Of a stretch of DNA of 64,000 bases, positions 1 to 64,000 are shown one piece after another. The stretch's first letter is position 1; each line of letters opens with the position of its first letter. Where the stretch lies: the NCBI RefSeq assembly GCF_900096995.1, contig NZ_OANT01000005.1:186001-250000 (forward strand), in the 5' to 3' direction. A model generated the notes under the pieces. It worked only from the letters and a program-made list of their open reading frames with translations. It did not search any database and was not told where the DNA came from. This DNA comes from Acinetobacter puyangensis. GTDB taxonomy: Bacteria > Pseudomonadota > Gammaproteobacteria > Pseudomonadales > Moraxellaceae. The position numbers were made by a program, and so were the translations under genes.

Positions 1-3000
1 CAGTAATATCTGTTTGCGCTGCACCTAAATCAGTTTGCAATGTACCAATATCACTTTCAGTTTGATCAACCCGTCCATCTAATGTTGTGACATCACCTTG
101 TGTCGTGGTTAAATCGGTACGAAGGTCAGTGACATCACTCTGTGTGGTCGTTAAGTCGGTACGTAAATCCGTGATGTTTGTTTCTGTTGTTCCAACTCGA
201 GTGTCCAGAGCACTGATATCACCTTGTACTGCACCTAAATCAGTTTGCAATGTACCAATATCACTTTCAGTTTGATCAACCCGTCCATCTAATGCCGTGA
301 CATCACCTTGTGTCGTGGTTAAATGGGTACGTAAATCCGTGATGTTTGTTTCTGTTGTTCCAACTCGAGTGTCCAGAGCACTGATATCACCTTGTACTGC
401 ACCTAAATCAGTTTGCAATGTACCAATATCACTTTCGGTTTGATCAACCCGTCCATCTAATGCCGTGACATCACCTTGTGTCGTGGTTAAATCGGTACGA
501 AGGTCAGTGACATCACCCTGTGTGGTTGTTAAGTCGGTACGTAAATCGGTTACATCACTCTGTGTGGTCGTTAAGTCGGTACGTAAATCGGTTACATCAC
601 TCTGTGTGGTCGTTAAGTCGGTACGTAAATCAGTGATGTTTGTTTCTGTCGTTCCAACTCGAGTGTCCAAAGCACTGATGTCACCTTGTACTGTGCCTAA
701 ATCAGTTTGCAATATACCAATATCACTTTCAGTTTGATCAACCCGTCCATCCAGTTTCCCGATTTCAGTATTGGCAGCGGTTAAACCTGTTTCTGTTTGA
801 CCAACTCGCGTATTCGTTGCATTTAACTGCTGACCTGTCACTGCATCAGTTGAAGTATCGGATAAGGTTGCATTTTGAAGATTGGTAATTTTTGTTCCTG
901 CTATACCACCTTGTAATGTAATCGTGTCTTTACTTGCCGAATCATATACTACCATATTGGCCGTTTGTTGATCGGTATAGCCCTTAGCATCATTGAGCGT
1001 GTTCGTTAGACCTGTGGTTAATGCACTTTGGTCGGCTTTTAAGGCTAACCCTGTATCAGCGTAATCTTTGGCATCCGTTAACGTCGTGGCTGCGGTTTGA
1101 TCGGTATAGCCCTTAGCATCATTGAGCGTGTTCGTTAGACCTGTAGTTAATGCACTTTGATCGGCTTTTAAGGCTAATCCTGTATCAGCGTAATCTTTGG
1201 CACTGGTTAATGTCGTGGCTGCGGTTTGATCGGTATAGCCCTTAGCATCATTGAGCGTATTCGTTAGACCTGTAGTTAATGCACTTTGATCGGCTTTTAA
1301 GGCTAATCCCGTATCAGCGTAATCTTTGGCATCCGTTAAAGTCGTGGCTGCGGTTTGATCGGTATAACCCTTAGCATCGTTGAGCGTATTCGCTAGACCT
1401 GTGGTTAATGCACTTTGATCGGCTTTTAAGGCTAATCCCGTATCAGCGTAATCTTTGGCATCCGTTAAAGTCGTGGCTGCGGTTTGATCGGTATAACCCT
1501 TAGCATCGTTGAGCGTATTCGCTAGACCTGTGGTTAATGCACTTTGATCAGCTTTTAAGGCTAATCCCGTATCAGCGTAATCTTTGGCATCCGTTAAAGT
1601 CGTGGCTGCGGTTTGATCGGTATAACCCTTAGCATCGTTGAGCGTATTCGCTAGACCTGTGGTTAATGCACTTTGATCAGCTTTTAAGGCTAATCCCGTA
1701 TCAGCGTAATCTTTGGCATCCGTTAACGTCGTGGCTGCGGTTTGATCGGTATAGCCCTTAGCATCGTTGAGCGTATTCGTTAGACCTGTAGTTAATGCAC
1801 TTTGATCGGCTTTTAAGGCTAATCCCGTATCAGCGTAATCTTTGGCATCCGTTAACGTCGTGGCTGCGGTTTGATCGGTATAGCCCTTAGCATCATTGAG
1901 CGTATTCGCTAGACCTGTAGTTAATGCACTTTGATCGGCTTTTAAGGCTAATCCCGTATCAGCGTAATCTTTGGCATCCGTTAACGTCGTGGCTGCGGTT
2001 TGATCGGTATAGCCCTTAGCATCATTGAGCGTATTCGCTAGACCTGTAGTTAATGCACTTTGATCGGCTTTTAAGGCTAACCCTGTATCAGCGTAATCTT
2101 TGGCACTGGTTAAAGTCGTGGCAAGTCCTGTACTTAAGTCCGACTGACTGGCTTTAGTTGCCAAACCATCAGTCAGTTCTGTTTTTGATGCTTTTAACGC
2201 TAGACCTGCATCAACTGCGGTTTGATCTGCTTTTAACGCAACGGCTTCATTGGTGGCAAATAATTGCTGACCTGTCACCGCATCGGTTGAAATATCAGAT
2301 AAGGTTGCATTTTTAAGATTGGTAATCTTTGTGCCACCTGTTCCACCTGCCAAGGTAATTTGTTCACTCGTTGCTGTGTCGTACAATACCGCACCTGTTA
2401 TACCGCCACCTGCAAGTAAACTTTGTGCTGTGCGTAAATTGACTGCATCCGTACCCTTGACCGCATTAGCGACATTAGTAATCCGTTTTTCTGCACCAGA
2501 TTGACCGACTGAAATGGTATTGGCTTCATCTGCTAAAGAATCGTAGCCAAGAGCTGTGGCTTTTTCAGCAGTTGCTAAGCTGTAACTACCAAAAACACTA
2601 CTATATTGTGCTGTGGCTTGATTACTGGCGCCATATGCAGCACTTGCATCCCCTGATGCAGTATTATTAAATCCAACTGCGCTACTTGCCAGCCCAGAAG
2701 CCTTATTGATTACACCCAAAGCACTACTTGCAATATGGCTCGCTTGATTGCCTTTCGCACTCCAAGTACCTGTTGCATAATTTATAAATGCCTGTTTGGC
2801 AGCATCGCTTAAATTTGTTTGCCCATTAATTGAAACAATCATTTCAGCTGTAAGGCTACCATCCCCTGCCCATACTGGACTACCAGCTGGCTGATTTGTT
2901 ATTACTACAAAATCACCAAACGATAATGTGCTTGTGATTGCGCTATAAGATTCAACAGAATGTGCTTTTTTACCACTTCCAACTGCTGTACTCCCTATTC

Positions 3001-3307
3001 CCGAAGCTACATTACCATTACCACATGCAAATGCATTAGAACCTATCGCTGTACTTCCCCCTGTCCCAGCACTGCCATCTGCATCACAGACCTCTGCCCA
3101 AACATTGCCGCCCGTAATTATGGTAATGCTGAGTACGATTGTTTGTAAACCAAATACTCTCAATGTAACTGGATGTGATGTTAGTGCTTCCAAATTTGTG
3201 GTCGTACCCGTCGTATTATCCGTCTTCCCTGCACTTTTTGCATTTTCCGAAACCACCACCATACGTCCCAGTGATTTATTCCATATTTTTTTAAAAATGT
3301 GATTCAT
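1..3307 (-). CDS. Trimeric autotransporter adhesin (YadA/Ata-like), N-terminal part; C-terminus beyond left edge
   Basis: The reading frame is open from the ATG at 3307 to the window edge, about 1100 residues. It opens with an ESPR-type extended signal peptide (MNHIFKKIWNKSLGRMVVVS, then ENAKSAGK) and a hydrophobic segment ending GGNVWAE. Next come YadA-head motifs of the form S-A-x-G (GSTAIGSNAFACGNG, ASSAVGFNNTASGDAS). A neck-like segment follows (ITNVANAVKGTDAVNLRTA), and then a long Ala/Asp/Thr/Leu-rich coiled-coil stalk built of two tandem repeat families. Proteins of this family trimerise, are anchored by a C-terminal 12-strand barrel (type Vc secretion) and bind host matrix or abiotic surfaces. 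The anchor is not in the window. The gene is the only one on its strand here and is divergent from a two-component system that shares an upstream site with it. The family call is firm; the ligand is unknown. Confidence 0.93.
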   Translation of the reverse strand, partial: MNHIFKKIWNKSLGRMVVVSENAKSAGKTDNTTGTTTNLEALTSHPVTLRVFGLQTIVLSITIITGGNVWAEVCDADGSAGTGGSTAIGSNAFACGNGNVASGIGSTAVGSGKKAHSVESYSAITSTLSFGDFVVITNQPAGSPVWAGDGSLTAEMIVSINGQTNLSDAAKQAFINYATGTWSAKGNQASHIASSALGVINKASGLASSAVGFNNTASGDASAAYGASNQATAQYSSVFGSYSLATAEKATALGYDSLADEANTISVGQSGAEKRITNVANAVKGTDAVNLRTAQSLLAGGGITGAVLYDTATSEQITLAGGTGGTKITNLKNATLSDISTDAVTGQQLFATNEAVALKADQTAVDAGLALKASKTELTDGLATKASQSDLSTGLATTLTSAKDYADTGLALKADQSALTTGLANTLNDAKGYTDQTAATTLTDAKDYADTGLALKADQSALTTGLANTLNDAKGYTDQTAATTLTDAKDYADTGLALKADQSALTTGLTNTLNDAKGYTDQTAATTLTDAKDYADTGLALKADQSALTTGLANTLNDAKGYTDQTAATTLTDAKDYADTGLALKADQSALTTGLANTLNDAKGYTDQTAATTLTDAKDYADTGLALKADQSALTTGLANTLNDAKGYTDQTAATTLTDAKDYADTGLALKADQSALTTGLTNTLNDAKGYTDQTAATTLTSAKDYADTGLALKADQSALTTGLTNTLNDAKGYTDQTAATTLTDAKDYADTGLALKADQSALTTGLTNTLNDAKGYTDQQTANMVVYDSASKDTITLQGGIAGTKITNLQNATLSDTSTDAVTGQQLNATNTRVGQTETGLTAANTEIGKLDGRVDQTESDIGILQTDLGTVQGDISALDTRVGTTETNITDLRTDLTTTQSDVTDLRTDLTTTQSDVTDLRTDLTTTQGDVTDLRTDLTTTQGDVTALDGRVDQTESDIGTLQTDLGAVQGDISALDTRVGTTETNITDLRTHLTTTQGDVTALDGRVDQTESDIGTLQTDLGAVQGDISALDTRVGTTETNITDLRTDLTTTQSDVTDLRTDLTTTQGDVTTLDGRVDQTESDIGTLQTDLGAAQTDIT
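61..755 (-). repeat. 42-bp tandem repeats (14-residue coiled-coil units) in the adhesin stalk
   Basis: The coding strand repeats a 14-residue unit of the type RTDLTTTQSDVTDL, two heptads long. Exact or near-exact 42-bp copies lie around 500-630. Larger duplicated blocks are multiples of 42 bp: the element reading gtgatgtttg on the plus strand recurs at 171, 339 and 633, spacings of 168 and 294 bp. This suggests recent expansion by unequal recombination or slippage, and copy number is likely to vary between strains. Confidence 0.9.
960..2132 (-). repeat. 129-bp tandem repeats (43-residue units), about nine copies, in the adhesin stalk
   Basis: The plus-strand marker tcggtata recurs at 972, 1101, 1230, 1359, 1488, 1617, 1746, 1875 and 2004, an exact 129-bp period. 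Each unit encodes 43 residues beginning DAKGYTDQTAATTLTDAKDY and ending with a DTGLALKADQSALTTGLANT-like half. Copies differ at only a few bases. A period of 43 is not a multiple of seven, so the stalk probably mixes heptads with 11- or 15-residue coiled-coil units. Confidence 0.93.
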
Positions 3308-3331
3308 TTGTTTAACCTATGTATGTTTTGT

Positions 3332-3398
3332 ATAGAAAATAGGTTAATTAAAGGTGTTTTTTTGTACGCTGCCTATCACTGAAATTGGGTATTTTCAA
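3332..3398 (-). promoter_or_regulatory. Putative regulatory site and promoter region of the adhesin
   Basis: Read toward the adhesin, 3398-3379 is TTGAAAATACCCAATTTCAG, followed by one base and GATAG (to 3373). The same 26-nt element, with one difference, lies upstream of the divergent response regulator at 4642-4667. It carries the short dyad TGAAA-N8-TTTCA. Further downstream both units share TATTTTCTAT (3341-3332 here), a candidate -10 region. The shared element is seen directly; that it binds the adjacent response regulator is inference. Confidence 0.6.
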
Positions 3399-3799
3399 CA
3401 ATTTAAACTACGTCTAGTCTGTGATTTTATTCGTTTATTAGGCGTATGGATTCACTGTCCCCTGCAAAATTCAAATCTAAGTGCTTTGTTACTCTTAATA
3501 CGGATAATTAAAAAATAATAGAAGTCAATGAATAATCAAAATAAAGCATTTTTTAATATTAATTTAATTATAATTCAATAGCTTAAATAAAATTATAAAA
3601 AGAAAAAACTTAAAAATACCATCATATTTAAGTTTCAAACCTAGAATTATTGCGTCATACCATAGACATATAAAACAAACATCTGATCATAATCAACATA
3701 TATATTTTGTAGAATATTATCTCATAAAATAAAAATAATGACATACTCGATAATATCAGACTATTTTATTTTTTCGACACAGACTTCTACCTCCTTAAT

Positions 3800-3991
3800 C
3801 TAATCTTTCCTAAAAAAATAATAATAAAGCTTCACCTTAAACTCTATGGCAAACAATATACTAAGAATCGTCATCAATAAAGCAATCAATAAAAATAATA
3901 CATCCATATATATAATCGCAACAATAAAAAATAAAATTGAAATTAAAACTAAAATCCAAAACAATACTTCTAAAATAAAAGTTATCATCAT
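3800..3991 (-). CDS. Possible small two-helix membrane protein
   Basis: A 63-residue frame that is almost entirely hydrophobic, with two predicted membrane spans (about residues 4-28 and 30-50), ending in a basic and aromatic tail (KVKLYYYFFRKD). A purine-rich GGGGGA at 4002-3997 lies 5 nt before the ATG at 3991, a usable ribosome binding site; GTG at 3994 and ATG at 3988 are alternatives. AT-rich DNA easily yields spurious hydrophobic frames, so the gene is uncertain. No family is recognised. Confidence 0.4.
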   Translation of the reverse strand: MMITFILEVLFWILVLISILFFIVAIIYMDVLFLLIALLMTILSILFAIEFKVKLYYYFFRKD

Positions 3992-4641
3992 CACATTCCC
4001 CCATGATATACATTAATAAATATCTTAAATCTCAACATCTCATCATTTATCATAAATATGAGTATCCTGATTCCATTCAAGATATAATTTGCATTTAAGG
4101 CTGGATAAAGATACTATGTATTAAACAATATAATACATATGTTTTATATCACTAAAATTTGGTATTTTTTCTTTTTATAACAATAAATTAATTGATAATA
4201 ATTTAAATATATGCGATATGTATCACAAAAAATCAACATAACAATAATTATTTAACAAACTTAGAAAAATGTTATTTGTCATAAGTGCTATTAAAGTTCA
4301 AACTAAGTTAAATTTTTTGTATGTATAAAATTTAATCTCAAATTAAAAGACATAAATTTTAAATCCTTTTTATAATACTTATTGATGGTAATTTATCTGG
4401 TATTCTTTCAATATCACAAAAATTTATTATAGCAACACTCTAAACACCAACTAAATCTCTAATAAAAATCCAGATATATGCAAACAAAAATACACAATTA
4501 TTGCAGCACACGACATATAGTCACTACTCAATAACAACAAAGGTATTGAATTTTCAGACAAGTACATTTTAAAAACCAAACTTGAGAAAATGATTGTGTA
4601 TATTATTCATTTTATAATTTTTCAAAACATTTTATTGCTAC

Positions 4642-4690
4642 TTGAAAATACCCAATTTCAGGGATAGCACAATCAATCACTATTTTCTAT
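4642..4690 (+). promoter_or_regulatory. Putative regulatory site and promoter of the two-component operon
   Basis: TTGAAAATACCCAATTTCAG at 4642-4661, followed by G and GATAG, matches the element upstream of the divergent adhesin. The 10-mer TATTTTCTAT at 4681-4690, followed by GCTATAAAAG, is also shared in part and may hold the -10. The response regulator ATG is at 4725. Autoregulation by the encoded regulator is inferred from the shared element. Confidence 0.6.
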
Positions 4691-4724
4691 GCTATAAAAG
4701 ACCACCCAGATCACAAGGCAGTAC

Positions 4725-5411
4725 ATGGTGTCCAGTCAGGAACTTACTTTACCTATTCCGGTACTTATTGTTGAAGATGATGCCGCTATACAACAGCGTT
4801 TAAAGGACTTGTTACTCAATCTGGGTTATCAACAGGATATGCTTATTTTTGTCCAGACCCTGCAAGCAGCTCTGGATACATTAAAACAGCAACCGGTTTC
4901 TTTTGCACTGGTGGATTTGGGGTTACCCGATGGCAATGGTAAAACCTTTATTGAAGCATTACGGCATTTGGATCCGTCTTGTCCGATTCTGGTGATTTCG
5001 GCATGGAGTACACAAGATGCCATTTTGGGTGCGATTCAGGCGGGCGCAACCGGATATGTCCTCAAGGAACGTGATGATCTGGAAGTATCCATGTCTATCC
5101 GCAGTATTTTACGTGGTGGTGCACCGATTGATCCCTTTATCGCCCAGCAAATTTTAAGCAAACTGATTTCACCCTCGTCAAATGCACCCCGTTCAACTGA
5201 AAATATCGCGGAAAAAGGTTTGCTTTCACATCGTGAACATGAGATTTTAGAACTGGTCGCCAAGGGTATGAGCAATAAGGAAATTGCCGAATTTATTCAC
5301 CTTTCAAGATATACTGTCGAATGCCATATCAAACATATTTATCGCAAGCTGTCTGTGTCGAGTCGCGCAAAAGCCATCAATACTGCCCGCTCTTTAGGCA
5401 TATTACCTTAA
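4725..5411 (+). CDS. NarL/LuxR-family response regulator
   Basis: 228 residues. An N-terminal receiver domain (about 12-130) shows the acidic pair in VEDDAAI (D18, D19) and the phosphoacceptor D64 in VDLGLPDGNG, with the switch Lys in VLKERDDLE. The C-terminal LuxR helix-turn-helix (about 165-225) reads LSHREHEILELVAKGMSNKEIAEF and continues with HIKHIYRKL. It should act as a cytoplasmic DNA-binding activator or repressor phosphorylated by the kinase encoded just downstream. AAGG at -11 supports the start at 4725. The divergent adhesin carries the same upstream element, so that gene is the most likely target; this is inference. It is too generic to name. Confidence 0.9.
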   Translation: MVSSQELTLPIPVLIVEDDAAIQQRLKDLLLNLGYQQDMLIFVQTLQAALDTLKQQPVSFALVDLGLPDGNGKTFIEALRHLDPSCPILVISAWSTQDAILGAIQAGATGYVLKERDDLEVSMSIRSILRGGAPIDPFIAQQILSKLISPSSNAPRSTENIAEKGLLSHREHEILELVAKGMSNKEIAEFIHLSRYTVECHIKHIYRKLSVSSRAKAINTARSLGILP

Positions 5412-7267
5412 TTGTATCTTGTATTTTATGTTTGATCGCATCTACAGCTTACGCAGCCCAGCCATCCGTATGTACGACAAATATTCAGCATATCGCTGTT
5501 GCACAAGCAATAGGTGATGGCACACAACGCCCGTTACAGGGCTGGCAGACGATAAAACAACTTCCCGATTTTATTGATGATCACTGGAAACTCTATTCAG
5601 GTAGTGTCTGGTATAGAATCCGCTGGGATTATCATTGCCCGATCACTCAGAAAAATCCGGTAACACTGGTGATTAGCCATATCAATATGGCAGGTCAAGT
5701 CTATATTAATGATGATCTACTTTGGCAGGATCAATCATTAGTCGAACCTTTATCACGTAGCTGGAATATGCCCCGTTACTGGAATATTCCTGCATCTGCA
5801 CTGAAACAAGGTGAAAATATCATCTGGATTCGGGTTGTGGCAGTGGCTACGCAGACCTCAGGTCTTGGTCAGGTCGTTTTGGGTGATGCTAGTCAAGTCA
5901 TGCCACGATATCAGAATTTCTGGCGTGAACAACGCGTCTTGATGTTTTTTAACCTGATTTTTTCCCTGACACTGGGCGTAATTGCTTTACTGGTCTGGTT
6001 ATTTCAGCGTAAGGAACATGTATTTGGCTGGTTTGCCCTCAATTCACTGGCATGGGTTCTCATTATTTACAATGTGGTGGCTCTTAAGCCACCTTTTGGG
6101 CTGGACACCTTACAAATGGCACGCATCAATATTGTCGCTATCACGGCGTATAGTGTATTTGCATGTTTTTATGCTTGGCGACTGGCACAACGACGTTTTG
6201 CACATTTGGAACGAGGTTTAATTGTCCTATTACTTAGCATCGTCCTGTTAGCAATTTTTCTACCTGATCACATTGCAATCCTCAATACTTTTTTAGTGAT
6301 TACCTTTATCGTGGCAATGTTGATCTCTATCGTTCACTTTATCAGCTATCCTTTTATTGCATGGCGTTCCAGACAACTAGAAGCCTACCTGTTAGCGGGC
6401 GTTTTTATTATATATGTTGCCCTGATGACACATGATATTTTATATCTGCTCCGAGTGATTAATAGTTTTCCAATCATTGCCTATACAGCACCTTTAACCA
6501 CACTTCTCATTGCCATTATTCTGGCTATGCGTCTGGCCAAAAATGTTAAACGTATCGAGGGTTTCAACAAAGCTTTAAAAGAAAATGTCTTACAGGCTAA
6601 AGAGGAATTAACCACTTCGTTAAATATTCAGCATAAACTGGCCTTAGAAAACACCAGATTGCAGGAACGAATGAACCTAGCGCATGATCTACATGATGGA
6701 CTGGGCGGCTCGTTGGTACGCTCCATGGCAATTGTTGATCAAAGCAAGGACAATCTCACTAATCCACAATTTTTATCCATGTTAAAACTATTACGTGATG
6801 ATTTAAGACAAATCATTGATAGCGGTTCCAGTTTGGGTGCCAAAGTTCCCGAAACACCGATAATATGGGGTGCGCCTGTCCGCTACCGTTTTATCCAGAT
6901 TTTTGATGAACTGGATATTCAGTCCTCGTGGTCATTTCCGACAGTCTGGCAAAGCAAGCCTACAGCACTGGAATGTTTAACTGTATTACGTGTAATTGAA
7001 GAATCATTAACCAATATCCTTAAACATAGTCAGGCAACACAGGTGAATGTTCATCTCTATTACAGGCTTCCCACCCAGCTTGTTTTCGAGATTGAAGATA
7101 ATGGTATTGGTTTTGATGTGGATTCTGTACTTGAATCCGGAATCAGTGTCGGTATTCGTAGCATGCAGATTCGATTAGCAAAAATTCAGGCAAATATGCA
7201 CATCGAATCACAACCGGGTCGAACTTTTATTCAAGTGATTAAAGATTTTAAGCCGATTCAACCTTAA
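5321..7267 (+). CDS. Membrane sensor histidine kinase (HisKA_3 type, 7TM-like sensor)
   Basis: Up to 648 residues. After a signal-like hydrophobic segment (about 29-46, ending AYA-AQ) comes a periplasmic jelly-roll-like domain (about 50-195) and then roughly seven membrane spans (about 205-410), resembling 7TMR-DISM sensors. The cytoplasmic part has the HisKA_3 H-box [13 protein letters not shown] (His near 458), an N-box [14 protein letters not shown] and a G1 box DNGIGFD. It is the cognate kinase of the LuxR-type regulator. The only in-frame standard start upstream of the signal segment is the ATG at 5321, which overlaps the regulator gene by 91 nt and gives an unusually long N-region. A non-standard start close to the regulator stop is possible. 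The ligand is unknown. Confidence 0.87.
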
Positions 7268-7838
7268 GCGTTTCAAGCTGCTCCAGTATTAAGCGTACCG
7301 GTTTATAACTACGACGATGCTGGATTAAGACACCATGTTGCTGGATTGCGTCCAGATGGGCTTTGGTCGGATAACCGTTATGTCTGGCAAAGCCATAATC
7401 TGGATAAAGTTGATCCAGCGCCTGCATCTGACGATCACGGGTGACTTTTGCCAGAATACTGGCCGCACTGATTTCGGCGTGTAAGGCATCGCCACCGATC
7501 ACTGCTTCACAATTCAATGATAAATCTGGACAACGATTACCATCAATGCGTACCAGATCTGGCGTAATCTTTAAAGCTTCCACTGCCCGCTTCATCGCCA
7601 ACATGGTGGCTTGCAGGATATTTATGCTGTCAATTTCTTCATGGGTGGCTTCGGCAATTGACCATGCCAGCGCTTTTTCCTGAATTTCCAGAAATAATTT
7701 TTCCCGTTTTTTTGCGCTTAATTTCTTGGAATCATTTAATCCTTCAATCGGATTATTCGGGTCTAAAATCACCGCAGCAGTCACCACCGAACCAATTAGC
7801 GGACCACGCCCAGCTTCATCTACACCTGCAATTAACAT
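7248..7838 (-). CDS. rnhB: Ribonuclease HII
   Basis: 196 residues, normal for the family. It opens [18 protein letters not shown] with the signature acidic pair D-E of the catalytic site; further family blocks are [21 protein letters not shown] and the [16 protein letters not shown] block. RNase HII removes ribonucleotides misinserted in DNA and RNA primers of lagging-strand replication, using Mn/Mg. GGAGAAGG precedes the ATG. Its 3' end overlaps the 3' end of the convergent histidine kinase by about 20 nt. Confidence 0.96.
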
Positions 7839-7874
7839 TTTAGACCTTCTCCATTACAAATTTTTAAATCATAA

Positions 7875-7899
7875 TAAAAAAGCGATCCATAGACCGCTT
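7875..7899 (-). terminator. Rho-independent terminator of the lipoprotein gene
   Basis: On the minus strand AAGCGGTC-TATG-GATCGCTT forms an 8-bp stem (one G-T pair) followed by a run of T, 35 nt after the lipoprotein stop codon at 7934. Confidence 0.75.
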
Positions 7900-7933
7900 C
7901 TTTGATCACAGTTGCCTATTATTGAACGATAAG

Positions 7934-8326
7934 TTATTTACCGACAAATTCTGAATAGCAAGCTGTTAAGGTTTTTGCCACAGTATTGGCAACAATTTGT
8001 GTACGGGCATTGGCATCAACAGCAGCCTGCGCCAATTCTACCGCAGAGACATTTTGCAATGCTTTTTCACTGACGCAACCGCAGACTTTGGTTTCAAGTG
8101 CACTTTGTTGTTCGGCAGACATGGTTAATGCAATCGCACGAAAAGCATTATTGGCATTCAACTCGGTACGACATTGATTGTCCACTGCCATTTTTAATAC
8201 ATTGCCACCAATCGCTGCTGCTGTACCTACGGTGCTATTACTATTTGCTGTCGTTCCAGTTGTCGGGGTGGCACATCCAGTTAATGCTACCGCAGCACAT
8301 ACTGCTGCTAATAAAAATTTTTTCAT
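7934..8326 (-). CDS. Small putative outer-membrane lipoprotein
   Basis: 130 residues. MKKFLLAAVCAAVALTGCAT is a lipoprotein signal peptide with lipobox LTGC (Cys18), followed by a Thr/Asn/Ser-rich linker. The mature part is a compact helical domain with three Cys (CRTEL, CGCVSEKAL) and a late CYSEF, so disulfide bonds in the periplasm are possible. No characterised family is recognised; conserved hypothetical lipoproteins of this type occur in Acinetobacter. Monocistronic, with its own terminator. Confidence 0.8.
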   Translation of the reverse strand: MKKFLLAAVCAAVALTGCATPTTGTTANSNSTVGTAAAIGGNVLKMAVDNQCRTELNANNAFRAIALTMSAEQQSALETKVCGCVSEKALQNVSAVELAQAAVDANARTQIVANTVAKTLTACYSEFVGK

Positions 8327-8400
8327 AATTAACCTATTTCATTGTCCATTTTGTCGTATTGCATGAAGCAAACATACATACTATACAAGGCTTTGATGAG

Positions 8401-9483
<1,083 letters not shown>

Positions 9484-10803
9484 CTACCCACCAAATACTG
9501 CAAATTTAAATGCCCATAATCCGGCAATGATCCAGACCATATACGGAACCGTTGCTGCTTTACCTGTCAATAATTTGATCAGCGCATAACTGATAAAGCC
9601 CAAGGCAATACCATCTGCAATCGAATAGGTAAATGGCATAAAGATCATGGTTAAAAAAGCAGGAACCGCTTCGGTAATGTCATCCCAGTCAATGCCTGTT
9701 ACGCCATGAATCATCAGTACACCAACATATAGCAAGGCCGGTGCAGTGGCAAAAGCAGGAACACTTTGTGCTAGTGGAAACAAGAATAATGCCAAAATAA
9801 ACAGGACTGCCACCACCACCGCAGTTAAACCAGTACGACCACCTGCCGCAACCCCGGAAGCCGATTCGATATAAGGTGTAGTCGATGAAGTACCCAATGC
9901 CGCACCGGCAATAATTGCTGTAGAATCAGCCATCAATGCACGTTTTAAGCGTGGTAATTTGCCATCTTTTAATAAACCTGCGCGTTGTGATACACCAACC
10001 AATGTTCCGGTGCTGTCAAATAAATCGACCAAAAAGAAGACAAAGATTACGCCAATCATTGAGGCATTAAACAATCCCTGAAAATCCATCTGCAACAAGG
10101 TCGGCGCAATTGAAGGAATACTCCCCACCACACCCTGAAATTCATTATGGCCTAATACTGTTGATAAAATGGTGACCGCTAGAATACTGATGATAATTGC
10201 ACCACGAATCTGATAATGATGCATCACCACAATCAGTAAAAAACCTAGGCCAGCATACAATACCGAAGGTGAAGACAGTACGCCCATTTTTACTAGCGTT
10301 GCTTCATTTCCAACCACCACACCAGCCGATTTTAAAGCAATTAGTGCCAGAAAAAAGCCGATCCCGCCTGCAATGGATAATTTTAATGACATTGGAATGG
10401 CATTAATCATCGCCTCACGGAATTTAAACAGGCTTACGAATAAAAACACCAGTCCTGAAACAAACACAGCCGCCAAGGCAGTTTGCCACGGTACACCCAT
10501 ACCCATACACACGGAAAAGGTAAAATAGGCATTTAATCCCATGCCAGGTGCCAGTGCGATTGGATAATTCGCAACGATGCCCATCACCAAACAGCCAATT
10601 GCTGCGGCAATACAGGTTGCCACAAATACAGCACCCTGATCCATGCCAGTTAAAGACAGAATGCTTGGGTTAACAATGATGATGTAACACATCGCCAAAA
10701 ACGTGGTGAATCCTGCCAGAATTTCACGACGAACATTGGTATTATTTTGTTCGAGATGAAATACCCGTTGCAGCAATCCCTGTGATGAGTGTGTGTCTTG
10801 CAT
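9484..10803 (-). CDS. NCS2-family purine base permease (AzgA/PurP-like)
   Basis: 439 residues from the ATG at 10803, preceded by AGAGGA at 6 nt; a GTG at 10824 is in frame but lacks a site. About a dozen membrane spans. Family motifs are FTTFLAMCYIIIVNP near the N-terminus, APGMGLNAYFTFSV, and the DLFDSTGTLVGV segment that is typical of the adenine/guanine/hypoxanthine branch. It should import purine bases by proton symport across the inner membrane and feed the adenine deaminase encoded 84 nt downstream. The transcript leader carries a large hairpin close to the ribosome binding site. Exact base specificity cannot be read from the sequence. Confidence 0.9.
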   Translation of the reverse strand: MQDTHSSQGLLQRVFHLEQNNTNVRREILAGFTTFLAMCYIIIVNPSILSLTGMDQGAVFVATCIAAAIGCLVMGIVANYPIALAPGMGLNAYFTFSVCMGMGVPWQTALAAVFVSGLVFLFVSLFKFREAMINAIPMSLKLSIAGGIGFFLALIALKSAGVVVGNEATLVKMGVLSSPSVLYAGLGFLLIVVMHHYQIRGAIIISILAVTILSTVLGHNEFQGVVGSIPSIAPTLLQMDFQGLFNASMIGVIFVFFLVDLFDSTGTLVGVSQRAGLLKDGKLPRLKRALMADSTAIIAGAALGTSSTTPYIESASGVAAGGRTGLTAVVVAVLFILALFLFPLAQSVPAFATAPALLYVGVLMIHGVTGIDWDDITEAVPAFLTMIFMPFTYSIADGIALGFISYALIKLLTGKAATVPYMVWIIAGLWAFKFAVFGG

Positions 10804-10824
10804 GATGAATCCTCTTATGGACAC

Positions 10825-10878
10825 TTGTCTTGCAACATGAGAGCGATATCTCGAAAATTTTTAAGGTTGCATAGACAA
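10825..10878 (-). promoter_or_regulatory. Structured 5' leader hairpin of the purine permease
   Basis: TTGTCT-TGCAAC (10825-10836) pairs with GTTGCA-T-AGACAA (10866-10878), 12 bp with a one-base bulge, and an inner GAGA/TCTC helix lies within it. The hairpin sits about 11 nt upstream of the AGAGGA ribosome binding site. It does not match the conserved core of the classic purine riboswitch. It could be an attenuating structure or a protein-binding site. Confidence 0.5.
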
Positions 10879-11000
10879 ATATCGCACCAAATTAAATCAA
10901 TATTTGATCCTGACCTGAATTTTGTTAGCAATGTACATGCCATCATGTCCAAATGTGATCAAGTTTGATGCAATAATAGATACTAAAACGTGAATTTCAG

Positions 11001-11033
11001 AGAAAATAAAAGTCCCGACGACTGTCAGGACTT
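11001..11033 (-). terminator. Rho-independent terminator of the prmB-aroC unit
   Basis: On the minus strand AAGTCC-T-GAC-AGTC-GTC-G-GGACTT forms a stem with one internal mismatch, followed by a T-rich run, just after the aroC stop. Confidence 0.8.
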
Positions 11034-11046
11034 AAATTCAGATAAA

Positions 11047-12138
11047 TTATGGTGCAATCGCCTGAAATGGTGCGACAACGTCTGCATTTTGTGCACGGTG
11101 TCGTAAAAAGTGATCCATTAAGACCATTGCCAGCATCGCTTCGGCAATTGGCGTTGCACGAACACCCACACATGGATCATGCCGACCTTTAGTGATCACA
11201 TCGGTTGCTTCACCCTGTAAATTAATGGTTTTGCCTGCGGTGGTGATACTTGCTGTCGGTTTAAGTGCAATTGCCACACGAATATCCTGACCACTGGAAA
11301 TTCCGCCAAGAATCCCACCAGCATGATTGGCATTAAAACCTTCAGGTGCTAATTCATCGCGGGATTGATGACCAAACTGTCCTGCCACGGCAAAACCATC
11401 GCCAATCTCCACACCTTTGACTGCATTAATACTCATCATGGCATGTGCAATATCGGCATCCAGACGATCAAAAACCGGTTCACCCCAGCCAACAGGGACA
11501 TTTTCTGCCAAAATTTCTAATTTTGCACCACAACTGGTACCCTGTTCACGCAGTGCAGTAACCAATGCCTCAAAACGTGCGACTGCATCAACATCGCCAC
11601 AGAAGAACGGATTATTCGGTACTTCGCTCCAATCCAGTTTGGTGGCATATTCTGTTCCGATCTGAGTCACATGACCACGAATCAGAATACCAAATTTTTC
11701 TGCCAAATATTTTTTGGCAATCGCCCCTGCTGCAACCCGCATGGCAGTTTCACGCGCACTAGAACGTCCACCACCACGGTAATCACGAAAACCGTATTTT
11801 TGCGTATAGGTATAATCGGCATGACCTGGACGGAAAGTCTGGGCAATATTGCCATAATCCTTGGATTTCTGGTCGGTATTACGAATCAATAAACCAATTG
11901 GTGTCCCTGTGGTCTTGCCTTCAAATACACCAGAAATAATTTCGACCTGATCCGGCTCTTTGCGTTGTGTTGCAAATTTTGAGGTGCCGGGTTTACGGCG
12001 ATCCAGATCATGCTGTAAATCTGCTTCTGACAGTGCCAGACCCGGCGGCACACCATCAACGATTGCCATCAAGCCAGCGCCATGCGACTCACCACAGGTA
12101 GTGACACGGAATAATTGACCAATACTATTACCTGCCAT
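11047..12138 (-). CDS. aroC: Chorismate synthase
   Basis: 363 residues, the usual length. It opens [20 protein letters not shown], the family signature, followed by [51 protein letters not shown] and [15 protein letters not shown]. The enzyme uses reduced FMN to convert EPSP to chorismate, the last common step of aromatic amino acid, folate and ubiquinone precursor synthesis. It lies 51 nt after prmB on the same strand, a common arrangement, and is followed by a terminator. Confidence 0.97.
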
Positions 12139-12189
12139 GTATTTTTACTCCTGATATTCCCACTTTTTCACAGAGGGTTAGGGGGATTT

Positions 12190-13197
12190 CTATTCGATCG
12201 CTTGCTGAAAAATCGCTTGATATTCTCGGCATTGTTGTGCAGTTAAGGCAAAAATACCCGAACCGCCATTTTGGAAAGTTAACCAGTGAAAATCAATTTT
12301 ATTAAAATTTTGTTTTAATGCCCATTCACTATTGCCTACTTCAATCACCAGTAAACCATCTTCACTGAGATAGTCTGCGGCAACCGCAAGCATTTTACGC
12401 ACCAGATCCAGACCGTCCTGTCCAGCGGCAAGTGCCAGTTCCGGCTCATGATGGAATTCTGCCGGTAAATCTGCCATGTCTTCGGCATCCACATAAGGCG
12501 GATTGGACACGATCAAATCATATTGACGTTCTGCCGGTACACGATCAAACAAATCCGATTCCAGTAAAGCTACCTGATATTGTTTGTTATGATGTTCAAC
12601 ATTAATGGCTGCCACTTCCAGTGCATCTTTGGAAATATCGGTGGCATCCACTGCGGCATCTGGATAAGCATATGCCAGTGCAATGGCAATACAACCCGAA
12701 CCTGTACACAAATCTAAAATACGTTCCGGAATTTTAGGATTGGCATTCGGTGGTAACTGATGAGTATCTTCATGCATTTGCCCAAGTTCATCAAGAAAAT
12801 AGGGCGCAAAACGTGACTGAATCAATTCTGCAATCGGTGAGCGAGGAATCAGCACACGCTCATCGACATAAAAAGGTTTAGCATCAAAATAAGATAAATT
12901 TAATAAATAAGAAGTTGGAATGCGTTCGTTAATCCGACGTGCCAGTAATTGTAAAAATTCTTGTTTTTCAGAAGCCAATAATTTGGCATCTAGAATTTCA
13001 GGATCGGCAGACCAGTCCAAAGAAAGTGTTTGCATCACCAGCGCCGAACTTTCCGCAAAAAAATCTTCTGTACCCTGCCCCAAATGTGCATCATATTGAC
13101 GTAAGGCACTGACACCAAAACGGATAAAATCCCGAATTGTACTCAGTTGATCGGCAGCTTCCTGTAAACTTTCTTGGCTAATCAATGGATGATCCAC
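12190..13197 (-). CDS. prmB: 50S ribosomal protein L3 glutamine methyltransferase
   Basis: About 335 residues. The AdoMet-binding motif LDLCTGSGCIAIALAYAYP and the catalytic NPPY motif (DLIVSNPPYVDAEDM) define the HemK/PrmB family. The N-terminal helical domain and position beside aroC indicate PrmB, which methylates Gln of ribosomal protein L3, rather than PrmC. A GTG at 13197, preceded by GGAG at 9 nt, is preferred; a TTG at 13212 would add five residues and would sit on the ribosome binding site itself. Confidence 0.92.
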   Translation of the reverse strand: MDHPLISQESLQEAADQLSTIRDFIRFGVSALRQYDAHLGQGTEDFFAESSALVMQTLSLDWSADPEILDAKLLASEKQEFLQLLARRINERIPTSYLLNLSYFDAKPFYVDERVLIPRSPIAELIQSRFAPYFLDELGQMHEDTHQLPPNANPKIPERILDLCTGSGCIAIALAYAYPDAAVDATDISKDALEVAAINVEHHNKQYQVALLESDLFDRVPAERQYDLIVSNPPYVDAEDMADLPAEFHHEPELALAAGQDGLDLVRKMLAVAADYLSEDGLLVIEVGNSEWALKQNFNKIDFHWLTFQNGGSGIFALTAQQCREYQAIFQQAIE

Positions 13198-13307
13198 GCA
13201 GAGACACTCCAACTATAGAAAAATAGCGTTATATTCTACTGTTTTTCTACACCTGATATAAGGTGACAGTGAAAATTAAGCGTAATATATCGCTCTAATA
13301 TGCTGTT

Positions 13308-13979
13308 TTATTCTTCATCAGACAGTGCAGAATAAAATTTCACACCTAATTTAATTCGATCCCGACCATTTGACATACGCCAGCGATTGGTGTCCCTTAA
13401 AGAATAGACACAACCACAATATTCCTGCTGATAAAATTCCTCACGTTTTGAAATTTCAATCATTCGATTGGCACCACCACTTTTGCGCCAGTTATAGTCC
13501 CAATACATTAGCTCTGGGTAATGCGAGGCCGCACGAATACCACAATCGTTGATCTGTTGCATATTTTTCCAGCGTGAAATTCCCAGTGAACTAGAAATTA
13601 CGGGAAAACCATGTTCATGCGCATACAGTGCAGTACGTTCAAAGCGCATATCAAAACACATGGTACAACGAATGCCTTTTTCAGGTTCATTTTCCATGCC
13701 TCTGGCACGTTCAAACCAATTGTCGGTATCATAGTCACAGTCAATAAAAGGAATTTGATGCTTTTCGGCAAAACGAATATTTTCGTCCTTGCGAATTAAA
13801 TATTCTTTGACAGGATGGATATTCGGATTATAAAAGAAAATACTAAAATCAATGCCTGATTCAATCAGTGTCTCCATCACTTCACCAGAACAAGGCGCAC
13901 AGCAAGAATGTAACAACAACTTTTGCGCACCATCGGGTAAAGTCAGTTTTTCACGATTTTTTGTTTTAGCCAAGATCAT
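13308..13979 (-). CDS. queH: Epoxyqueuosine reductase QueH
   Basis: About 223 residues. The Cys motifs of QueH are all visible: [13 protein letters not shown] near the N-terminus, RCTMCFDMR mid-protein and [13 protein letters not shown] near the C-terminus, which together bind a 4Fe-4S cluster and a second metal. The enzyme reduces epoxyqueuosine to queuosine in the wobble base of tRNA (GUN anticodons). It is a non-homologous replacement for QueG. GAGG lies just before the ATG at 13979; an upstream in-frame ATG at 13997 has no ribosome binding site. Confidence 0.93.
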
Positions 13980-14435
13980 ATACCTCAATTTCTGCATTTT
14001 TTATCATAAAAGAATTTTATGCATATGAAGCTGAATTTTTTTATCGTCATCATGAAAATAAATCATTAAGCCATTCATACATCAATCATTAACGATCCAT
14101 TCATCTATGCCCTTTATACGCAAGATCAAATGTAATCGACTGAGCATGCAGTCAATTCACACAATGGTAAATTGGATTCGATCACACTGTATTGGCATCT
14201 TATCTGTTAACACCTCAAGCATTGATATTGTTAGTATGGGACTAAAGTTCAAGGGTGTAAATATTTATCATGATATTGATAACCATGAAGTTAAAAATGC
14301 TTACAATAGCCAATGCACCGCAATACCGACCACTCATGCTTTTTATCTGAACCTACTATTTTTATACGCAAACCATTGCCAGTTTAGTGTACACTTCTGC
14401 ATTGCATGTTTCTCAATTTTCAGGATTTTGCATTT
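13980..14435. other. Divergent intergenic region, no gene seen
   Basis: About 450 nt between queH (minus) and the ABC1 kinase (plus). One open frame (14107-14460) runs through it but has no ribosome binding site and no recognisable protein features, so it is not called. The promoters of both flanking genes should lie here, but no clear -35/-10 pair stood out. Confidence 0.5.
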
Positions 14436-15812
14436 ATGTCAGATCAAAATGACAAATTAGACAATCTCAAAACATCAGCTTTTGACCGTCGTTTATCTAT
14501 CGCAAAAGCATCACTGCTGGCAGGTACACGCTGGGCAACTGCCAATGCTACCAGTATGTTTTCCAGTGAAACTGAAAAAGAGAAAATACGTAAACAGGCA
14601 ATGACTGAACAAGCCAATTATCTGGTACAGGAGATTGGCAAGCTCAAAGGTTCAGTGGTCAAAATCGGACAAATGATGGCACTGTATGGTGAACATTTTT
14701 TACCTGTAGAAATTACCACTGCTTTGAATACGCTTAATGATAAAACCGTTGCCTTATCTTGGTCTGCGATTGAACCCCATCTGCGTAGCCAATTAGGCAG
14801 CAAACTTGATGAATTAAATGTTGATCGTGAACCAATCGGGACAGCATCACTGGCACAAGTGCATCGTGCCACGCGTAAATCCGATGGTCTGGAACTGGTC
14901 TTAAAAATACAATATCCCGGTGTTGCAGAAGCCATTGACTCCGATATGAGCTTGTTTCGCAGCATGCTGAAACTTACTCGTATGGTGCCGCAAACCCGTG
15001 AGTTTGATGAATGGTACGAAGAAGTCCGCAGCATGATGCATCGTGAAGTCGATTATGATATGGAAGCCTCGACCACCAAACGTTTTGCCGAACGCCTGGC
15101 CAAAGATGATCGCTACATCGTGCCGCATATTGTCGATGATTATAGTAATGATCGCATTTTGTGTATGACCTTTGAACGTGGTGTTCCGATCAACAGCCCT
15201 GCCATGTTGACACTGCCTCAAGCACGTCGTAATGCACTGGGTGAAGCATCTCTTGATATTGCAGTACGTGAATTGTTCGAATGGGGCGAAATGCAGACCG
15301 ATCCGAACTTTGGTAATTATCTGGTTCGTCTGGGTAATGGTGCCGATATTAAAGACAAAATTGTATTATTAGATTTTGGCGCCATTCGTCAGTTTGATGA
15401 TCATCTGCTAAGTGTCGCACGTCACCTGATTATTGCCGGATATCATCACGATAAAGCACAGATGGTGGCAGCCATGACCGGTTATCATTTCTTTGATTCC
15501 ATTCCGGCATCAATCAAACCAGATATGGCAGAAGTATTTTTGCTGGCAACAGAAGCCTTTAGCACACCGCAAAACAATCCTCAAATGCCGGCAGGTTTAA
15601 TGGATGCAGAACATCGTTATGATTGGAAAAAAAGCCAGTTGCATAGTCGGGTCATTCAACAAGCCAGTAAATCTATGGCATCACGTTATTTTTCCGTACC
15701 ACCAAAAGAATTTATGTTTATTAGCCGTAAATTTATTGGTGCCTATACTTTTATGACCGTAATTGATGCCAAGACCAATATCCGAGATATGGTAACGCCA
15801 TTTTTAAAATAA
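14436..15812 (+). CDS. ABC1/UbiB-like atypical protein kinase
   Basis: 458 residues from the ATG at 14436 (AGGA at about -13). The ABC1 (ADCK) family markers are present: the KxGQ motif in GSVVKIGQMMALYGE, the Ala-rich loop in EPIGTASLAQVHRAT, the Lys in VLKIQYPGV, the catalytic-loop region MQTDPNFGNYL and the DFG-like LLDFGAIRQF. The family includes UbiB, which supports ubiquinone synthesis as an ATPase, but this protein lacks the C-terminal membrane helices of UbiB. A role in lipid or quinone homeostasis is likely; the precise role is unknown. A perfect CACGTGCA hairpin (15835-15856) follows the stop. Confidence 0.86.
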   Translation: MSDQNDKLDNLKTSAFDRRLSIAKASLLAGTRWATANATSMFSSETEKEKIRKQAMTEQANYLVQEIGKLKGSVVKIGQMMALYGEHFLPVEITTALNTLNDKTVALSWSAIEPHLRSQLGSKLDELNVDREPIGTASLAQVHRATRKSDGLELVLKIQYPGVAEAIDSDMSLFRSMLKLTRMVPQTREFDEWYEEVRSMMHREVDYDMEASTTKRFAERLAKDDRYIVPHIVDDYSNDRILCMTFERGVPINSPAMLTLPQARRNALGEASLDIAVRELFEWGEMQTDPNFGNYLVRLGNGADIKDKIVLLDFGAIRQFDDHLLSVARHLIIAGYHHDKAQMVAAMTGYHFFDSIPASIKPDMAEVFLLATEAFSTPQNNPQMPAGLMDAEHRYDWKKSQLHSRVIQQASKSMASRYFSVPPKEFMFISRKFIGAYTFMTVIDAKTNIRDMVTPFLK

Positions 15813-16110
15813 ATGTCCTGCACAGGATAGATCACACGTGCATTTCTTTGCACGTGCCTAAATCAATACTGAATACTTCGGATTACACGGTCAGTTAAAT
15901 ACTTACCGTGTCAATTTAGCCAACTCAATGCTTTTTCAGAAAATAAATAACATTAAATTTTCAATATAAATTAATACTTTAATAAGATTTAAACTTTAAG
16001 CAAAAATGTCAGAAAAACTTTTCGCAATAGTCACGGATGCGATAGTTTTTTTTCATACTTATGCCAAGATAAAAACAAAGATCAATCAAATTTTCACTCA
16101 GGGATTGCAC

Positions 16111-17421
16111 ATGAGTCATATGATAAATAAAGTCCAAGGTTTAGGATTAGCCGTATTAACAAAACTGGCCTCCAGCAATGTACTTGATCAACTACGATTA
16201 CGTAAATTCATCGAACGCTCACTGTATCAGGGTTCAAAAACCAGTTTTGGTGCCCTTTCCAAAAGTCAGAAATTATTAAAAAGCACGCAGCGACAAAATA
16301 AACCGTCAGACAGTAAACAACGGCTCAATCCACAATCCAAAAATTTATTTGATTTGGGATTAACCGAAGAACAGGCCATGTTACGTGAAGCCTTACAAGG
16401 TTTTGCCTCGGAAGTGATCTATCCTGCCGCTGCTCAAGCGGATAATGCTGCAAAATTTCCTGCCCAATTGTGGACTCAAGCACAGGAACTAGGGTTAAAT
16501 TTTTATGCCTTGCCCGAATCGTATGGTGGTGTAGCAGCAGAACAAAGTGTGGTAAGCAATGTACTGATTGCCGAAGATCTGGCACGTGGTGATTATAGTC
16601 TTGCCGCAGGATTACTCAGCACTTTTAGTGTCGTCAATGCCATTACCCGTTGGGGCAATATTGAAATTCAAAGCAAATATTTAACTGCCTTTGCCGAAGA
16701 GAGTGAGATTCGAGCCAGCATCGCCAGTCTGGAAGCAACCCCGGCATTTAATCCCCTACAACTCAAAACCAAAGCCAGCCAACTTGATCATGGCTATGAA
16801 ATTACCGGCGAGAAAACCTTGGTGATTCAGGGAGAATCTGCCGACCTATTACTGGTCACTGCCGATTTAAATGGCAAGCCGGAAGTCTTTATTGTCGAAC
16901 CCGATCAGAGTATTGCCAGTAAACCAACGCCGGCAATGGGCTTAAAAGCTGCCGAAACCGTCACACTGCGTTTTAATCAAACACCGGCACAGCGTTTGGG
17001 CGATGATGATTTTAATTATCAGGAATTTCTGGATCTCGGTAATCTGATGTGGTGTGCCATGGCTGTTGGGACAGCCGAGGCAGTCAAAGCCTATTGTATT
17101 GAGTATGCCAATCAACGCATTGCCTTTGGCGAGCCGATTTCGCACCGGCAAAGTGTAGCATTTATGATCGCAGATATGGCCATCGAAATTGATGCCATGC
17201 GTATGCTGGTCTGGAATGCAGCAAGTCTTGCCGAAGCAGGACAGAATTTTCATCGAGAGGCTTATCTGGCACGTTTACTCTGCGCAGAAAAATCAATGAA
17301 AATCGGTACTGATGGCGTCCAGATATTAGGTGGACATGGCTTTACCAAGGAACATCCGGTGGAACGCTGGTATCGTGATTTACGTGCAACCGCCATTATG
17401 CAATCAGGTTTACATGCCTAA
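16111..17421 (+). CDS. Acyl-CoA dehydrogenase-like protein lacking the catalytic-Glu segment (first of a pair)
   Basis: 436 residues from the ATG at 16111, which has AGGGA at 7 nt; an upstream frame to 16006 lacks a site. About 90 N-terminal residues are basic and unlike the family. From about residue 90 (LTEEQAMLREALQGFASE) it follows the ACAD fold through EPISHRQSVAFMIADMAIEI and ILGGHGFTKEHPVERWYRDL. The protein then ends at RATAIMQSGLHA. The usual final helix with the catalytic Glu in a YEGT-type motif is absent. Only 15 nt separate it from a second, complete ACAD, so it may be a non-catalytic partner in a heteromer, as seen in some two-gene ACADs. Substrate unknown. Confidence 0.85.
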   Translation: MSHMINKVQGLGLAVLTKLASSNVLDQLRLRKFIERSLYQGSKTSFGALSKSQKLLKSTQRQNKPSDSKQRLNPQSKNLFDLGLTEEQAMLREALQGFASEVIYPAAAQADNAAKFPAQLWTQAQELGLNFYALPESYGGVAAEQSVVSNVLIAEDLARGDYSLAAGLLSTFSVVNAITRWGNIEIQSKYLTAFAEESEIRASIASLEATPAFNPLQLKTKASQLDHGYEITGEKTLVIQGESADLLLVTADLNGKPEVFIVEPDQSIASKPTPAMGLKAAETVTLRFNQTPAQRLGDDDFNYQEFLDLGNLMWCAMAVGTAEAVKAYCIEYANQRIAFGEPISHRQSVAFMIADMAIEIDAMRMLVWNAASLAEAGQNFHREAYLARLLCAEKSMKIGTDGVQILGGHGFTKEHPVERWYRDLRATAIMQSGLHA

Positions 17422-17436
17422 TTCTGGAGAATAACA

Positions 17437-18642
17437 ATGAATTTACAAAATCCGAAAAAGTTTAAAATGCTGATTGATCAGGCGCATGAAGTAGCATTAA
17501 ACGTATTACGACCAATTTCACGTAAATATGACAAAGCCGAACATGCTTACCCAAAAGAACTAGATATGCTGTCTGCACTGGTCGATGGTATGAATGAAGG
17601 CGGCGAAGGCATGAATGCCGGTGCTGCCGGTGCAGGTAAACGTAGCGATACGGCAAATGAAGGCAATCGCAATGGTACCAATCTATCCACTGCACTGAGT
17701 ATCATCGAAATGTGCTATGGCGATACCGGATTGCTATTATCCATGCCACGTCAGGGATTAGGCAACTCGGCCATTGCAGCAGTTGCCAATGATGAGCAGC
17801 TGCAACGCTTTAAGGACACATGGGCAGCTATGGCCATTACCGAGCCGAATTGCGGTTCAGACTCTGCGGCGATCCGTACCAACGCTACAAAAGATGGTGA
17901 TGACTACATTCTTAACGGTGAGAAAATTTTTGTTACCTCAGGTGAACGTGCCGATAGTGTTGTGGTCTGGGCAACATTGGATCGCAATGCAGGACGTGCA
18001 GCAATTAAATCTTTCGTGGTATCTAAAGGCACGCCCGGCATGACGGTAGAACGCCTTGAACATAAATTGGGCATCAAAGCGTCTGATACTGCTTCTATTC
18101 GTTTTATTGATTGCCGTGTACCCGCTGCAAACTTATTGGGGAATGCAGAAGTCGATGTGGCTAAAGGTTTTGCCGGTGTTATGGAGACATTTGATAATAC
18201 CCGTCCACTGGTCGCGGCAATGGCAATTGGCTGTGCTAAGGCATCACTAGAACGAATCAAGGAAATTTTCCATGATCAACTGGAAGACGACTATACAACG
18301 CCTTACTTACAGACCTCAAATATAGCTGCTCAAATCTATCATATGGAAGCAGAATGGGAAGCTGCACGTCTATTAACCTTAAAAGCCTGCTGGATGGCAG
18401 ACAATAAAAAACCTAATTCCAAAGAAGCATCGATTGCCAAAGCCAAAGCTGGACGTATTGGCAATGCAATTACATTGAAATGTGTCGAGCTGGCTGCCAG
18501 TGTCGGCTACAACGAAGATGAATTATTAGAAAAATGGGCTAGAGATTCCAAAATCCTGGATATTTTTGAAGGTACACAGCAAATTCAGCAATTGATTATT
18601 GCACGTCGGGAACTGGGAAAATCCTCCAGTGAATTAAAATAA
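17437..18642 (+). CDS. Acyl-CoA dehydrogenase (second of a pair, catalytic)
   Basis: 401 residues. ACAD signatures are AITEPNCGSDSAAIRTNA (FAD/substrate loop), GEKIFVTSGERAD, and LDIFEGTQQIQQLI with the catalytic Glu in FEGT. It should oxidise an acyl-CoA to the trans-2-enoyl-CoA using FAD, passing electrons to ETF. The N-terminal part carries a Gly-rich insertion (GGEGMNAGAAGAGKRSDT), unusual for the family. GGAG precedes the ATG, and the gene follows the incomplete ACAD by 15 nt, so the two are surely co-transcribed; a strong terminator follows. Chain-length specificity is not evident. Confidence 0.92.
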   Translation: MNLQNPKKFKMLIDQAHEVALNVLRPISRKYDKAEHAYPKELDMLSALVDGMNEGGEGMNAGAAGAGKRSDTANEGNRNGTNLSTALSIIEMCYGDTGLLLSMPRQGLGNSAIAAVANDEQLQRFKDTWAAMAITEPNCGSDSAAIRTNATKDGDDYILNGEKIFVTSGERADSVVVWATLDRNAGRAAIKSFVVSKGTPGMTVERLEHKLGIKASDTASIRFIDCRVPAANLLGNAEVDVAKGFAGVMETFDNTRPLVAAMAIGCAKASLERIKEIFHDQLEDDYTTPYLQTSNIAAQIYHMEAEWEAARLLTLKACWMADNKKPNSKEASIAKAKAGRIGNAITLKCVELAASVGYNEDELLEKWARDSKILDIFEGTQQIQQLIIARRELGKSSSELK

Positions 18643-18667
18643 CCGATATTTATCCTAATGATACCAG

Positions 18668-18696
18668 TTGCCAGATATTATTTCTGGCAATTTTTT
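18668..18696 (+). terminator. Rho-independent terminator after the acyl-CoA dehydrogenase pair
   Basis: TTGCCAGA (18668-18675) pairs with TCTGGCAA (18683-18690) and is followed by six T. Confidence 0.9.
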
Positions 18697-18908
18697 GTCA
18701 GTCAGAAAACCCGTTTGCATCCAAATTACGTATCTTCACAAAACGCAACTGATTAAACCATGTACAACCTCAACAAAAAAATGTTAAAAATTAAATTAAT
18801 AAATTCATTTTCTCAATAAATACCGTTCAAAAATTTTTTAAAGTTCGATTCATTACGCTGTGTTCCATATCCCTTGCTGGGATCAGGATTTTCTGGGAGT
18901 AAGTGTAT

Positions 18909-21365
18909 ATGTGGTTTATTTTAACTCTTTTCATTATTGTTTTTAGCCTGTGGGCAATTTTCTATTTTGAACTGTCCCGTCCAGTTGGTTCAGGCGTCAT
19001 TATTGCAGTGTCCATCATCAGTGCATTTATTTCGGCATGGTCATTAATCCTCGGATTACCTTTGATTGTGGTCGGCACAGTATTGCTTATTGCGCCTTTA
19101 CGTATCGCATTTTATACCCGGCCAGCATTTAACACACTTGCCAATGCCATGCCGAGTATGAGTACTACAGAACGTGAAGCACTGGATGCTGGCACGAGCT
19201 GGTGGGAAAAAGATTTATTTACGGGTGCACCCGACTGGGAAAAATTCGAACAATATCCTTATCCAACCTTATCTGAAGAAGAACAATCCTTTTTGGACAA
19301 TGAGGTCGAACAACTCTGTCAAATGCTTGATGAATGGCAAATTCATCATGAATTAAAAGACCTGCCGCCTGAAGCATGGCAATTTATTAAAGATAAAGGT
19401 TTTCTGGGACTCATTATTCCCAAAGAATATGGCGGCAAGGCATTTAGCTCTTTTGCCCAGAGTCGCATCATGAGCAAGATTGCTTCTCGTTCATTAACTG
19501 CGGCAGTCAGTTGTATGGTACCCAATTCACTTGGTCCCGGAGAGCTATTGCTACATTACGGTACAGAGGCACAAAAAGATCAATATTTACCGGGATTGGC
19601 AAAAGGTATAGAGATCCCATGTTTTGGTTTAACCAGCCCCGAAGCAGGATCCGATGCAGGATCGATTCCAGATACAGGTATTGTCTGTATGGGAGAATAT
19701 CAAGGCCAACAGATGCTTGGGCTAAACATGAATTTTTCCAAACGCTGGATTACCCTCGCCCCGATTGCAACCGTAATTGGCGTTGCCTTTAAACTCTATG
19801 ATCCAGAAGGCTTATTAGGTGATGCGTCCAAACAAGAATATGGTATTACTTGTGCCTTGATTCCGGCCAGTCATGAAGGGATTGAAACCGGTGTACGGCA
19901 TCATCCCGGCTCACCTTTTATGAATGGTACAGTCGAGGCACGTGATGTATTTATTCCAATTGACTGGATCATTGGTGGTGTAGTCAATGCTGGCAAAGGC
20001 TGGCGTATGCTGATGGAATGTTTAAGTGTCGGACGTGGTATTTCCCTGCCCGCACTTTCTACCGCCGCAGGTGAAATGACCTATTTAAATGTCGGCGCAT
20101 TTGCGAAAATTCGCCAGCAATTCAAACTCTCGGTTGGTAAATTTGAAGGCGTACAAGAAGCCACCAGCGATATCGCCAGTGATGCCTATATGCTGGAAGC
20201 ATTTCGTTATCTGGTTACCTGTGGTTTAAATCAAGGTGGCAAACCTGCCATGATGACTGCAATCGCCAAATATTATGCCACCGAAACCATGCGTAAAATG
20301 GTCAATCACGGCATGGATGTAGTGGGTGGACGTGCCATACAGCTTGGGCCACGTAATTTCCTTGCCTTAATGTATCAGGCCATTCCTGTTTCCATTACCG
20401 TAGAAGGTGCCAATATTCTCAGTCGTTCCCTGATGATTTTTGGTCAAGGATCAATGCGCAGTCATCCTTATTTGTTTGAAGAATTACAACTGTTACAAGA
20501 TGCAGATAAAGACAAGGCATTAAAGCAATTTGATCAAATTTTTTATCAACATCTGGGCTATACCTTTAACCGAACGGCACGCTCATTTGCCTATGCCTTT
20601 ACCGGCGGTCCTGCTGATGCCACACACAGTGCCGACGATTTTTCTCGTCCGTTCTACAAACACATCAACCGCTTAAGCGCAAATTTTGCCTTAACCGCCG
20701 ACTTGTGTGTGGGCTTACTGGCAGGTGATATTAAACGCAAGGAAATGCTGTCCGGACGTCTTGCAGATATCGTTGCCTACCTGTTTATTGCAACAGCGAT
20801 CCTGAAATTTTATGAACATGGCCAACGCAGTAAAGCCGAGCAGCTTCATGCACAACTTGCGCTGGAAAAATCATTGTTTAATGTTCAGGAAGCATTTTTT
20901 GATCTCTATCAGAACTTCCCGATGCAACTGCCTGCCACACTGGTAAAATGGATTTGTTTCCCGTTTGGCCGCCCGATTGCCAAACCGGATGATCAACTCA
21001 AACTTAAACTGGGCGAATTGATCATGCAAAATCATGCATTTAGAGAACAATTAAAACAGCATGTGTTTTCATCTTCCGATGCAGATGATGTCAATGGCCG
21101 AATGGAATCGACTTTCCAGATGTTACTGGAGATTGAACCTCTTTGGGACAAATTCAAAAAAGCCGAGAACAAAGGTCAATTTGATGGCCTAAGTTTTGAA
21201 GCGCATATTGAACATGCAGTTGAAACCGGTTTTATCAGTCAAGAAGAAGCCAGCACATTATTGAAATACAATGCCAAACGTTTTGACAGTATGCTGACAG
21301 ATATTTTTGATCTGCAATTGCAACAGGTACAACCTCTGCACAATCCACATCAGCAATCTCTTTAG
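18909..21365 (+). CDS. fadE: Long-form acyl-CoA dehydrogenase FadE
   Basis: 818 residues, the length of the enterobacterial FadE type. Two N-terminal membrane spans (about 1-60) are followed by the ACAD core. Visible core motifs are GFLGLIIPKEYGGKAFS, CFGLTSPEAGSDAGSIPD, and SITVEGANILSRSLM with the likely catalytic Glu. A long C-terminal helical domain (about 560-818) is typical of this type. It catalyses the first step of beta-oxidation of medium- and long-chain acyl-CoAs at the inner membrane. The ATG at 18909 is preceded by GGGAG at 9 nt; a GTG at 18903 is an alternative two codons upstream. Confidence 0.95.
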   Translation: MWFILTLFIIVFSLWAIFYFELSRPVGSGVIIAVSIISAFISAWSLILGLPLIVVGTVLLIAPLRIAFYTRPAFNTLANAMPSMSTTEREALDAGTSWWEKDLFTGAPDWEKFEQYPYPTLSEEEQSFLDNEVEQLCQMLDEWQIHHELKDLPPEAWQFIKDKGFLGLIIPKEYGGKAFSSFAQSRIMSKIASRSLTAAVSCMVPNSLGPGELLLHYGTEAQKDQYLPGLAKGIEIPCFGLTSPEAGSDAGSIPDTGIVCMGEYQGQQMLGLNMNFSKRWITLAPIATVIGVAFKLYDPEGLLGDASKQEYGITCALIPASHEGIETGVRHHPGSPFMNGTVEARDVFIPIDWIIGGVVNAGKGWRMLMECLSVGRGISLPALSTAAGEMTYLNVGAFAKIRQQFKLSVGKFEGVQEATSDIASDAYMLEAFRYLVTCGLNQGGKPAMMTAIAKYYATETMRKMVNHGMDVVGGRAIQLGPRNFLALMYQAIPVSITVEGANILSRSLMIFGQGSMRSHPYLFEELQLLQDADKDKALKQFDQIFYQHLGYTFNRTARSFAYAFTGGPADATHSADDFSRPFYKHINRLSANFALTADLCVGLLAGDIKRKEMLSGRLADIVAYLFIATAILKFYEHGQRSKAEQLHAQLALEKSLFNVQEAFFDLYQNFPMQLPATLVKWICFPFGRPIAKPDDQLKLKLGELIMQNHAFREQLKQHVFSSSDADDVNGRMESTFQMLLEIEPLWDKFKKAENKGQFDGLSFEAHIEHAVETGFISQEEASTLLKYNAKRFDSMLTDIFDLQLQQVQPLHNPHQQSL

Positions 21366-21394
21366 AATTGATTTAATCTGCATTTAGAAAAACT

Positions 21395-21418
21395 TAAGCC
21401 AGTCATACGACTGGCTTA
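21395..21418. terminator. Hairpin terminator between fadE and the convergent DUF2057 gene
   Basis: TAAGCCAGTC-ATAC-GACTGGCTTA is a perfect 10-bp stem. On the minus strand it is followed by AGTTTTTCT, so it terminates the minus-strand gene best; it may also stop fadE transcription. Confidence 0.8.
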
Positions 21419-21437
21419 GGAAATGACAATAAAATTT

Positions 21438-22136
21438 TTATTTTGATGCCTGTTCCGTCAGCCATGCCATAAAACGTTGGCGTTCGTTTGGTGTCGCCGA
21501 CTTCCACAATTCAATTAATTGTTGATCTTTACTGCCCTGTACTGCCGTTGTCACAGGCGTGTTCACTGTCGTTGTCGTTGCAACGGATTGAGTGCTTGCA
21601 GGCTGGATCATTGATGATTGGTTTGGATTGGTGTTTTTATCATCTTTTTGACGTAAATCTAGAATTGTGCCAAAAATACCCTGACTCAACCATGGCTTAG
21701 ATTTACTGGTTGCACCCGCTTGTTGTGCAATCAATTGACCTTTGGCATCTTTTATACCAATCACCGGTTGTTCTGCAAATTTTTGACCGTCTTCAAAGGT
21801 TTTAGGTGCATTGACTAAAGCCAGTTGATAAGTCTGTCCATCTTTTAATTCAACCTGATTCAGCGTCACAATATTCGATTTTAAAACGTCATGTTCACCA
21901 TCATTATGATTAAAAATTTCCTGATATTTAACCGAAATACTGTGTTGACCCGCATCAATCTTATATTGGCTCAATTTACCACGAAAAATACTTCCCCCAA
22001 CTTCCTGATCATCAATTGCCACAACGACAATTTCTTCCGGTGCTTCAACAATTACTGCTGCAAGTGCAGAAAAACTTACACTGCCCAATACCAAAGCGAT
22101 CAACCCTTGCTTTAACATACTCAACCTTTTCATCAA
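21438..22136 (-). CDS. Periplasmic DUF2057 (YccT-like) protein
   Basis: 232 residues with a signal peptide (about 1-26, ending ALA-AVIV). The mature domain (EEIVVVAIDDQEV, DAGQHSISVKYQEIF, LKDGQTYQLALV) is typical of DUF2057, a periplasmic family that includes E. coli YccT, reported to modulate curli assembly. A Gln/Thr/Ser-rich linker leads to a short C-terminal helix (DQQLIELWKSATPNERQRFM) that is not part of the core family and may be a separate interaction segment. Function in this organism is unknown. Confidence 0.82.
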   Translation of the reverse strand: MMKRLSMLKQGLIALVLGSVSFSALAAVIVEAPEEIVVVAIDDQEVGGSIFRGKLSQYKIDAGQHSISVKYQEIFNHNDGEHDVLKSNIVTLNQVELKDGQTYQLALVNAPKTFEDGQKFAEQPVIGIKDAKGQLIAQQAGATSKSKPWLSQGIFGTILDLRQKDDKNTNPNQSSMIQPASTQSVATTTTVNTPVTTAVQGSKDQQLIELWKSATPNERQRFMAWLTEQASK

Positions 22137-22267
22137 ACTGTCATTTTAAAACTATATGAACTATGCTGCTAAAAGATGACGTTTTTATGACATTTATACA
22201 AATCATTTTTTGAGGAGAGCTTTAAACTTAAAAAGCAAAGCCCCAGATTTACAGCTTTTTAACACTT

Positions 22268-24343
22268 TTATGATAATATTTCCAATGCCTGTATAGCTTT
22301 GTCATACCCTTGAGCGGCAGATTTCTGATACCATTTCTTGGCTTCTTCTTGATTTTGCTTTAATCCATGCCGCCCCTCAGCATAGCTACTGGCAAGATCA
22401 TACTGTGCCATATAATTACCATTTTCTGCGGCTTTAATGCACCAATAAAGAAATTGTTTTGAATCTTGCTGAACATATACACCATGCTCATACATATAGG
22501 CAAGATTGTACTGTGCCCAATCATTATTTTTTTCGGCTGCTTTTAAATACATCTGCATGGCTTTGGCATAATCACGAGGTACACCTCGACCATGATAATA
22601 AAAATTGGCAAGATTATTTAAAGCTTCAACATTACCTTGCATTTCTGCTTTTTGATACCATTGTATGGCTTTGGCATAATCCTGTGTAAGTCCCTGTCCA
22701 TTTTCATACATCATGCCCAACAATGCCATAGCTGGCACACTGCCTTGTGAAATTGCTTTTTCATTCCAATACAATGCTTTTTTATAATCAATAAAATCTT
22801 TTTGCTGATAATAAATCGTAATTAATGCTTGCTGGGCATTTAAGTTGTCCTGTGAAGCTGATTTTTCATACCATGCTATGGCATGATGTGTATTTTGAGT
22901 CACGCCCCAACCATGTTGATATAAATAACCAAGATAATATTGTGCATCTGCATGTCCTTGTTCAGCAGCAATCTTAAATAACTCAAATGCGTTAAGATAA
23001 TCTTTTTCAACACCTAAACCATGTACAAACATCTCACCCAAAGCAAATTTAGCATCCAAATTGCCTTGTTTTTCCGATTCTGATAACCAATATATTCCTT
23101 GAGCATAATCTTTTTTAAACATGCCCTGCCCATTTAAATAAGCAACACCCAAAAGATATTGCCCATTTGCATCACCCAGTTCAGCAGCTTGTTGCAAATA
23201 TCGTTTTGTTGTAAATGGATTCTTACTTACCCCATTGCCTGTCGAATATATTTTGGCAATTTCAATCAGCGAGGGTGTTGATCCTTGTGCCGCAGCTCGT
23301 TTAAGCCATTGCAAAGCAAGTTTAGTATTTTTTTGTACACCCTGCCCATTTAGATACATGAAAGCAAGATTATGCTGAGCTTTAACCTGTCCTTGTTCAG
23401 CAGCTTTTTGATACCATTTTAATGCTTGCTCATATTGTGGGGGATTCATTTCCTGAAAATAAACTAAGCCCAAATAATATTGTGCATCTATACTGCCTTG
23501 TTGTGCAGCCTGTTGATATAACCTCTTGCCTTGATCAATATCTTTCTTAACCAATTCTCCTTTCATATAAAATGCGGCTAAATCAAGCTGTGCTTGTACG
23601 ATGCCCTGTTCTGCCGCCTGTGTAAGCAACGCCAACATTTTATGACTATCTTTTTCCACACCCAAACCATGAAAATATAAAGTCGCCAATTGATATTTCG
23701 CTACCGCATCATTGTTTTGATCACTCAAATTGGTATAAATTTGTACAGCACCCTGATAGTTTTTTTGATTGTAATATCGCACAGCTAGCGTATACATTGC
23801 AGGTATATATTGATGATCTGCAGCTTTTTTTAGCCAATATTCTCTCAAATTTTCCTGATTTTTTTCATCATAATATATCCATGATAATTGATACTGTGCT
23901 GGAGCAAAATCCAGTTCCGCTGCTTTCAGCAAGAACTCTTTTGCCTTATGTAAATCTTTTGCAATACCATCGCCAGTGAGATACAAAATACCTAAATTAT
24001 ATAGGGCAACAACCTCTTCTTGCTGCGCTGCTTTACTATACCATTCGATGGCTTTTGCTATATTTTTCTTTTCACCTAAACCAAGATGATAATGATAAGC
24101 CACATCTGCCTGTGCTTTTACATTACCTTGTTCAGCCGCTTGTAAAAGCCAGCTTAATGACGCCTTATAATTTTCAATTTTAAAGTATTGTTCAGCCAAT
24201 TGAACCTGTGCATTTTCTTGACCTAGCTGTGCCAACCCCAAGGTTTGTACATGATCCAGAGAATTTGCATATAAAGGCGTTGATAATAAAGATAAACTTA
24301 GACTCAGTACAATATTTCTAAATCTTATAAATATAAATTTCAT
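22268..24343 (-). CDS. Large exported Sel1-repeat (TPR-like) protein
   Basis: About 691 residues from the ATG at 24343. A signal peptide (LSLSLSLLSTPLYANS) is followed by a continuous array of roughly 36-residue Sel1-like repeats filling the rest of the protein. Each unit has the pattern A-x-W-Y-x-K-A-A-E-Q-G-x-x-x-A-Q-Y-x-L-G-x-x-Y-x-x-G-x-G. Such proteins are solenoid scaffolds, often in envelope stress, secretion or virulence. An ORF extension to 24400 would run over the ftsY terminator, so the downstream start is preferred, although its ribosome binding site is weak. It is convergent with nothing and ends close to a DUF2057 gene on the same strand. Confidence 0.85.
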   Translation of the reverse strand: MKFIFIRFRNIVLSLSLSLLSTPLYANSLDHVQTLGLAQLGQENAQVQLAEQYFKIENYKASLSWLLQAAEQGNVKAQADVAYHYHLGLGEKKNIAKAIEWYSKAAQQEEVVALYNLGILYLTGDGIAKDLHKAKEFLLKAAELDFAPAQYQLSWIYYDEKNQENLREYWLKKAADHQYIPAMYTLAVRYYNQKNYQGAVQIYTNLSDQNNDAVAKYQLATLYFHGLGVEKDSHKMLALLTQAAEQGIVQAQLDLAAFYMKGELVKKDIDQGKRLYQQAAQQGSIDAQYYLGLVYFQEMNPPQYEQALKWYQKAAEQGQVKAQHNLAFMYLNGQGVQKNTKLALQWLKRAAAQGSTPSLIEIAKIYSTGNGVSKNPFTTKRYLQQAAELGDANGQYLLGVAYLNGQGMFKKDYAQGIYWLSESEKQGNLDAKFALGEMFVHGLGVEKDYLNAFELFKIAAEQGHADAQYYLGYLYQHGWGVTQNTHHAIAWYEKSASQDNLNAQQALITIYYQQKDFIDYKKALYWNEKAISQGSVPAMALLGMMYENGQGLTQDYAKAIQWYQKAEMQGNVEALNNLANFYYHGRGVPRDYAKAMQMYLKAAEKNNDWAQYNLAYMYEHGVYVQQDSKQFLYWCIKAAENGNYMAQYDLASSYAEGRHGLKQNQEEAKKWYQKSAAQGYDKAIQALEILS

Positions 24344-24383
24344 TGTGATAAAATTTTTGCATATATAGAACATAAGATTATAT

Positions 24384-24410
24384 AAAAAAAGCCGACGCAT
24401 TTGTCAGCTT
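24384..24410 (-). terminator. Rho-independent terminator of ftsY
   Basis: On the minus strand AAGCTGAC-AAATGC-GTCGGCTT (one mismatch) is followed by seven T, 28 nt after the ftsY stop. Confidence 0.85.
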
Positions 24411-24438
24411 CTTTTGGAAATAAATTCAAAACTTTAAG

Positions 24439-25575
24439 TTATTTTTCATCGGTCTGAAATAATGCCGCCACAAAAGACTTGGCAGAAAACGGTCGTAAGT
24501 CATCAATTTTTTCACCGACACCAATATAGCGAATCGGCACATGGGTTTTACTGGCAATATTAAACAGCACACCACCTTTTGCTGTGCCATCAAGTTTGGT
24601 AATGGTCAGTCCTGTTAACCCCACCGCTTCATCAAACATTTGTACCTGATTAATGGCATTTTGTCCTGTACCTGCATCCACCACCAGCATAATTTCATGA
24701 GGTGCGGTAGCATCAATTTTTTGCATGACCCGTTTTACCTTGGTCAATTCGTCCATTAAATGCGATTTATTATGTAAACGCCCTGCTGTATCGGCAATGA
24801 GTACATCGATACCTTTGGCTCTGGCGCTTTCAAAGGCATCAAAAATCACCGATGCACTGTCGGCACCATGACCTTGTGCCACGACAGCAATATTATTGCG
24901 TTCCCCCCAAATCTGTAACTGTTCAGTTGCAGCAGCACGGAACGTATCCCCTGCGGCAAGCATCACTTTTTTACCTTCACCCTGTAAGCGTTTTGCCAGT
25001 TTACCAATGGTGGTGGTTTTACCGACACCATTTACCCCAACCACCAAAATTACAAAAGGTTGTTTATTGGGATCGATATGCAAAGGTTTTACCCGTGGGG
25101 CCAGCAAAGTGACCAGTTCTTCCTGTAATGCCTTATAAAGGGAATGGGAGTAAATCAGATCGCCACGTTCGGTACGCTCGGTTAAATTTTTAATAATGGT
25201 TTTGGTGGCATCTACCCCAATATCGGCCACCAGCAGTTGATCCTCAACTTCTTCCAGTAATTCATCATCAATTTCCTTGCCACCGACCAGAATATTAACC
25301 ATACCATCAGCAAGGTTTTTACGGGTTTTACTCAAACCCGATTTCATGCGGCTAAAGAAACCACCTGATTTTTCTTCTTGTTCGTCTTGCTGAGATTGTT
25401 CATTCTCTTTTTTTGCGATCTCAGCTTCTATACTTTGTACCGGTTGGGTTTGCTGTACTCGTGGACTTTCCACCACAGGTACATTTATAGCAGCAAGACT
25501 TGGCAACGTTACATCATCATCAGTAATATCAGCATCAATCAAAATTTTTTGTTGTGAATTTAACGGTTGTTGCAT
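24439..25575 (-). CDS. ftsY: Signal recognition particle receptor FtsY
   Basis: 378 residues from the ATG at 25575 (AAGGAC at 7 nt). An acidic, Gln/Glu-rich N-terminal A domain (about 1-75) is followed by the NG domain. GTPase motifs are GVNGVGKTTTIGKLAKRL (G1), DTFRAAATEQL (G2), DTAGRLHNKSHLM (G3) and TKLDGTAKGGVLFN (G4/G5). It docks ribosome-SRP complexes at the inner membrane for co-translational insertion. The unusual neighbour is a divergent M16 peptidase pair; an rpoH/ftsEX context is not seen. Confidence 0.96.
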   Translation of the reverse strand: MQQPLNSQQKILIDADITDDDVTLPSLAAINVPVVESPRVQQTQPVQSIEAEIAKKENEQSQQDEQEEKSGGFFSRMKSGLSKTRKNLADGMVNILVGGKEIDDELLEEVEDQLLVADIGVDATKTIIKNLTERTERGDLIYSHSLYKALQEELVTLLAPRVKPLHIDPNKQPFVILVVGVNGVGKTTTIGKLAKRLQGEGKKVMLAAGDTFRAAATEQLQIWGERNNIAVVAQGHGADSASVIFDAFESARAKGIDVLIADTAGRLHNKSHLMDELTKVKRVMQKIDATAPHEIMLVVDAGTGQNAINQVQMFDEAVGLTGLTITKLDGTAKGGVLFNIASKTHVPIRYIGVGEKIDDLRPFSAKSFVAALFQTDEK

Positions 25576-25777
25576 GCGAAGTCCTTGATGCCTAAATAGA
25601 GTCAAACGATCTATTTATTGTAGCACATTTACTTTTTTCAACTAACATTTACCAAACGAAACGTAGTTGCCTTGCGATCACATCATTTTTATCGAAAAAT
25701 GGCTTAAAGCTTATCTCAGTTTGATCTATAGTAGCTTTTTATTTTTCTATTTTACTCAATGACCTGAATGATGGCAC

Positions 25778-27184
25778 ATGAAATTTTTAAATCGAATTCT
25801 CTCTCTATTATTATTTAGCACTTTATTGATAAGCAGTTTGAGTCATGCAAAAAATGCCGAGCTCAGTACAACCTTATATAACGGTTTAAAAGTCATTATC
25901 CGAGAAGATCATCGTGCACCGTTGGCTATGATGCAGGTCTGGTATAACGTTGGCGGTGCAGATGAACCTGAGCATTTACTGGGGATTTCCCATGCGCTTG
26001 AACATATGATGTTCAAAGGGACAATTCGGGTACCGAATGACGAAATAAAAAGAATTAATGCCCAATATGGTGGTAGTTTAAATGCCTATACCAGCAATAA
26101 TTATACTTATTATTATCAGTTTTTTCCCAAAGATTATCTCAATCTTGCGCTGGAACTCGAAGCAGATCGCATGAGTAACCTGTATTTGCGACAACAGGAT
26201 TTTGCAACAGAAATTAAAGTGGTAATGGAAGAACGTCGACAGCGGACCGATGACAACCCACAGGCACTTGCATTTGAGAAATTCCGCTACCTTGCTTATC
26301 CGACTAGTCCCTATCGCAACCCTGTGATTGGCCCAATGTCCAGCATAGAACAACTGGGCTTAAATGATTTGCAAAGCTGGTATAATACTTGGTATACACC
26401 TAATAATGCCATCGTGGTGATTGTCGGTGATGTGGATGCAAAACAAACCCTACTACAGGTACAACGCTTTTTTGGTGATATTGCCAAAAAAAACCTTCCA
26501 ACACAGCCAGACTTAAATGAACAAATAAATACCGGTTATCGACATCTGGACGAATATTCACGCATACAAGTACCAAATTTATATATGGCATGGAACGTGC
26601 CAAGCTTGGTCACAGCCTCGCAATCACAACAAGCCTATGCATTGAGCCTACTTAAAAATATTCTCGACGGCAGTATTTCCTCACGATTAAACAGTGAATT
26701 AGTGCGTAAAGAGAAAATTTTAACCACAGTCAATGTGAATTACGACATGATCAATCGGGGTGATACTTTATTTAGTATTACTGCAATTCCTGCGGCGAAA
26801 ACCAGTCTGGCAGAGGCACAGGCAGCGATTGAAAAAGTCATCAATCAACTCAAAACAGAGCTGGTTTCTCCAGAAGAATTACAGCGAGTGCAATCCGCCA
26901 CATTATCACAACTCATATTTAGTCAGGATACTTTGCAAGGTCAGGCACAATTGATTGGTCGTTTGGAAGTGAATGGCATCAATCACCAAATCATTAATCA
27001 ATTCCCGATTTTATATGACAACATTAGCGCACAAGATATACAGAATGTGGTGCAGCAATACTTAAATCGGGACAATTTGGCGACGCTCTATCTACAATCC
27101 GAAGACAAAAAACCGAAACCTAAAGAAACTGAAGTTGCTGAACCTCCTGTTGCAGCAGAGGATATACAGGAGATTAACCCATGA
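25778..27184 (+). CDS. M16 family zinc metallopeptidase, catalytic subunit
   Basis: 468 residues. A signal peptide (SLLLFSTLLISSLSHA) places it in the periplasm. The inverted zinc motif HxxEH is present in SHALEHMMFKGT with the distal Glu in LALELEADRMSNL, so it should be active. The second half is the inactive-type M16 C domain (AYALSLLKNILDGSISSRL). It overlaps the next gene, a motif-less M16 partner, by 4 nt (ATGA), the usual pairing for two-subunit M16 proteases. A Pro/Lys/Glu-rich tail ends the protein. Substrates are not known; peptide turnover is inferred. Confidence 0.92.
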   Translation: MKFLNRILSLLLFSTLLISSLSHAKNAELSTTLYNGLKVIIREDHRAPLAMMQVWYNVGGADEPEHLLGISHALEHMMFKGTIRVPNDEIKRINAQYGGSLNAYTSNNYTYYYQFFPKDYLNLALELEADRMSNLYLRQQDFATEIKVVMEERRQRTDDNPQALAFEKFRYLAYPTSPYRNPVIGPMSSIEQLGLNDLQSWYNTWYTPNNAIVVIVGDVDAKQTLLQVQRFFGDIAKKNLPTQPDLNEQINTGYRHLDEYSRIQVPNLYMAWNVPSLVTASQSQQAYALSLLKNILDGSISSRLNSELVRKEKILTTVNVNYDMINRGDTLFSITAIPAAKTSLAEAQAAIEKVINQLKTELVSPEELQRVQSATLSQLIFSQDTLQGQAQLIGRLEVNGINHQIINQFPILYDNISAQDIQNVVQQYLNRDNLATLYLQSEDKKPKPKETEVAEPPVAAEDIQEINP

Positions 27185-28725
27185 AAAATTTAACGCCTTG
27201 TGTATTACTGTGTTCAATACTGACAAGTCCATTTACATCTGCACAAGAGTTTGAACAAGATTTCAACCTGAATTCAGACCCACAGCGACAACAACCGATT
27301 ACTGCAACACAATATCTGCAAAGCCTACGGGATTTACCATCGCATCAAAGCTTTAGCGCACCCTATGTGCAGGAAATCTATAGCGATAACAAAGTGCGTA
27401 CTCTCTTTGCCGAATCACATAGTTTACCGATTGTTGATATTCAGCTGACCTTTAATGCAGGTTCTGCCCGCGATCAAAGTATTGGCAGTGGTTTGTATGG
27501 CCTGGCAAACCTGACTGCACAATTACTCAATGAAGGTACTGCAACACAATCTGCCGATGATATTGCACGAACCTTTGAAAATCTGGGCGCACAATATAGT
27601 GCTCAAGCCTATCGTGATATGTTTATTATCAAACTGCGTGTGATGTCCGATGAGAAACGCCTAACGCCTGCCATCAATCAACTGATTTTAGTGTTAAAAG
27701 GTGCGAACTTTCCGCAATCAAGTATTGATCGCTTATTTAGTAATGCCCAAGTTGGTCAACAACAAGTGCAGGAAAATCCAAGTCGAACCATGAGTGTACG
27801 ATTTTATCGGACAATTTACGGCAAGCACCCTTATGCAGAGCCAGTCACCGGTACGATTCAAAGTTTACGCAGAATTTCCTCCCGTGATATTCAGGCATTT
27901 AAAAATCGCTATCTGGTCGCCAATAACATGAACATCGCCATCACGGGTGATCTTAATGCAATTCAGGTAAAGAAGATTACCAACCTGATTAGCCACAATC
28001 TGCCACTCGGCGAACCGGCAGCAGCATTGCCTGATGCAAAGCCCCTGGAAAAATCAACCATTATCAATTTGGCTTTTAATTCATCACAGGCGCATGTCAT
28101 GATGGGCGAAATCGGCATTCAACATGCGCATCCTGATCAATTTGCATTACAGGTCGGCAATGAAATTCTCGGTAGTGGTGGATTTAATTCCATGTTGATG
28201 AAAGAACTTCGGGAAAAACGGGGCCTGACCTATTCGGTATCCAGTCGTTTCAACAGTATGCAGTCGCAAGGCCTATTTAGCTTAAATTATTCGACCAATC
28301 GTGAGCAACTTTTAGACAGTATCGAAGTGAGCTATCAGACGCTGCTGGATTTTCTCTATCAGCCTTTAGACGAGAATCTGGTCGAGAGCACAAAAACCAG
28401 TATGCTCAGAGCCTTCCCACAAATTCTGAGTAGTAATGCCAGTATTAATGCACAACTCGGTATGATGGGTTTTTATCAATTACCCAGCAATTATCTAAGT
28501 GAATATCCCACTTATATTTCCAGTGTGACTGCTGAAGATATTCAAGCCGCATGGCAACGTCATTTTGATCCACAAAAAATGCTCACCATTACTGCCGGCA
28601 AAGATATTGATGGTGAAGCGATTGCCAAAATTTATCGCACTGTATTACAGCGACACTTGGAAAATAGCCAGCCCACAAAGACTTCCCAGATAGAATCAGG
28701 ACAACAGCCAATGCAGCAACAATAA
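27181..28725 (+). CDS. M16 family peptidase-like, non-catalytic partner subunit
   Basis: 514 residues with a signal peptide (residues about 1-22, TSPFTSA-QEF). The M16 fold is clear (TLFAESHSLPIVDIQLTFNAG, LGSGGFNSMLMKELREKRGL). The place of the zinc motif reads YGLANLTAQLLNEGT, so both His and the Glu are missing and it cannot bind zinc in the usual way. The R/Y pair region LREKRGLTYSVSS is conserved and would bind substrate. It is translationally coupled to the active subunit upstream. Confidence 0.92.
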   Translation: MKNLTPCVLLCSILTSPFTSAQEFEQDFNLNSDPQRQQPITATQYLQSLRDLPSHQSFSAPYVQEIYSDNKVRTLFAESHSLPIVDIQLTFNAGSARDQSIGSGLYGLANLTAQLLNEGTATQSADDIARTFENLGAQYSAQAYRDMFIIKLRVMSDEKRLTPAINQLILVLKGANFPQSSIDRLFSNAQVGQQQVQENPSRTMSVRFYRTIYGKHPYAEPVTGTIQSLRRISSRDIQAFKNRYLVANNMNIAITGDLNAIQVKKITNLISHNLPLGEPAAALPDAKPLEKSTIINLAFNSSQAHVMMGEIGIQHAHPDQFALQVGNEILGSGGFNSMLMKELREKRGLTYSVSSRFNSMQSQGLFSLNYSTNREQLLDSIEVSYQTLLDFLYQPLDENLVESTKTSMLRAFPQILSSNASINAQLGMMGFYQLPSNYLSEYPTYISSVTAEDIQAAWQRHFDPQKMLTITAGKDIDGEAIAKIYRTVLQRHLENSQPTKTSQIESGQQPMQQQ

Positions 28726-28760
28726 CGATACAAAAAATATGAGCAAAAAATCAGCTCAGC

Positions 28761-29096
28761 TTAATCTTCATTCTTTTGAAAATGAATACGATTGCGCTCA
28801 AAATGTAAAATACGTAAAAATTTGAAATATTTATATTGATTAATCGGTTCTTTCTGTTGCAACAAATCCGTTGCCAAACCTTGCGTATGGGGATACAAAT
28901 ACTGGGCAGTATATTGGACAACTTCTTGTCGTTGCTGGATGGCCACTGGGCGATCCAGTAAATGTATTGCCCACAGCAAAATCATGGCAATAATGCCATA
29001 CATTACAATACATTGATAACGATCAATTACAGCAGAATGCGTAGCCAAAAACGTTTTGAAAGTATGTTTTAACTGATAGATAGCATTGGTTTTCAT
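28761..29096 (-). CDS. Uncharacterised single-span membrane protein
   Basis: 111 residues with one central membrane span (about 31-48, MYGIIAMILLWAIHLL), a basic N-terminal cytoplasmic segment and a Tyr/Phe-rich C-terminal segment rich in charged residues. No family is recognised and no strong ribosome binding site is visible. It is convergent with the M16 pair. The hydrophobic helix flanked by ordinary composition suggests a real protein. Confidence 0.55.
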   Translation of the reverse strand: MKTNAIYQLKHTFKTFLATHSAVIDRYQCIVMYGIIAMILLWAIHLLDRPVAIQQRQEVVQYTAQYLYPHTQGLATDLLQQKEPINQYKYFKFLRILHFERNRIHFQKNED

Positions 29097-29168
29097 AGGC
29101 GGAGTTTAACCAGCAAAATACATTCTCTCAAGCGTTGTATGTTATTTTTTATATGCAAGCGACAACTA

Positions 29169-29197
29169 TTGACACACAACACAAATTACAGTATAAG
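29169..29197 (+). promoter_or_regulatory. Near-consensus sigma-70 promoter with long leader
   Basis: TTGACA (29169-29174), 17-nt spacer, TATAAG (29192-29197). The next gene begins only at 29433, leaving a leader of about 230 nt that includes an AGACTTTA/TAAAGTCT hairpin (29256-29286). No other gene lies in 29097-29432. Confidence 0.6.
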
Positions 29198-29432
29198 TGG
29201 TAAAGATAAGTAAGACTTATCAAGCGATATGCTTTGATTATTCAAATAAATTGTTAGACTTTAGCTCCCAATAAATATTAAAGTCTCTCAACACCATTGC
29301 TACAGCGTATTTTTACTTTTTATTGTCATTTAGGTGTCATGTTTTTTTGACATAGTAAAAGTCGCTAGAAAAGCATATCCAAATGATAATGATGATGTTA
29401 TCCATTTATTACAAATATAAAGGAGTCGAAAG

Positions 29433-29669
29433 ATGAAATTTACACATACTGCTATCCACCAACTTGAGCATTTATACTCAACAGGTGTCAACACAGTACA
29501 AACAGAAATGGATTACCGTAATGGTATTTCCCAACTGGAAACCGCAGCCCGTGCTGGTCATGGTAAAGCAGCAATGTTCTTGTCACAATTATATTATCAG
29601 GGATTTCGTGTAGAACGAGATTCGCTGAAAGCACAATATTGGCAAGACTTAGCATGCCAAGAAGCTTAG
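29433..29669 (+). CDS. Small Sel1-like repeat protein
   Basis: 78 residues with AAAGGAG ideally placed before the ATG. The second half is one Sel1-like repeat (YRNGISQLETAARAGHGKAA, then MFLSQLYYQGFRVERDSLKA), with no signal peptide, so it is cytoplasmic. It is monocistronic with its own promoter and terminator. Small single-repeat proteins like this usually act through protein contacts; the partner is unknown. Confidence 0.82.
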   Translation: MKFTHTAIHQLEHLYSTGVNTVQTEMDYRNGISQLETAARAGHGKAAMFLSQLYYQGFRVERDSLKAQYWQDLACQEA

Positions 29670-29684
29670 GTTAATCAACACATC

Positions 29685-29711
29685 AAATGCCACATATCGT
29701 GGCATTTTTGG
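29685..29711 (+). terminator. Rho-independent terminator of the small Sel1-like gene
   Basis: AAATGCCAC-ATATC-GTGGCATTT is a 9-bp stem that runs into a T-rich tail. Confidence 0.85.
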
Positions 29712-29763
29712 TTTTTATAAGTTCAATATTTCATTACCGAAGAGTAAATATATTTCAAATATC

Positions 29764-29793
29764 AAAAAAAATGCCAGCACAAAGGCTGACATT
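29764..29793 (-). terminator. Rho-independent terminator of the butanediol dehydrogenase pair
   Basis: On the minus strand AATGTCAGC-CTTTGT-GCTGGCATT (one T-G pair) is followed by a run of T, 25 nt beyond the SDR stop. Confidence 0.85.
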
Positions 29794-29817
29794 TACCAAT
29801 GACAATAAAATCGCTTC

Positions 29818-30603
29818 TTAACGATACACAATACCGCCATCGGTCAAAATAGATTGACCCGTAATGTAGTCTGAATCTTCACTGGCAAGGAATGCCACCA
29901 ATGCAGCGACATCATCAGGTGTTTCTACCCGACCCAGTGCAATACCTGCAACATATTTTTCATAGGTTGCGCCAAGTGGTGCATCTGTAATTTCAGAGAA
30001 ACGCTTGTCGATCTCAACCCACATATCTGTACCCACAATACCAGGGCAATAGGCATTCACAGTAATTCCAGAACTGGCATATTCTTTTGCCGCAGCTTGA
30101 GTTAATGCGCGCACAGCAAATTTGGTCGAAGAATAAACACCGAGTAAGGCAAAACCATCATGCCCTGCAATTGAACAGGCATTTACAATTTTACCTTTTT
30201 GTTTTAATGCCTGAAATTTCTTGGCTGCGGCCTGAATACCCCAGAGAACACCACCCACATTAATATCAGTAATACGACGGAACTCTTCTGGTGTGACATC
30301 ACTCAAAGCTTGTACCTGAGCAATACCCGCATTATTAATGATGATATCAAAACCACCCAAGGTGCTATAAGTATGTTCAATTGCTGCGGTAATCTGTTCA
30401 AGCTTACTAATGTTCGCCACAAAAGTCGTTGCCTTAACATTCAAGGCTTCTACTTCTGCCAGTGTGGCATTTAATTTATCTTGATTCAGATCGACTAATG
30501 CAACATTTACCCCTTCTTCAGCAAGTCGTAGGGCAATGCCTCGACCAATGCCTTGCGCTGCACCTGTAACTAAAGCAACTTTTCCAGTTAATCCTCTTGG
30601 CAT
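29818..30603 (-). CDS. Short-chain dehydrogenase, diacetyl/acetoin reductase (BudC-like)
   Basis: 261 residues from the ATG at 30603. SDR motifs are TGAAQGIGRGIA (NAD binding), NNAG, a catalytic Ser in ACSIAGHDG and YSSTKFAV with catalytic Tyr and Lys. The whole sequence (ITVNAYCPGIVGTDMWVEID, YITGQSILTDGGIVY) is of the acetoin(diacetyl) reductase/2,3-butanediol dehydrogenase type. It interconverts 2,3-butanediol, acetoin and diacetyl with NAD(H). Placement behind the aco cluster and a zinc butanediol dehydrogenase supports a role in butanediol and acetoin use. Confidence 0.88.
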   Translation of the reverse strand: MPRGLTGKVALVTGAAQGIGRGIALRLAEEGVNVALVDLNQDKLNATLAEVEALNVKATTFVANISKLEQITAAIEHTYSTLGGFDIIINNAGIAQVQALSDVTPEEFRRITDINVGGVLWGIQAAAKKFQALKQKGKIVNACSIAGHDGFALLGVYSSTKFAVRALTQAAAKEYASSGITVNAYCPGIVGTDMWVEIDKRFSEITDAPLGATYEKYVAGIALGRVETPDDVAALVAFLASEDSDYITGQSILTDGGIVYR

Positions 30604-30794
30604 TTTCTCGCTCTCTGTTGTGACATATAAATTTTGTAAAACAACCATAACCCTAGTACCAGAAAGGCACAATAAAATTATGGTTATTGTTTGTTAAACA
30701 TTAATCTTAACTTGGGTCAGATAACGTCAAATGTTGAAAACCATTTATATCAAACAGTTATTCGTACTTCAAACCACTGGATCATTGCAAGCGC

Positions 30795-31853
30795 CTAAGG
30801 ATGTACGATAATTTTCACCGCTGATTCATTATTATGGATCAGTGTTTCAAAACCCTGTGAAACCAAATCATCAAGTGCGATACGCTGGGTAATAAAGTGT
30901 TCTAAATTAATTTTCCCCTGCTCCACCAGTTTAATGGTTTCCTGATGATCATTAACATAGGCAATGGTTCCGCGAATATCCAGTTCTTTCATCACCACGC
31001 TATGCACATTGACACTTGCCGGATGACTCCAAATTGAAACAATCACCACGACACCTGTCGGTTTCATGGCCGCGACCAATGTATCAAGAACTTTGTTGAC
31101 ACTACTACATTCAAAAGCCACGTCAACACCTTGATCCTGAGTAATTTTCATCACTTCAGTGATCACATCAACCTCAGAAGGGTCCAGAATATAATCTGCA
31201 ACACCCGATTCTCTGGCTTTTTCCTTACGTTTAGCACTTAACTCCGTGATGATGACGGTTAAACCTTTGGCTTTTAAAATCGCAGATAACAATAAGCCGA
31301 TAGGACCTGCACCGCCGACCAAAGCAATATCACCTGCTTTTGCCCCACTACGTACATAAGCGTGATGACCAACCGACAAAGGTTCAATTAAGGCTGCCTG
31401 ATCTAAAGGAATTTTATCGGAAATAGGGTGTACCCAGCGACATTGTACAGCGATCTTTTCTGCCAATCCACCTCCACGTCCACCCAAACCAATAAAGTTC
31501 ATATTCTTGGACAAATGATATTGATCACCCGGACCTGTCGGTACATCATCCGCGACGATATAGGGTTCAACCACAACATGTTGTCCCACCTGAATATCAT
31601 CGACACCTTCACCCACAGCATAAACCACACCGGAAAATTCATGCCCCATTGTGACAGGCGCAGATTCACCAGAAATCGGATGTGGATGTCCGCAAGGCGG
31701 GATAAAAATCGGCCCCTCCATAAACTCATGTAAATCTGTACCACAAATCCCACACCATGCAACCTGAATACCCACAGTACCCGCGGCGACTTGTGGTTCT
31801 GGAATATCCTCAATACGGATATCACCACGATCATAAAAACGTGCTGCTTTCAT
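30795..31853 (-). CDS. Zinc-dependent 2,3-butanediol dehydrogenase
   Basis: 352 residues from the ATG at 31853 (AAGGA at 7-8 nt). MDR-family motifs are CGICGTDLHEFMEGP (catalytic zinc Cys), MGHEFSGVV (zinc His and Glu) and VGGAGPIGLLLSAIL (NAD). The insertion GPIFIPPCGHPHPISGE is characteristic of the (R,R)-butanediol dehydrogenase group. It oxidises 2,3-butanediol to acetoin, the substrate of the acetoin dehydrogenase complex encoded upstream. The structural-zinc cysteine cluster seen in many alcohol dehydrogenases is not evident. Confidence 0.9.
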   Translation of the reverse strand: MKAARFYDRGDIRIEDIPEPQVAAGTVGIQVAWCGICGTDLHEFMEGPIFIPPCGHPHPISGESAPVTMGHEFSGVVYAVGEGVDDIQVGQHVVVEPYIVADDVPTGPGDQYHLSKNMNFIGLGGRGGGLAEKIAVQCRWVHPISDKIPLDQAALIEPLSVGHHAYVRSGAKAGDIALVGGAGPIGLLLSAILKAKGLTVIITELSAKRKEKARESGVADYILDPSEVDVITEVMKITQDQGVDVAFECSSVNKVLDTLVAAMKPTGVVVIVSIWSHPASVNVHSVVMKELDIRGTIAYVNDHQETIKLVEQGKINLEHFITQRIALDDLVSQGFETLIHNNESAVKIIVHP

Positions 31854-31994
31854 CACTATTCCTTCCGTTGTTTCCATTATCCAGAGTCTATTGGCAATTC
31901 ATTCATTTCAAATAGACCCTAAATATATGAACGATCCTTGTAAAATGATGTATGAATTCTTTAACCTACAGCAAATGTTGCATACACCATACGA

Positions 31995-33395
31995 TTAAAT
32001 GTGAATTGCCCGTTGCATACTCGCCAGAATAGATTCATGCATCGCTTCAGACAAAGTTGGATGTGGAAAAATCACTTCGACCAGACTTTCATCTGTAGCT
32101 TCAAGATGCTTGGCAATGGCAAAGCCTTGAATCTGTTCGGTGACTTCATGCCCGACCATATGTGCGCCAAGTAACTCACCAGTTTCAGTATTAATGATGG
32201 TTTTGACAAAACCTTCTGCGGCTCCAAGTGCTAGTGCCTTACCATTGGCAGACAATGGGAATTTACCAACGTGAATACTGTATCCTTCTGCCTTGGCTTT
32301 TTGCTCGGTTAACCCGATACTCGCCACTTGCGGATGGGTAAAAATACAGCCTGGAATTTGAGTTCGATCCAATGCATGAACATGTTTGACACCAGCAATT
32401 TTTTCGACGCACAAAATTGCTTCATGACTGGCTTTATGCGCCAGACAAGGTGCGCCAGCAACATCACCAATGGCATATACACCAACCACATTGGTTTTAC
32501 ACCATTGATCTGTTTTGATAAAGCCACGATCAAACTCAATACCCAAGGCTTCGAGTCCCAGATCACTGGAATTTGGACGCACACCAATCGCAGATAGCAC
32601 CCGATCAAAGATTCGGGTTTCGATACCATTTGAACCTTCAATTTCACATGCGACCTGATCGCCTTGAACCGTCACGGCATTGACTACCGATTCCGTTAAC
32701 ACTTTCATACCACGTTGTTCAAACTGCTTTTGTACATACTGGGCAACTTCGGCATCTTCGGTTGGTAAAATTTGCTTGGCAATATCAATCAAGGTCACGT
32801 CACAACCCAAATCCAGATATAGACTGGCAAACTCACTACCAATTGCACCTGAACCAATCACCAGTAAAGATTTTGGTAAGACCTTTGGTACAAGCGCTTC
32901 CTTATAACTCCAGACATATTCACCATCAACAGGCACTTGTGGCAAAGTAGCAGCTTTCGCACCTGTGGCAACGATAATATGTGGTGCAGAAAGTTGTTGG
33001 GTTTTACCCTCTGCATCCGTCAGTTGTAACTGTTCTTTGGCGATAAATTTTGCTTTGGCATTAAATACGGTGACATTGTTTTTCTTTAACAAATGACCAA
33101 TGCCTTGCACTAGTTGTGCCGAAACCTGGCGACTGTGCTTGACCAGTTGGGTAATATCAAAATCGACTTGCGACACTTGAAAACCAAACTGCCCTGCATG
33201 TTGAATTTGATGTGCCAATTCTGCACCTGCAAGCAATGCCTTGGTTGGAATACAACCCCAGTTAAGACAAATGCCGCCTAAGTGACTAGCTTCTACCACA
33301 GCGGTTTTTAGCCCGAGCTGGGCTGCACGAATTGCAGCCACATACCCGCCAGGACCAGCACCAATCACGATTAAATCAAATTGTGTGTCTGACAT
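31995..33395 (-). CDS. acoL: Dihydrolipoyl dehydrogenase (E3) of the acetoin dehydrogenase complex
   Basis: 466 residues. GAGPGGYVAAIRAAQLG (FAD), GGICLNWGCIPTKALL (redox-active Cys pair, CxxxxC), VIGSGAIGSEFASLYLDLG (NAD) and HPHPTLSEAMHE-like HPTLSEAMHES (catalytic His-Glu) are intact. It reoxidises the lipoyl group of the E2 subunit with NAD. AGGAGG precedes the ATG, 10 nt after the E2 gene, so it is the last gene of the acoABCL-type operon. Confidence 0.95.
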   Translation of the reverse strand: MSDTQFDLIVIGAGPGGYVAAIRAAQLGLKTAVVEASHLGGICLNWGCIPTKALLAGAELAHQIQHAGQFGFQVSQVDFDITQLVKHSRQVSAQLVQGIGHLLKKNNVTVFNAKAKFIAKEQLQLTDAEGKTQQLSAPHIIVATGAKAATLPQVPVDGEYVWSYKEALVPKVLPKSLLVIGSGAIGSEFASLYLDLGCDVTLIDIAKQILPTEDAEVAQYVQKQFEQRGMKVLTESVVNAVTVQGDQVACEIEGSNGIETRIFDRVLSAIGVRPNSSDLGLEALGIEFDRGFIKTDQWCKTNVVGVYAIGDVAGAPCLAHKASHEAILCVEKIAGVKHVHALDRTQIPGCIFTHPQVASIGLTEQKAKAEGYSIHVGKFPLSANGKALALGAAEGFVKTIINTETGELLGAHMVGHEVTEQIQGFAIAKHLEATDESLVEVIFPHPTLSEAMHESILASMQRAIHI

Positions 33396-33405
33396 GCTGA
33401 TCCTC

Positions 33406-34962
33406 CTACACTAAAATTAACGCAGGATTTTCAACGAATTGTTTAAAACTCGCCAAGAATTTTGCACCCACGGCACCATCAATCACCCGATGATCACAAG
33501 ATAATGTAGCAGTGACAATCTGACGAATCACAATTTCGCCATTTTCCACCACAGTACGCTGTTCTGATGCACCGAGTGCCAAAATCGCACCTTGTGGCGG
33601 ATTAATGATGGCATCAAACTGCTTGATACCCAACATACCGAGATTGGAAATACTAAAGCTGCCACCCTGAAATTCATCTGGTGCTAATTTTCCAGTTTTG
33701 GCACGGGTTGCCAGATCACGCATTTCGGTGGAAATTTCTGCCAGAGATTTCTTGTTGGCAGCCTTGATGATTGGCGTAATCAAACCATTATCAATTGCGA
33801 CGGCAACCGAAATATCGGCTTCGGAAAATTGTAGAATTTGCTGATTTTCCTCATCGTATTGCACATTGACCGCAGGCACTTTAATCAGTGCAGCACTGGC
33901 CGCTTTAATCAACATGTCGTTAATGGACAATTTCACCTGCGGCACAGTGGCGTTGATTTGCGCCCGTAGCTGCTGGATTGCATCCACATTTAAATCGACA
34001 ATTAAACGAAAATGCGGTGCATTGCGTTTGGCTGCCTGTAAACGTGAAGCAATGGCACGGCGCATCCCATTCATAGCAATTGTAGTGACTGTTGCCGCTG
34101 GTTCAGAGGTATTCTGCTGTCCATCTGTCTGTTCTACAGGTGGATTTTCACGGAGATATGCTGCTTCCACATCCTCTTTACAGACACGACCACGAGAACC
34201 GGAAGCACGACAATCATGTAAATTGATGCCCCATTCCTTCGCCAGACGACGTGCCACAGGCGTTGCAGCAATCTGACTGTCGTCAGCACTGGATTTGACA
34301 ATTTTACCGCTTGCCTGATTTTTTACATCGGGCCAACTACCGCCTGCCGATTGCACCGCTGCCTGAATATCATTCACACTAATCCGATTTTCGCGTCCTG
34401 TGCCTGTTACCTTGGCAAGATTAACATTATATTTTTCTGCCAGTTTTAAGGCATGCGGTGTAGCGAATAACGCATCAGTCGCTTGATAACCCTGTAATTC
34501 TGATGGTACACGATAGCTCCCCTGTGCCACAGGTGCAGAAGTTTTTGTTGCAACTGCTGCACTTTTTTGCACTGGCGCATTCGTCGCTGTTGCGGATATT
34601 TCAGCGACTTTTGTTGTTTGCTGTTCAGGAGCAGCCTGTTCAGTTTTAACTGGCTGTTCAGCAGCTTGAGTACCACCTAAGGATTGCACATAGACATCAA
34701 TCTCGGCATCAGACACATCAGCATCGGCACAGACTGCGATTAAACCACCGACAGGTAGCGTATCGCCATCTTTTGCCAGAATTTTTCGCAAGGTACTCTC
34801 AAAAGGTGCTTCCAATACATTGACGATTTTTGTGGTTTCAATCTCACAAATTTCCTGACCTTTGCTAAAACTGCTACCTTCCTGAATCAACCACTGGGCA
34901 ATGGTGCCTTCTTCCATGGATAATCCCCATTTCGGGATTTCCAGTGTTTTAATCTCGCTCAT
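33406..34962 (-). CDS. acoC: Dihydrolipoamide acetyltransferase (E2) of the acetoin dehydrogenase complex
   Basis: 518 residues from the ATG at 34962 (GGAGG upstream). An N-terminal lipoyl domain (about 1-75) carries the lipoylated Lys45 in EIETTKIVNV. After an Ala/Gln/Thr-rich linker there are two peripheral-subunit-binding-like segments, one with TPHALKLAEKYNVNLAKVTG (about 165-205) and one with TPVARRLAKEWGINLHDCRA (about 240-275). The C-terminal catalytic domain ends with the HxxxDG motif (CDHRVIDGAVGAKFL). It transfers the acetyl group from acetoin cleavage to CoA. Its start abuts the acoB stop. Confidence 0.95.
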   Translation of the reverse strand: MSEIKTLEIPKWGLSMEEGTIAQWLIQEGSSFSKGQEICEIETTKIVNVLEAPFESTLRKILAKDGDTLPVGGLIAVCADADVSDAEIDVYVQSLGGTQAAEQPVKTEQAAPEQQTTKVAEISATATNAPVQKSAAVATKTSAPVAQGSYRVPSELQGYQATDALFATPHALKLAEKYNVNLAKVTGTGRENRISVNDIQAAVQSAGGSWPDVKNQASGKIVKSSADDSQIAATPVARRLAKEWGINLHDCRASGSRGRVCKEDVEAAYLRENPPVEQTDGQQNTSEPAATVTTIAMNGMRRAIASRLQAAKRNAPHFRLIVDLNVDAIQQLRAQINATVPQVKLSINDMLIKAASAALIKVPAVNVQYDEENQQILQFSEADISVAVAIDNGLITPIIKAANKKSLAEISTEMRDLATRAKTGKLAPDEFQGGSFSISNLGMLGIKQFDAIINPPQGAILALGASEQRTVVENGEIVIRQIVTATLSCDHRVIDGAVGAKFLASFKQFVENPALILV

Positions 34963-34963
34963 C

Positions 34964-35983
34964 CTAAGCCTCCAGAGTTTTACGTACAGCCTGTTCAATA
35001 CGTTCTACACTCGGCAACCATTCTTTTTCCAATACAGGTGAGAATGGCACAGGCGTGTGCGGTGGCGTGACCAGTTCAATCGGTGCTTTTAGATAGTTAA
35101 AACCTTTTTGTGCAATCAGTGCAGCCACATCATGCGCAAAGCCACAACGAGCTGCCGATTCATCGACAATGACCACACGACCAGTTGATGCCACAGATTC
35201 CAGAATACCGTCTTCATCCAGAGGTGAAATGGTACGTGGATCGACCACTTCAACCGAAATGCCTTCTTTGGCCAGTTTGTCGGCAACTTCATTGGCACGA
35301 TGTACCATCAAACTTAAGGCAATAATGGTGACATCCGTCCCTTCACGGGTATAGTTCGCCACACCAAATGGAATGGTATAGGACTCATCAGGCGCATCAC
35401 CCTTGATGTCATATAATAGTTTATGTTCACAGAAGATCACTGGATCGTCATCACGAATGGCTTGAATCAATAGACCTTTTACATCATAGGGATTTGATGG
35501 CACTACAACTTTTAAACCAGGTACAGAGGCAAATACGTTATAAGGTGATTGTGAATGTTGCGCTGCGGCAGAAAAACCTGCACCGATCATGCCGCGCACC
35601 ACCATTGGTGCTTTGGCCTTACCACCAAACATATAGCGGAATTTTGCGGCTTGGTTATACATCATGTCATAGCAAACACCGTAAAAATCCATAAACATCA
35701 AATCGGCAACCGGACGCAAACCTGTTGCTGCGGCACCTGCTGCCATCCCAATAATGGCAGATTCGGTAATCGGTGTATCAATCACACGCTCCGAACCAAA
35801 TTCGGTCCATAGACCTTTGGTGACACCAAGTACACCACCAAAACCTTCTAACTTATTATCATCGGTATTTTTACCACCATGACCACCACGGACATCCTCA
35901 CCCACCACAATGACGGCTGGATCACGACGCATTTCCAATTCGATGGCTTCTTTAATGGCATTTCGATAGCTTTTAACTGGCAT
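34964..35983 (-). CDS. acoB: Acetoin dehydrogenase E1 beta subunit
   Basis: 339 residues. Transketolase pyrimidine domain (VIVVGEDVRGGHGGKNTD, DTPITESAIIGMAAGAAATG) and C-terminal transketolase domain (VEVVDPRTISPLDEDGI). Pairs with AcoA in a thiamine-diphosphate-dependent heterotetramer that cleaves acetoin to acetaldehyde and an acetyl group. It lies 14 nt after acoA. Confidence 0.95.
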   Translation of the reverse strand: MPVKSYRNAIKEAIELEMRRDPAVIVVGEDVRGGHGGKNTDDNKLEGFGGVLGVTKGLWTEFGSERVIDTPITESAIIGMAAGAAATGLRPVADLMFMDFYGVCYDMMYNQAAKFRYMFGGKAKAPMVVRGMIGAGFSAAAQHSQSPYNVFASVPGLKVVVPSNPYDVKGLLIQAIRDDDPVIFCEHKLLYDIKGDAPDESYTIPFGVANYTREGTDVTIIALSLMVHRANEVADKLAKEGISVEVVDPRTISPLDEDGILESVASTGRVVIVDESAARCGFAHDVAALIAQKGFNYLKAPIELVTPPHTPVPFSPVLEKEWLPSVERIEQAVRKTLEA

Positions 35984-35997
35984 GATTTACTATTCCT

Positions 35998-36960
35998 TTA
36001 GTAAGACACATAAACGTCTGTAAGAAGTTGTGATGTTTCCGGATATTTTGCGGCACGGGCTTTTGCCACGGCATCATCGACATTGGCTTTTGACTCGACA
36101 TCAATCGCATCAAGTTTGGCTTCATCAATTTTGCCTTTAACTTTTTCACGGAAAATTTTTAATGGATCCTTATTTTCTTTGACATAATCCAGCTCTTCTT
36201 TAGAACGAATCAAACCTGGATCACCTTCAAAATGCCCGTAGAAACGGTTGGTAATGGTTTCAATGACACTTGGTCCTTCACCACGACGAGCCCGTTCAAT
36301 GGCTGCGTTGGCTGCTTCATAGACTGCAAAAAAATCCGTACCATCAACTTTTTGTGCTGGCATACCAAATGCTGCTGCACGACCTGCAATATCTTTACTA
36401 CCTACTGCATAGTCATGTGCTGTACCTTCACCAAAACCATTATTTTCAAACACAAAAACCACAGGAAGTTTAAGTACCACAGCCATATTCATGGCTTCAA
36501 AAGTCAAGCCCTGATTGGAACCGCCATCGCCTGTAAATGATAATCCCACCCCCCCGGTTTTTAAGGTTTTAGCAGTTAGTGCTGCACCAGTTGCCAAAGG
36601 AGGCCCACCGCCAACGATACCATTAGCACCCAGCATGCCTTTATCCAGATCGGCAATATGCATGGACCCGCCCTTACCCCGGCATAAACCATCATCTTTA
36701 CCAAAAATTTCCAGCATCATGCCGTGAATATCACAACCTTTGGCAATACAATGTCCATGTCCGCGGTGGGTTGAGGTAATGTAGTCCTTGTCAGTTAAAT
36801 TTTCACAAATTCCAACAGCAACGGCCTCTTCTCCACTATATAAATGAATAAAGCCAGGTATATCGCCTGTGTTATTTTCATCGTGAAGTCGATCCTCAAA
36901 TTCACGAATATCACGCATACGTCGGTATGCAGTCAGCAATTGTTCTTCCGTTAATTGCAT
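35998..36960 (-). CDS. acoA: Acetoin dehydrogenase E1 alpha subunit
   Basis: 320 residues. The ThDP-binding motif begins FTGDGGSNQGLTFEAMNMA and continues to ENNGFGEGT; substrate-side residues lie in HRGHGHCIAKG. The short length and the sequence MHIADLDKGMLGANGIVGGG are typical of the acetoin (2-oxo-acid-type) E1 alpha. GAAGGA is placed before the ATG. First gene of the operon acoA-acoB-acoC-acoL. Confidence 0.95.
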   Translation of the reverse strand: MQLTEEQLLTAYRRMRDIREFEDRLHDENNTGDIPGFIHLYSGEEAVAVGICENLTDKDYITSTHRGHGHCIAKGCDIHGMMLEIFGKDDGLCRGKGGSMHIADLDKGMLGANGIVGGGPPLATGAALTAKTLKTGGVGLSFTGDGGSNQGLTFEAMNMAVVLKLPVVFVFENNGFGEGTAHDYAVGSKDIAGRAAAFGMPAQKVDGTDFFAVYEAANAAIERARRGEGPSVIETITNRFYGHFEGDPGLIRSKEELDYVKENKDPLKIFREKVKGKIDEAKLDAIDVESKANVDDAVAKARAAKYPETSQLLTDVYVSY

Positions 36961-37319
36961 ATCAATGATCCTTCTTTACTCAATTAAAAAACAATGACTC
37001 ATATATTTGCGAGTATTTAAATCTATTTAAACACCCATATCTTTATATAAAATTATTTTAAATAAATAAGCTATTAGACTAAAAAAATATTTTTATGAAA
37101 TTTATAATAAAAACCATTAAAACAATAATTTAAAACACTTAAAATAATTGTTACTTTTTATTATTTATCATTCACTTATAAAAACAAACCTTCAACCAAC
37201 CTTGTTTTAATATAATGATCCATTTGATTATTAAAAATCCATCAACAATGATCAAAAAATAGTTTGACATTATAATTAAATTTCGCTTTATTAGATATAT
37301 ATTTTAAAAGGAATTTAAA
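36961..37319. other. Divergent control region between acoA and lipA
   Basis: A 359-nt AT-rich region with divergent genes. No sigma-54 GG/GC-type promoter was seen on either strand, in contrast to aco operons of many other bacteria. A sigma-70-like promoter faces lipA (next entry). Nothing else is identifiable. Confidence 0.5.
37264..37292 (+). promoter_or_regulatory. Putative sigma-70 promoter of the aco-linked lipoyl synthase
   Basis: TTGACA (37264-37269), 17-nt spacer, TTTATT (37287-37292), about 28 nt before the ATG. The -35 is perfect and the -10 is weak, consistent with an activated promoter. Confidence 0.4.
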
Positions 37320-38405
37320 ATGAATCAATTATTAAATACACCACCCGATATACAGCAATTTAATAGACAAAAAAATCTGCACTCTGCAATATTGTCTGCT
37401 GGCACACCAGTTGAGGTAAATTCTGCACATACCCTTCCGAAAGCACAGCAAAATCATAATACGGGTATCAAACTACGTGGCGCAGAAAAAGTTGCCAGAA
37501 TCCCAGTTAAAGTGATTCCAACCACAACTATTCCGGAAAAGCCTCGCTGGATTCGTGCCAGAATTAGCCAGCCAGAAGAAATTAAGCGCATCAAGAATTT
37601 ATTACGCCAACAAAAACTGCATACGGTATGTGAAGAAGCGGCTTGTCCAAATCTGCCACAATGTTTTGGTGGGGGCACAGCAACTTTTATGATCATGGGC
37701 GATATTTGCACCCGCCGTTGTCCATTTTGTGATGTGGCACATGGTCGCCCCAATGCACTTGATCCGGAAGAACCGCGGCATCTGGCAGAAACGGTGGCAA
37801 ATTTAAAACTCAAATATGTGGTAATTACATCTGTTGATCGTGATGATCTATTAGATGGCGGCGCCCAGCATTTTGTCGAATGTATTAAGGAAATTCGTAA
37901 ACGTAGTCCTGATACTTTAATTGAAATTCTGGTGCCGGATTTTCGCGGACGACTGGACATTGCCCTCAATATTTTGGCGGAAACGCCACCGGATGTGTTT
38001 AATCATAATATCGAAACTGTACCCAGACTTTACAAAGCCATGCGCCCTGGTTCGGATTATCAGCATTCACTTGATTTACTGAAAAAATTTAAAGCCCTGC
38101 GTCCGGATTTAGTTACCAAATGTGGATTGATGGTGGGGCTAGGCGAAATCGAAGCGGAAGTTTTCGCCCTGCTTAACGACCTGGATGATCATCATATTGA
38201 TCTGGTCACTATAGGACAGTATTTGCAGCCGAGTAAATCGCACGCAGCCATTCACCGTTTTGTTGCTCTAGACGAATTTAAACGTTATGAAAAACATGGC
38301 AAACAACTGAATTTTAAAAATATATGGAGTTCACCCATGGTTCGTTCCAGCTATTATGCAGATCGGCAATATCATGGCGAATCCGTACCAGATTCGTTGG
38401 TTTAA
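37320..38405 (+). CDS. lipA: Lipoyl synthase linked to the acetoin cluster
   Basis: 361 residues. The auxiliary cluster motif [12 protein letters not shown] and the radical-SAM motif CTRRCPFC are intact, as are the lipoyl synthase blocks [18 protein letters not shown] and GLMVGLGE and the final RSSYYAD, whose Ser ligates the auxiliary cluster. It inserts two sulfurs into octanoyl-lysine on E2 domains. About 75 N-terminal residues are low-complexity and longer than in the housekeeping enzyme. It faces away from the aco operon and is probably a dedicated paralogue that supplies lipoate to AcoC; the housekeeping lipA/lipB pair is not here. Confidence 0.93.
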
Positions 38406-38570
38406 TTTTGATCAAATTTGCCAATGTATCCCTATCCGGTTTTTGTTTGAATAGGTCTGTATCGCTATCTTAGTAAAATTAAATTGCAAAACGATAAAAC
38501 TTGCTACAGCAATCATACATTGATCGACTATCGTTCAATTTGTGATTTATCTTAATATGTTAACTTCTTC

Positions 38571-38594
38571 ACGACTCTACGGATTTGGAGTCGT
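38571..38594 (+). promoter_or_regulatory. Leader hairpin upstream of the GAF regulator
   Basis: ACGACTC (38571-38577) pairs with GAGTCGT (38588-38594), ending 24 nt before the regulator ATG. It may be an operator or part of the mRNA leader; there is no T-run, so it is not a clear terminator. Confidence 0.4.
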
Positions 38595-38618
38595 CAATCA
38601 GTGATCAGGAAGTATTGT

Positions 38619-39722
38619 ATGGATACTCAACGTTCTAAATCACAGTCTTATACCCAATTGCCTACACCTCATCATGCTCCTTCAGCAAATGTGGAAGCTG
38701 CACCTATTTTAGCCCTGACGCAAGACTGGCAATCTTCAGTGTTTGGCAATGCAATCGCCTTAAACCAGTCTAGCCTAGCCGATATTGCCGAAGATGCCGG
38801 TATGGCAATTGGCGTTACCGATCCATGTGGCACTTTACTCTGGACATGGAGCAGCCGGGCGATGCGCACTTCTGCCGAACAGGTACACTTTGTTGAAGGC
38901 GGTCAATGGGATTTGCAATCCGTTGGCACCAATGCACTGGGACTGGCATTGCATACGCATACCACAAGCTGTGTCTATTCTCATGAAAATGCCATGCAAA
39001 GTGTGCGGGACTGGGTCTGTTATGCAACCCCGATTATCGACAAAATAACCAAACAATATTATGGCATTGTCAACTTATCCACCAAGTATAAAAAGCACAG
39101 TATTCTAGGTAAACTTGCGGTTGAACGCTGCTCAGATATTATTTTGGGAACGTTGCAATGCATTAAACAGGATCGTTTGACCATTCATGCATTTGGAACA
39201 CCCCGCGTATCATTTAACCATCAATCATTGGCAATCACCCATCGGCAAATAGAAATCCTATGTATTTTGGCTCTTTGTCCTGCCGGTATTAGTCTGGATG
39301 AATTACACTATGCCTTATATGGTGACCGTGATGTCAGTAGTAAAACCTTAAAATCAGAAATTTCCCAGTTACGTCATCTATTAAATGATCATATCCAGCC
39401 CCGTTCCTATCGTTTGACCTGTGAAGTACAATGTGACTTCATCACTGCCGAGCAATCACTCAATTCGGGTTGCTTTTCGACGGCATGTAATCTTTATAAG
39501 GGAAATTTTTTATCTAAATCGGATAGTCCTTTTTTAAGAGCATGGCGTGAATCATTTGATGCCAGACTCAGCTATCATATTCATCAATCACATGATGTCG
39601 AACAATTACTCGCGCTGGTACAACGAGCACCCGACCGTATTGATGCAGTCGAACGTTTACTGGATCTTTTACCTGTCAGCAGTCCGTATCGGGATAAAAT
39701 CTCTTCGCTTTTAATGCTATAA
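38619..39722 (+). CDS. GAF-domain transcriptional regulator of the acetoin cluster (AcoR-like sensor, winged-helix output)
   Basis: 367 residues from the ATG at 38619 (AGGAAG at 6 nt). The N-terminal half is a GAF sensor like that of AcoR: GVTDPCGTLLWTW, SVGTNALGLALHT and DWVCYATPIIDKITKQYYG. The C-terminal half lacks the AAA+ sigma-54 domain and Fis helix-turn-helix of AcoR. It has instead a winged-helix segment (ITHRQIEILCILALCP, then LKSEISQLRHLLNDHIQPRS), which resembles OmpR/SARP-type DNA-binding domains, and a short helical tail. It most likely activates aco and lipA in response to acetoin; the link rests on position and the sensor type. Confidence 0.8.
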   Translation: MDTQRSKSQSYTQLPTPHHAPSANVEAAPILALTQDWQSSVFGNAIALNQSSLADIAEDAGMAIGVTDPCGTLLWTWSSRAMRTSAEQVHFVEGGQWDLQSVGTNALGLALHTHTTSCVYSHENAMQSVRDWVCYATPIIDKITKQYYGIVNLSTKYKKHSILGKLAVERCSDIILGTLQCIKQDRLTIHAFGTPRVSFNHQSLAITHRQIEILCILALCPAGISLDELHYALYGDRDVSSKTLKSEISQLRHLLNDHIQPRSYRLTCEVQCDFITAEQSLNSGCFSTACNLYKGNFLSKSDSPFLRAWRESFDARLSYHIHQSHDVEQLLALVQRAPDRIDAVERLLDLLPVSSPYRDKISSLLML

Positions 39723-39903
39723 CACAGCCCTTCCATGCACATACCCGGAAAATCCGGATGACATGGCAGGCAACATGATCCAAGATATATTGGCACTTCA
39801 TTATCTAGTTAAATAAAATCAAACATGTTTTACTTGAAATTTACTGTCAAATTCATTAAAATTCGCCTTCGCACTTCTGCGACACAACTATTTTTGGTTG
39901 TGA

Positions 39904-39952
39904 CTCCTTGCTTCTGACACACATTGTCAGGGGCTGTTTAAACCGTAAGGAG
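39904..39952 (+). promoter_or_regulatory. Putative S6:S18 autoregulatory leader of rpsF
   Basis: CTCCTT (39904-39909) can pair with AAGGAG (39947-39952), which is the rpsF ribosome binding site. Between them CTGACA (39914-39919) pairs with TGTCAG (39925-39930), and CCG (39943-39945) lies just before the closing strand. This layout matches the known S6:S18-binding leader, whose hallmark is a bulged CCG beside a stem. It would repress translation when S6:S18 is in excess. Confidence 0.65.
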
Positions 39953-39958
39953 CTGACA

Positions 39959-40345
39959 ATGCGTCACTACGAAATCGTGCTTTTGGTACATCCAGACCAA
40001 AGCGATCAGGTTGTGGGTATGGTTGAACGCTATATCGCACAAATCAAAGAAGCTGGTGGTCAAATCCATCGCTTAGAAGATTGGGGCCGTCGCCAATTGG
40101 CTTACCCAATTAACAAAATTCATAAAGCACATTACATTTTAATGAATGTTGAATGTGGTCAAACAACGCTTGATGAATTAGAAGAATTATTCCGTTATAA
40201 CGACGCAATCATTCGTAATATTATCATTCGTCGTGAACATGCAATCACCGAAGAATCTTTATTGGCTAAGAGTGCTGAAGAAAAACGTGCCCGTAAGGCG
40301 CAACGTGAAGAAGCACAACAGTCTCAAGAATCAGTTGAAGGATAA
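39959..40345 (+). CDS. rpsF: 30S ribosomal protein S6
   Basis: 128 residues from the ATG at 39959 behind AAGGAG; upstream in-frame codons are not used. [34 protein letters not shown]-like [17 protein letters not shown] and the Glu-rich C-terminus are typical. S6 binds S18 on the platform of the small subunit. First gene of rpsF-rpsR-rplI. Confidence 0.98.
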
Positions 40346-40356
40346 GGAGAACACAC

Positions 40357-40584
40357 ATGGCACGTTTTTACCGTCGTCGCAAGTTCTGCCGCTTCACAGC
40401 TGAGAAAGTTGCATACATCGACTACAAAGATATCGACACTTTAAAACAGTACATCACTGAAAATGGCAAAATTGTTCCTAGCCGTATCACTGGTACTCGT
40501 GCGCGTTATCAACGTCAATTAGCGCTTGCAATCAAACAAGCTCGCTACTTGTCTTTGATTCCTTACACTGACAACCATAAGTGA
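40357..40584 (+). CDS. rpsR: 30S ribosomal protein S18
   Basis: 75 residues. [18 protein letters not shown], then [18 protein letters not shown] and the basic [20 protein letters not shown] are S18 hallmarks. AAGGAGA precedes it, 11 nt after rpsF; it partners S6. Confidence 0.98.
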
Positions 40585-40592
40585 GGTGAGCT

Positions 40593-41039
40593 GTGGACAT
40601 TATTCTATTACAACGCATTAAAAACCTTGGTAAATTAGGTGACAAAGTTGCAGTTAAAGCTGGCTATGGTCGTAACTTCCTAATCCCTCAAGGTAAAGCT
40701 GTTGCTGCAACTGAAGCAAACACTGCTGCTTTTGAAGCGCGTCGTGCTGAACTTGAGAAACAAGAAGCAGAAGTATTAGGTGCTGCAAATGTACGTGCTG
40801 AACAATTGAACGAAGTAAATATCGTCATTACTGCAAAAGCTGGTGATGAAGGTAAATTATTCGGTTCTATTGGTACACGTGATATCGCTGATGCCTTAAC
40901 TGCTGCTGGTCTTACAGTAGACCGTTCAGAAGTTCGCCTACCAAATGGTGCACTTCGTCATACTGGCGAATTTACAATTTCTGTTCAATTACATCACGAT
41001 GTAACTGCTGAAGTTCTTGTAACAATCGTTTCTGAATAA
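40593..41039 (+). CDS. rplI: 50S ribosomal protein L9
   Basis: 148 residues starting at GTG 40593 (GAGGTGAG upstream). The N-terminal domain [20 protein letters not shown] and [13 protein letters not shown] are diagnostic; the long connecting helix and C-terminal domain are complete. L9 stabilises the L1 stalk region and limits frameshifting. Confidence 0.98.
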
Positions 41040-41070
41040 TTTCTCTTTCTAGACAAGTTATTCAAATAAG

Positions 41071-41099
41071 AGGCATGTGGAAACACATGCCTTTTTTTG
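41071..41099 (+). terminator. Rho-independent terminator after rplI
   Basis: AGGCATGTG-GAAA-CACATGCCT is a 9-bp stem with a GNRA loop followed by seven T. Confidence 0.95.
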
Positions 41100-41187
41100 T
41101 TGTAATGACCCCACCCTCTATTCATTTTTAATGCTAAAATCTTATCCCTCAATTCATCGATAATATTTCTTTTAGGTACTATTTCTT

Positions 41188-42630
41188 ATGTCGGCTAAGG
41201 ACAAACAAGCGTCTTCCAAAACGACAAATTCAGATAATGCAGTAAACGATCAACAAAAAAACTTTCGTACACCACCGCATAATTTGACGATGGAACAAGC
41301 CGTATTGGCTGCATTGATGACGGTTGCAGAATCGTGGGAAAGCATTGCCGATATTTTAACTGAGCATGATTTCTATGCTGCACGCCACCGCTATATCTTT
41401 CAGGCGATTGCAAAACTGGCCAATTCAAATCAGCCTTATGATGCAGTACTCGTGAATGATTGGCTTGCAAACCAACATTTGCTGGAAGCTGCCGGTGGCG
41501 AATCCTATCTCATGCAATTGATGTCGGAATCACCCACCTCTTTATTTAACCTGCCAAGCTATGCCGAAAAAGTAAAGGAACAATCGACCTTGCGTAACAT
41601 GATCGGGGTCGGTAATGAGATCTTACAGACAGCCTATGACCCCAAAGGACAAACTGTTTCCGACTTATTAGACCTTGCCGAAACCAGTATTTTTTCCCTT
41701 GCAGAACAACATAATAATCGTCAGAGCAAAACCGGGCCACAATCAATTAGTGATGTGGTCACTTCCGTGGTCAGCAAACTGGATGAGTTATCCAAGCTCG
41801 ACAGTAACATTACCGGTCTATCCACCGGCTTTGTCGAGCTGGACAACAAAACCTATGGCATGCAGTCAGGTGACTTAATCATTGTCGCAGCGCGTCCATC
41901 CATGGGTAAAACAACGTTTGCCATGAATCTGGTTGAGAGTGTACTCTTTAACTGTGATCTACCCGCGCTGGTTTTTTCCATGGAAATGCCGGCAGACTCG
42001 ATTGCCATGCGGATGATTTCTTCTTTTGGCCGTGTCCATCAGGGACATTTGCGTTCTGGTAAACTGGATGGTGATGAATGGTCTAAAGTCACCAGTACCA
42101 TTGTCCATCTGGAGTCAAAGCATCTTTATATTGATGACTCTTCTGCCCTACCACCGACTGAACTGCGCTCCCGGGCACGTCGTATTGCCAAACAGCATAA
42201 TGGTAAAATCGGCTGTATCATGGTCGATTACCTACAATTGATGAAAGTACCGGGTATGGGCGATAACCGAGTAGGTGAAATCTCGGAAATTTCCAGAAGT
42301 TTAAAAGCACTGGCAAAAGAGATGAATTGTCCGGTAATTGCCTTGTCACAGCTGAACCGAAGTCTGGAAAACCGCCCCAATAAACGCCCAGTCATGTCCG
42401 ACCTGCGTGAGTCCGGCGCAATCGAGCAAGATGCCGATTTAATTATGTTTATTTACCGTGATGAGGTTTACAATAAGGAATCCAAAGAAGCCGGTACAGC
42501 CGAAATCATTATTGGTAAACAGCGTAATGGTCCAATTGGTACTGTGCGTTTGGCTTTTGAGGGACAATACACTCGATTTAGTAATTTATCCCCAGAGTTC
42601 TACAATAATTTTCAAGAAAATGAAGATTAA
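41188..42630 (+). CDS. dnaB: Replicative DNA helicase DnaB
   Basis: 480 residues, no intein. The N-terminal domain (TMEQAVLAALMTVAESWESI) is followed by the RecA-like motor. Walker A is ARPSMGKTTFAMN, Walker B is IMVDYLQLMKVPG, motif H4 region SEISRSLKALAKEMNCPVIA, and the arginine-finger region is EQDADLIMFIYRDEVYN. Forms the hexamer that unwinds DNA at the fork. It sits 27 nt before alr. Confidence 0.98.
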   Translation: MSAKDKQASSKTTNSDNAVNDQQKNFRTPPHNLTMEQAVLAALMTVAESWESIADILTEHDFYAARHRYIFQAIAKLANSNQPYDAVLVNDWLANQHLLEAAGGESYLMQLMSESPTSLFNLPSYAEKVKEQSTLRNMIGVGNEILQTAYDPKGQTVSDLLDLAETSIFSLAEQHNNRQSKTGPQSISDVVTSVVSKLDELSKLDSNITGLSTGFVELDNKTYGMQSGDLIIVAARPSMGKTTFAMNLVESVLFNCDLPALVFSMEMPADSIAMRMISSFGRVHQGHLRSGKLDGDEWSKVTSTIVHLESKHLYIDDSSALPPTELRSRARRIAKQHNGKIGCIMVDYLQLMKVPGMGDNRVGEISEISRSLKALAKEMNCPVIALSQLNRSLENRPNKRPVMSDLRESGAIEQDADLIMFIYRDEVYNKESKEAGTAEIIIGKQRNGPIGTVRLAFEGQYTRFSNLSPEFYNNFQENED

Positions 42631-42657
42631 TTTCTTCGTCGTTTAAGGAGTTTCGCT

Positions 42658-43737
42658 GTGCGTCAGGCAACGGTTTGTATTCACAAACAAGCATTACAGC
42701 ATAATTTTCAACGTGTAAAACAACTTGTACAAACTGCAAAAGTTGTGTGCATGGTCAAGGCCAATGCCTACGGTATTGGGGTACAGCCTGCCATTGAAGC
42801 ATTTAGCGAAGCTGATGCTTTTGGTGTTGCCTGTTTGGATGAAGCACTGGAAATTCGCAAACTGGGCAATCAGAAACCGATTACCCTGATTGAAGGGGTG
42901 TTTAGCCAGAATGAAATGGCGATTGCCGTTGCAGAAAAAATTGAATGTATCGTACATCATCAGCAACAACTCGACTGGTTATATACTTACAAAGAACAGT
43001 ATCAGCAAGCCGGTTTAAAAGTCTGGGTAAAACTCAATAGTGGTATGAATCGTCTGGGATTTAAAGTAGCGGAAATTATTGACGTTATTCAAAAATTAAA
43101 GTCCGATGGTTTCCATTGTGTACTTGCCATGCATTTCGCCAATGCCGATGTTCCCGATCATCCGATGAACCAACAACAGATTTCACAACTATTACAAGTC
43201 AAAGCTGCCTGCATGCCGATTGAAGTTTCCTGCTGTAATTCAGCGGCTATTTTCAATTATCCTGAATTGCATTTCGATTATGTTCGTCCTGGCATTATGC
43301 TTTATGGCGCTTCTCCTTTTGAAGATCGTTCCGCTCAGGATTTGGATGTACAACCAGCGATGCAATTTAATGCTGCCATTATTGCCATCAATCCGATCAA
43401 AGCAGGTGAATTTGTCGGTTATGGTTCTCGCTTTAAAGCGCCTAAGGATATGACCATTGCTGTGGTATCAATTGGCTATGGCGATGGCTATCCGCGGGCC
43501 TTTGTAAAAGACAATTTTGTTGCGATTGATGGTCAGTTGGTGCCTGTTGTCGGACGTGTCAGCATGGACATGATCACCATTGATGTGACCGACATTGCTA
43601 CACAAGTCACCATCGACACACCTGTTGAGCTATGGGGTAAAACCCGTCTAGTCGATGATGTTGCAACAGCCAACGGAACGATTGGTTATGAATTGTTATG
43701 TCGTTTAAGCAATCGCCCTAAACGTATCATCGAGTAA
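42658..43737 (+). CDS. alr: Alanine racemase
   Basis: 359 residues from a GTG at 42658 (AAGGAG at 8 nt). The PLP-Lys motif is VCMVKANAYGIG and the catalytic Tyr lies in GYGSRFKA. The C-terminal beta domain has SIGYGDGYPRA and GRVSMDMITIDVT. It interconverts L- and D-alanine for peptidoglycan. Its stop is followed by a long hairpin. Confidence 0.97.
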   Translation: MRQATVCIHKQALQHNFQRVKQLVQTAKVVCMVKANAYGIGVQPAIEAFSEADAFGVACLDEALEIRKLGNQKPITLIEGVFSQNEMAIAVAEKIECIVHHQQQLDWLYTYKEQYQQAGLKVWVKLNSGMNRLGFKVAEIIDVIQKLKSDGFHCVLAMHFANADVPDHPMNQQQISQLLQVKAACMPIEVSCCNSAAIFNYPELHFDYVRPGIMLYGASPFEDRSAQDLDVQPAMQFNAAIIAINPIKAGEFVGYGSRFKAPKDMTIAVVSIGYGDGYPRAFVKDNFVAIDGQLVPVVGRVSMDMITIDVTDIATQVTIDTPVELWGKTRLVDDVATANGTIGYELLCRLSNRPKRIIE

Positions 43738-43743
43738 TCATGC

Positions 43744-43776
43744 TTGCGCTTTTATGGAATTGGCATAAAAGCGCAA
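43744..43776 (+). terminator. Strong hairpin after alr
   Basis: TTGCGCTTTTATG (43744-43756) pairs with CATAAAAGCGCAA (43764-43776), a perfect 13-bp stem, with no long T-run. Probably a terminator. Confidence 0.65.
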
Positions 43777-43943
43777 TAAACTATGAAAAATCAATCCATT
43801 CATCATCAAATACATCTCTCAAGATCTTTTCTTTATCAATATTTAATATAAAAAAATAAAATTTGCTTATTTTGAAGAATAACAGTGCAGGCGTACTATT
43901 TAGGTATTGAAACACATGTCGTATAGTATTGTAGGAAAACGTA

Positions 43944-44450
43944 ATGAACGCCAAAGTAGAAACTCAATTTTTAAATACAACAGCATATAGCCAATTAAAT
44001 CAGCAACAAGCGCAAGAGATTCTCGAAAAGGCTCAAAACTACGCAGCAGAAAATGAACTGGACTTTACCGGTAGCCTGACTCCACAGGATGCATGGCAAT
44101 TGTTTCAAAGTGGACAAGCGGTTATAGTCGATGTACGTACCAATGAAGAGCGTAAATTTGTTGGTTATGTTCCGGAAACCACACACATTGCTTGGGCAAC
44201 TGGTACCTCTTTTAACCGCAATCCACGATTTTTAAAAGAACTGGAAAATAAAGTCGGCAAGGATAAAACGATTTTACTCTTATGTCGTAGTGGTAACCGT
44301 TCTGCATTGGCCGCAGCGGCTGCCTATCAGGCGGGGTTTGAACAGGTGTATAATATTCTGGAAGGGTTTGAAGGTGATCTAAACGAACAACAGCAGCGCA
44401 ACCAGGGCAATGGTTGGCGTGTTCATCAATTACCGTGGGTACAGGATTAA
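43944..44450 (+). CDS. Rhodanese-like sulfurtransferase of the encapsulin locus
   Basis: 168 residues. An N-terminal helical extension of about 50 residues (QQQAQEILEKAQNYAAENEL) precedes one rhodanese domain: VIVDVRTNEERKFVG and the active-site loop LCRSGNRSALAAAA with the catalytic Cys. It ends in a tail NQGNGWRVHQLPWVQD that is typical of the rhodaneses found beside sulfur encapsulins. It should carry persulfide sulfur between thiols and acceptors in the cytoplasm. It is followed by cysE after 68 nt, the encapsulin and its cysteine desulfurase cargo, so it probably handles sulfur entering or leaving that store. Confidence 0.9.
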   Translation: MNAKVETQFLNTTAYSQLNQQQAQEILEKAQNYAAENELDFTGSLTPQDAWQLFQSGQAVIVDVRTNEERKFVGYVPETTHIAWATGTSFNRNPRFLKELENKVGKDKTILLLCRSGNRSALAAAAAYQAGFEQVYNILEGFEGDLNEQQQRNQGNGWRVHQLPWVQD

Positions 44451-44518
44451 TTTTACCCATCACACTCGTTTAACAACAGTTGCCCCAAGTGAAAATCCCC
44501 AAAGTAAAGGAGTACACC

Positions 44519-45436
44519 GTGTCACACTGGCAAATTCAACATGTGATTCATGGTCTGCAACATGCCCGACATGACTGGCGTGAATCACAACAACGTGCCA
44601 AGGAATTTGGCGGGCGTGAACTGCCCTCCAAAGAAGCCTTAAAACAAATTCTAACTGACTTGTGTGGCATTCTGTTTCCGATGCGACTCGGTCCAAGCGA
44701 ACTGCGTCAGGAAGGCGAAGATTACTATATTGCCTACACCCTTGATCGTGTACTGAATGATTTATTTCAACAGGTGATACTCACCTTAAGTTATGAAACC
44801 AAGCGTTTGCATATTCAGCAGGAGTTGGTACAGCATAGAGAACATGCGCATCAAATTGTACAGAATTTTGCCAATGATTTGCCTACAATCCGACGATTGC
44901 TGGATGCAGATGTACTGGCAGCATTCGATGGTGATCCAGCCGCCCGAAATGTAGATGAAGTACTACTCTGCTATCCGGGTATTTTTGCGATTATTTATCA
45001 TCGTATTGCCCATCAGCTGTTCCCGCAGGTGCCTTTGCTGTCGCGAATTATCTCCGAATTGGCACACTCTGCAACCGGTATCGATATTCATCCCGGCGCA
45101 CAGATTGGCAAAGGCTTCTTCATCGATCATGGTACCGGTGTGGTCATCGGCGAAACCTGTATCATTGGCGAACGGGTCCGTATTTATCAGGCCGTGACAC
45201 TGGGTGCAAAACGCTTTGAAATTGACGATTCCGGTTCATTGAAAAAAGATTATGCCCGCCATCCTATTGTTGAAGATGAAGTCGTGATTTATGCCGGTGC
45301 AACCATTCTTGGACGTATTACCATTGGTAAAGGTTCAACCATTGGCGGGAATGTCTGGCTAACCCACAGTATTGCTCCAAATAGTCAGATTTTACAATCC
45401 AGTTCAGAGCAATCAACCAAAAAAACCTCGTTATAA
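44519..45436 (+). CDS. Serine O-acetyltransferase (EpsC/SrpH type)
   Basis: 305 residues from a GTG at 44519, chosen for AAAGGAG at 6 nt; a TTG at 44480 would add 13 residues. The left-handed hexapeptide-repeat domain is clear (GIDIHPGAQIGKGFFIDHGT, VVIGETCIIGERVRIYQAVT, TIGKGSTIGGNVWLTHS), with the catalytic His of HPGAQIG and DHGTG. It makes O-acetylserine from serine and acetyl-CoA for cysteine synthesis. The long N-terminal helical domain matches the encapsulin-linked form rather than CysE. It would raise cysteine supply for the desulfurase cargo. Confidence 0.9.
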   Translation: MSHWQIQHVIHGLQHARHDWRESQQRAKEFGGRELPSKEALKQILTDLCGILFPMRLGPSELRQEGEDYYIAYTLDRVLNDLFQQVILTLSYETKRLHIQQELVQHREHAHQIVQNFANDLPTIRRLLDADVLAAFDGDPAARNVDEVLLCYPGIFAIIYHRIAHQLFPQVPLLSRIISELAHSATGIDIHPGAQIGKGFFIDHGTGVVIGETCIIGERVRIYQAVTLGAKRFEIDDSGSLKKDYARHPIVEDEVVIYAGATILGRITIGKGSTIGGNVWLTHSIAPNSQILQSSSEQSTKKTSL

Positions 45437-45809
45437 TTTAAACTTGAAATTATTGCGATTTTTGATAATTTTTCCAAATATCCATGCAAAGTTTCAGCGA
45501 ATTTGGCGATTTCATCCATTTTTAGTAGCAAATAAAGCAGCAGTTTGACGGCAAATATGCATCGTGAAACTGCTGTGATCTAAACAATTCTCTCTCAATC
45601 CGAGTGCCCATTTATCCACTCCTTATCTTACTATAATTGCAAATAGGTATCTCTTATCATTTATATATATTTTTTATTCATATATTTATCTATATAAGTT
45701 ATATAGAATATTTTATGGTAACATTATCTTAATTTGTTATTTTCCAAAACGTTTTTTTCCTCTTATCTTATATACATCTTGTTAACAACGCCGTATGTAG
45801 GACAAATTG
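45437..45809 (+). other. Long AT-rich leader region of the encapsulin gene with a hairpin
   Basis: 373 nt with no gene. CAGCAGTTT (45538-45546) pairs with AAACTGCTG (45567-45575), a 9-bp stem with a 20-nt loop and no following T-run; it could be an operator or weak terminator. Downstream lies a very AT-rich tract (45640-45770) that probably holds the encapsulin promoter. No clear -35/-10 pair could be chosen. It separates cysE from the encapsulin, so the two may have separate transcripts. Confidence 0.5.
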
Positions 45810-46742
45810 ATGGCAAAAAATAGTGATAAAACTCAACTTGCGCTTGGTGATATCGCAGCTCGCCAGCTCGCCAATGCAACGAAAACCGTTCCTCAGCTTT
45901 CCACCATTACTCCCCGTTGGTTAACCCACTTATTGCAATGGGTACCTGTTGAAGCGGGTATTTACCGTGTCAACCGTGTAAATAACACCGATGATATCCA
46001 GGTGGCATGTACACAGCGTGATGAGGCGACTTTGCCGCAAACTTTTGTGGACTATGATCCTCAGCCACGTGAATACTTCCTAAATGGTGTATCAACAGTT
46101 CTTGATGTGCATACCCGTGTTGCCGATCTCTATAGCAGCCCGCATGACCAGATTAAAGAACAATTGCGTCTGACCATCGAAACCATCAAAGAACGTCAGG
46201 AAAGTGAACTGATCAACAACCCTGAATATGGTTTATTGGCCAGTGTAACAGATGATCAACGTTTATCGACTTTAAGTGGTCCACCTACCCCTGATGATCT
46301 GGATGATTTATTACGTAAGGTATGGAAAGAACCAGGATTCTTCCTTGCACATCCGGATGCGATTGCCGCTTTCGGTCGTGAATGTACCCGTCGTGGTGTT
46401 CCACCACCAACAGTAAGCCTGTTCGGTTCGCAGTTCATTACATGGCGCGGCGTACCACTGATTCCTTCCAACAAAATTCCTGTGGAAGATGGCAAAACCA
46501 AAATTCTATTGATCCGTATCGGTGAAAAACGTCAGGGCGTTGTTGGTTTATTCCAGCCGGGTCTTGCAGGTGAACAATCACCTGGTTTATCTGTACGTTT
46601 CATGGGGATTAATCGCAATGCTATTGCGTCTTATCTGATCTCATTATATTGCTCTCTTGCGGTACTCACCGAAGATGCGCTTGCTGTATTAGAAGATGTG
46701 GAGATAGATAAATATCATGACTACCCAGTTAACTACAAATAA
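45810..46742 (+). CDS. Family 2A encapsulin shell protein (SrpI-like)
   Basis: 310 residues from the ATG at 45810 (AGGAC upstream); a TTG one codon earlier is in frame. The sequence (QLALGDIAARQLANATKTVP, FVDYDPQPREYFLNGVSTVL, GLFQPGLAGEQSPGLSVRFM) is that of the HK97-fold SrpI-type encapsulins. The cyclic-nucleotide-binding insertion of family 2B is absent, so it is family 2A. Such proteins self-assemble to icosahedral cytoplasmic shells that package a cysteine desulfurase. In Synechococcus and Acinetobacter members of this family were linked to sulfur metabolism and to storage of elemental sulfur. The cargo gene overlaps its 3' end by 26 nt, and cysE and a rhodanese precede it, the full conserved locus. 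Confidence 0.94.
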   Translation: MAKNSDKTQLALGDIAARQLANATKTVPQLSTITPRWLTHLLQWVPVEAGIYRVNRVNNTDDIQVACTQRDEATLPQTFVDYDPQPREYFLNGVSTVLDVHTRVADLYSSPHDQIKEQLRLTIETIKERQESELINNPEYGLLASVTDDQRLSTLSGPPTPDDLDDLLRKVWKEPGFFLAHPDAIAAFGRECTRRGVPPPTVSLFGSQFITWRGVPLIPSNKIPVEDGKTKILLIRIGEKRQGVVGLFQPGLAGEQSPGLSVRFMGINRNAIASYLISLYCSLAVLTEDALAVLEDVEIDKYHDYPVNYK

Positions 46743-48702
46743 TCCAAGTAGTCATGCGGGTGTAAATGACGTCGGTGGTGTACAACCACCGGCAAATTTA
46801 CCCGATGAAGCTACTATAGCCCGTTTGGCGAATGAGTTTTTTTCGACTCTACCCAATTCCGGACAGAATCCTTCCGGTTTGAATTTGGATTTACCGAATG
46901 TGGCACCTCCTCCGCACCCACCACAACCTGCCGAAAATGTTACGGCATTAAGTGGTCGTGCCCCCAATATTGCGTTCCAAAAAGGTCTGAATCCGGAATT
47001 ACCCGATCATATTCCCAATTTACCAGACTATCCCGAGCGTCGGGCTGTTGCTTCTGCACCGGTGATTGGCGGGGCAAATTTACCTAAACCGCCCTATGAA
47101 CCGCATTCGCCAAAAATTGCTCATCCACAACCTAGCATTCCAGTTGTGGCTGCTGAAGCACCACGTGCGCAAACTGACTCGCCATTTTATTTTTTAAATC
47201 AGGCATCTTCTGGTTCAGCACCTAGCTCTGCTTCTCCGGATTTAAATGATTTTAGTCGTGGCAACGATCACGGTAATATCGCACAATCCTTTCATTTGCC
47301 TTATGGAGATGACTTAACATCTTTATTAAGAAATGATTCGGCTCAGGTGCAAACACCGCAAAATAGCCAATCGGCATTTTATTTTCTGGACGCTTTTCCT
47401 CAAAATCAGCCGCATGTCGGTAATATTCCACAGAGTTATCATGCAGATAAAACTCATTTTACGCCGAGCAGTGCCCAGCCACTTGATGTATTTGCAATTC
47501 GTAGGGATTTTCCAATCTTGCAAGAACGGGTGAACGGTCGTCCGTTAGTCTGGTTTGACAATGCGGCAACCACACAAAAACCGCAAAGCGTGATTGATCG
47601 GATTGCTTATTTTTATCAGCATGAAAATTCCAACATTCATCGTGCTGCACATGAGTTGGCTGCGCGTGCTACCGATGCCTATGAACATGCCCGTAATGTT
47701 GTGGCACGTTTTATTGGTGCAAAATCGTCCAAAGAAATCATCTTTGTTCGTGGTACAACCGAAGGCATTAACCTGATTGCCAAAAGTTGGGGTGAGCAAA
47801 ATATTGGCGAAGGTGATGAAATCATCGTCTCCAATCTTGAGCATCATGCCAATATCGTCCCTTGGTATCAATTAACCAAGAAAGTCGGTGCCAAATTACG
47901 GGTTATCCCTGTTGATGATACCGGTCAGATCATTCTGGAAGAATTACCAAAATTGATCAATAATCGTACTAAGCTAGTATCGATTACTCAGGTATCCAAC
48001 GCACTGGGGACTGTAACGCCTGTTGCAGAAGTCATTCAGATTGCCCATGCCCATGGCGTCAGAGTATTGGTGGATGGTGCACAATCTGTATCGCATATGC
48101 CAACTGATGTACAAGGTATCGATGCCGATTTCTTTGTGTTCTCAGGCCATAAGGTTTTTGGTCCAACTGGTATTGGCGCAGTGTATGCCAAACCTGAAAT
48201 TCTGGAAACCATGCCAGTTTGGGAAGGTGGCGGCAACATGATTCAGGATGTCACCTTCGAACAAGTGGTCTATCAACCTGCACCGAACAAGTTTGAAGCA
48301 GGTACCGGTAATATCGCTGATGCGGTAGGTCTGGGTGCGGCGCTTGAATATGTTGAACGGATTGGTATCCAAAACATTGCAGCCTATGAACATGCCCTAC
48401 TAGATTATGGTCAAAATGCTTTAAGTAGTGTTTCAGGTTTAAGACCGATTGGTACAGCATTGAATAAAGCCAGTGTGATGTCATTTACGCTGGAAGGTTA
48501 TTCGACCGAAGAAGTCGGTAAAGCGCTGAATCAATATGGTATTGCTGTACGTTCCGGACATCATTGTGCACAACCTATTTTACGTCGTTTTGGTGTAGAA
48601 CAAACCGTGCGTCCATCGGTGGCATTCTATAATACAACCGATGAAATTGATTTAATGGTATCTGTCCTGCATCAATTGAGCAAAAAGAGAAAGCAGTACT
48701 AA
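46717..48702 (+). CDS. Encapsulin cargo: SufS-type cysteine desulfurase with long N-terminal targeting domain
   Basis: 661 residues. Residues 1-255 are a Pro/Asn/Ser-rich, presumably disordered extension that holds LARLANEFF-like IARLANEFFSTLP (34-46) and two FYFL motifs (157-160 and 221-224). From about 256 (LDVFAIRRDFPILQERVNG) it is a class II NifS/SufS desulfurase: DNAATTQKP, PLP Lys479 in FSGHKVFGPTG and the persulfide Cys617 in RSGHHCAQP. It converts L-cysteine to alanine and enzyme-bound sulfane sulfur. Extensions of this kind direct the enzyme into the family 2A shell. It starts 26 nt before the shell gene ends, an overlap that may couple expression of cargo and shell. Confidence 0.95.
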   Translation: MTTQLTTNNPSSHAGVNDVGGVQPPANLPDEATIARLANEFFSTLPNSGQNPSGLNLDLPNVAPPPHPPQPAENVTALSGRAPNIAFQKGLNPELPDHIPNLPDYPERRAVASAPVIGGANLPKPPYEPHSPKIAHPQPSIPVVAAEAPRAQTDSPFYFLNQASSGSAPSSASPDLNDFSRGNDHGNIAQSFHLPYGDDLTSLLRNDSAQVQTPQNSQSAFYFLDAFPQNQPHVGNIPQSYHADKTHFTPSSAQPLDVFAIRRDFPILQERVNGRPLVWFDNAATTQKPQSVIDRIAYFYQHENSNIHRAAHELAARATDAYEHARNVVARFIGAKSSKEIIFVRGTTEGINLIAKSWGEQNIGEGDEIIVSNLEHHANIVPWYQLTKKVGAKLRVIPVDDTGQIILEELPKLINNRTKLVSITQVSNALGTVTPVAEVIQIAHAHGVRVLVDGAQSVSHMPTDVQGIDADFFVFSGHKVFGPTGIGAVYAKPEILETMPVWEGGGNMIQDVTFEQVVYQPAPNKFEAGTGNIADAVGLGAALEYVERIGIQNIAAYEHALLDYGQNALSSVSGLRPIGTALNKASVMSFTLEGYSTEEVGKALNQYGIAVRSGHHCAQPILRRFGVEQTVRPSVAFYNTTDEIDLMVSVLHQLSKKRKQY

Positions 48703-48726
48703 GCTATTTTCTCGAATAAGCAAAGT

Positions 48727-48760
48727 AATCAAGCCGAATTGTACGCAATTTGGCTTGATT
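48727..48760 (+). terminator. Long hairpin after the cargo desulfurase
   Basis: AATCAAGCCGAATTG pairs with CAATTTGGCTTGATT (15 bp with one G-T pair) around a TACG loop. The T-run is weak, but the position 25 nt after the stop suggests a terminator. Confidence 0.6.
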
Positions 48761-48855
48761 GATTTAAAAATCTAATTATTGATTTAAATAAAAAATAAAC
48801 TCACTACAGCCGCAATTTTCTTCTTTCTATTCTTATAAATCACATCCAGAATGGA

Positions 48856-49581
48856 TTACCATTGTATTGATCCGGCATCATTATGGAATGTACCCGTTGG
48901 TCCATCATCATCCAATAATGCAAATTTAATGGCAATTTTTGCCGCTTGCTCTGGTGTGCGTTCACCATAATGATCGGTTGCATCCGTTGCGGTTAAACCT
49001 GGGCAAATCGCATTAACCTTAATATTTTGATCGGCAAGTTGTTTTGCATAGCTTAAAGTGAGTGCATTTACTGCGGCTTTTGAAGCCTGATATGTTGGCA
49101 TCACCACATCATAATAAATCCAGTCTTTTTGATTGCGATAATTAAAAGAAGAAAGGACTGAAGAAACATTCACGATACGACCATGCTGGGATCGCTTTAA
49201 TAGCGGAATTACAGCTTCTGTTAAAGCTGCCGTACCGACGACATTTGTTTCAAGTGTTTTGGATAATTTTTCTCGAACGGATAGCTCTGGATAAAAATCC
49301 AGACTAATACCGGCATTATTGATCAAAATATCTAATCGACCATATTCACGACCAATCTGTTCTACCAAACGATCAATCGTCGCCTGATTAGTAGTATCCA
49401 GCTCGACAGCTTCAATGCTAATATTTTCAGTACTCAACGCTTCGGCAACTTTTTTTCCTTGCTCTAAATTTCGTGCACCCAGCAAAACTTTCACGCCTTG
49501 TTGTGCAAGTCCTGCCGCTATGGCGCGACCAATGCCTCGTGTTGCGCCACTGACTAAAGCAATAGATTGATATTCACTCAT
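48856..49581 (-). CDS. Short-chain dehydrogenase/reductase
   Basis: 241 residues. SDR motifs are SGATRGIGRAIA (cofactor), NNAG, a catalytic Ser in NVSSVLSSF and YQASKAAVN (Tyr and Lys). The GAR motif after strand 2 (LLGARN) suggests NADPH. It ends an operon with a DoxX-like membrane protein and a TetR regulator. Such three-gene sets usually remove reactive carbonyl compounds; no substrate can be assigned. Confidence 0.88.
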   Translation of the reverse strand: MSEYQSIALVSGATRGIGRAIAAGLAQQGVKVLLGARNLEQGKKVAEALSTENISIEAVELDTTNQATIDRLVEQIGREYGRLDILINNAGISLDFYPELSVREKLSKTLETNVVGTAALTEAVIPLLKRSQHGRIVNVSSVLSSFNYRNQKDWIYYDVVMPTYQASKAAVNALTLSYAKQLADQNIKVNAICPGLTATDATDHYGERTPEQAAKIAIKFALLDDDGPTGTFHNDAGSIQW

Positions 49582-49623
49582 GAGATTTCTCTTTAGGATA
49601 AAATTAGAAATTAAATATTTCGG

Positions 49624-49962
49624 CTATTTACGATGTAGATAAATAGACAGAAGCAAAAGGATTAAAACAACCAAAGGAGCAATAGCATGTGTATATTCAC
49701 CATGATAAATCACAGTCAAAGCAGCAGACAGCATAATGCAACTGGCCAAAATACTGCCGACAAATCGAGTTGCAACGATTGCAATCAAAATTGCCGAAAT
49801 TAACTCAAGCGAACCTGTCACCAAATGAAACCAGCTCGGGTAACCCCAGCGTGCATATTCTTCCAGTATTTTCTGTGGGCCCATAAAATTACCAATGGAA
49901 CCGACAATAAAAAAAGCCACTAAAGCATAAGCCAATAGGTGCTTAATATTTACCTTTGACAT
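49624..49962 (-). CDS. DoxX-like four-helix membrane protein
   Basis: 112 residues with about four membrane spans. The pattern KILEEYARWGYPSWFHLVTG (after the first helix) and LELISAILIAI are typical of DoxX-like proteins of the inner membrane. It overlaps the TetR gene by 20 nt and is followed by the SDR after 42 nt. Function of these small DoxX relatives is poorly known; some act in redox or thiol stress. Confidence 0.82.
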   Translation of the reverse strand: MSKVNIKHLLAYALVAFFIVGSIGNFMGPQKILEEYARWGYPSWFHLVTGSLELISAILIAIVATRFVGSILASCIMLSAALTVIYHGEYTHAIAPLVVLILLLLSIYLHRK

Positions 49963-50614
49963 TTTTGATGTCCTGTGTGGTTGCAGTCAAAAAGAAATCA
50001 ACTGCATGATGAATAATGTCTAAATTCTGTTCTACTGAGATCGTTGTACCACCGATCAGCATTTGCATCTGTATTGGCGGTACAACAAGCTGAATAAAGC
50101 TTTGCGCCAATAACGACGCCGAAAAGTTTGAACTGAGTGTGCCCAGTGCTTGCTGCTGTTCAATCCAATGCTCAAGTATCAATTTTGCATTGTCTTGCCC
50201 CGCTGCCCAAATAGCCTGTGACAAATGCGGAAAACGTTTTCCTTCAGCAATCATTAAGCGATGTAATTCAAGGGTTCTGGGCTGTTGAATAATATGGAGG
50301 ATTTCTTCAGCAAAATTTTGCAGCGTCTGTTTCACACATTGATTGGATAACACGAGCGCTTCAAGTGGCGCAGCCAATGTTTTACATTCTTCGGAAATAA
50401 CCGCAACAAACAATCCTTCTTTGCCGCCAAATCGCTCATAAATATTTCGTCTTGAACCACCTACACGATTGATCAGCATATCCATTGAGGTGGCATCATA
50501 GCCATGCTCAAGGAAAAGTTCTGTTGCCGAATGGGTCAGATTCTTTAAACGCTCAACCCCTTTGGAGCGTAGCGCTTTTTCCGTTGAAATATGAGCATTC
50601 ATCGCATCAGTCAT
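49943..50614 (-). CDS. TetR-family transcriptional repressor
   Basis: 223 residues. The N-terminal helix-turn-helix (about 22-68) reads TELFLEHGYDATSMDMLINR, then GGSRRNIYERFGGKEGLF. The C-terminal ligand domain is helical. It is the first gene of the operon TetR-DoxX-SDR, and a perfect palindrome lies 20 nt upstream of its start, so autorepression relieved by a small ligand is likely. Confidence 0.9.
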   Translation of the reverse strand: MTDAMNAHISTEKALRSKGVERLKNLTHSATELFLEHGYDATSMDMLINRVGGSRRNIYERFGGKEGLFVAVISEECKTLAAPLEALVLSNQCVKQTLQNFAEEILHIIQQPRTLELHRLMIAEGKRFPHLSQAIWAAGQDNAKLILEHWIEQQQALGTLSSNFSASLLAQSFIQLVVPPIQMQMLIGGTTISVEQNLDIIHHAVDFFLTATTQDIKNVKGKY

Positions 50615-50633
50615 GATCGTATTCTAAAATTGA

Positions 50634-50650
50634 TATGGTACTGTACCATA
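50634..50650. promoter_or_regulatory. Palindromic TetR operator candidate
   Basis: TATGGTAC-T-GTACCATA is a perfect 8-1-8 palindrome 20 nt upstream of the tetR start. A further ACCATA half site follows (50651 region: accata). Position and symmetry fit an autoregulatory operator. Confidence 0.7.
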
Positions 50651-50726
50651 CCATAATTTATTTTTAGATAAGATTCAACTTTTCAAAAGATATAATTTTC
50701 ATCCATGCATAGTGCGACATAAAAAT

Positions 50727-50761
50727 AAACAGGACCTAAAGCTTAGCCTTAGATCCTGTTT
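50727..50761 (-). terminator. Terminator of the sulfonate/thiol operon
   Basis: On the minus strand AAACAGGA and TCCTGTTT pair, extended by CTAA/TTAG across a mismatch, followed by ATTTTTAT. It lies about 125 nt beyond the rhodanese stop. Confidence 0.75.
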
Positions 50762-50884
50762 GTCTACACCATCTTTGATATAAGGCTAACAAGCCGTACA
50801 ACACAATATCAAAACCGTGCTCAATGGCCTTTTATCAGGATATTTAACAACAGAAATATGTTAAACATCATAAAAAATCAGCCA

Positions 50885-52477
50885 TTAAATCACAAAAAAA
50901 CCATGGGTATTATCTGCCTTGAGTTGATCGACCAGTTGATATTCCCATTCAAGATAAGCATTCATCGCCTGTTCGGAATTATCTGTACCTTCATACGGAC
51001 GTTTATAGCGATCAATCTGTTGCGATAACAACACATGATTTTCTGTATCTACGGCATTGCCCTGCGCTTTCCACGCGGCATTACCACCTTGCAACACAAA
51101 CACCGGTTGTTGTGTCCATTTCTCAATCTGGCTCACAGCATATTGTGCCAATAAGCTAGTACCACAGGTCACAACAATGGGTTGATCGGTGGCAATTTTA
51201 CCATTTTGAAAAAGCGCATCAATGTCTTTACGCAATGCCCATTTTGCCGTTGGAATATGCCCTTTTTTATAATTGCCACTGGTGGTGAAATCCAGAATTG
51301 TTACGGCCTGCTGTTGTGCGATCCATTCAGCTAGTTCGCTAACCAAAATAGCATGTTGAATATGATTGGACGGAACTTTGGCCTGCCACGCACCCTGCTC
51401 AGTCAGGATTGTTGCATAATCATCTTCCAGTACATAGACCTCCCAATTCATCTGTGCCAGCCATGACCCTGTCATATATGCCCGTACGAATGCATCATCG
51501 AGTAACACGATTCTGGCACCACGCACACTGGCATAATGATCAGTTTCCTGTACCAGTTGCCCGCCGGCAATCCAGCGACTGTCTGGTAAATGTGCTGCAA
51601 TATATTCCTCTTCGGAACGCACATCAAAAACGTAAGTGGTACGCTCGGTTTCAGCACGCAATTGTGTCAACTGTGCCAGATCAATGCTTTTTACACCGGC
51701 ACGTTGTGCCAAATCTTTTGCATTATCTAAAATACTTTGCCGGTCGTTTTGTCCACTAAAATCTTTATATTGTGCTACTTGCTGAGTTGCCAATGTCTGC
51801 CCTGCAAGCGTCCAGCCAATGGTACCATTTCGCAAAGCATAGATCTGATGTGGAATCTTGGCATTAATTAAAGACTGGGTACCAATCAGACTACGCGTCC
51901 GTCCGGCGCAATTGACAATAATTTTAGTTTGTGAATCTTTAACAATATCCTGTGCACGCAACACCAGTTCTGCACCAGGAACACTTACGCCCTGTGGAAT
52001 ACTCATGGTTTGGTATTCGTCATAACGGCGGGCATCCAGAATCACAATATTGTCATTCTGATCAATGAGCTGTTTGACGTCCTGAGCACTCAAGGATGGC
52101 GTATGTTTAAAATGTTCAACCCATTCTCCAAATGCTTTACTGGCAGAATTAACATCAATAAATAATTCTCCACCAGCTGCCCGCCAAGCGTTTAAATCAC
52201 CTTCCAGTAAGGACAATTGCTGATAACCTAACTGTTGTAATTTTTCGATAGCCTGACGTGCCAAACCCTCGCCATTGTCATAAATCACAATATCCGTATC
52301 CAGCCGAGGAATACGATTTAAGACTTCAATTTCCAGCCGTGAAAAAGAAATATTGACCGCAAATAATGGATGTCCCTGAGCATAGAGATCTTCTTCACGT
52401 ACATCAACAATGGCGATTTCCTGACCATCAATCAGCTTTTGACGAATATCCTGATAATTTTGAGTAGCAACTGTCAT
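50885..52477 (-). CDS. Four-domain rhodanese-like protein
   Basis: 530 residues, apparently four tandem rhodanese domains (about 1-110, 125-240, 265-370 and 380-485). The active-site loop has Cys in domain 2 (VNCAGRTRSL) and domain 4 (VVTCGTSLLA). In domain 1 (IYDNGEGLA) and domain 3 (VLLDDAFVRA) the position is Asp, so catalytic and non-catalytic domains alternate. No signal peptide, so cytoplasmic. It overlaps the dioxygenase-like gene by 4 nt and closes the operon. A role in moving sulfane sulfur or handling sulfite/thiosulfate from thiol oxidation is inferred. Confidence 0.88.
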   Translation of the reverse strand: MTVATQNYQDIRQKLIDGQEIAIVDVREEDLYAQGHPLFAVNISFSRLEIEVLNRIPRLDTDIVIYDNGEGLARQAIEKLQQLGYQQLSLLEGDLNAWRAAGGELFIDVNSASKAFGEWVEHFKHTPSLSAQDVKQLIDQNDNIVILDARRYDEYQTMSIPQGVSVPGAELVLRAQDIVKDSQTKIIVNCAGRTRSLIGTQSLINAKIPHQIYALRNGTIGWTLAGQTLATQQVAQYKDFSGQNDRQSILDNAKDLAQRAGVKSIDLAQLTQLRAETERTTYVFDVRSEEEYIAAHLPDSRWIAGGQLVQETDHYASVRGARIVLLDDAFVRAYMTGSWLAQMNWEVYVLEDDYATILTEQGAWQAKVPSNHIQHAILVSELAEWIAQQQAVTILDFTTSGNYKKGHIPTAKWALRKDIDALFQNGKIATDQPIVVTCGTSLLAQYAVSQIEKWTQQPVFVLQGGNAAWKAQGNAVDTENHVLLSQQIDRYKRPYEGTDNSEQAMNAYLEWEYQLVDQLKADNTHGFFVI

Positions 52478-53040
52478 GATTTAAATTCCTGATTTGAATA
52501 GCCTGAAATAAACGGTTTAGCCCGACCTTCAGCATCAAAACTAAAGCGTTTGACTTGACCAATATCGGCACCATAAATATGAATACTGATCGAAACCCGA
52601 TCCTGAAATGCATTACTGACCTGATGAATATCACCCTGTTCCGGGGTAAAAAAATCAATATCGGTTTCATGTAAAACATCCGCTGGGTCAACCGGGATTA
52701 AGCGATCGTGTTCACGTTGATAACGCTGTGAAATTTCCGCACCCTGTAACACCCCCACCGCACCCCAAACTTCATGATTATGAATCGGGGTGGTTTGATT
52801 GGGTCCCCAGACAAAACTCACAATAGAAAATCGTGACTGCGAATCGAGGTACAATAAATATTGCTGATAATGCTGCGGATGTTCCCGCCGGAATTGTTGC
52901 GGCAACCAGTCTTTTTGGCTTAATAAAGTCTTGAATTCGGGAATAAAGGACCTAATTAACTGTTCTCCCTGAATTCCCTGTGCCAAACCTTGTTCAATTT
53001 TTGCAGTTAACGGATGCAAATGTTGGATTAAATCTGTCAT
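52474..53040 (-). CDS. Cysteine dioxygenase-type thiol dioxygenase
   Basis: 188 residues, a cupin of the cysteine dioxygenase family (PF05995). The iron ligands are in TTPIHNHEVWGAVGVL (two His) and GDIHQVSNAF (third His); the conserved HIYG lies in SISIHIYGADIG. It would oxidise a thiol with O2 to the sulfinic acid. Bacterial members use cysteine or 3-mercaptopropionate; the sequence alone does not decide which. Located between a sulfonate-binding lipoprotein (5 nt) and a four-domain rhodanese (4-nt overlap). Confidence 0.85.
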   Translation of the reverse strand: MTDLIQHLHPLTAKIEQGLAQGIQGEQLIRSFIPEFKTLLSQKDWLPQQFRREHPQHYQQYLLYLDSQSRFSIVSFVWGPNQTTPIHNHEVWGAVGVLQGAEISQRYQREHDRLIPVDPADVLHETDIDFFTPEQGDIHQVSNAFQDRVSISIHIYGADIGQVKRFSFDAEGRAKPFISGYSNQEFKS

Positions 53041-53045
53041 CGGAT

Positions 53046-54041
53046 TTACTTGGTCACCTTAAAGCCTTGATCAAATGAATTGCTGACATCAAAATGTTTA
53101 TTGATCAATTGGTACTTGGTATAAAAATCTGCGGTTTCCTGCGAGGTTTTAATCACATCGGCATCAATTGGATCCCAACTTGAATTTCTGCGTTTAAAAG
53201 CAAGAATTCCGACGTCTTCGGGTAAACCGACAATTTTGGCATATTCCTTACCAAATTCTTCTGCATGTTCATTGGTCCAGATTTGTGATGCTTTTAAACG
53301 ATAAATAAAATCCTGAATCGCAACCCGTTTTTGCTGGTCATCTAGTGCTTTTTGTGTTCCGGCCAGAAAGATATAACCGGAATATAAACCACGACCATTG
53401 GCAACAATGCGGTAATGATCTTTTAACTCGGCATATGCTGTATAGGGATCCCAAACTACCCAAGCATCAACAGAACCATTCTCAACTGCAAGTTTTCCAT
53501 CGGCGGGCGGCAAGAATTTAAAGGTCACATCTTCAGGCTTTAATCCTTGCTGTTCTAAAACTTTTAAAGTTAAAAGATGACTGATTGAACCTTTATTCAT
53601 GGTCAGGCTTTTGCCTTTTAAATCCTTTGCAGATTTAATCGGACTATTTTCTGGAACCAAAATAGCTGTTGGGTAAGGGTCTGTTTTATAGACTGCAATT
53701 GCTTTGGCAGTTCCACCATTGGCATTGGCAAATAAAAATGGTGCATCGCCCAGATAACCAATATCAATACCTTCTACCTTTAAAGCCTCAGCGACAGGTG
53801 CTGCGGCCGGAAACTCATACCAGTTAATTTTATAATCGACGCCTTTTAGCGCCCCTGATGCCTCAAGTTGCGCACGCATGTTACCTTTTTGGTCACCAAT
53901 TTTTAGTACGACTTCAGATTTTGCTGGAGATGCCTGTGAGGAATCTGCATTTTTTGCAGCCTCTTGCTTATTACAACCCAATAAAGTCAATGTACTGAGT
54001 AGCGCAGTAAATAATGCCAATTTCTTTTTTGTCATGTTCAT
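53046..54041 (-). CDS. SsuA-like sulfonate-binding lipoprotein
   Basis: 331 residues. A lipoprotein signal with Cys23 in LTLLGCNKQE replaces the usual cleaved Sec signal. The SsuA/TauA-type binding fold is clear (LKIGDQKGNMRAQLEASG, VEGIDIGYLGDAPFLFANA, ENGSVDAWVVWDPYTAYAEL). It should capture aliphatic sulfonates or related organosulfur compounds in the periplasm for an ABC importer. No permease or ATPase gene lies in the window. It sits 10 nt after the flavin monooxygenase gene. Confidence 0.9.
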   Translation of the reverse strand: MNMTKKKLALFTALLSTLTLLGCNKQEAAKNADSSQASPAKSEVVLKIGDQKGNMRAQLEASGALKGVDYKINWYEFPAAAPVAEALKVEGIDIGYLGDAPFLFANANGGTAKAIAVYKTDPYPTAILVPENSPIKSAKDLKGKSLTMNKGSISHLLTLKVLEQQGLKPEDVTFKFLPPADGKLAVENGSVDAWVVWDPYTAYAELKDHYRIVANGRGLYSGYIFLAGTQKALDDQQKRVAIQDFIYRLKASQIWTNEHAEEFGKEYAKIVGLPEDVGILAFKRRNSSWDPIDADVIKTSQETADFYTKYQLINKHFDVSNSFDQGFKVTK

Positions 54042-54051
54042 CTATCCTCAA

Positions 54052-55137
54052 TTAGGCAATTTTCTGTTGTGCCTGATCAACAGCAGCAGTTTTTTCACGA
54101 ATTAAAGGAATCAGCTCCCTGCCATAATCTTTTGCATCTTCAAGTGGATCAAAACCACGAATCAGCACATTTTCAATACCCAACTTATAATAATCGGCAA
54201 TGGATTCAGCCACTTGCTCAGGCGTTCCCACCAATGCAGTTGAGTTATAGTTTCCTTTTACCAGTGATACGATACCAGTCCATAAATTACGATCCAGTAC
54301 CTCGCCATGTTGTGCAGCTTCAAGTAAGCGTTGGCCGCCAACACCGGGATGTTTAAAGTGAATCCCCTGTGTGCCTTTTTGCTCAAGCTGCTGTTTGGTT
54401 TTTTGGTAAATATCCTGTGCTTTTTCCCAAGCCTGTTTTTCGCTATCGGCAATAATCGGACGGAAGGAAATGTTATATTGCAATTGACGCTGTTGTTCGG
54501 CCAATAAAGGGGCCAGTTTTTCAATATGCTCTTTAGCGCCAGCAAGAGGTTCACCCCATATCGCATAAACATCGGCATGTTTTGCGGCAATTTTTAATGC
54601 TTCTTCAGAAGAACCACCAAAATAAATGGGTAAATGCTGTTGCAGTGGTTTAATTTCGGAATATGCATCAATGACTTGATAATATTCACCCTGATAATTA
54701 AAAGGCGCTTGGGTATACCAGGTATTTCGTACAATATCCAGAAATTCATCAGTTCGTGCATAACGCTGCTGTTTATTTAAAAAATCACCATCTTTTTGCT
54801 GATCTGTATCGCTAGCACCAGAAATAATGTGTACAGCCAAACGGCCATCAGTTAAATGATCTAATGTCGCCAATTTACGTGCTGCTACTGTTGGAGATAC
54901 AAATCCGGGACGATGAGCTAACAGGAATTTAATTTTTTGGGTATGTGCAGCGGCATGTGCCGTAATTAAAAAGCCATCTGGTTGATCAGACCAATAGCCC
55001 ACCAGAATACGATCGAAGCCCGCTGCTTCATGCGCCTGTGCAAATTTTGCAATATAATCTTTATCAAATGTTGCGGTTGCAGGAATAATTTCCGACACTT
55101 CACGGTGTCCAATCATCCCTAAAATTTGAATTGCCAT
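54052..55137 (-). CDS. SsuD-like FMNH2-dependent sulfonate monooxygenase
   Basis: 361 residues of the bacterial luciferase-like (LLM) family. Family segments are FLLAHRPGFVSPTVAARKLA, HIISGASDTDQQKDGDFLNK, YARTDEFLDIVRNTW and PIYFGGSSEEALKIAAKHAD, close to SsuD/MsuD-type enzymes. It would cleave sulfonates to an aldehyde and sulfite with O2 and FMNH2 from a partner reductase, which is not encoded here. First gene of the operon that includes the binding protein, thiol dioxygenase and rhodanese. Confidence 0.9.
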   Translation of the reverse strand: MAIQILGMIGHREVSEIIPATATFDKDYIAKFAQAHEAAGFDRILVGYWSDQPDGFLITAHAAAHTQKIKFLLAHRPGFVSPTVAARKLATLDHLTDGRLAVHIISGASDTDQQKDGDFLNKQQRYARTDEFLDIVRNTWYTQAPFNYQGEYYQVIDAYSEIKPLQQHLPIYFGGSSEEALKIAAKHADVYAIWGEPLAGAKEHIEKLAPLLAEQQRQLQYNISFRPIIADSEKQAWEKAQDIYQKTKQQLEQKGTQGIHFKHPGVGGQRLLEAAQHGEVLDRNLWTGIVSLVKGNYNSTALVGTPEQVAESIADYYKLGIENVLIRGFDPLEDAKDYGRELIPLIREKTAAVDQAQQKIA

Positions 55138-55237
55138 GGTTTTAACCTATTGGAATTTAACTTGTGTATAGGATAAAACGACATGCTTTATATTAAAAAT
55201 AAATATTAAATATAACTTAATATTAAAAATAGGAATA

Positions 55238-56134
55238 CTAAACCAATCCTAATATTCCTCTGAGTTGTTGTGAAATATCTTCTAATATTTGATGACATGC
55301 AGCATCACCGTCTTGTTGCACCCTACCGTACAGCAAACTATCAAATGGGAAGCCTTCCATCTCTAATGCGATCAATTGATGTGCATACTCGCTATATTCA
55401 AGTAATTGCCTAGGTATCAAACCAATCCCATGTCCTTGTGCAATCAGTTCCATGTGACTCTTGGAGCCTGTAATTTCGACTTTGATATTTGGTATCAGTT
55501 GATGCTCAGCAAGAATTTTGCCAAGGTAAGCTCGATAACCACAGCCTTCGTGATTTAAAATCCAGCCTAAACGTTGACAATCATTTAAAGTCTGCAATAC
55601 AGTCTTCTTTAATTTTTGTGTCACCACAGGCACAATATTTAATTTCGCAATACTTTTTAGATGCTGATCTTGCTTAATGCTGGCAACATCAGTCGTGGTT
55701 AAAATCGCTATATCCAGTTTATTTTGCTGAAAAAACTCAAATAAATCTGTACTCCATCCAGTCGAGATTTCAAATTTTAACTGTGGATAATGCTGATTTT
55801 TATACGCCATAATTTGATTTAAACTAATATCTGCAATACTGGTTGCAATCCCGATACGAATGACATTCTGCTCCGTTTTAAGTGCCATCAACAGATGATT
55901 AAACTGGCGAATCTGTTGATTAATCTGTTGACATTGTTCATATATTGCCACTCCATTTTGCGTCAGCTTTAAAGGACGTGAGGTTCGATCAAACAAAATT
56001 AAGCCGACATCTTGTTCCAAATTTTGAATACGTTTGGTGATTGCTGGTTGGGAAATATTTAATTTTTTAGCCGCCAGACTGGTATTTTGCAAATCAACAA
56101 AGGTAACAAAGGCTTCTATATCTTCTAGTTTCAT
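55238..56134 (-). CDS. LysR-type transcriptional regulator
   Basis: 298 residues. The N-terminal helix-turn-helix reads EAFVTFVDLQNTSLAAKKLN, then ISQPAITKRIQNLEQDVGLI. The C-terminal half is an effector-binding periplasmic-binding-like fold (IRIGIATSIADISLNQIMAY, HGIGLIPRQLLEY). It lies directly upstream of the monooxygenase operon on the same strand, about 100 nt away, and is its likely regulator in response to sulfur supply. It is not clearly CysB or Cbl. Confidence 0.88.
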   Translation of the reverse strand: MKLEDIEAFVTFVDLQNTSLAAKKLNISQPAITKRIQNLEQDVGLILFDRTSRPLKLTQNGVAIYEQCQQINQQIRQFNHLLMALKTEQNVIRIGIATSIADISLNQIMAYKNQHYPQLKFEISTGWSTDLFEFFQQNKLDIAILTTTDVASIKQDQHLKSIAKLNIVPVVTQKLKKTVLQTLNDCQRLGWILNHEGCGYRAYLGKILAEHQLIPNIKVEITGSKSHMELIAQGHGIGLIPRQLLEYSEYAHQLIALEMEGFPFDSLLYGRVQQDGDAACHQILEDISQQLRGILGLV

Positions 56135-56223
56135 AATATGTATTCAACTGCTCTATATCAAAATTTTAATCTGTTTTAATCACAATCACCAGCCATGCTG
56201 ATGATTTAAAAAATGATATTGAT

Positions 56224-57219
56224 TTAAGGCTGCGTATGGAAAATCTGAGAGCTTTTTGCATCAATATTTTTAGGTAATAAACCTTCCTTAAAGAATGCAT
56301 CTGCAATTTTCTGCTGATCCAGCAAATCTTCTGCGGTCACAGCTTCAACCTGATAAGAACGGTGTGCATTGGCTTGCTGAACCACATCCAAAGGTAAATT
56401 TCCCCAAAGTGGTGCCAGAATTTTTGCTGCCTCCTCAGGAGAATTTTTTACCCAATCTGCTTTGGCTTTTAATGCGGCAATAATTTGTTCAATCACTTCA
56501 GGATGTTGCTCGGTAAAACTGCTCGAAGCCAGATAATAACGTTTATAGCTTGCCAGACCTTCACCTGTGGTTAAAATTTTGGCATGTTGCTGAATTTGAC
56601 CACTAGATACATACGGCTCCCAGGTTACCCATGCGGCAACACTACCATGCTCAAATGCAGCACGACCATCTGCCGGTGTCAACCATGATGGCGTAATGTC
56701 CTTTAGACTTAATCCGGCTTTATTCAATGCTTCGATTAATAAATAATGACTACCCGCAGCTTTGGTCACCGCAATTTTTTTGCCTTTCAAATCCGCCAGC
56801 GTCTTAATCTCTGAATTGGCAGGAATGAGGATCGCCTGAGCAGTAGGCGATGCCGCTTCTTTGGCATAGTAGGTAATCTGTGCATCAGCTGCCTGTGCAA
56901 AAACCGGTACAGTATCAGCCACATCGGCAGACACATCAATATTTCCGACATTCAGTGCTTCTAGCAAAGGCAAACCGCTGGTAAATTCATGCCAACTGAC
57001 TTTATATCCCTGTTTTGCCAATTGCTGATCCAGTTCACCACTTTGCTTAAGCAGGGTTAATAAGGTCGAAGATTTTTGATAACCGATACGCACAACCTGT
57101 TGCGAGGTTGCGGGTTTTTCACTTTGTTGTTGAGCACCGGGCTCAGGTGATTTAGTGCAGGCGGCCAAGACAATAATACCCATCAATACACTGAACCATA
57201 ACAACAATTTTTTAGCCAT
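56224..57219 (-). CDS. Second SsuA-like sulfonate-binding lipoprotein
   Basis: 331 residues with a lipobox (Cys21 in VLAACTKSP). The fold matches SsuA (VVRIGYQKSSTLLTLLKQSG, ALNVGNIDVSADVADTVPVF, FEHGSVAAWVTWEPYVSSGQ), and the sequence looks nearer to canonical SsuA than the other copy. It lies 89 nt upstream of the LysR gene on the same strand. As with the first copy, no ABC permease or ATPase is adjacent, so both must use a transporter encoded elsewhere. Confidence 0.9.
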   Translation of the reverse strand: MAKKLLLWFSVLMGIIVLAACTKSPEPGAQQQSEKPATSQQVVRIGYQKSSTLLTLLKQSGELDQQLAKQGYKVSWHEFTSGLPLLEALNVGNIDVSADVADTVPVFAQAADAQITYYAKEAASPTAQAILIPANSEIKTLADLKGKKIAVTKAAGSHYLLIEALNKAGLSLKDITPSWLTPADGRAAFEHGSVAAWVTWEPYVSSGQIQQHAKILTTGEGLASYKRYYLASSSFTEQHPEVIEQIIAALKAKADWVKNSPEEAAKILAPLWGNLPLDVVQQANAHRSYQVEAVTAEDLLDQQKIADAFFKEGLLPKNIDAKSSQIFHTQP

Positions 57220-57475
57220 GATCTATATCCTATGACAATATCAATGAGAGAAATTTAGCCATACCCAAGGCAAGATCGAACCAGATTCAATCTCTATTTA
57301 AATTTCATCTCAAAAGGAAGGTGTAGGACAATCACGGTATAACAAAAGATTAAATTAATATAATAAATCTTATATATAAACTAATATCACAAATAGATAT
57401 ATAAACTAGCAGATTCAGTCAAAATAATAGAATTTCAGCCTTCCTTTCTATGTTGCAATGCTTTGACAAATCTTT

Positions 57476-58021
57476 CTATTGATAAATATTCCCTTTATAC
57501 TTTAACCAGCCATCAACGTGGCGACCTTGTGGATCATGATGCGTCCAGTGAATCACACCACCTTGATTATTATATTCATATTCACCAAAGAACTGGACAG
57601 TATCACCTTTGCTTAGTTTTTCTAGGCGTGGTGATAAATCAATATTGTGTGCCACCAAAACCGTCATGCCATTTTCAAGTTCCAGAATAAAACGTTGATG
57701 ACGAGAACCCTGTTGATCATCAGCCAAAATTGCCTTGACTACACCCACGCCTTCTACCTGAACATCAATGCGCCGAGCCAGAAAAGCCTGCTGAATTTTG
57801 GCATCACCCGCAAGTAATGAGGAAGATTGATTTTGCTCAAACTTTTGCTTGTCATCCGCAACAATCTGATCTTGCAATTGATGATGTGAGCTTTGTTCTG
57901 CCGTTGTGGGTGCCGACCCGCTATGATTTTGATCACGACTAAAAATATTGGTACCCAGTACAATGGCCAAGATAATGGCAACAATCACACCCGCATTGAT
58001 ACTTTTTTTCTTTCCAGCCAT
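57476..58021 (-). CDS. DUF3465 exported OB-fold-like protein
   Basis: 181 residues. One N-terminal membrane anchor (GVIVAIILAIVLGTNIF) and a Gln/Ser-rich linker are followed by the DUF3465 domain: GSRHQRFILELENGMTVLVA, then HNIDLSPRLEKLSKGD and VIHWTHHDPQGRHVDGWLKY. The domain resembles an OB fold and is found in periplasmic proteins. Its function is unknown. Confidence 0.88.
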   Translation of the reverse strand: MAGKKKSINAGVIVAIILAIVLGTNIFSRDQNHSGSAPTTAEQSSHHQLQDQIVADDKQKFEQNQSSSLLAGDAKIQQAFLARRIDVQVEGVGVVKAILADDQQGSRHQRFILELENGMTVLVAHNIDLSPRLEKLSKGDTVQFFGEYEYNNQGGVIHWTHHDPQGRHVDGWLKYKGNIYQ

Positions 58022-58094
58022 ATCACATCATCTCATCTATGTTAAAAACCTGATTACAGGCCATCAGGTTTTAATTGTAGCAAAATAAACGCCA

Positions 58095-59408
58095 TTAAAT
58101 GATTTCAGTTTGCTTGGGATCAGTACCAAAAATCGCACGTCGTTTACTTCGCTCAACTTTTGGACATTGGGTAGAGATCTGATATAACAGCTTCATCAAT
58201 GCAGGTAAATGTGTTCCGACCACAGATTTTCCGGTACTTAGCAAAGCTACACTTATATCACGTTGTGGATCGGCCCAACAAATATTATTGGAAAATCCAA
58301 GATGTCCAAAAGCCTGACCAGTCATTGGGCCATATAAACCTACCGGATTATTCCCAAGCATCGGTCCGAGTGCATAACGCATCGGTATCAACAGGGAGTG
58401 ATCAAGTTTGATGCCGGAGGTTGGCAAGGTTGCCCGAAATACAGTTTCTGGTGTCATGATTCTATGTCCCTGATATTCGCCGCCATTTAACAGCATCTCA
58501 AAAAAGCGGCAAATTTCCTCTGCACTGGTATATATATTTGCCGCAGGACTGATACTGTCCATAAATCTTGGATCATTGGTCACTTGCACGGCTGTTTTTA
58601 AATCTGCCCCTAGAACATGACTCAGATATTGGTCTGTACCGAATCTGGAATAAAAGCCTGTAACATAGTTCAGCGCGACTTCATCTCGAAACTCAGGTGC
58701 AACCCCATAATTAAAACAGCGCATCCCCATCGGACTGGCAATTTTTTCCTGTAAATAATCCTTCAAGTTTTTTTGCGTCACACGCTCGATAATCTCACCG
58801 AGAATATAGCCAGCAGTCAGTGCATGATAGGCCAGTTTCGATCCCGAAGCCGACATCGGTTTTGCAGCATAGAGCCGCTTTAAAATTTCTTCCTGATCAA
58901 ATAAAATCTCGGGTTCTACTTTGCCTTCCAGCCGTGGAATACCACCTCGATGGGACAATAAATGAAAAATCGTAGTATAGCGTTTACCACGTTGTGCATA
59001 TTCGGAAATGTAATAACTGATCGGATCCAGCAGATTTATCTCCCCTGCCTCATCCAGTATATGGACCAGCATGGCCGTAATCAGTTTAGATGCCGAAAAT
59101 AAACAAATTGGTGTGGTGGTTTTTGCAGCAATTTGTTGCGTGGTGATACCTTGTTTTAAAGACGCATCAGCAAAGTTACCGCGAGCATAACCAATACTGC
59201 GATTAATCAGAATTTTGCCTTGCCGCCGTAAACAAAACGAAATTTGCGGATGGTTACCAGTACGGTATAAATCCTCTACTGCCGTTATGATACGTTGTAA
59301 TTGTTGCTCACTCATTCCGCCAGCTTCAGCCGGATGTTCTTGTCGAGCATCGGTAATCGACTGTAAATCTTTGGGGATATGCAGCGTATTACTTGAAAAA
59401 ATTTTCAT
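58095..59408 (-). CDS. Class C beta-lactamase-related serine hydrolase (esterase-like)
   Basis: 437 residues. The nucleophile motif SxxK is in LFSASKLITAML, and the YxN/YxG-type Tyr lies in LAYHALTAGYILGE; a late HLGFSNNICWADP segment takes the KTG place. No signal peptide is seen, so it is cytoplasmic, unlike true AmpC, and more like EstB-type esterases. Natural substrate unknown; beta-lactam resistance is not indicated. Confidence 0.85.
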   Translation of the reverse strand: MKIFSSNTLHIPKDLQSITDARQEHPAEAGGMSEQQLQRIITAVEDLYRTGNHPQISFCLRRQGKILINRSIGYARGNFADASLKQGITTQQIAAKTTTPICLFSASKLITAMLVHILDEAGEINLLDPISYYISEYAQRGKRYTTIFHLLSHRGGIPRLEGKVEPEILFDQEEILKRLYAAKPMSASGSKLAYHALTAGYILGEIIERVTQKNLKDYLQEKIASPMGMRCFNYGVAPEFRDEVALNYVTGFYSRFGTDQYLSHVLGADLKTAVQVTNDPRFMDSISPAANIYTSAEEICRFFEMLLNGGEYQGHRIMTPETVFRATLPTSGIKLDHSLLIPMRYALGPMLGNNPVGLYGPMTGQAFGHLGFSNNICWADPQRDISVALLSTGKSVVGTHLPALMKLLYQISTQCPKVERSKRRAIFGTDPKQTEII

Positions 59409-59634
59409 CCTCTGTCCTTATTATTTTAATACCTGTTTTTTGTCTTTAAAATTGAATCCTTCAATCTTGACAATTTATATTGTCTAATAGTTATCAGCAA
59501 AAATAAAGAACTTTACAATAATTTTTAAAAAAGCAAACAATATAACCGTCGAATAAATCGGCAAGGTGCTACTTTAATATTATAAAAATATGTTATACAT
59601 AGCGATGAAGATTAACTATTAATTTGAATAAGTC

Positions 59635-60624
59635 ATGAGCAACGCCAATAACCTTGAACAATTGCAACACTATACCACCATCGTGGTCGATAGCAGTGAT
59701 CTCGATGCGGTACAAAAGTTTCGTCCGATTGATGCCACCACCAACCCCTCGCTAATTACAGCAGCTGCCAATCAGGCACAAAATCGCAGCCTGATTGAAG
59801 ATGCATTTGAACTAGCACGTGCAGAAAACTATGAAGGTGATGCACTGATTGAACGTAGCATTGATATTTTAACCGTCAAGTTTGGTGTGGAAATCTTGAA
59901 ATATATCGATGGACGAGTGTCTACCGAAGTCGATGCCAGCCTGTCTTATGATACTGAAGCTACGGTACAAAAAGCATATGACCTAATAAATCTATATCAG
60001 CGTTTTGGTATTGATACCAATCGCGTGTTGATTAAAATCGCTTCAACCTGGGAAGGGATTCAGGCTGCAAGACAACTGGAAAGCGAAGGCATTCACTGTA
60101 ACTTAACCTTATTGTTTGGCTTAGCACAAGCACAAGCCTGTGCTGATGCCCGCGTTACGCTGATCTCGCCTTTTGTCGGTCGTATTCTGGACTGGTACAA
60201 AAAAGCGGAGAATAAAGACAGCTATCCAATCGAACAGGATCCGGGTGTACTGTCGGTTAAGAAAATTTTCCAGTATTACAAGCAAAATGAGATTAAAACC
60301 CAGGTCATGGGTGCCAGTTTCCGTAGTACAGCGCAAGTACTGGCACTGACTGGTTGTGATTTACTGACCATTGCACCTGCCTTATTAGAGCAATTGTCTG
60401 CACAATTTGATCAGGTTGAGCCGCAACTTTCTGTCGCACAAGCATTGGACGCTGAGAAAATTACCCTTGCGCCGTTAAATGAAGCCTCATTTAAAGCGCA
60501 ACTGGAAAATGATCTGATGGCGTTCCAATTATTGCAAAGTGGTATTGATGGCTTTATTAAAGCCCGGGAACAACTGGCGACCCTGTTGCGTAGCAGCTTT
60601 GGTATTGCCAATATTGATGACTGA
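59635..60624 (+). CDS. tal: Transaldolase
   Basis: 329 residues of the TalB type. Motifs are PIDATTNPSLITAAANQ, the Schiff-base Lys in VLIKIASTWEG, GIHCNLTLLFGLAQAQACAD and SPFVGRILDWYKK. It transfers a dihydroxyacetone unit between sedoheptulose-7-phosphate and glyceraldehyde-3-phosphate in the pentose phosphate pathway. The gene stands alone between a convergent-oriented serine hydrolase start and a strong terminator. Confidence 0.96.
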   Translation: MSNANNLEQLQHYTTIVVDSSDLDAVQKFRPIDATTNPSLITAAANQAQNRSLIEDAFELARAENYEGDALIERSIDILTVKFGVEILKYIDGRVSTEVDASLSYDTEATVQKAYDLINLYQRFGIDTNRVLIKIASTWEGIQAARQLESEGIHCNLTLLFGLAQAQACADARVTLISPFVGRILDWYKKAENKDSYPIEQDPGVLSVKKIFQYYKQNEIKTQVMGASFRSTAQVLALTGCDLLTIAPALLEQLSAQFDQVEPQLSVAQALDAEKITLAPLNEASFKAQLENDLMAFQLLQSGIDGFIKAREQLATLLRSSFGIANIDD

Positions 60625-60641
60625 TTAAACAGTTAGAATCA

Positions 60642-60676
60642 AACAAGCGTTTATGTGATGTACATAAACGCTTGTT
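60642..60676. terminator. Bidirectional hairpin terminator between tal and the KAS III gene
   Basis: ACAAGCGTTTATGT (60643-60656) pairs perfectly with ACATAAACGCTTGT (60662-60675) between two convergent genes. Confidence 0.85.
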
Positions 60677-60684
60677 CTGATTGA

Positions 60685-61788
60685 TTAATTTACTTTTTTC
60701 ACCACAATCGAACCAATCGAATAGCCTGCCCCAAAGGAACACAGCACTGCATATTCACCTTGTTCAACATCATGCCAAGTTTGATCCATGGCAATAATCA
60801 CGCCGGCAGATGAAGTATTGGCATAATTCTCCAATACATTCGGTGCAAGTTCAGGTGCAGCATCCTTACCTAGCAACAGTTTTAAAATCAGCGCATTCAT
60901 ATTGGCATTGGCTTGATGCAACCAAAAGCGTTTGGGCACATGCACATCAATATTCAATTTTTGTAATTGATTTTTAATGGTTTGTGCAGCCATCGGGCAG
61001 ACTTCTTTAAATACTTTACGGCCATCCTGTCTAAAAATACGATCATTACGTACCGCATTTTCACTGGCATTTAAAAAACCAAAATTATTACGGATATTAT
61101 TAGAAAATTGAGTTTCCAGATAACAATCTACAATTTCAAAACCTGCCTTTTCTGTTGTCTCTTCAATGATAGAAGCCGTTGCCACATCACCAAAAATAAA
61201 ATGGCTGTCCCGTGAAGTATAATCGATCTGCCCTGACATGATTTCTACATTAACCAATAACACTCGTCTGACACCGGAATTAATCGCATCATAGGCTTGT
61301 TTCAAGCCGAAAGTGGCAGCAGAACAAGCCACATTCATATCAAAAGCATAGCCTTTAATGCCGAGTGCATGTTGAATTTCAATGGCAACCGCTGGATAGG
61401 CGCGCTGAATACATAAGCTGGATAAAATCACCACATCAATATCATCGGCCGTAACATTTGCTTTTTGCATGGCAATTTTTGCAGCTTCTACGCCCATTTC
61501 TGCCTGTAGTGAAATTTCATCATTCTCACGTTCACGCAAGTTTGGCATCATGCGATCAATATCCAGAATACCTGTTTTTTCTACCACGTAACGGGATTTA
61601 ATACCTGATGCTTTTTCGATAAATTCTGCTGTCGATGGACGCAATTCTTCCAGCTCACCGGCGGCAATGGCAGCCTCATGCTGCTGATTATAGCGTTCCA
61701 CATATGCATTAAGACTCGCCACCAGTTCTTCATTACTGATGCTATCAGTTGGGGCATATACGCCTGTACCTGTAATGCGAATAGTCAT
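60685..61788 (-). CDS. Beta-ketoacyl-ACP synthase III-like protein, copy 1
   Basis: 367 residues. The FabH-type catalytic triad is intact: Cys in [12 protein letters not shown], His in [11 protein letters not shown] and Asn in [12 protein letters not shown]. It is longer than E. coli FabH (317), with an N-terminal insertion ([20 protein letters not shown]). AAGGAA precedes the ATG. The next gene upstream is a close paralogue, apparently a tandem duplication. Such enzymes condense an acyl-CoA with malonyl-ACP; the acyl preference is unknown and may be medium-chain, as for some Pseudomonas relatives. Confidence 0.9.
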
Positions 61789-62117
61789 GCAAAATTCCTT
61801 GTGTTATAGACCGAAACATTTTGCCACATTTACGGCATAGGGTTGATGACCTAAAGTATCTGTTATCGTACAAGTTTGGCCTATTGTTTTTATCTTTAAA
61901 AACATGTGTTGAACTCACCATTTTTATGCCAAATTCGCTAAAATCAGGCAATTAGGCTGCAAAATTCTGAGAATTAGTACTTTTCTTAAACTAAATTACT
62001 TGCATGATACTTTTTTAAATGCTTTAAAATACGACGAAAATATTGGCGATAGTATTCATTGGATAAAAATAATAAAGCGAAAATTTCATAATTTTCGCTT
62101 TATCTCAATTTACAAAA
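61789..62117. other. Spacer between the two KAS III genes
   Basis: 329 nt. It holds the terminator of the upstream copy (62072-62102) and must contain a separate promoter for copy 1, though no clear consensus was found. No gene seen. Confidence 0.5.
62072..62102 (-). terminator. Rho-independent terminator of KAS III copy 2
   Basis: ATAAAGCGAAAATT pairs with AATTTTCGCTTTAT around a 3-4-nt loop; on the minus strand it is followed by ATTTTTATCC, 15 nt after the stop. Confidence 0.85.
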
Positions 62118-63224
62118 TTAAGCCGCAGCGACTTTTTTCAGGATAATTGAGCCGAGAGAATAACCTGCACCAAACGAACACAGGACACCATATTCACCCT
62201 CATCAAGCTCATGTCCTGTTTTATCCAGCACAATCATTACACCTGCCGAGGAAGTATTGGCGTATTCATCCAGTACAATCGGTGCTCGTTCGGCTTCAAT
62301 ATCCTTGCCCAGAATAAGTTTAAGAATCAGCGCATTCATATTGGCATTGGCCTGATGTAGCCAAAAACGTTTTGGCGCATGAATATCAATATTTAAACGA
62401 CTTAATTGTTCCTTAATGGTTTTTGCTACCAAGGGTGAAACTTCCTTAAAAACTTTGCGACCATCCTGTTTAAACAACAGTCCATGCGTCGCATTTTCAC
62501 TGGCATTTAAAAAGCCAAAATTATTGCGAATACTATTAGAGAACTGGGTAATTAGCTGGCAATCGACAATTTCAAAGCCTGCTTTTGCTGTTGTATCTTC
62601 AATGATCGAAGCCGTTGCCACATCACCAAAGATAAAGTGGCTATCACGTGTACCAAAATCATTATGCGCCGAAGTGATTTCAGAATTGACCAAAAGCACA
62701 CGGCGCGCACCACATTTAATCGCATCGTGTGCCTGCTTTAAACCAAAGGTAGCTGCCGAACAAGCAACGTTCATGTCATAGGCATAGCCTTTAATGCCAA
62801 GTGCAGTTTGAATTTCAATGGCGACCGCCGGATAGGCACGCTGCATATTCGAGCAGGATAAAATCACCACATCAATATCTTCAGCCGTCACGCCTGCATT
62901 TTGCATGGCAATTTTTGCCGCAGCGACACCCATTTCCGCCTGTAAGGAAATTTCATCATTCTCACGTTCAGGCAAATTCGGACGCAGGCGATTAATATCT
63001 AAAATACCAGATTTTTCCACCACATGACGTGATTTAATCCCGGAAGCTTTTTCGATAAATTCTGCTGTCGACCCGCGTAAAGCTTCAATTTCACCGCGTT
63101 CAATTGCTTCGGCATGATCTTGATTGTAGCGTTCTACATAAGCATTCAAGCTGGCAACCAATTCCTCATTCGAGATTGTTTCTGGCGGGGTATAAACGCC
63201 TGTCCCTGTAATACGAATGCTCAT
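62118..63224 (-). CDS. Beta-ketoacyl-ACP synthase III-like protein, copy 2
   Basis: 368 residues from the ATG at 63224 with AAGGAG at 6 nt; a longer frame to 63302 would run into hrpA. Triad residues are in [23 protein letters not shown] and [12 protein letters not shown]. It shares long identical stretches with copy 1, including the insertion [20 protein letters not shown]. Differences cluster in the substrate-proximal parts ([10 protein letters not shown] against [19 protein letters not shown] against [11 protein letters not shown]), so the copies may differ in acyl preference. It lies 22 nt after hrpA and could be co-transcribed with it. Confidence 0.9.
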
Positions 63225-63246
63225 GTACAACTCCTTCTCACTCAGT

Positions 63247-64000
63247 TTAACGGACATCCAACTGCGCCCAGGCTTTTTGCAATCGTGCAGGTGAAATTGC
63301 AAATCGGGTTTTCATTGGTTGTGCAAATAAAGAAATACGTAACTCTTCCACCATGGGATAAATTTGATGCGTTTTTGTTCTTGGAGAATTAAATAATTTA
63401 TCCATCCATGGATCAACCACATCAATTGCGTCCTGATCACGTTTCAGATTATTCGGCAAACGTTCCAGTCGCACCTGTAACGCTTTTAAATAACGTGGAT
63501 ATTCTAACCAGATTTCGCTTGGCACCTGATAAGCAAATTCACTTAACCGCATTAAGTCTAACTGATCTTCAATATCATTGATACTTCGTTCAAATACATC
63601 AAGATCGATGCCTAACAATAATTGACGGATATTTTGCCATAATTTAAAAATATCTGTAATTACAGTCAACACCTGTTGCCCAACACTTAAAAAGCGTTGC
63701 TTGGCATCCAATAATATTTGTTCAAACTGATCTTTGCTGGTGGGTATGGTTTGCAGGGTGACTTGCAAGGTGGCATAAATCAGAATCTTTTCCAGTTGTT
63801 GCTTTTCCCCTAAAGGTGAAAATGCCAGTGCCAGCGGTTTTGAAATCTGCTTTTTCAATTGACGGATTAAATCTCCCAGTTGCAAATATACCAGTTGAAT
63901 CATACCTTCACGTTGCTGAAGCATTGCCTGTTCCAGATCATGAAAACGCTGAATTACCACACCACTTTTTGTATTGGCGTCCAGATCAACAAAAGCAGTG
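63247..64000 (-). CDS. hrpA: ATP-dependent RNA helicase HrpA, C-terminal part; rest beyond right edge
   Basis: 251 residues visible; the frame is open to the window edge ([19 protein letters not shown]). It contains the C-terminal DUF3418 region of HrpA-type DEAH helicases ([40 protein letters not shown]-like, then [20 protein letters not shown], and [16 protein letters not shown]). The helicase core would lie to the right. HrpA acts on stalled or collided ribosomes and in mRNA processing. A GTG at 63960 is internal and not the start. Confidence 0.9.

Follow-up and report, generated by a model that had tools for sequence, protein, structure and literature searches.

Does the sequence repeated upstream of an adhesin gene and a two-component operon in Acinetobacter puyangensis serve as the operator through which the regulator of that operon controls both? 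The window, the whole stretch of 64,000 nucleotides that was analyzed, opens within the gene for a trimeric autotransporter adhesin (1..3307, minus strand; 1783 aa in full), which runs off the window and is represented by its 5' part. On the opposite strand lie a response regulator gene (4725..5411, plus strand) and a sensor histidine kinase gene (5321..7267, plus strand) that overlaps it. A sequence-only reading had reported a shared 26-nt element in front of adhesin and regulator, and two copies were located with the coordinates and strands that it gave, 3398-3373 on the minus strand and 4642-4667 on the plus strand, identical at 25 of 26 letters. The gaps from element to start codon were likewise as described, with 65 nt to the adhesin ATG (3307) and 57 nt to the regulator ATG (4725). 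A match of this kind had been judged improbable by chance, and no match with three or fewer mismatches arose in 100 dinucleotide shuffles of the window. In the genome (3.78 Mb, 35 contigs), the 26-mer was found at three or fewer mismatches at the two window places only, and the reversed 26-mer gave 0 matches.

The stretch between the two copies had been taken for random sequence. This was not the case: at 22% G+C, compared with 41% for the window, it holds a third predicted promoter and a small ORF. The 21-nt core of the element occurred with 0-1 mismatch at only three sites in the genome, all in this cluster. In the predicted operator of the adhesin promoter (copy 1, 3373..3398, minus strand), the core spans 3394-3374 with 0 mismatches and a matrix score of 32.7; the predicted -10 hexamer, TTTAAT (3347..3352, minus strand), lies 21 nt past the core, with a predicted transcription start near 3340. 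The predicted third operator, AAATACCAAATTTTAGTGATA (4147..4167, minus strand), has one mismatch to the core and a matrix score of 24.5, and is followed at 21 nt by a predicted -10 TTTAAT (4120..4125, minus strand) and a predicted start near 4113. The predicted operator of the regulator-kinase operon (copy 2, 4642..4667, plus strand; core 4646-4666) scores 36.8. Its predicted -10, TATGCT (4688..4693, plus strand), again lies 21 nt past the core, with a predicted transcription start near 4700, and matches TATAAT at only four of six positions. Nine further core matches with 2-3 mismatches in the same genome were considered as targets and rejected; none combines a high matrix score with a -10 hexamer at 21 nt, and the best-scoring (17.6) has 0/6 at the -10. 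The reversed core gave five matches in this genome at three or fewer mismatches.

Downstream of the third operator is a 63-codon ORF (3991-3803, minus strand, within 3800..3991) with a Shine-Dalgarno-like sequence, predicted to encode a small hydrophobic protein. It matched no Pfam or NCBIfam family, and a paralogue with 49% identity lies elsewhere in this genome, on a different contig (G000:C13:15399-15581). A search of 77 other genomes returned no clear orthologue, and the ORF is not regarded as a conserved member of the cluster because only weak matches were obtained, in five of those 77 (28-33% identity, E 4e-4 to 6e-3). In the corresponding clusters of A. populi (L146) and of G064 (L144), different ORFs follow the extra sites, with lengths of 116, 132 and 141 codons.

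The repeat of 26 nt is real, and as a conserved unit it is shorter, about 21-22 nt, with a leading TTG that varies. The core forms an imperfect inverted repeat with an 8-4-8 layout. Its most symmetric relatives, few in number and including one in L138, read TATCCCTA-N4-TAGGGATA, a perfect 8-4-8 inverted repeat; the window copies, with half-sites AATACCCA-ATTT-CAGNGATA, are asymmetric versions. Symmetry was assessed over 125 non-redundant sites, those left after sites with similar downstream sequence were collapsed, and agreement between halves averaged 4.8 of 8 positions. The sequence-only reading had pointed to a TGAAA-N8-TTTCA dyad. Both window copies do contain it, and as the symmetry that a protein recognizes it did not stand, with both arms in 2 of the 125 sites and the left arm in 3. 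Self-complementarity of the matrix peaks at the 8-4-8 center (mean 0.210, 13 column pairs); the center of the TGAAA-N8-TTTCA dyad ranks second (0.187, 9 pairs), and its strong pairs are A/T only. The heptamer recognized by NarL is TACYYMT. At six or more of seven positions, it was matched by 89 of the 125 left half-sites and 61 of the right, compared with 0.6% of background heptamers, a fit that is a description and not a test because the matrix that selected the sites includes these letters. The sequence fits a regulator dimer bound to paired heptamers.

A -10-like hexamer (at least four of six matches to TATAAT) lay exactly 21 nt past the core in 62% of the 125 sites, compared with 1-24% at any other offset between 8 and 41, and this result is independent of how the sites were chosen because the matrix excludes the -10 region. 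With the -10 hexamer counted as -12 to -7, the core spans -54 to -34, which puts the center of the inverted repeat at -43.5. An operator that replaces the -35 box near -43.5 occupies the position of a class II activator. Here the operator lies over the -35 position at a constant distance from the -10 hexamer, and we infer from this layout that the promoters are activator-dependent and of the class II type. The same regulator might instead use the site as a repressor, shutting down the adhesin and its own operon, and overlap with the -35 position, where a bound protein could block polymerase, speaks for that reading. Such a role is nevertheless improbable: a center near -43.5, kept 21 nt from the -10 across many different promoters, is the known layout of class II activators, and a repressor would have no need of constant spacing.

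The candidate for the bound protein is the response regulator encoded in the window. It has a receiver domain (PF00072, 68.5 bits; cut-off 30.2) and a C-terminal LuxR/GerE-type helix-turn-helix (PF00196, 66.6 bits; cut-off 23.5), the domain pair of the NarL/FixJ family, and is 96% identical to the regulator of A. populi PBJ7 (G144). The kinase carries a HATPase_c domain and a putative 7TMR-DISM-like seven-helix membrane region. The match to 7TMR-DISM_7TM is weak in the window kinase (16.8 bits; cut-off 29) and exceeds the cut-off in two (31.1 and 31.4 bits) of a set of nine kinases to which the window's belongs. The regulator region had no match in the plasmid collection.

Presence of the element was compared with presence of the regulator among 149 genomes of the genus, of which 78 were regulator-positive, defined as having a homologue of at least 170 bits. 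The 26-mer at three or fewer mismatches was present in 26 of the 149, and the reversed control in 0. All 26 were among the 78 regulator-positive genomes, compared with 0 of the 71 negative genomes (Fisher p = 4.7e-9, relatedness ignored); this and the other p-values and null comparisons given here are too optimistic, owing to relatedness among the genomes and to a matrix seeded with the window pattern. In one site-bearing genome, G080, the regulator homologue is split into two separate pieces. The relaxed 21-nt core (two or fewer mismatches) was found in 109 of 175 genomes, a count on which nothing is built because the reversed control also matches many genomes at that stringency.

The site was also scored in front of the regulator genes themselves. 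The set consisted of 82 distinct genes from the loci analyzed, a part of all homologues found, left after identical stretches and genes less than 300 nt from a locus edge were dropped; their start codons were predicted by aligning them with the window's regulator. The leave-one-out matrix score exceeded the 99th percentile of a Markov null for 62 of the 82, in a test that is not fully independent, with relatives staying in the training set. In 60 of the 82 homologues, down to 33% identity, the passing site lay 38-70 nt upstream of the start codon predicted in this way. Of the 20 that failed the matrix score, eight have the common recognition helix (L041, L042, L044, L045, L047, L051, L053 and L059), and their genomes carry the site at another locus.

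The association extends beyond the genus. Among 199 genomes drawn from the family, 27 had a regulator homologue (E of 1e-30 or less), 25 of them members of the genus and two from elsewhere in the family; no site was found for these two (51% and 36% identical). A scan of 84,980 species genomes for the exact 21-nt pattern returned 32 stretches: 14 from Acinetobacter, eight from Ottowia, seven from Achromobacter and one each from Comamonas composti, an Alcaligenaceae bacterium and a member of Neomarinimicrobiota, the last overlapped by an ORF. All six betaproteobacterial genomes examined encode a regulator with 59-62% identity. In five of the six, a site (score of at least 19.6) lies 68-76 nt before the predicted regulator start, and in the sixth a strong site faces a divergent gene. 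Three more distant Ottowia paralogues (31-38% identical) had no site; identity alone is not decisive, since Acinetobacter paralogues of 33-50% identity do carry sites. The promoter spacing recurred in these genomes: of the 20 sites found in the six, 17 had a -10-like hexamer 21 nt past the core, compared with no more than 2 of 20 at any other offset from 12 to 31, and the last -10 position was T in all 20.

These data bear on a second alternative, in which another transcription factor, or an alternative sigma factor with its own promoter, also serves the cluster. In seven genomes with site and regulator gene on one contig (G009, G042, G057, G060, G114, G116 and G146), the two are about 103-165 kb apart, as such a reading would allow. 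It is set against by the restriction of the 26-mer to regulator-positive genomes, by a core that tracks the regulator into the betaproteobacteria, by a -10 that is sigma-70-like and, descriptively only, by half-sites that fit the NarL-family heptamer. We consider it very unlikely, more so than repression by the same regulator. A recent promoter duplication or a functionless chance repeat would explain the long near-identity inside one genome and can be dismissed with high confidence, contradicted as it is across species: the copies differ in their flanks, and the core with its -10 spacing persists in many species.

Control of the adhesin by the window's regulator was evaluated separately. The adhesin has an ESPR domain (50.8 bits), a YadA stalk (61.8 bits) and head, collagen-like repeats and a YadA anchor (41.3 bits; cut-off 22.7). 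Its coding sequence (2-3307, minus strand; L147:7956-13307, minus strand) contains long near-identical coiled-coil repeats, and the collagen-like stretch is best at residues 1332-1387. A search with the N-terminal 60 residues found 75 matches spread over 57 of 173 genomes, and a set of 74 genes was retained after a gene of G129 at a contig end was dropped. Sites were called at a score of at least 10 with a matrix trained on regulator promoters only. A site preceded 22 of 52 adhesins where the genome had the regulator, compared with 0 of 22 where it did not (Fisher p = 1.5e-4 by gene, 2e-6 by genome), at 59-78 nt from the start in 18 of the 22 and at 182-222 nt in four. The link is not universal, because 30 of the 52 adhesins in regulator-positive genomes have no site. 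Adhesin-like genes also follow the site in betaproteobacteria: one Achromobacter site (L290) precedes a gene with an ESPR domain, and the Comamonas site (L249) a gene with an ESPR-like N-terminus, as read from the N-terminus only.

Other genes appear to be downstream of the same operator. Sites precede pilin-like genes near more distant regulator paralogues in Acinetobacter, and several putative lipoproteins in Ottowia, all read from N-termini only. In L003, L016, L019 and L022, a short conserved ORF, with about 27 codons and a hydrophobic, membrane-type product, begins about 70-90 nt past the operator; it shows in-frame differences in L016, and is followed by a terminator-like hairpin. It is flanked by genes that we take, from protein starts, to be mpl-like and acetyltransferase-like. 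In the Achromobacter loci L284 and L285, a conserved operator and a 5/6 -10 have no convincing gene directly downstream. What we presume to be a LigB-like ORF begins about 300 nt from the operator in L284, and in both loci the downstream region may be a noncoding RNA or else a leader of some length.

A further Acinetobacter locus, which we assume from protein starts to lie between thiE-like and Mpo1-like genes, has the operator and -10 with no ORF directly downstream; the transcript predicted there is noncoding and about 110-160 nt long. Ten such loci were folded (L004, L006, L007, L013, L017, L020, L021, L023, L025 and L026), and the same site context was seen in L008-L012 and L024. In the ten folded loci, the transcript ends in a 17-22-bp hairpin with a G-rich loop, and up to 11 of 16 positions of the basal pairs have changed on both sides between species, a compensatory pattern. 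A scan of six loci with the candidate small RNA or small ORF against Rfam gave no family at the gathering score. The transcript is a candidate small RNA of this regulon, and its tie to the regulator is presumptive.

A diverged clade of regulators (about 55% identical) lacks the standard site at the regulator. Its recognition helix, EAHLRNIYSKL or ESHLRNIYGKL-like in the five aligned (L125, L127, L128, L129 and L132), differs from that of most others. A variant operator, TACCAAATTTCAATGATT, was found before seven adhesins (G006, G056, G070, G079, G124, G137 and G161; loci L125, L128, L129, L132, L166, L169 and L181), 60-61 nt from the start codon. It ends in AATGATT and not GGGATA, and TCTAAT lies 20 and not 21 nt downstream in seven distinct copies. 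With the helix read in four of the seven variant genomes, this is suggestive of co-variation between operator and regulator.

The element is thus very probably the operator of the NarL/FixJ-type regulator, which would activate its own operon, the adhesin and a small membrane protein gene. The element's sequence, position and conservation, its -10 spacing and its co-occurrence with the regulator were computed directly. The earlier proposal, in which the regulator controls the adhesin as well as its own operon, is supported, as far as sequence comparison can speak to it, by that co-occurrence, by the fixed position of the site, by adhesin sites confined to regulator-positive genomes and by the -10 spacing. 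In the mechanism we propose, the kinase encoded by the next gene would phosphorylate the regulator (4725-5411), and a regulator dimer would bind the imperfect inverted repeat centered near -43.5. The bound regulator would then activate sigma-70-type promoters whose -10 lies 21 nt past the operator, with the operator standing in for the -35 box. Three promoters, all in one cluster, would be switched on in this way, those of its own operon (positive feedback), the adhesin and the small membrane protein. Binding, activation rather than repression, phosphorylation and a sensed signal are all inferred steps of this scheme.

At its fixed distance from the predicted transcription start across many Acinetobacter and distant relatives, the element looks like a common on-switch for surface proteins. 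We advance more tentatively the broader idea that one two-component family, found in Acinetobacter (in more than one copy in several genomes) and some Burkholderiales, is a dedicated cell-surface switch, and that adhesin clusters move with their own regulator and share an operator code. Through a common operator at -43.5, the family would drive pilin-like genes and genes for trimeric autotransporters, lipoproteins and small membrane proteins, and a structured small RNA as well in some Acinetobacter. With the operator defined at base level, the promoter geometry described and a candidate regulator named, the control of a giant adhesin can be tested directly. The operator also allows target prediction in other species, betaproteobacteria included, and suggests that outputs extend to small membrane proteins and to the candidate small RNA. 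Literature searches over open-licence PMC papers listed no account of this operator, which may be described elsewhere, and none of how Acinetobacter trimeric autotransporters are switched on.

Among characterized systems, the best NCBIfam matches are MadR for the regulator (110.6 bits) and MctS for the kinase (51.4 bits); identity with the MadRS and MctRS systems was rejected, both scores being far below the cut-offs of 300 bits (equivalog) and 700 bits. NarL, FimZ and UhpA share the receiver and GerE helix-turn-helix, and the half-sites found here resemble NarL heptamers. The heptamers of NarL are separated by 2 nt, compared with 4 nt here, and these known regulators have other target genes. 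Membership of the NarL or FimZ family was rejected at 84.8/250 and 85.2/271 bits, far below the cut-offs. GacA/GacS with RsmY/RsmZ likewise combines a LuxR-type regulator with operators before small RNAs, which here are candidates; the operator differs from the GacA box, and assignment to UvrY/SirA/GacA was rejected at 54.2 bits against an NCBIfam equivalog cut-off of 280. BvgA/BvgS of Bordetella is similar in its LuxR-type regulator, its autoregulation and its adhesin targets. The operator differs from the familiar BvgA heptamer, and the kinase, with HATPase_c and a putative 7TMR-DISM-like region, differs from BvgS in that its Pfam matches include neither a phosphorelay domain nor a periplasmic-binding one. 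The main interpretation is well supported by the sequence comparisons, and the regulon, for which the literature searched gave no description, belongs to a known kind of system.
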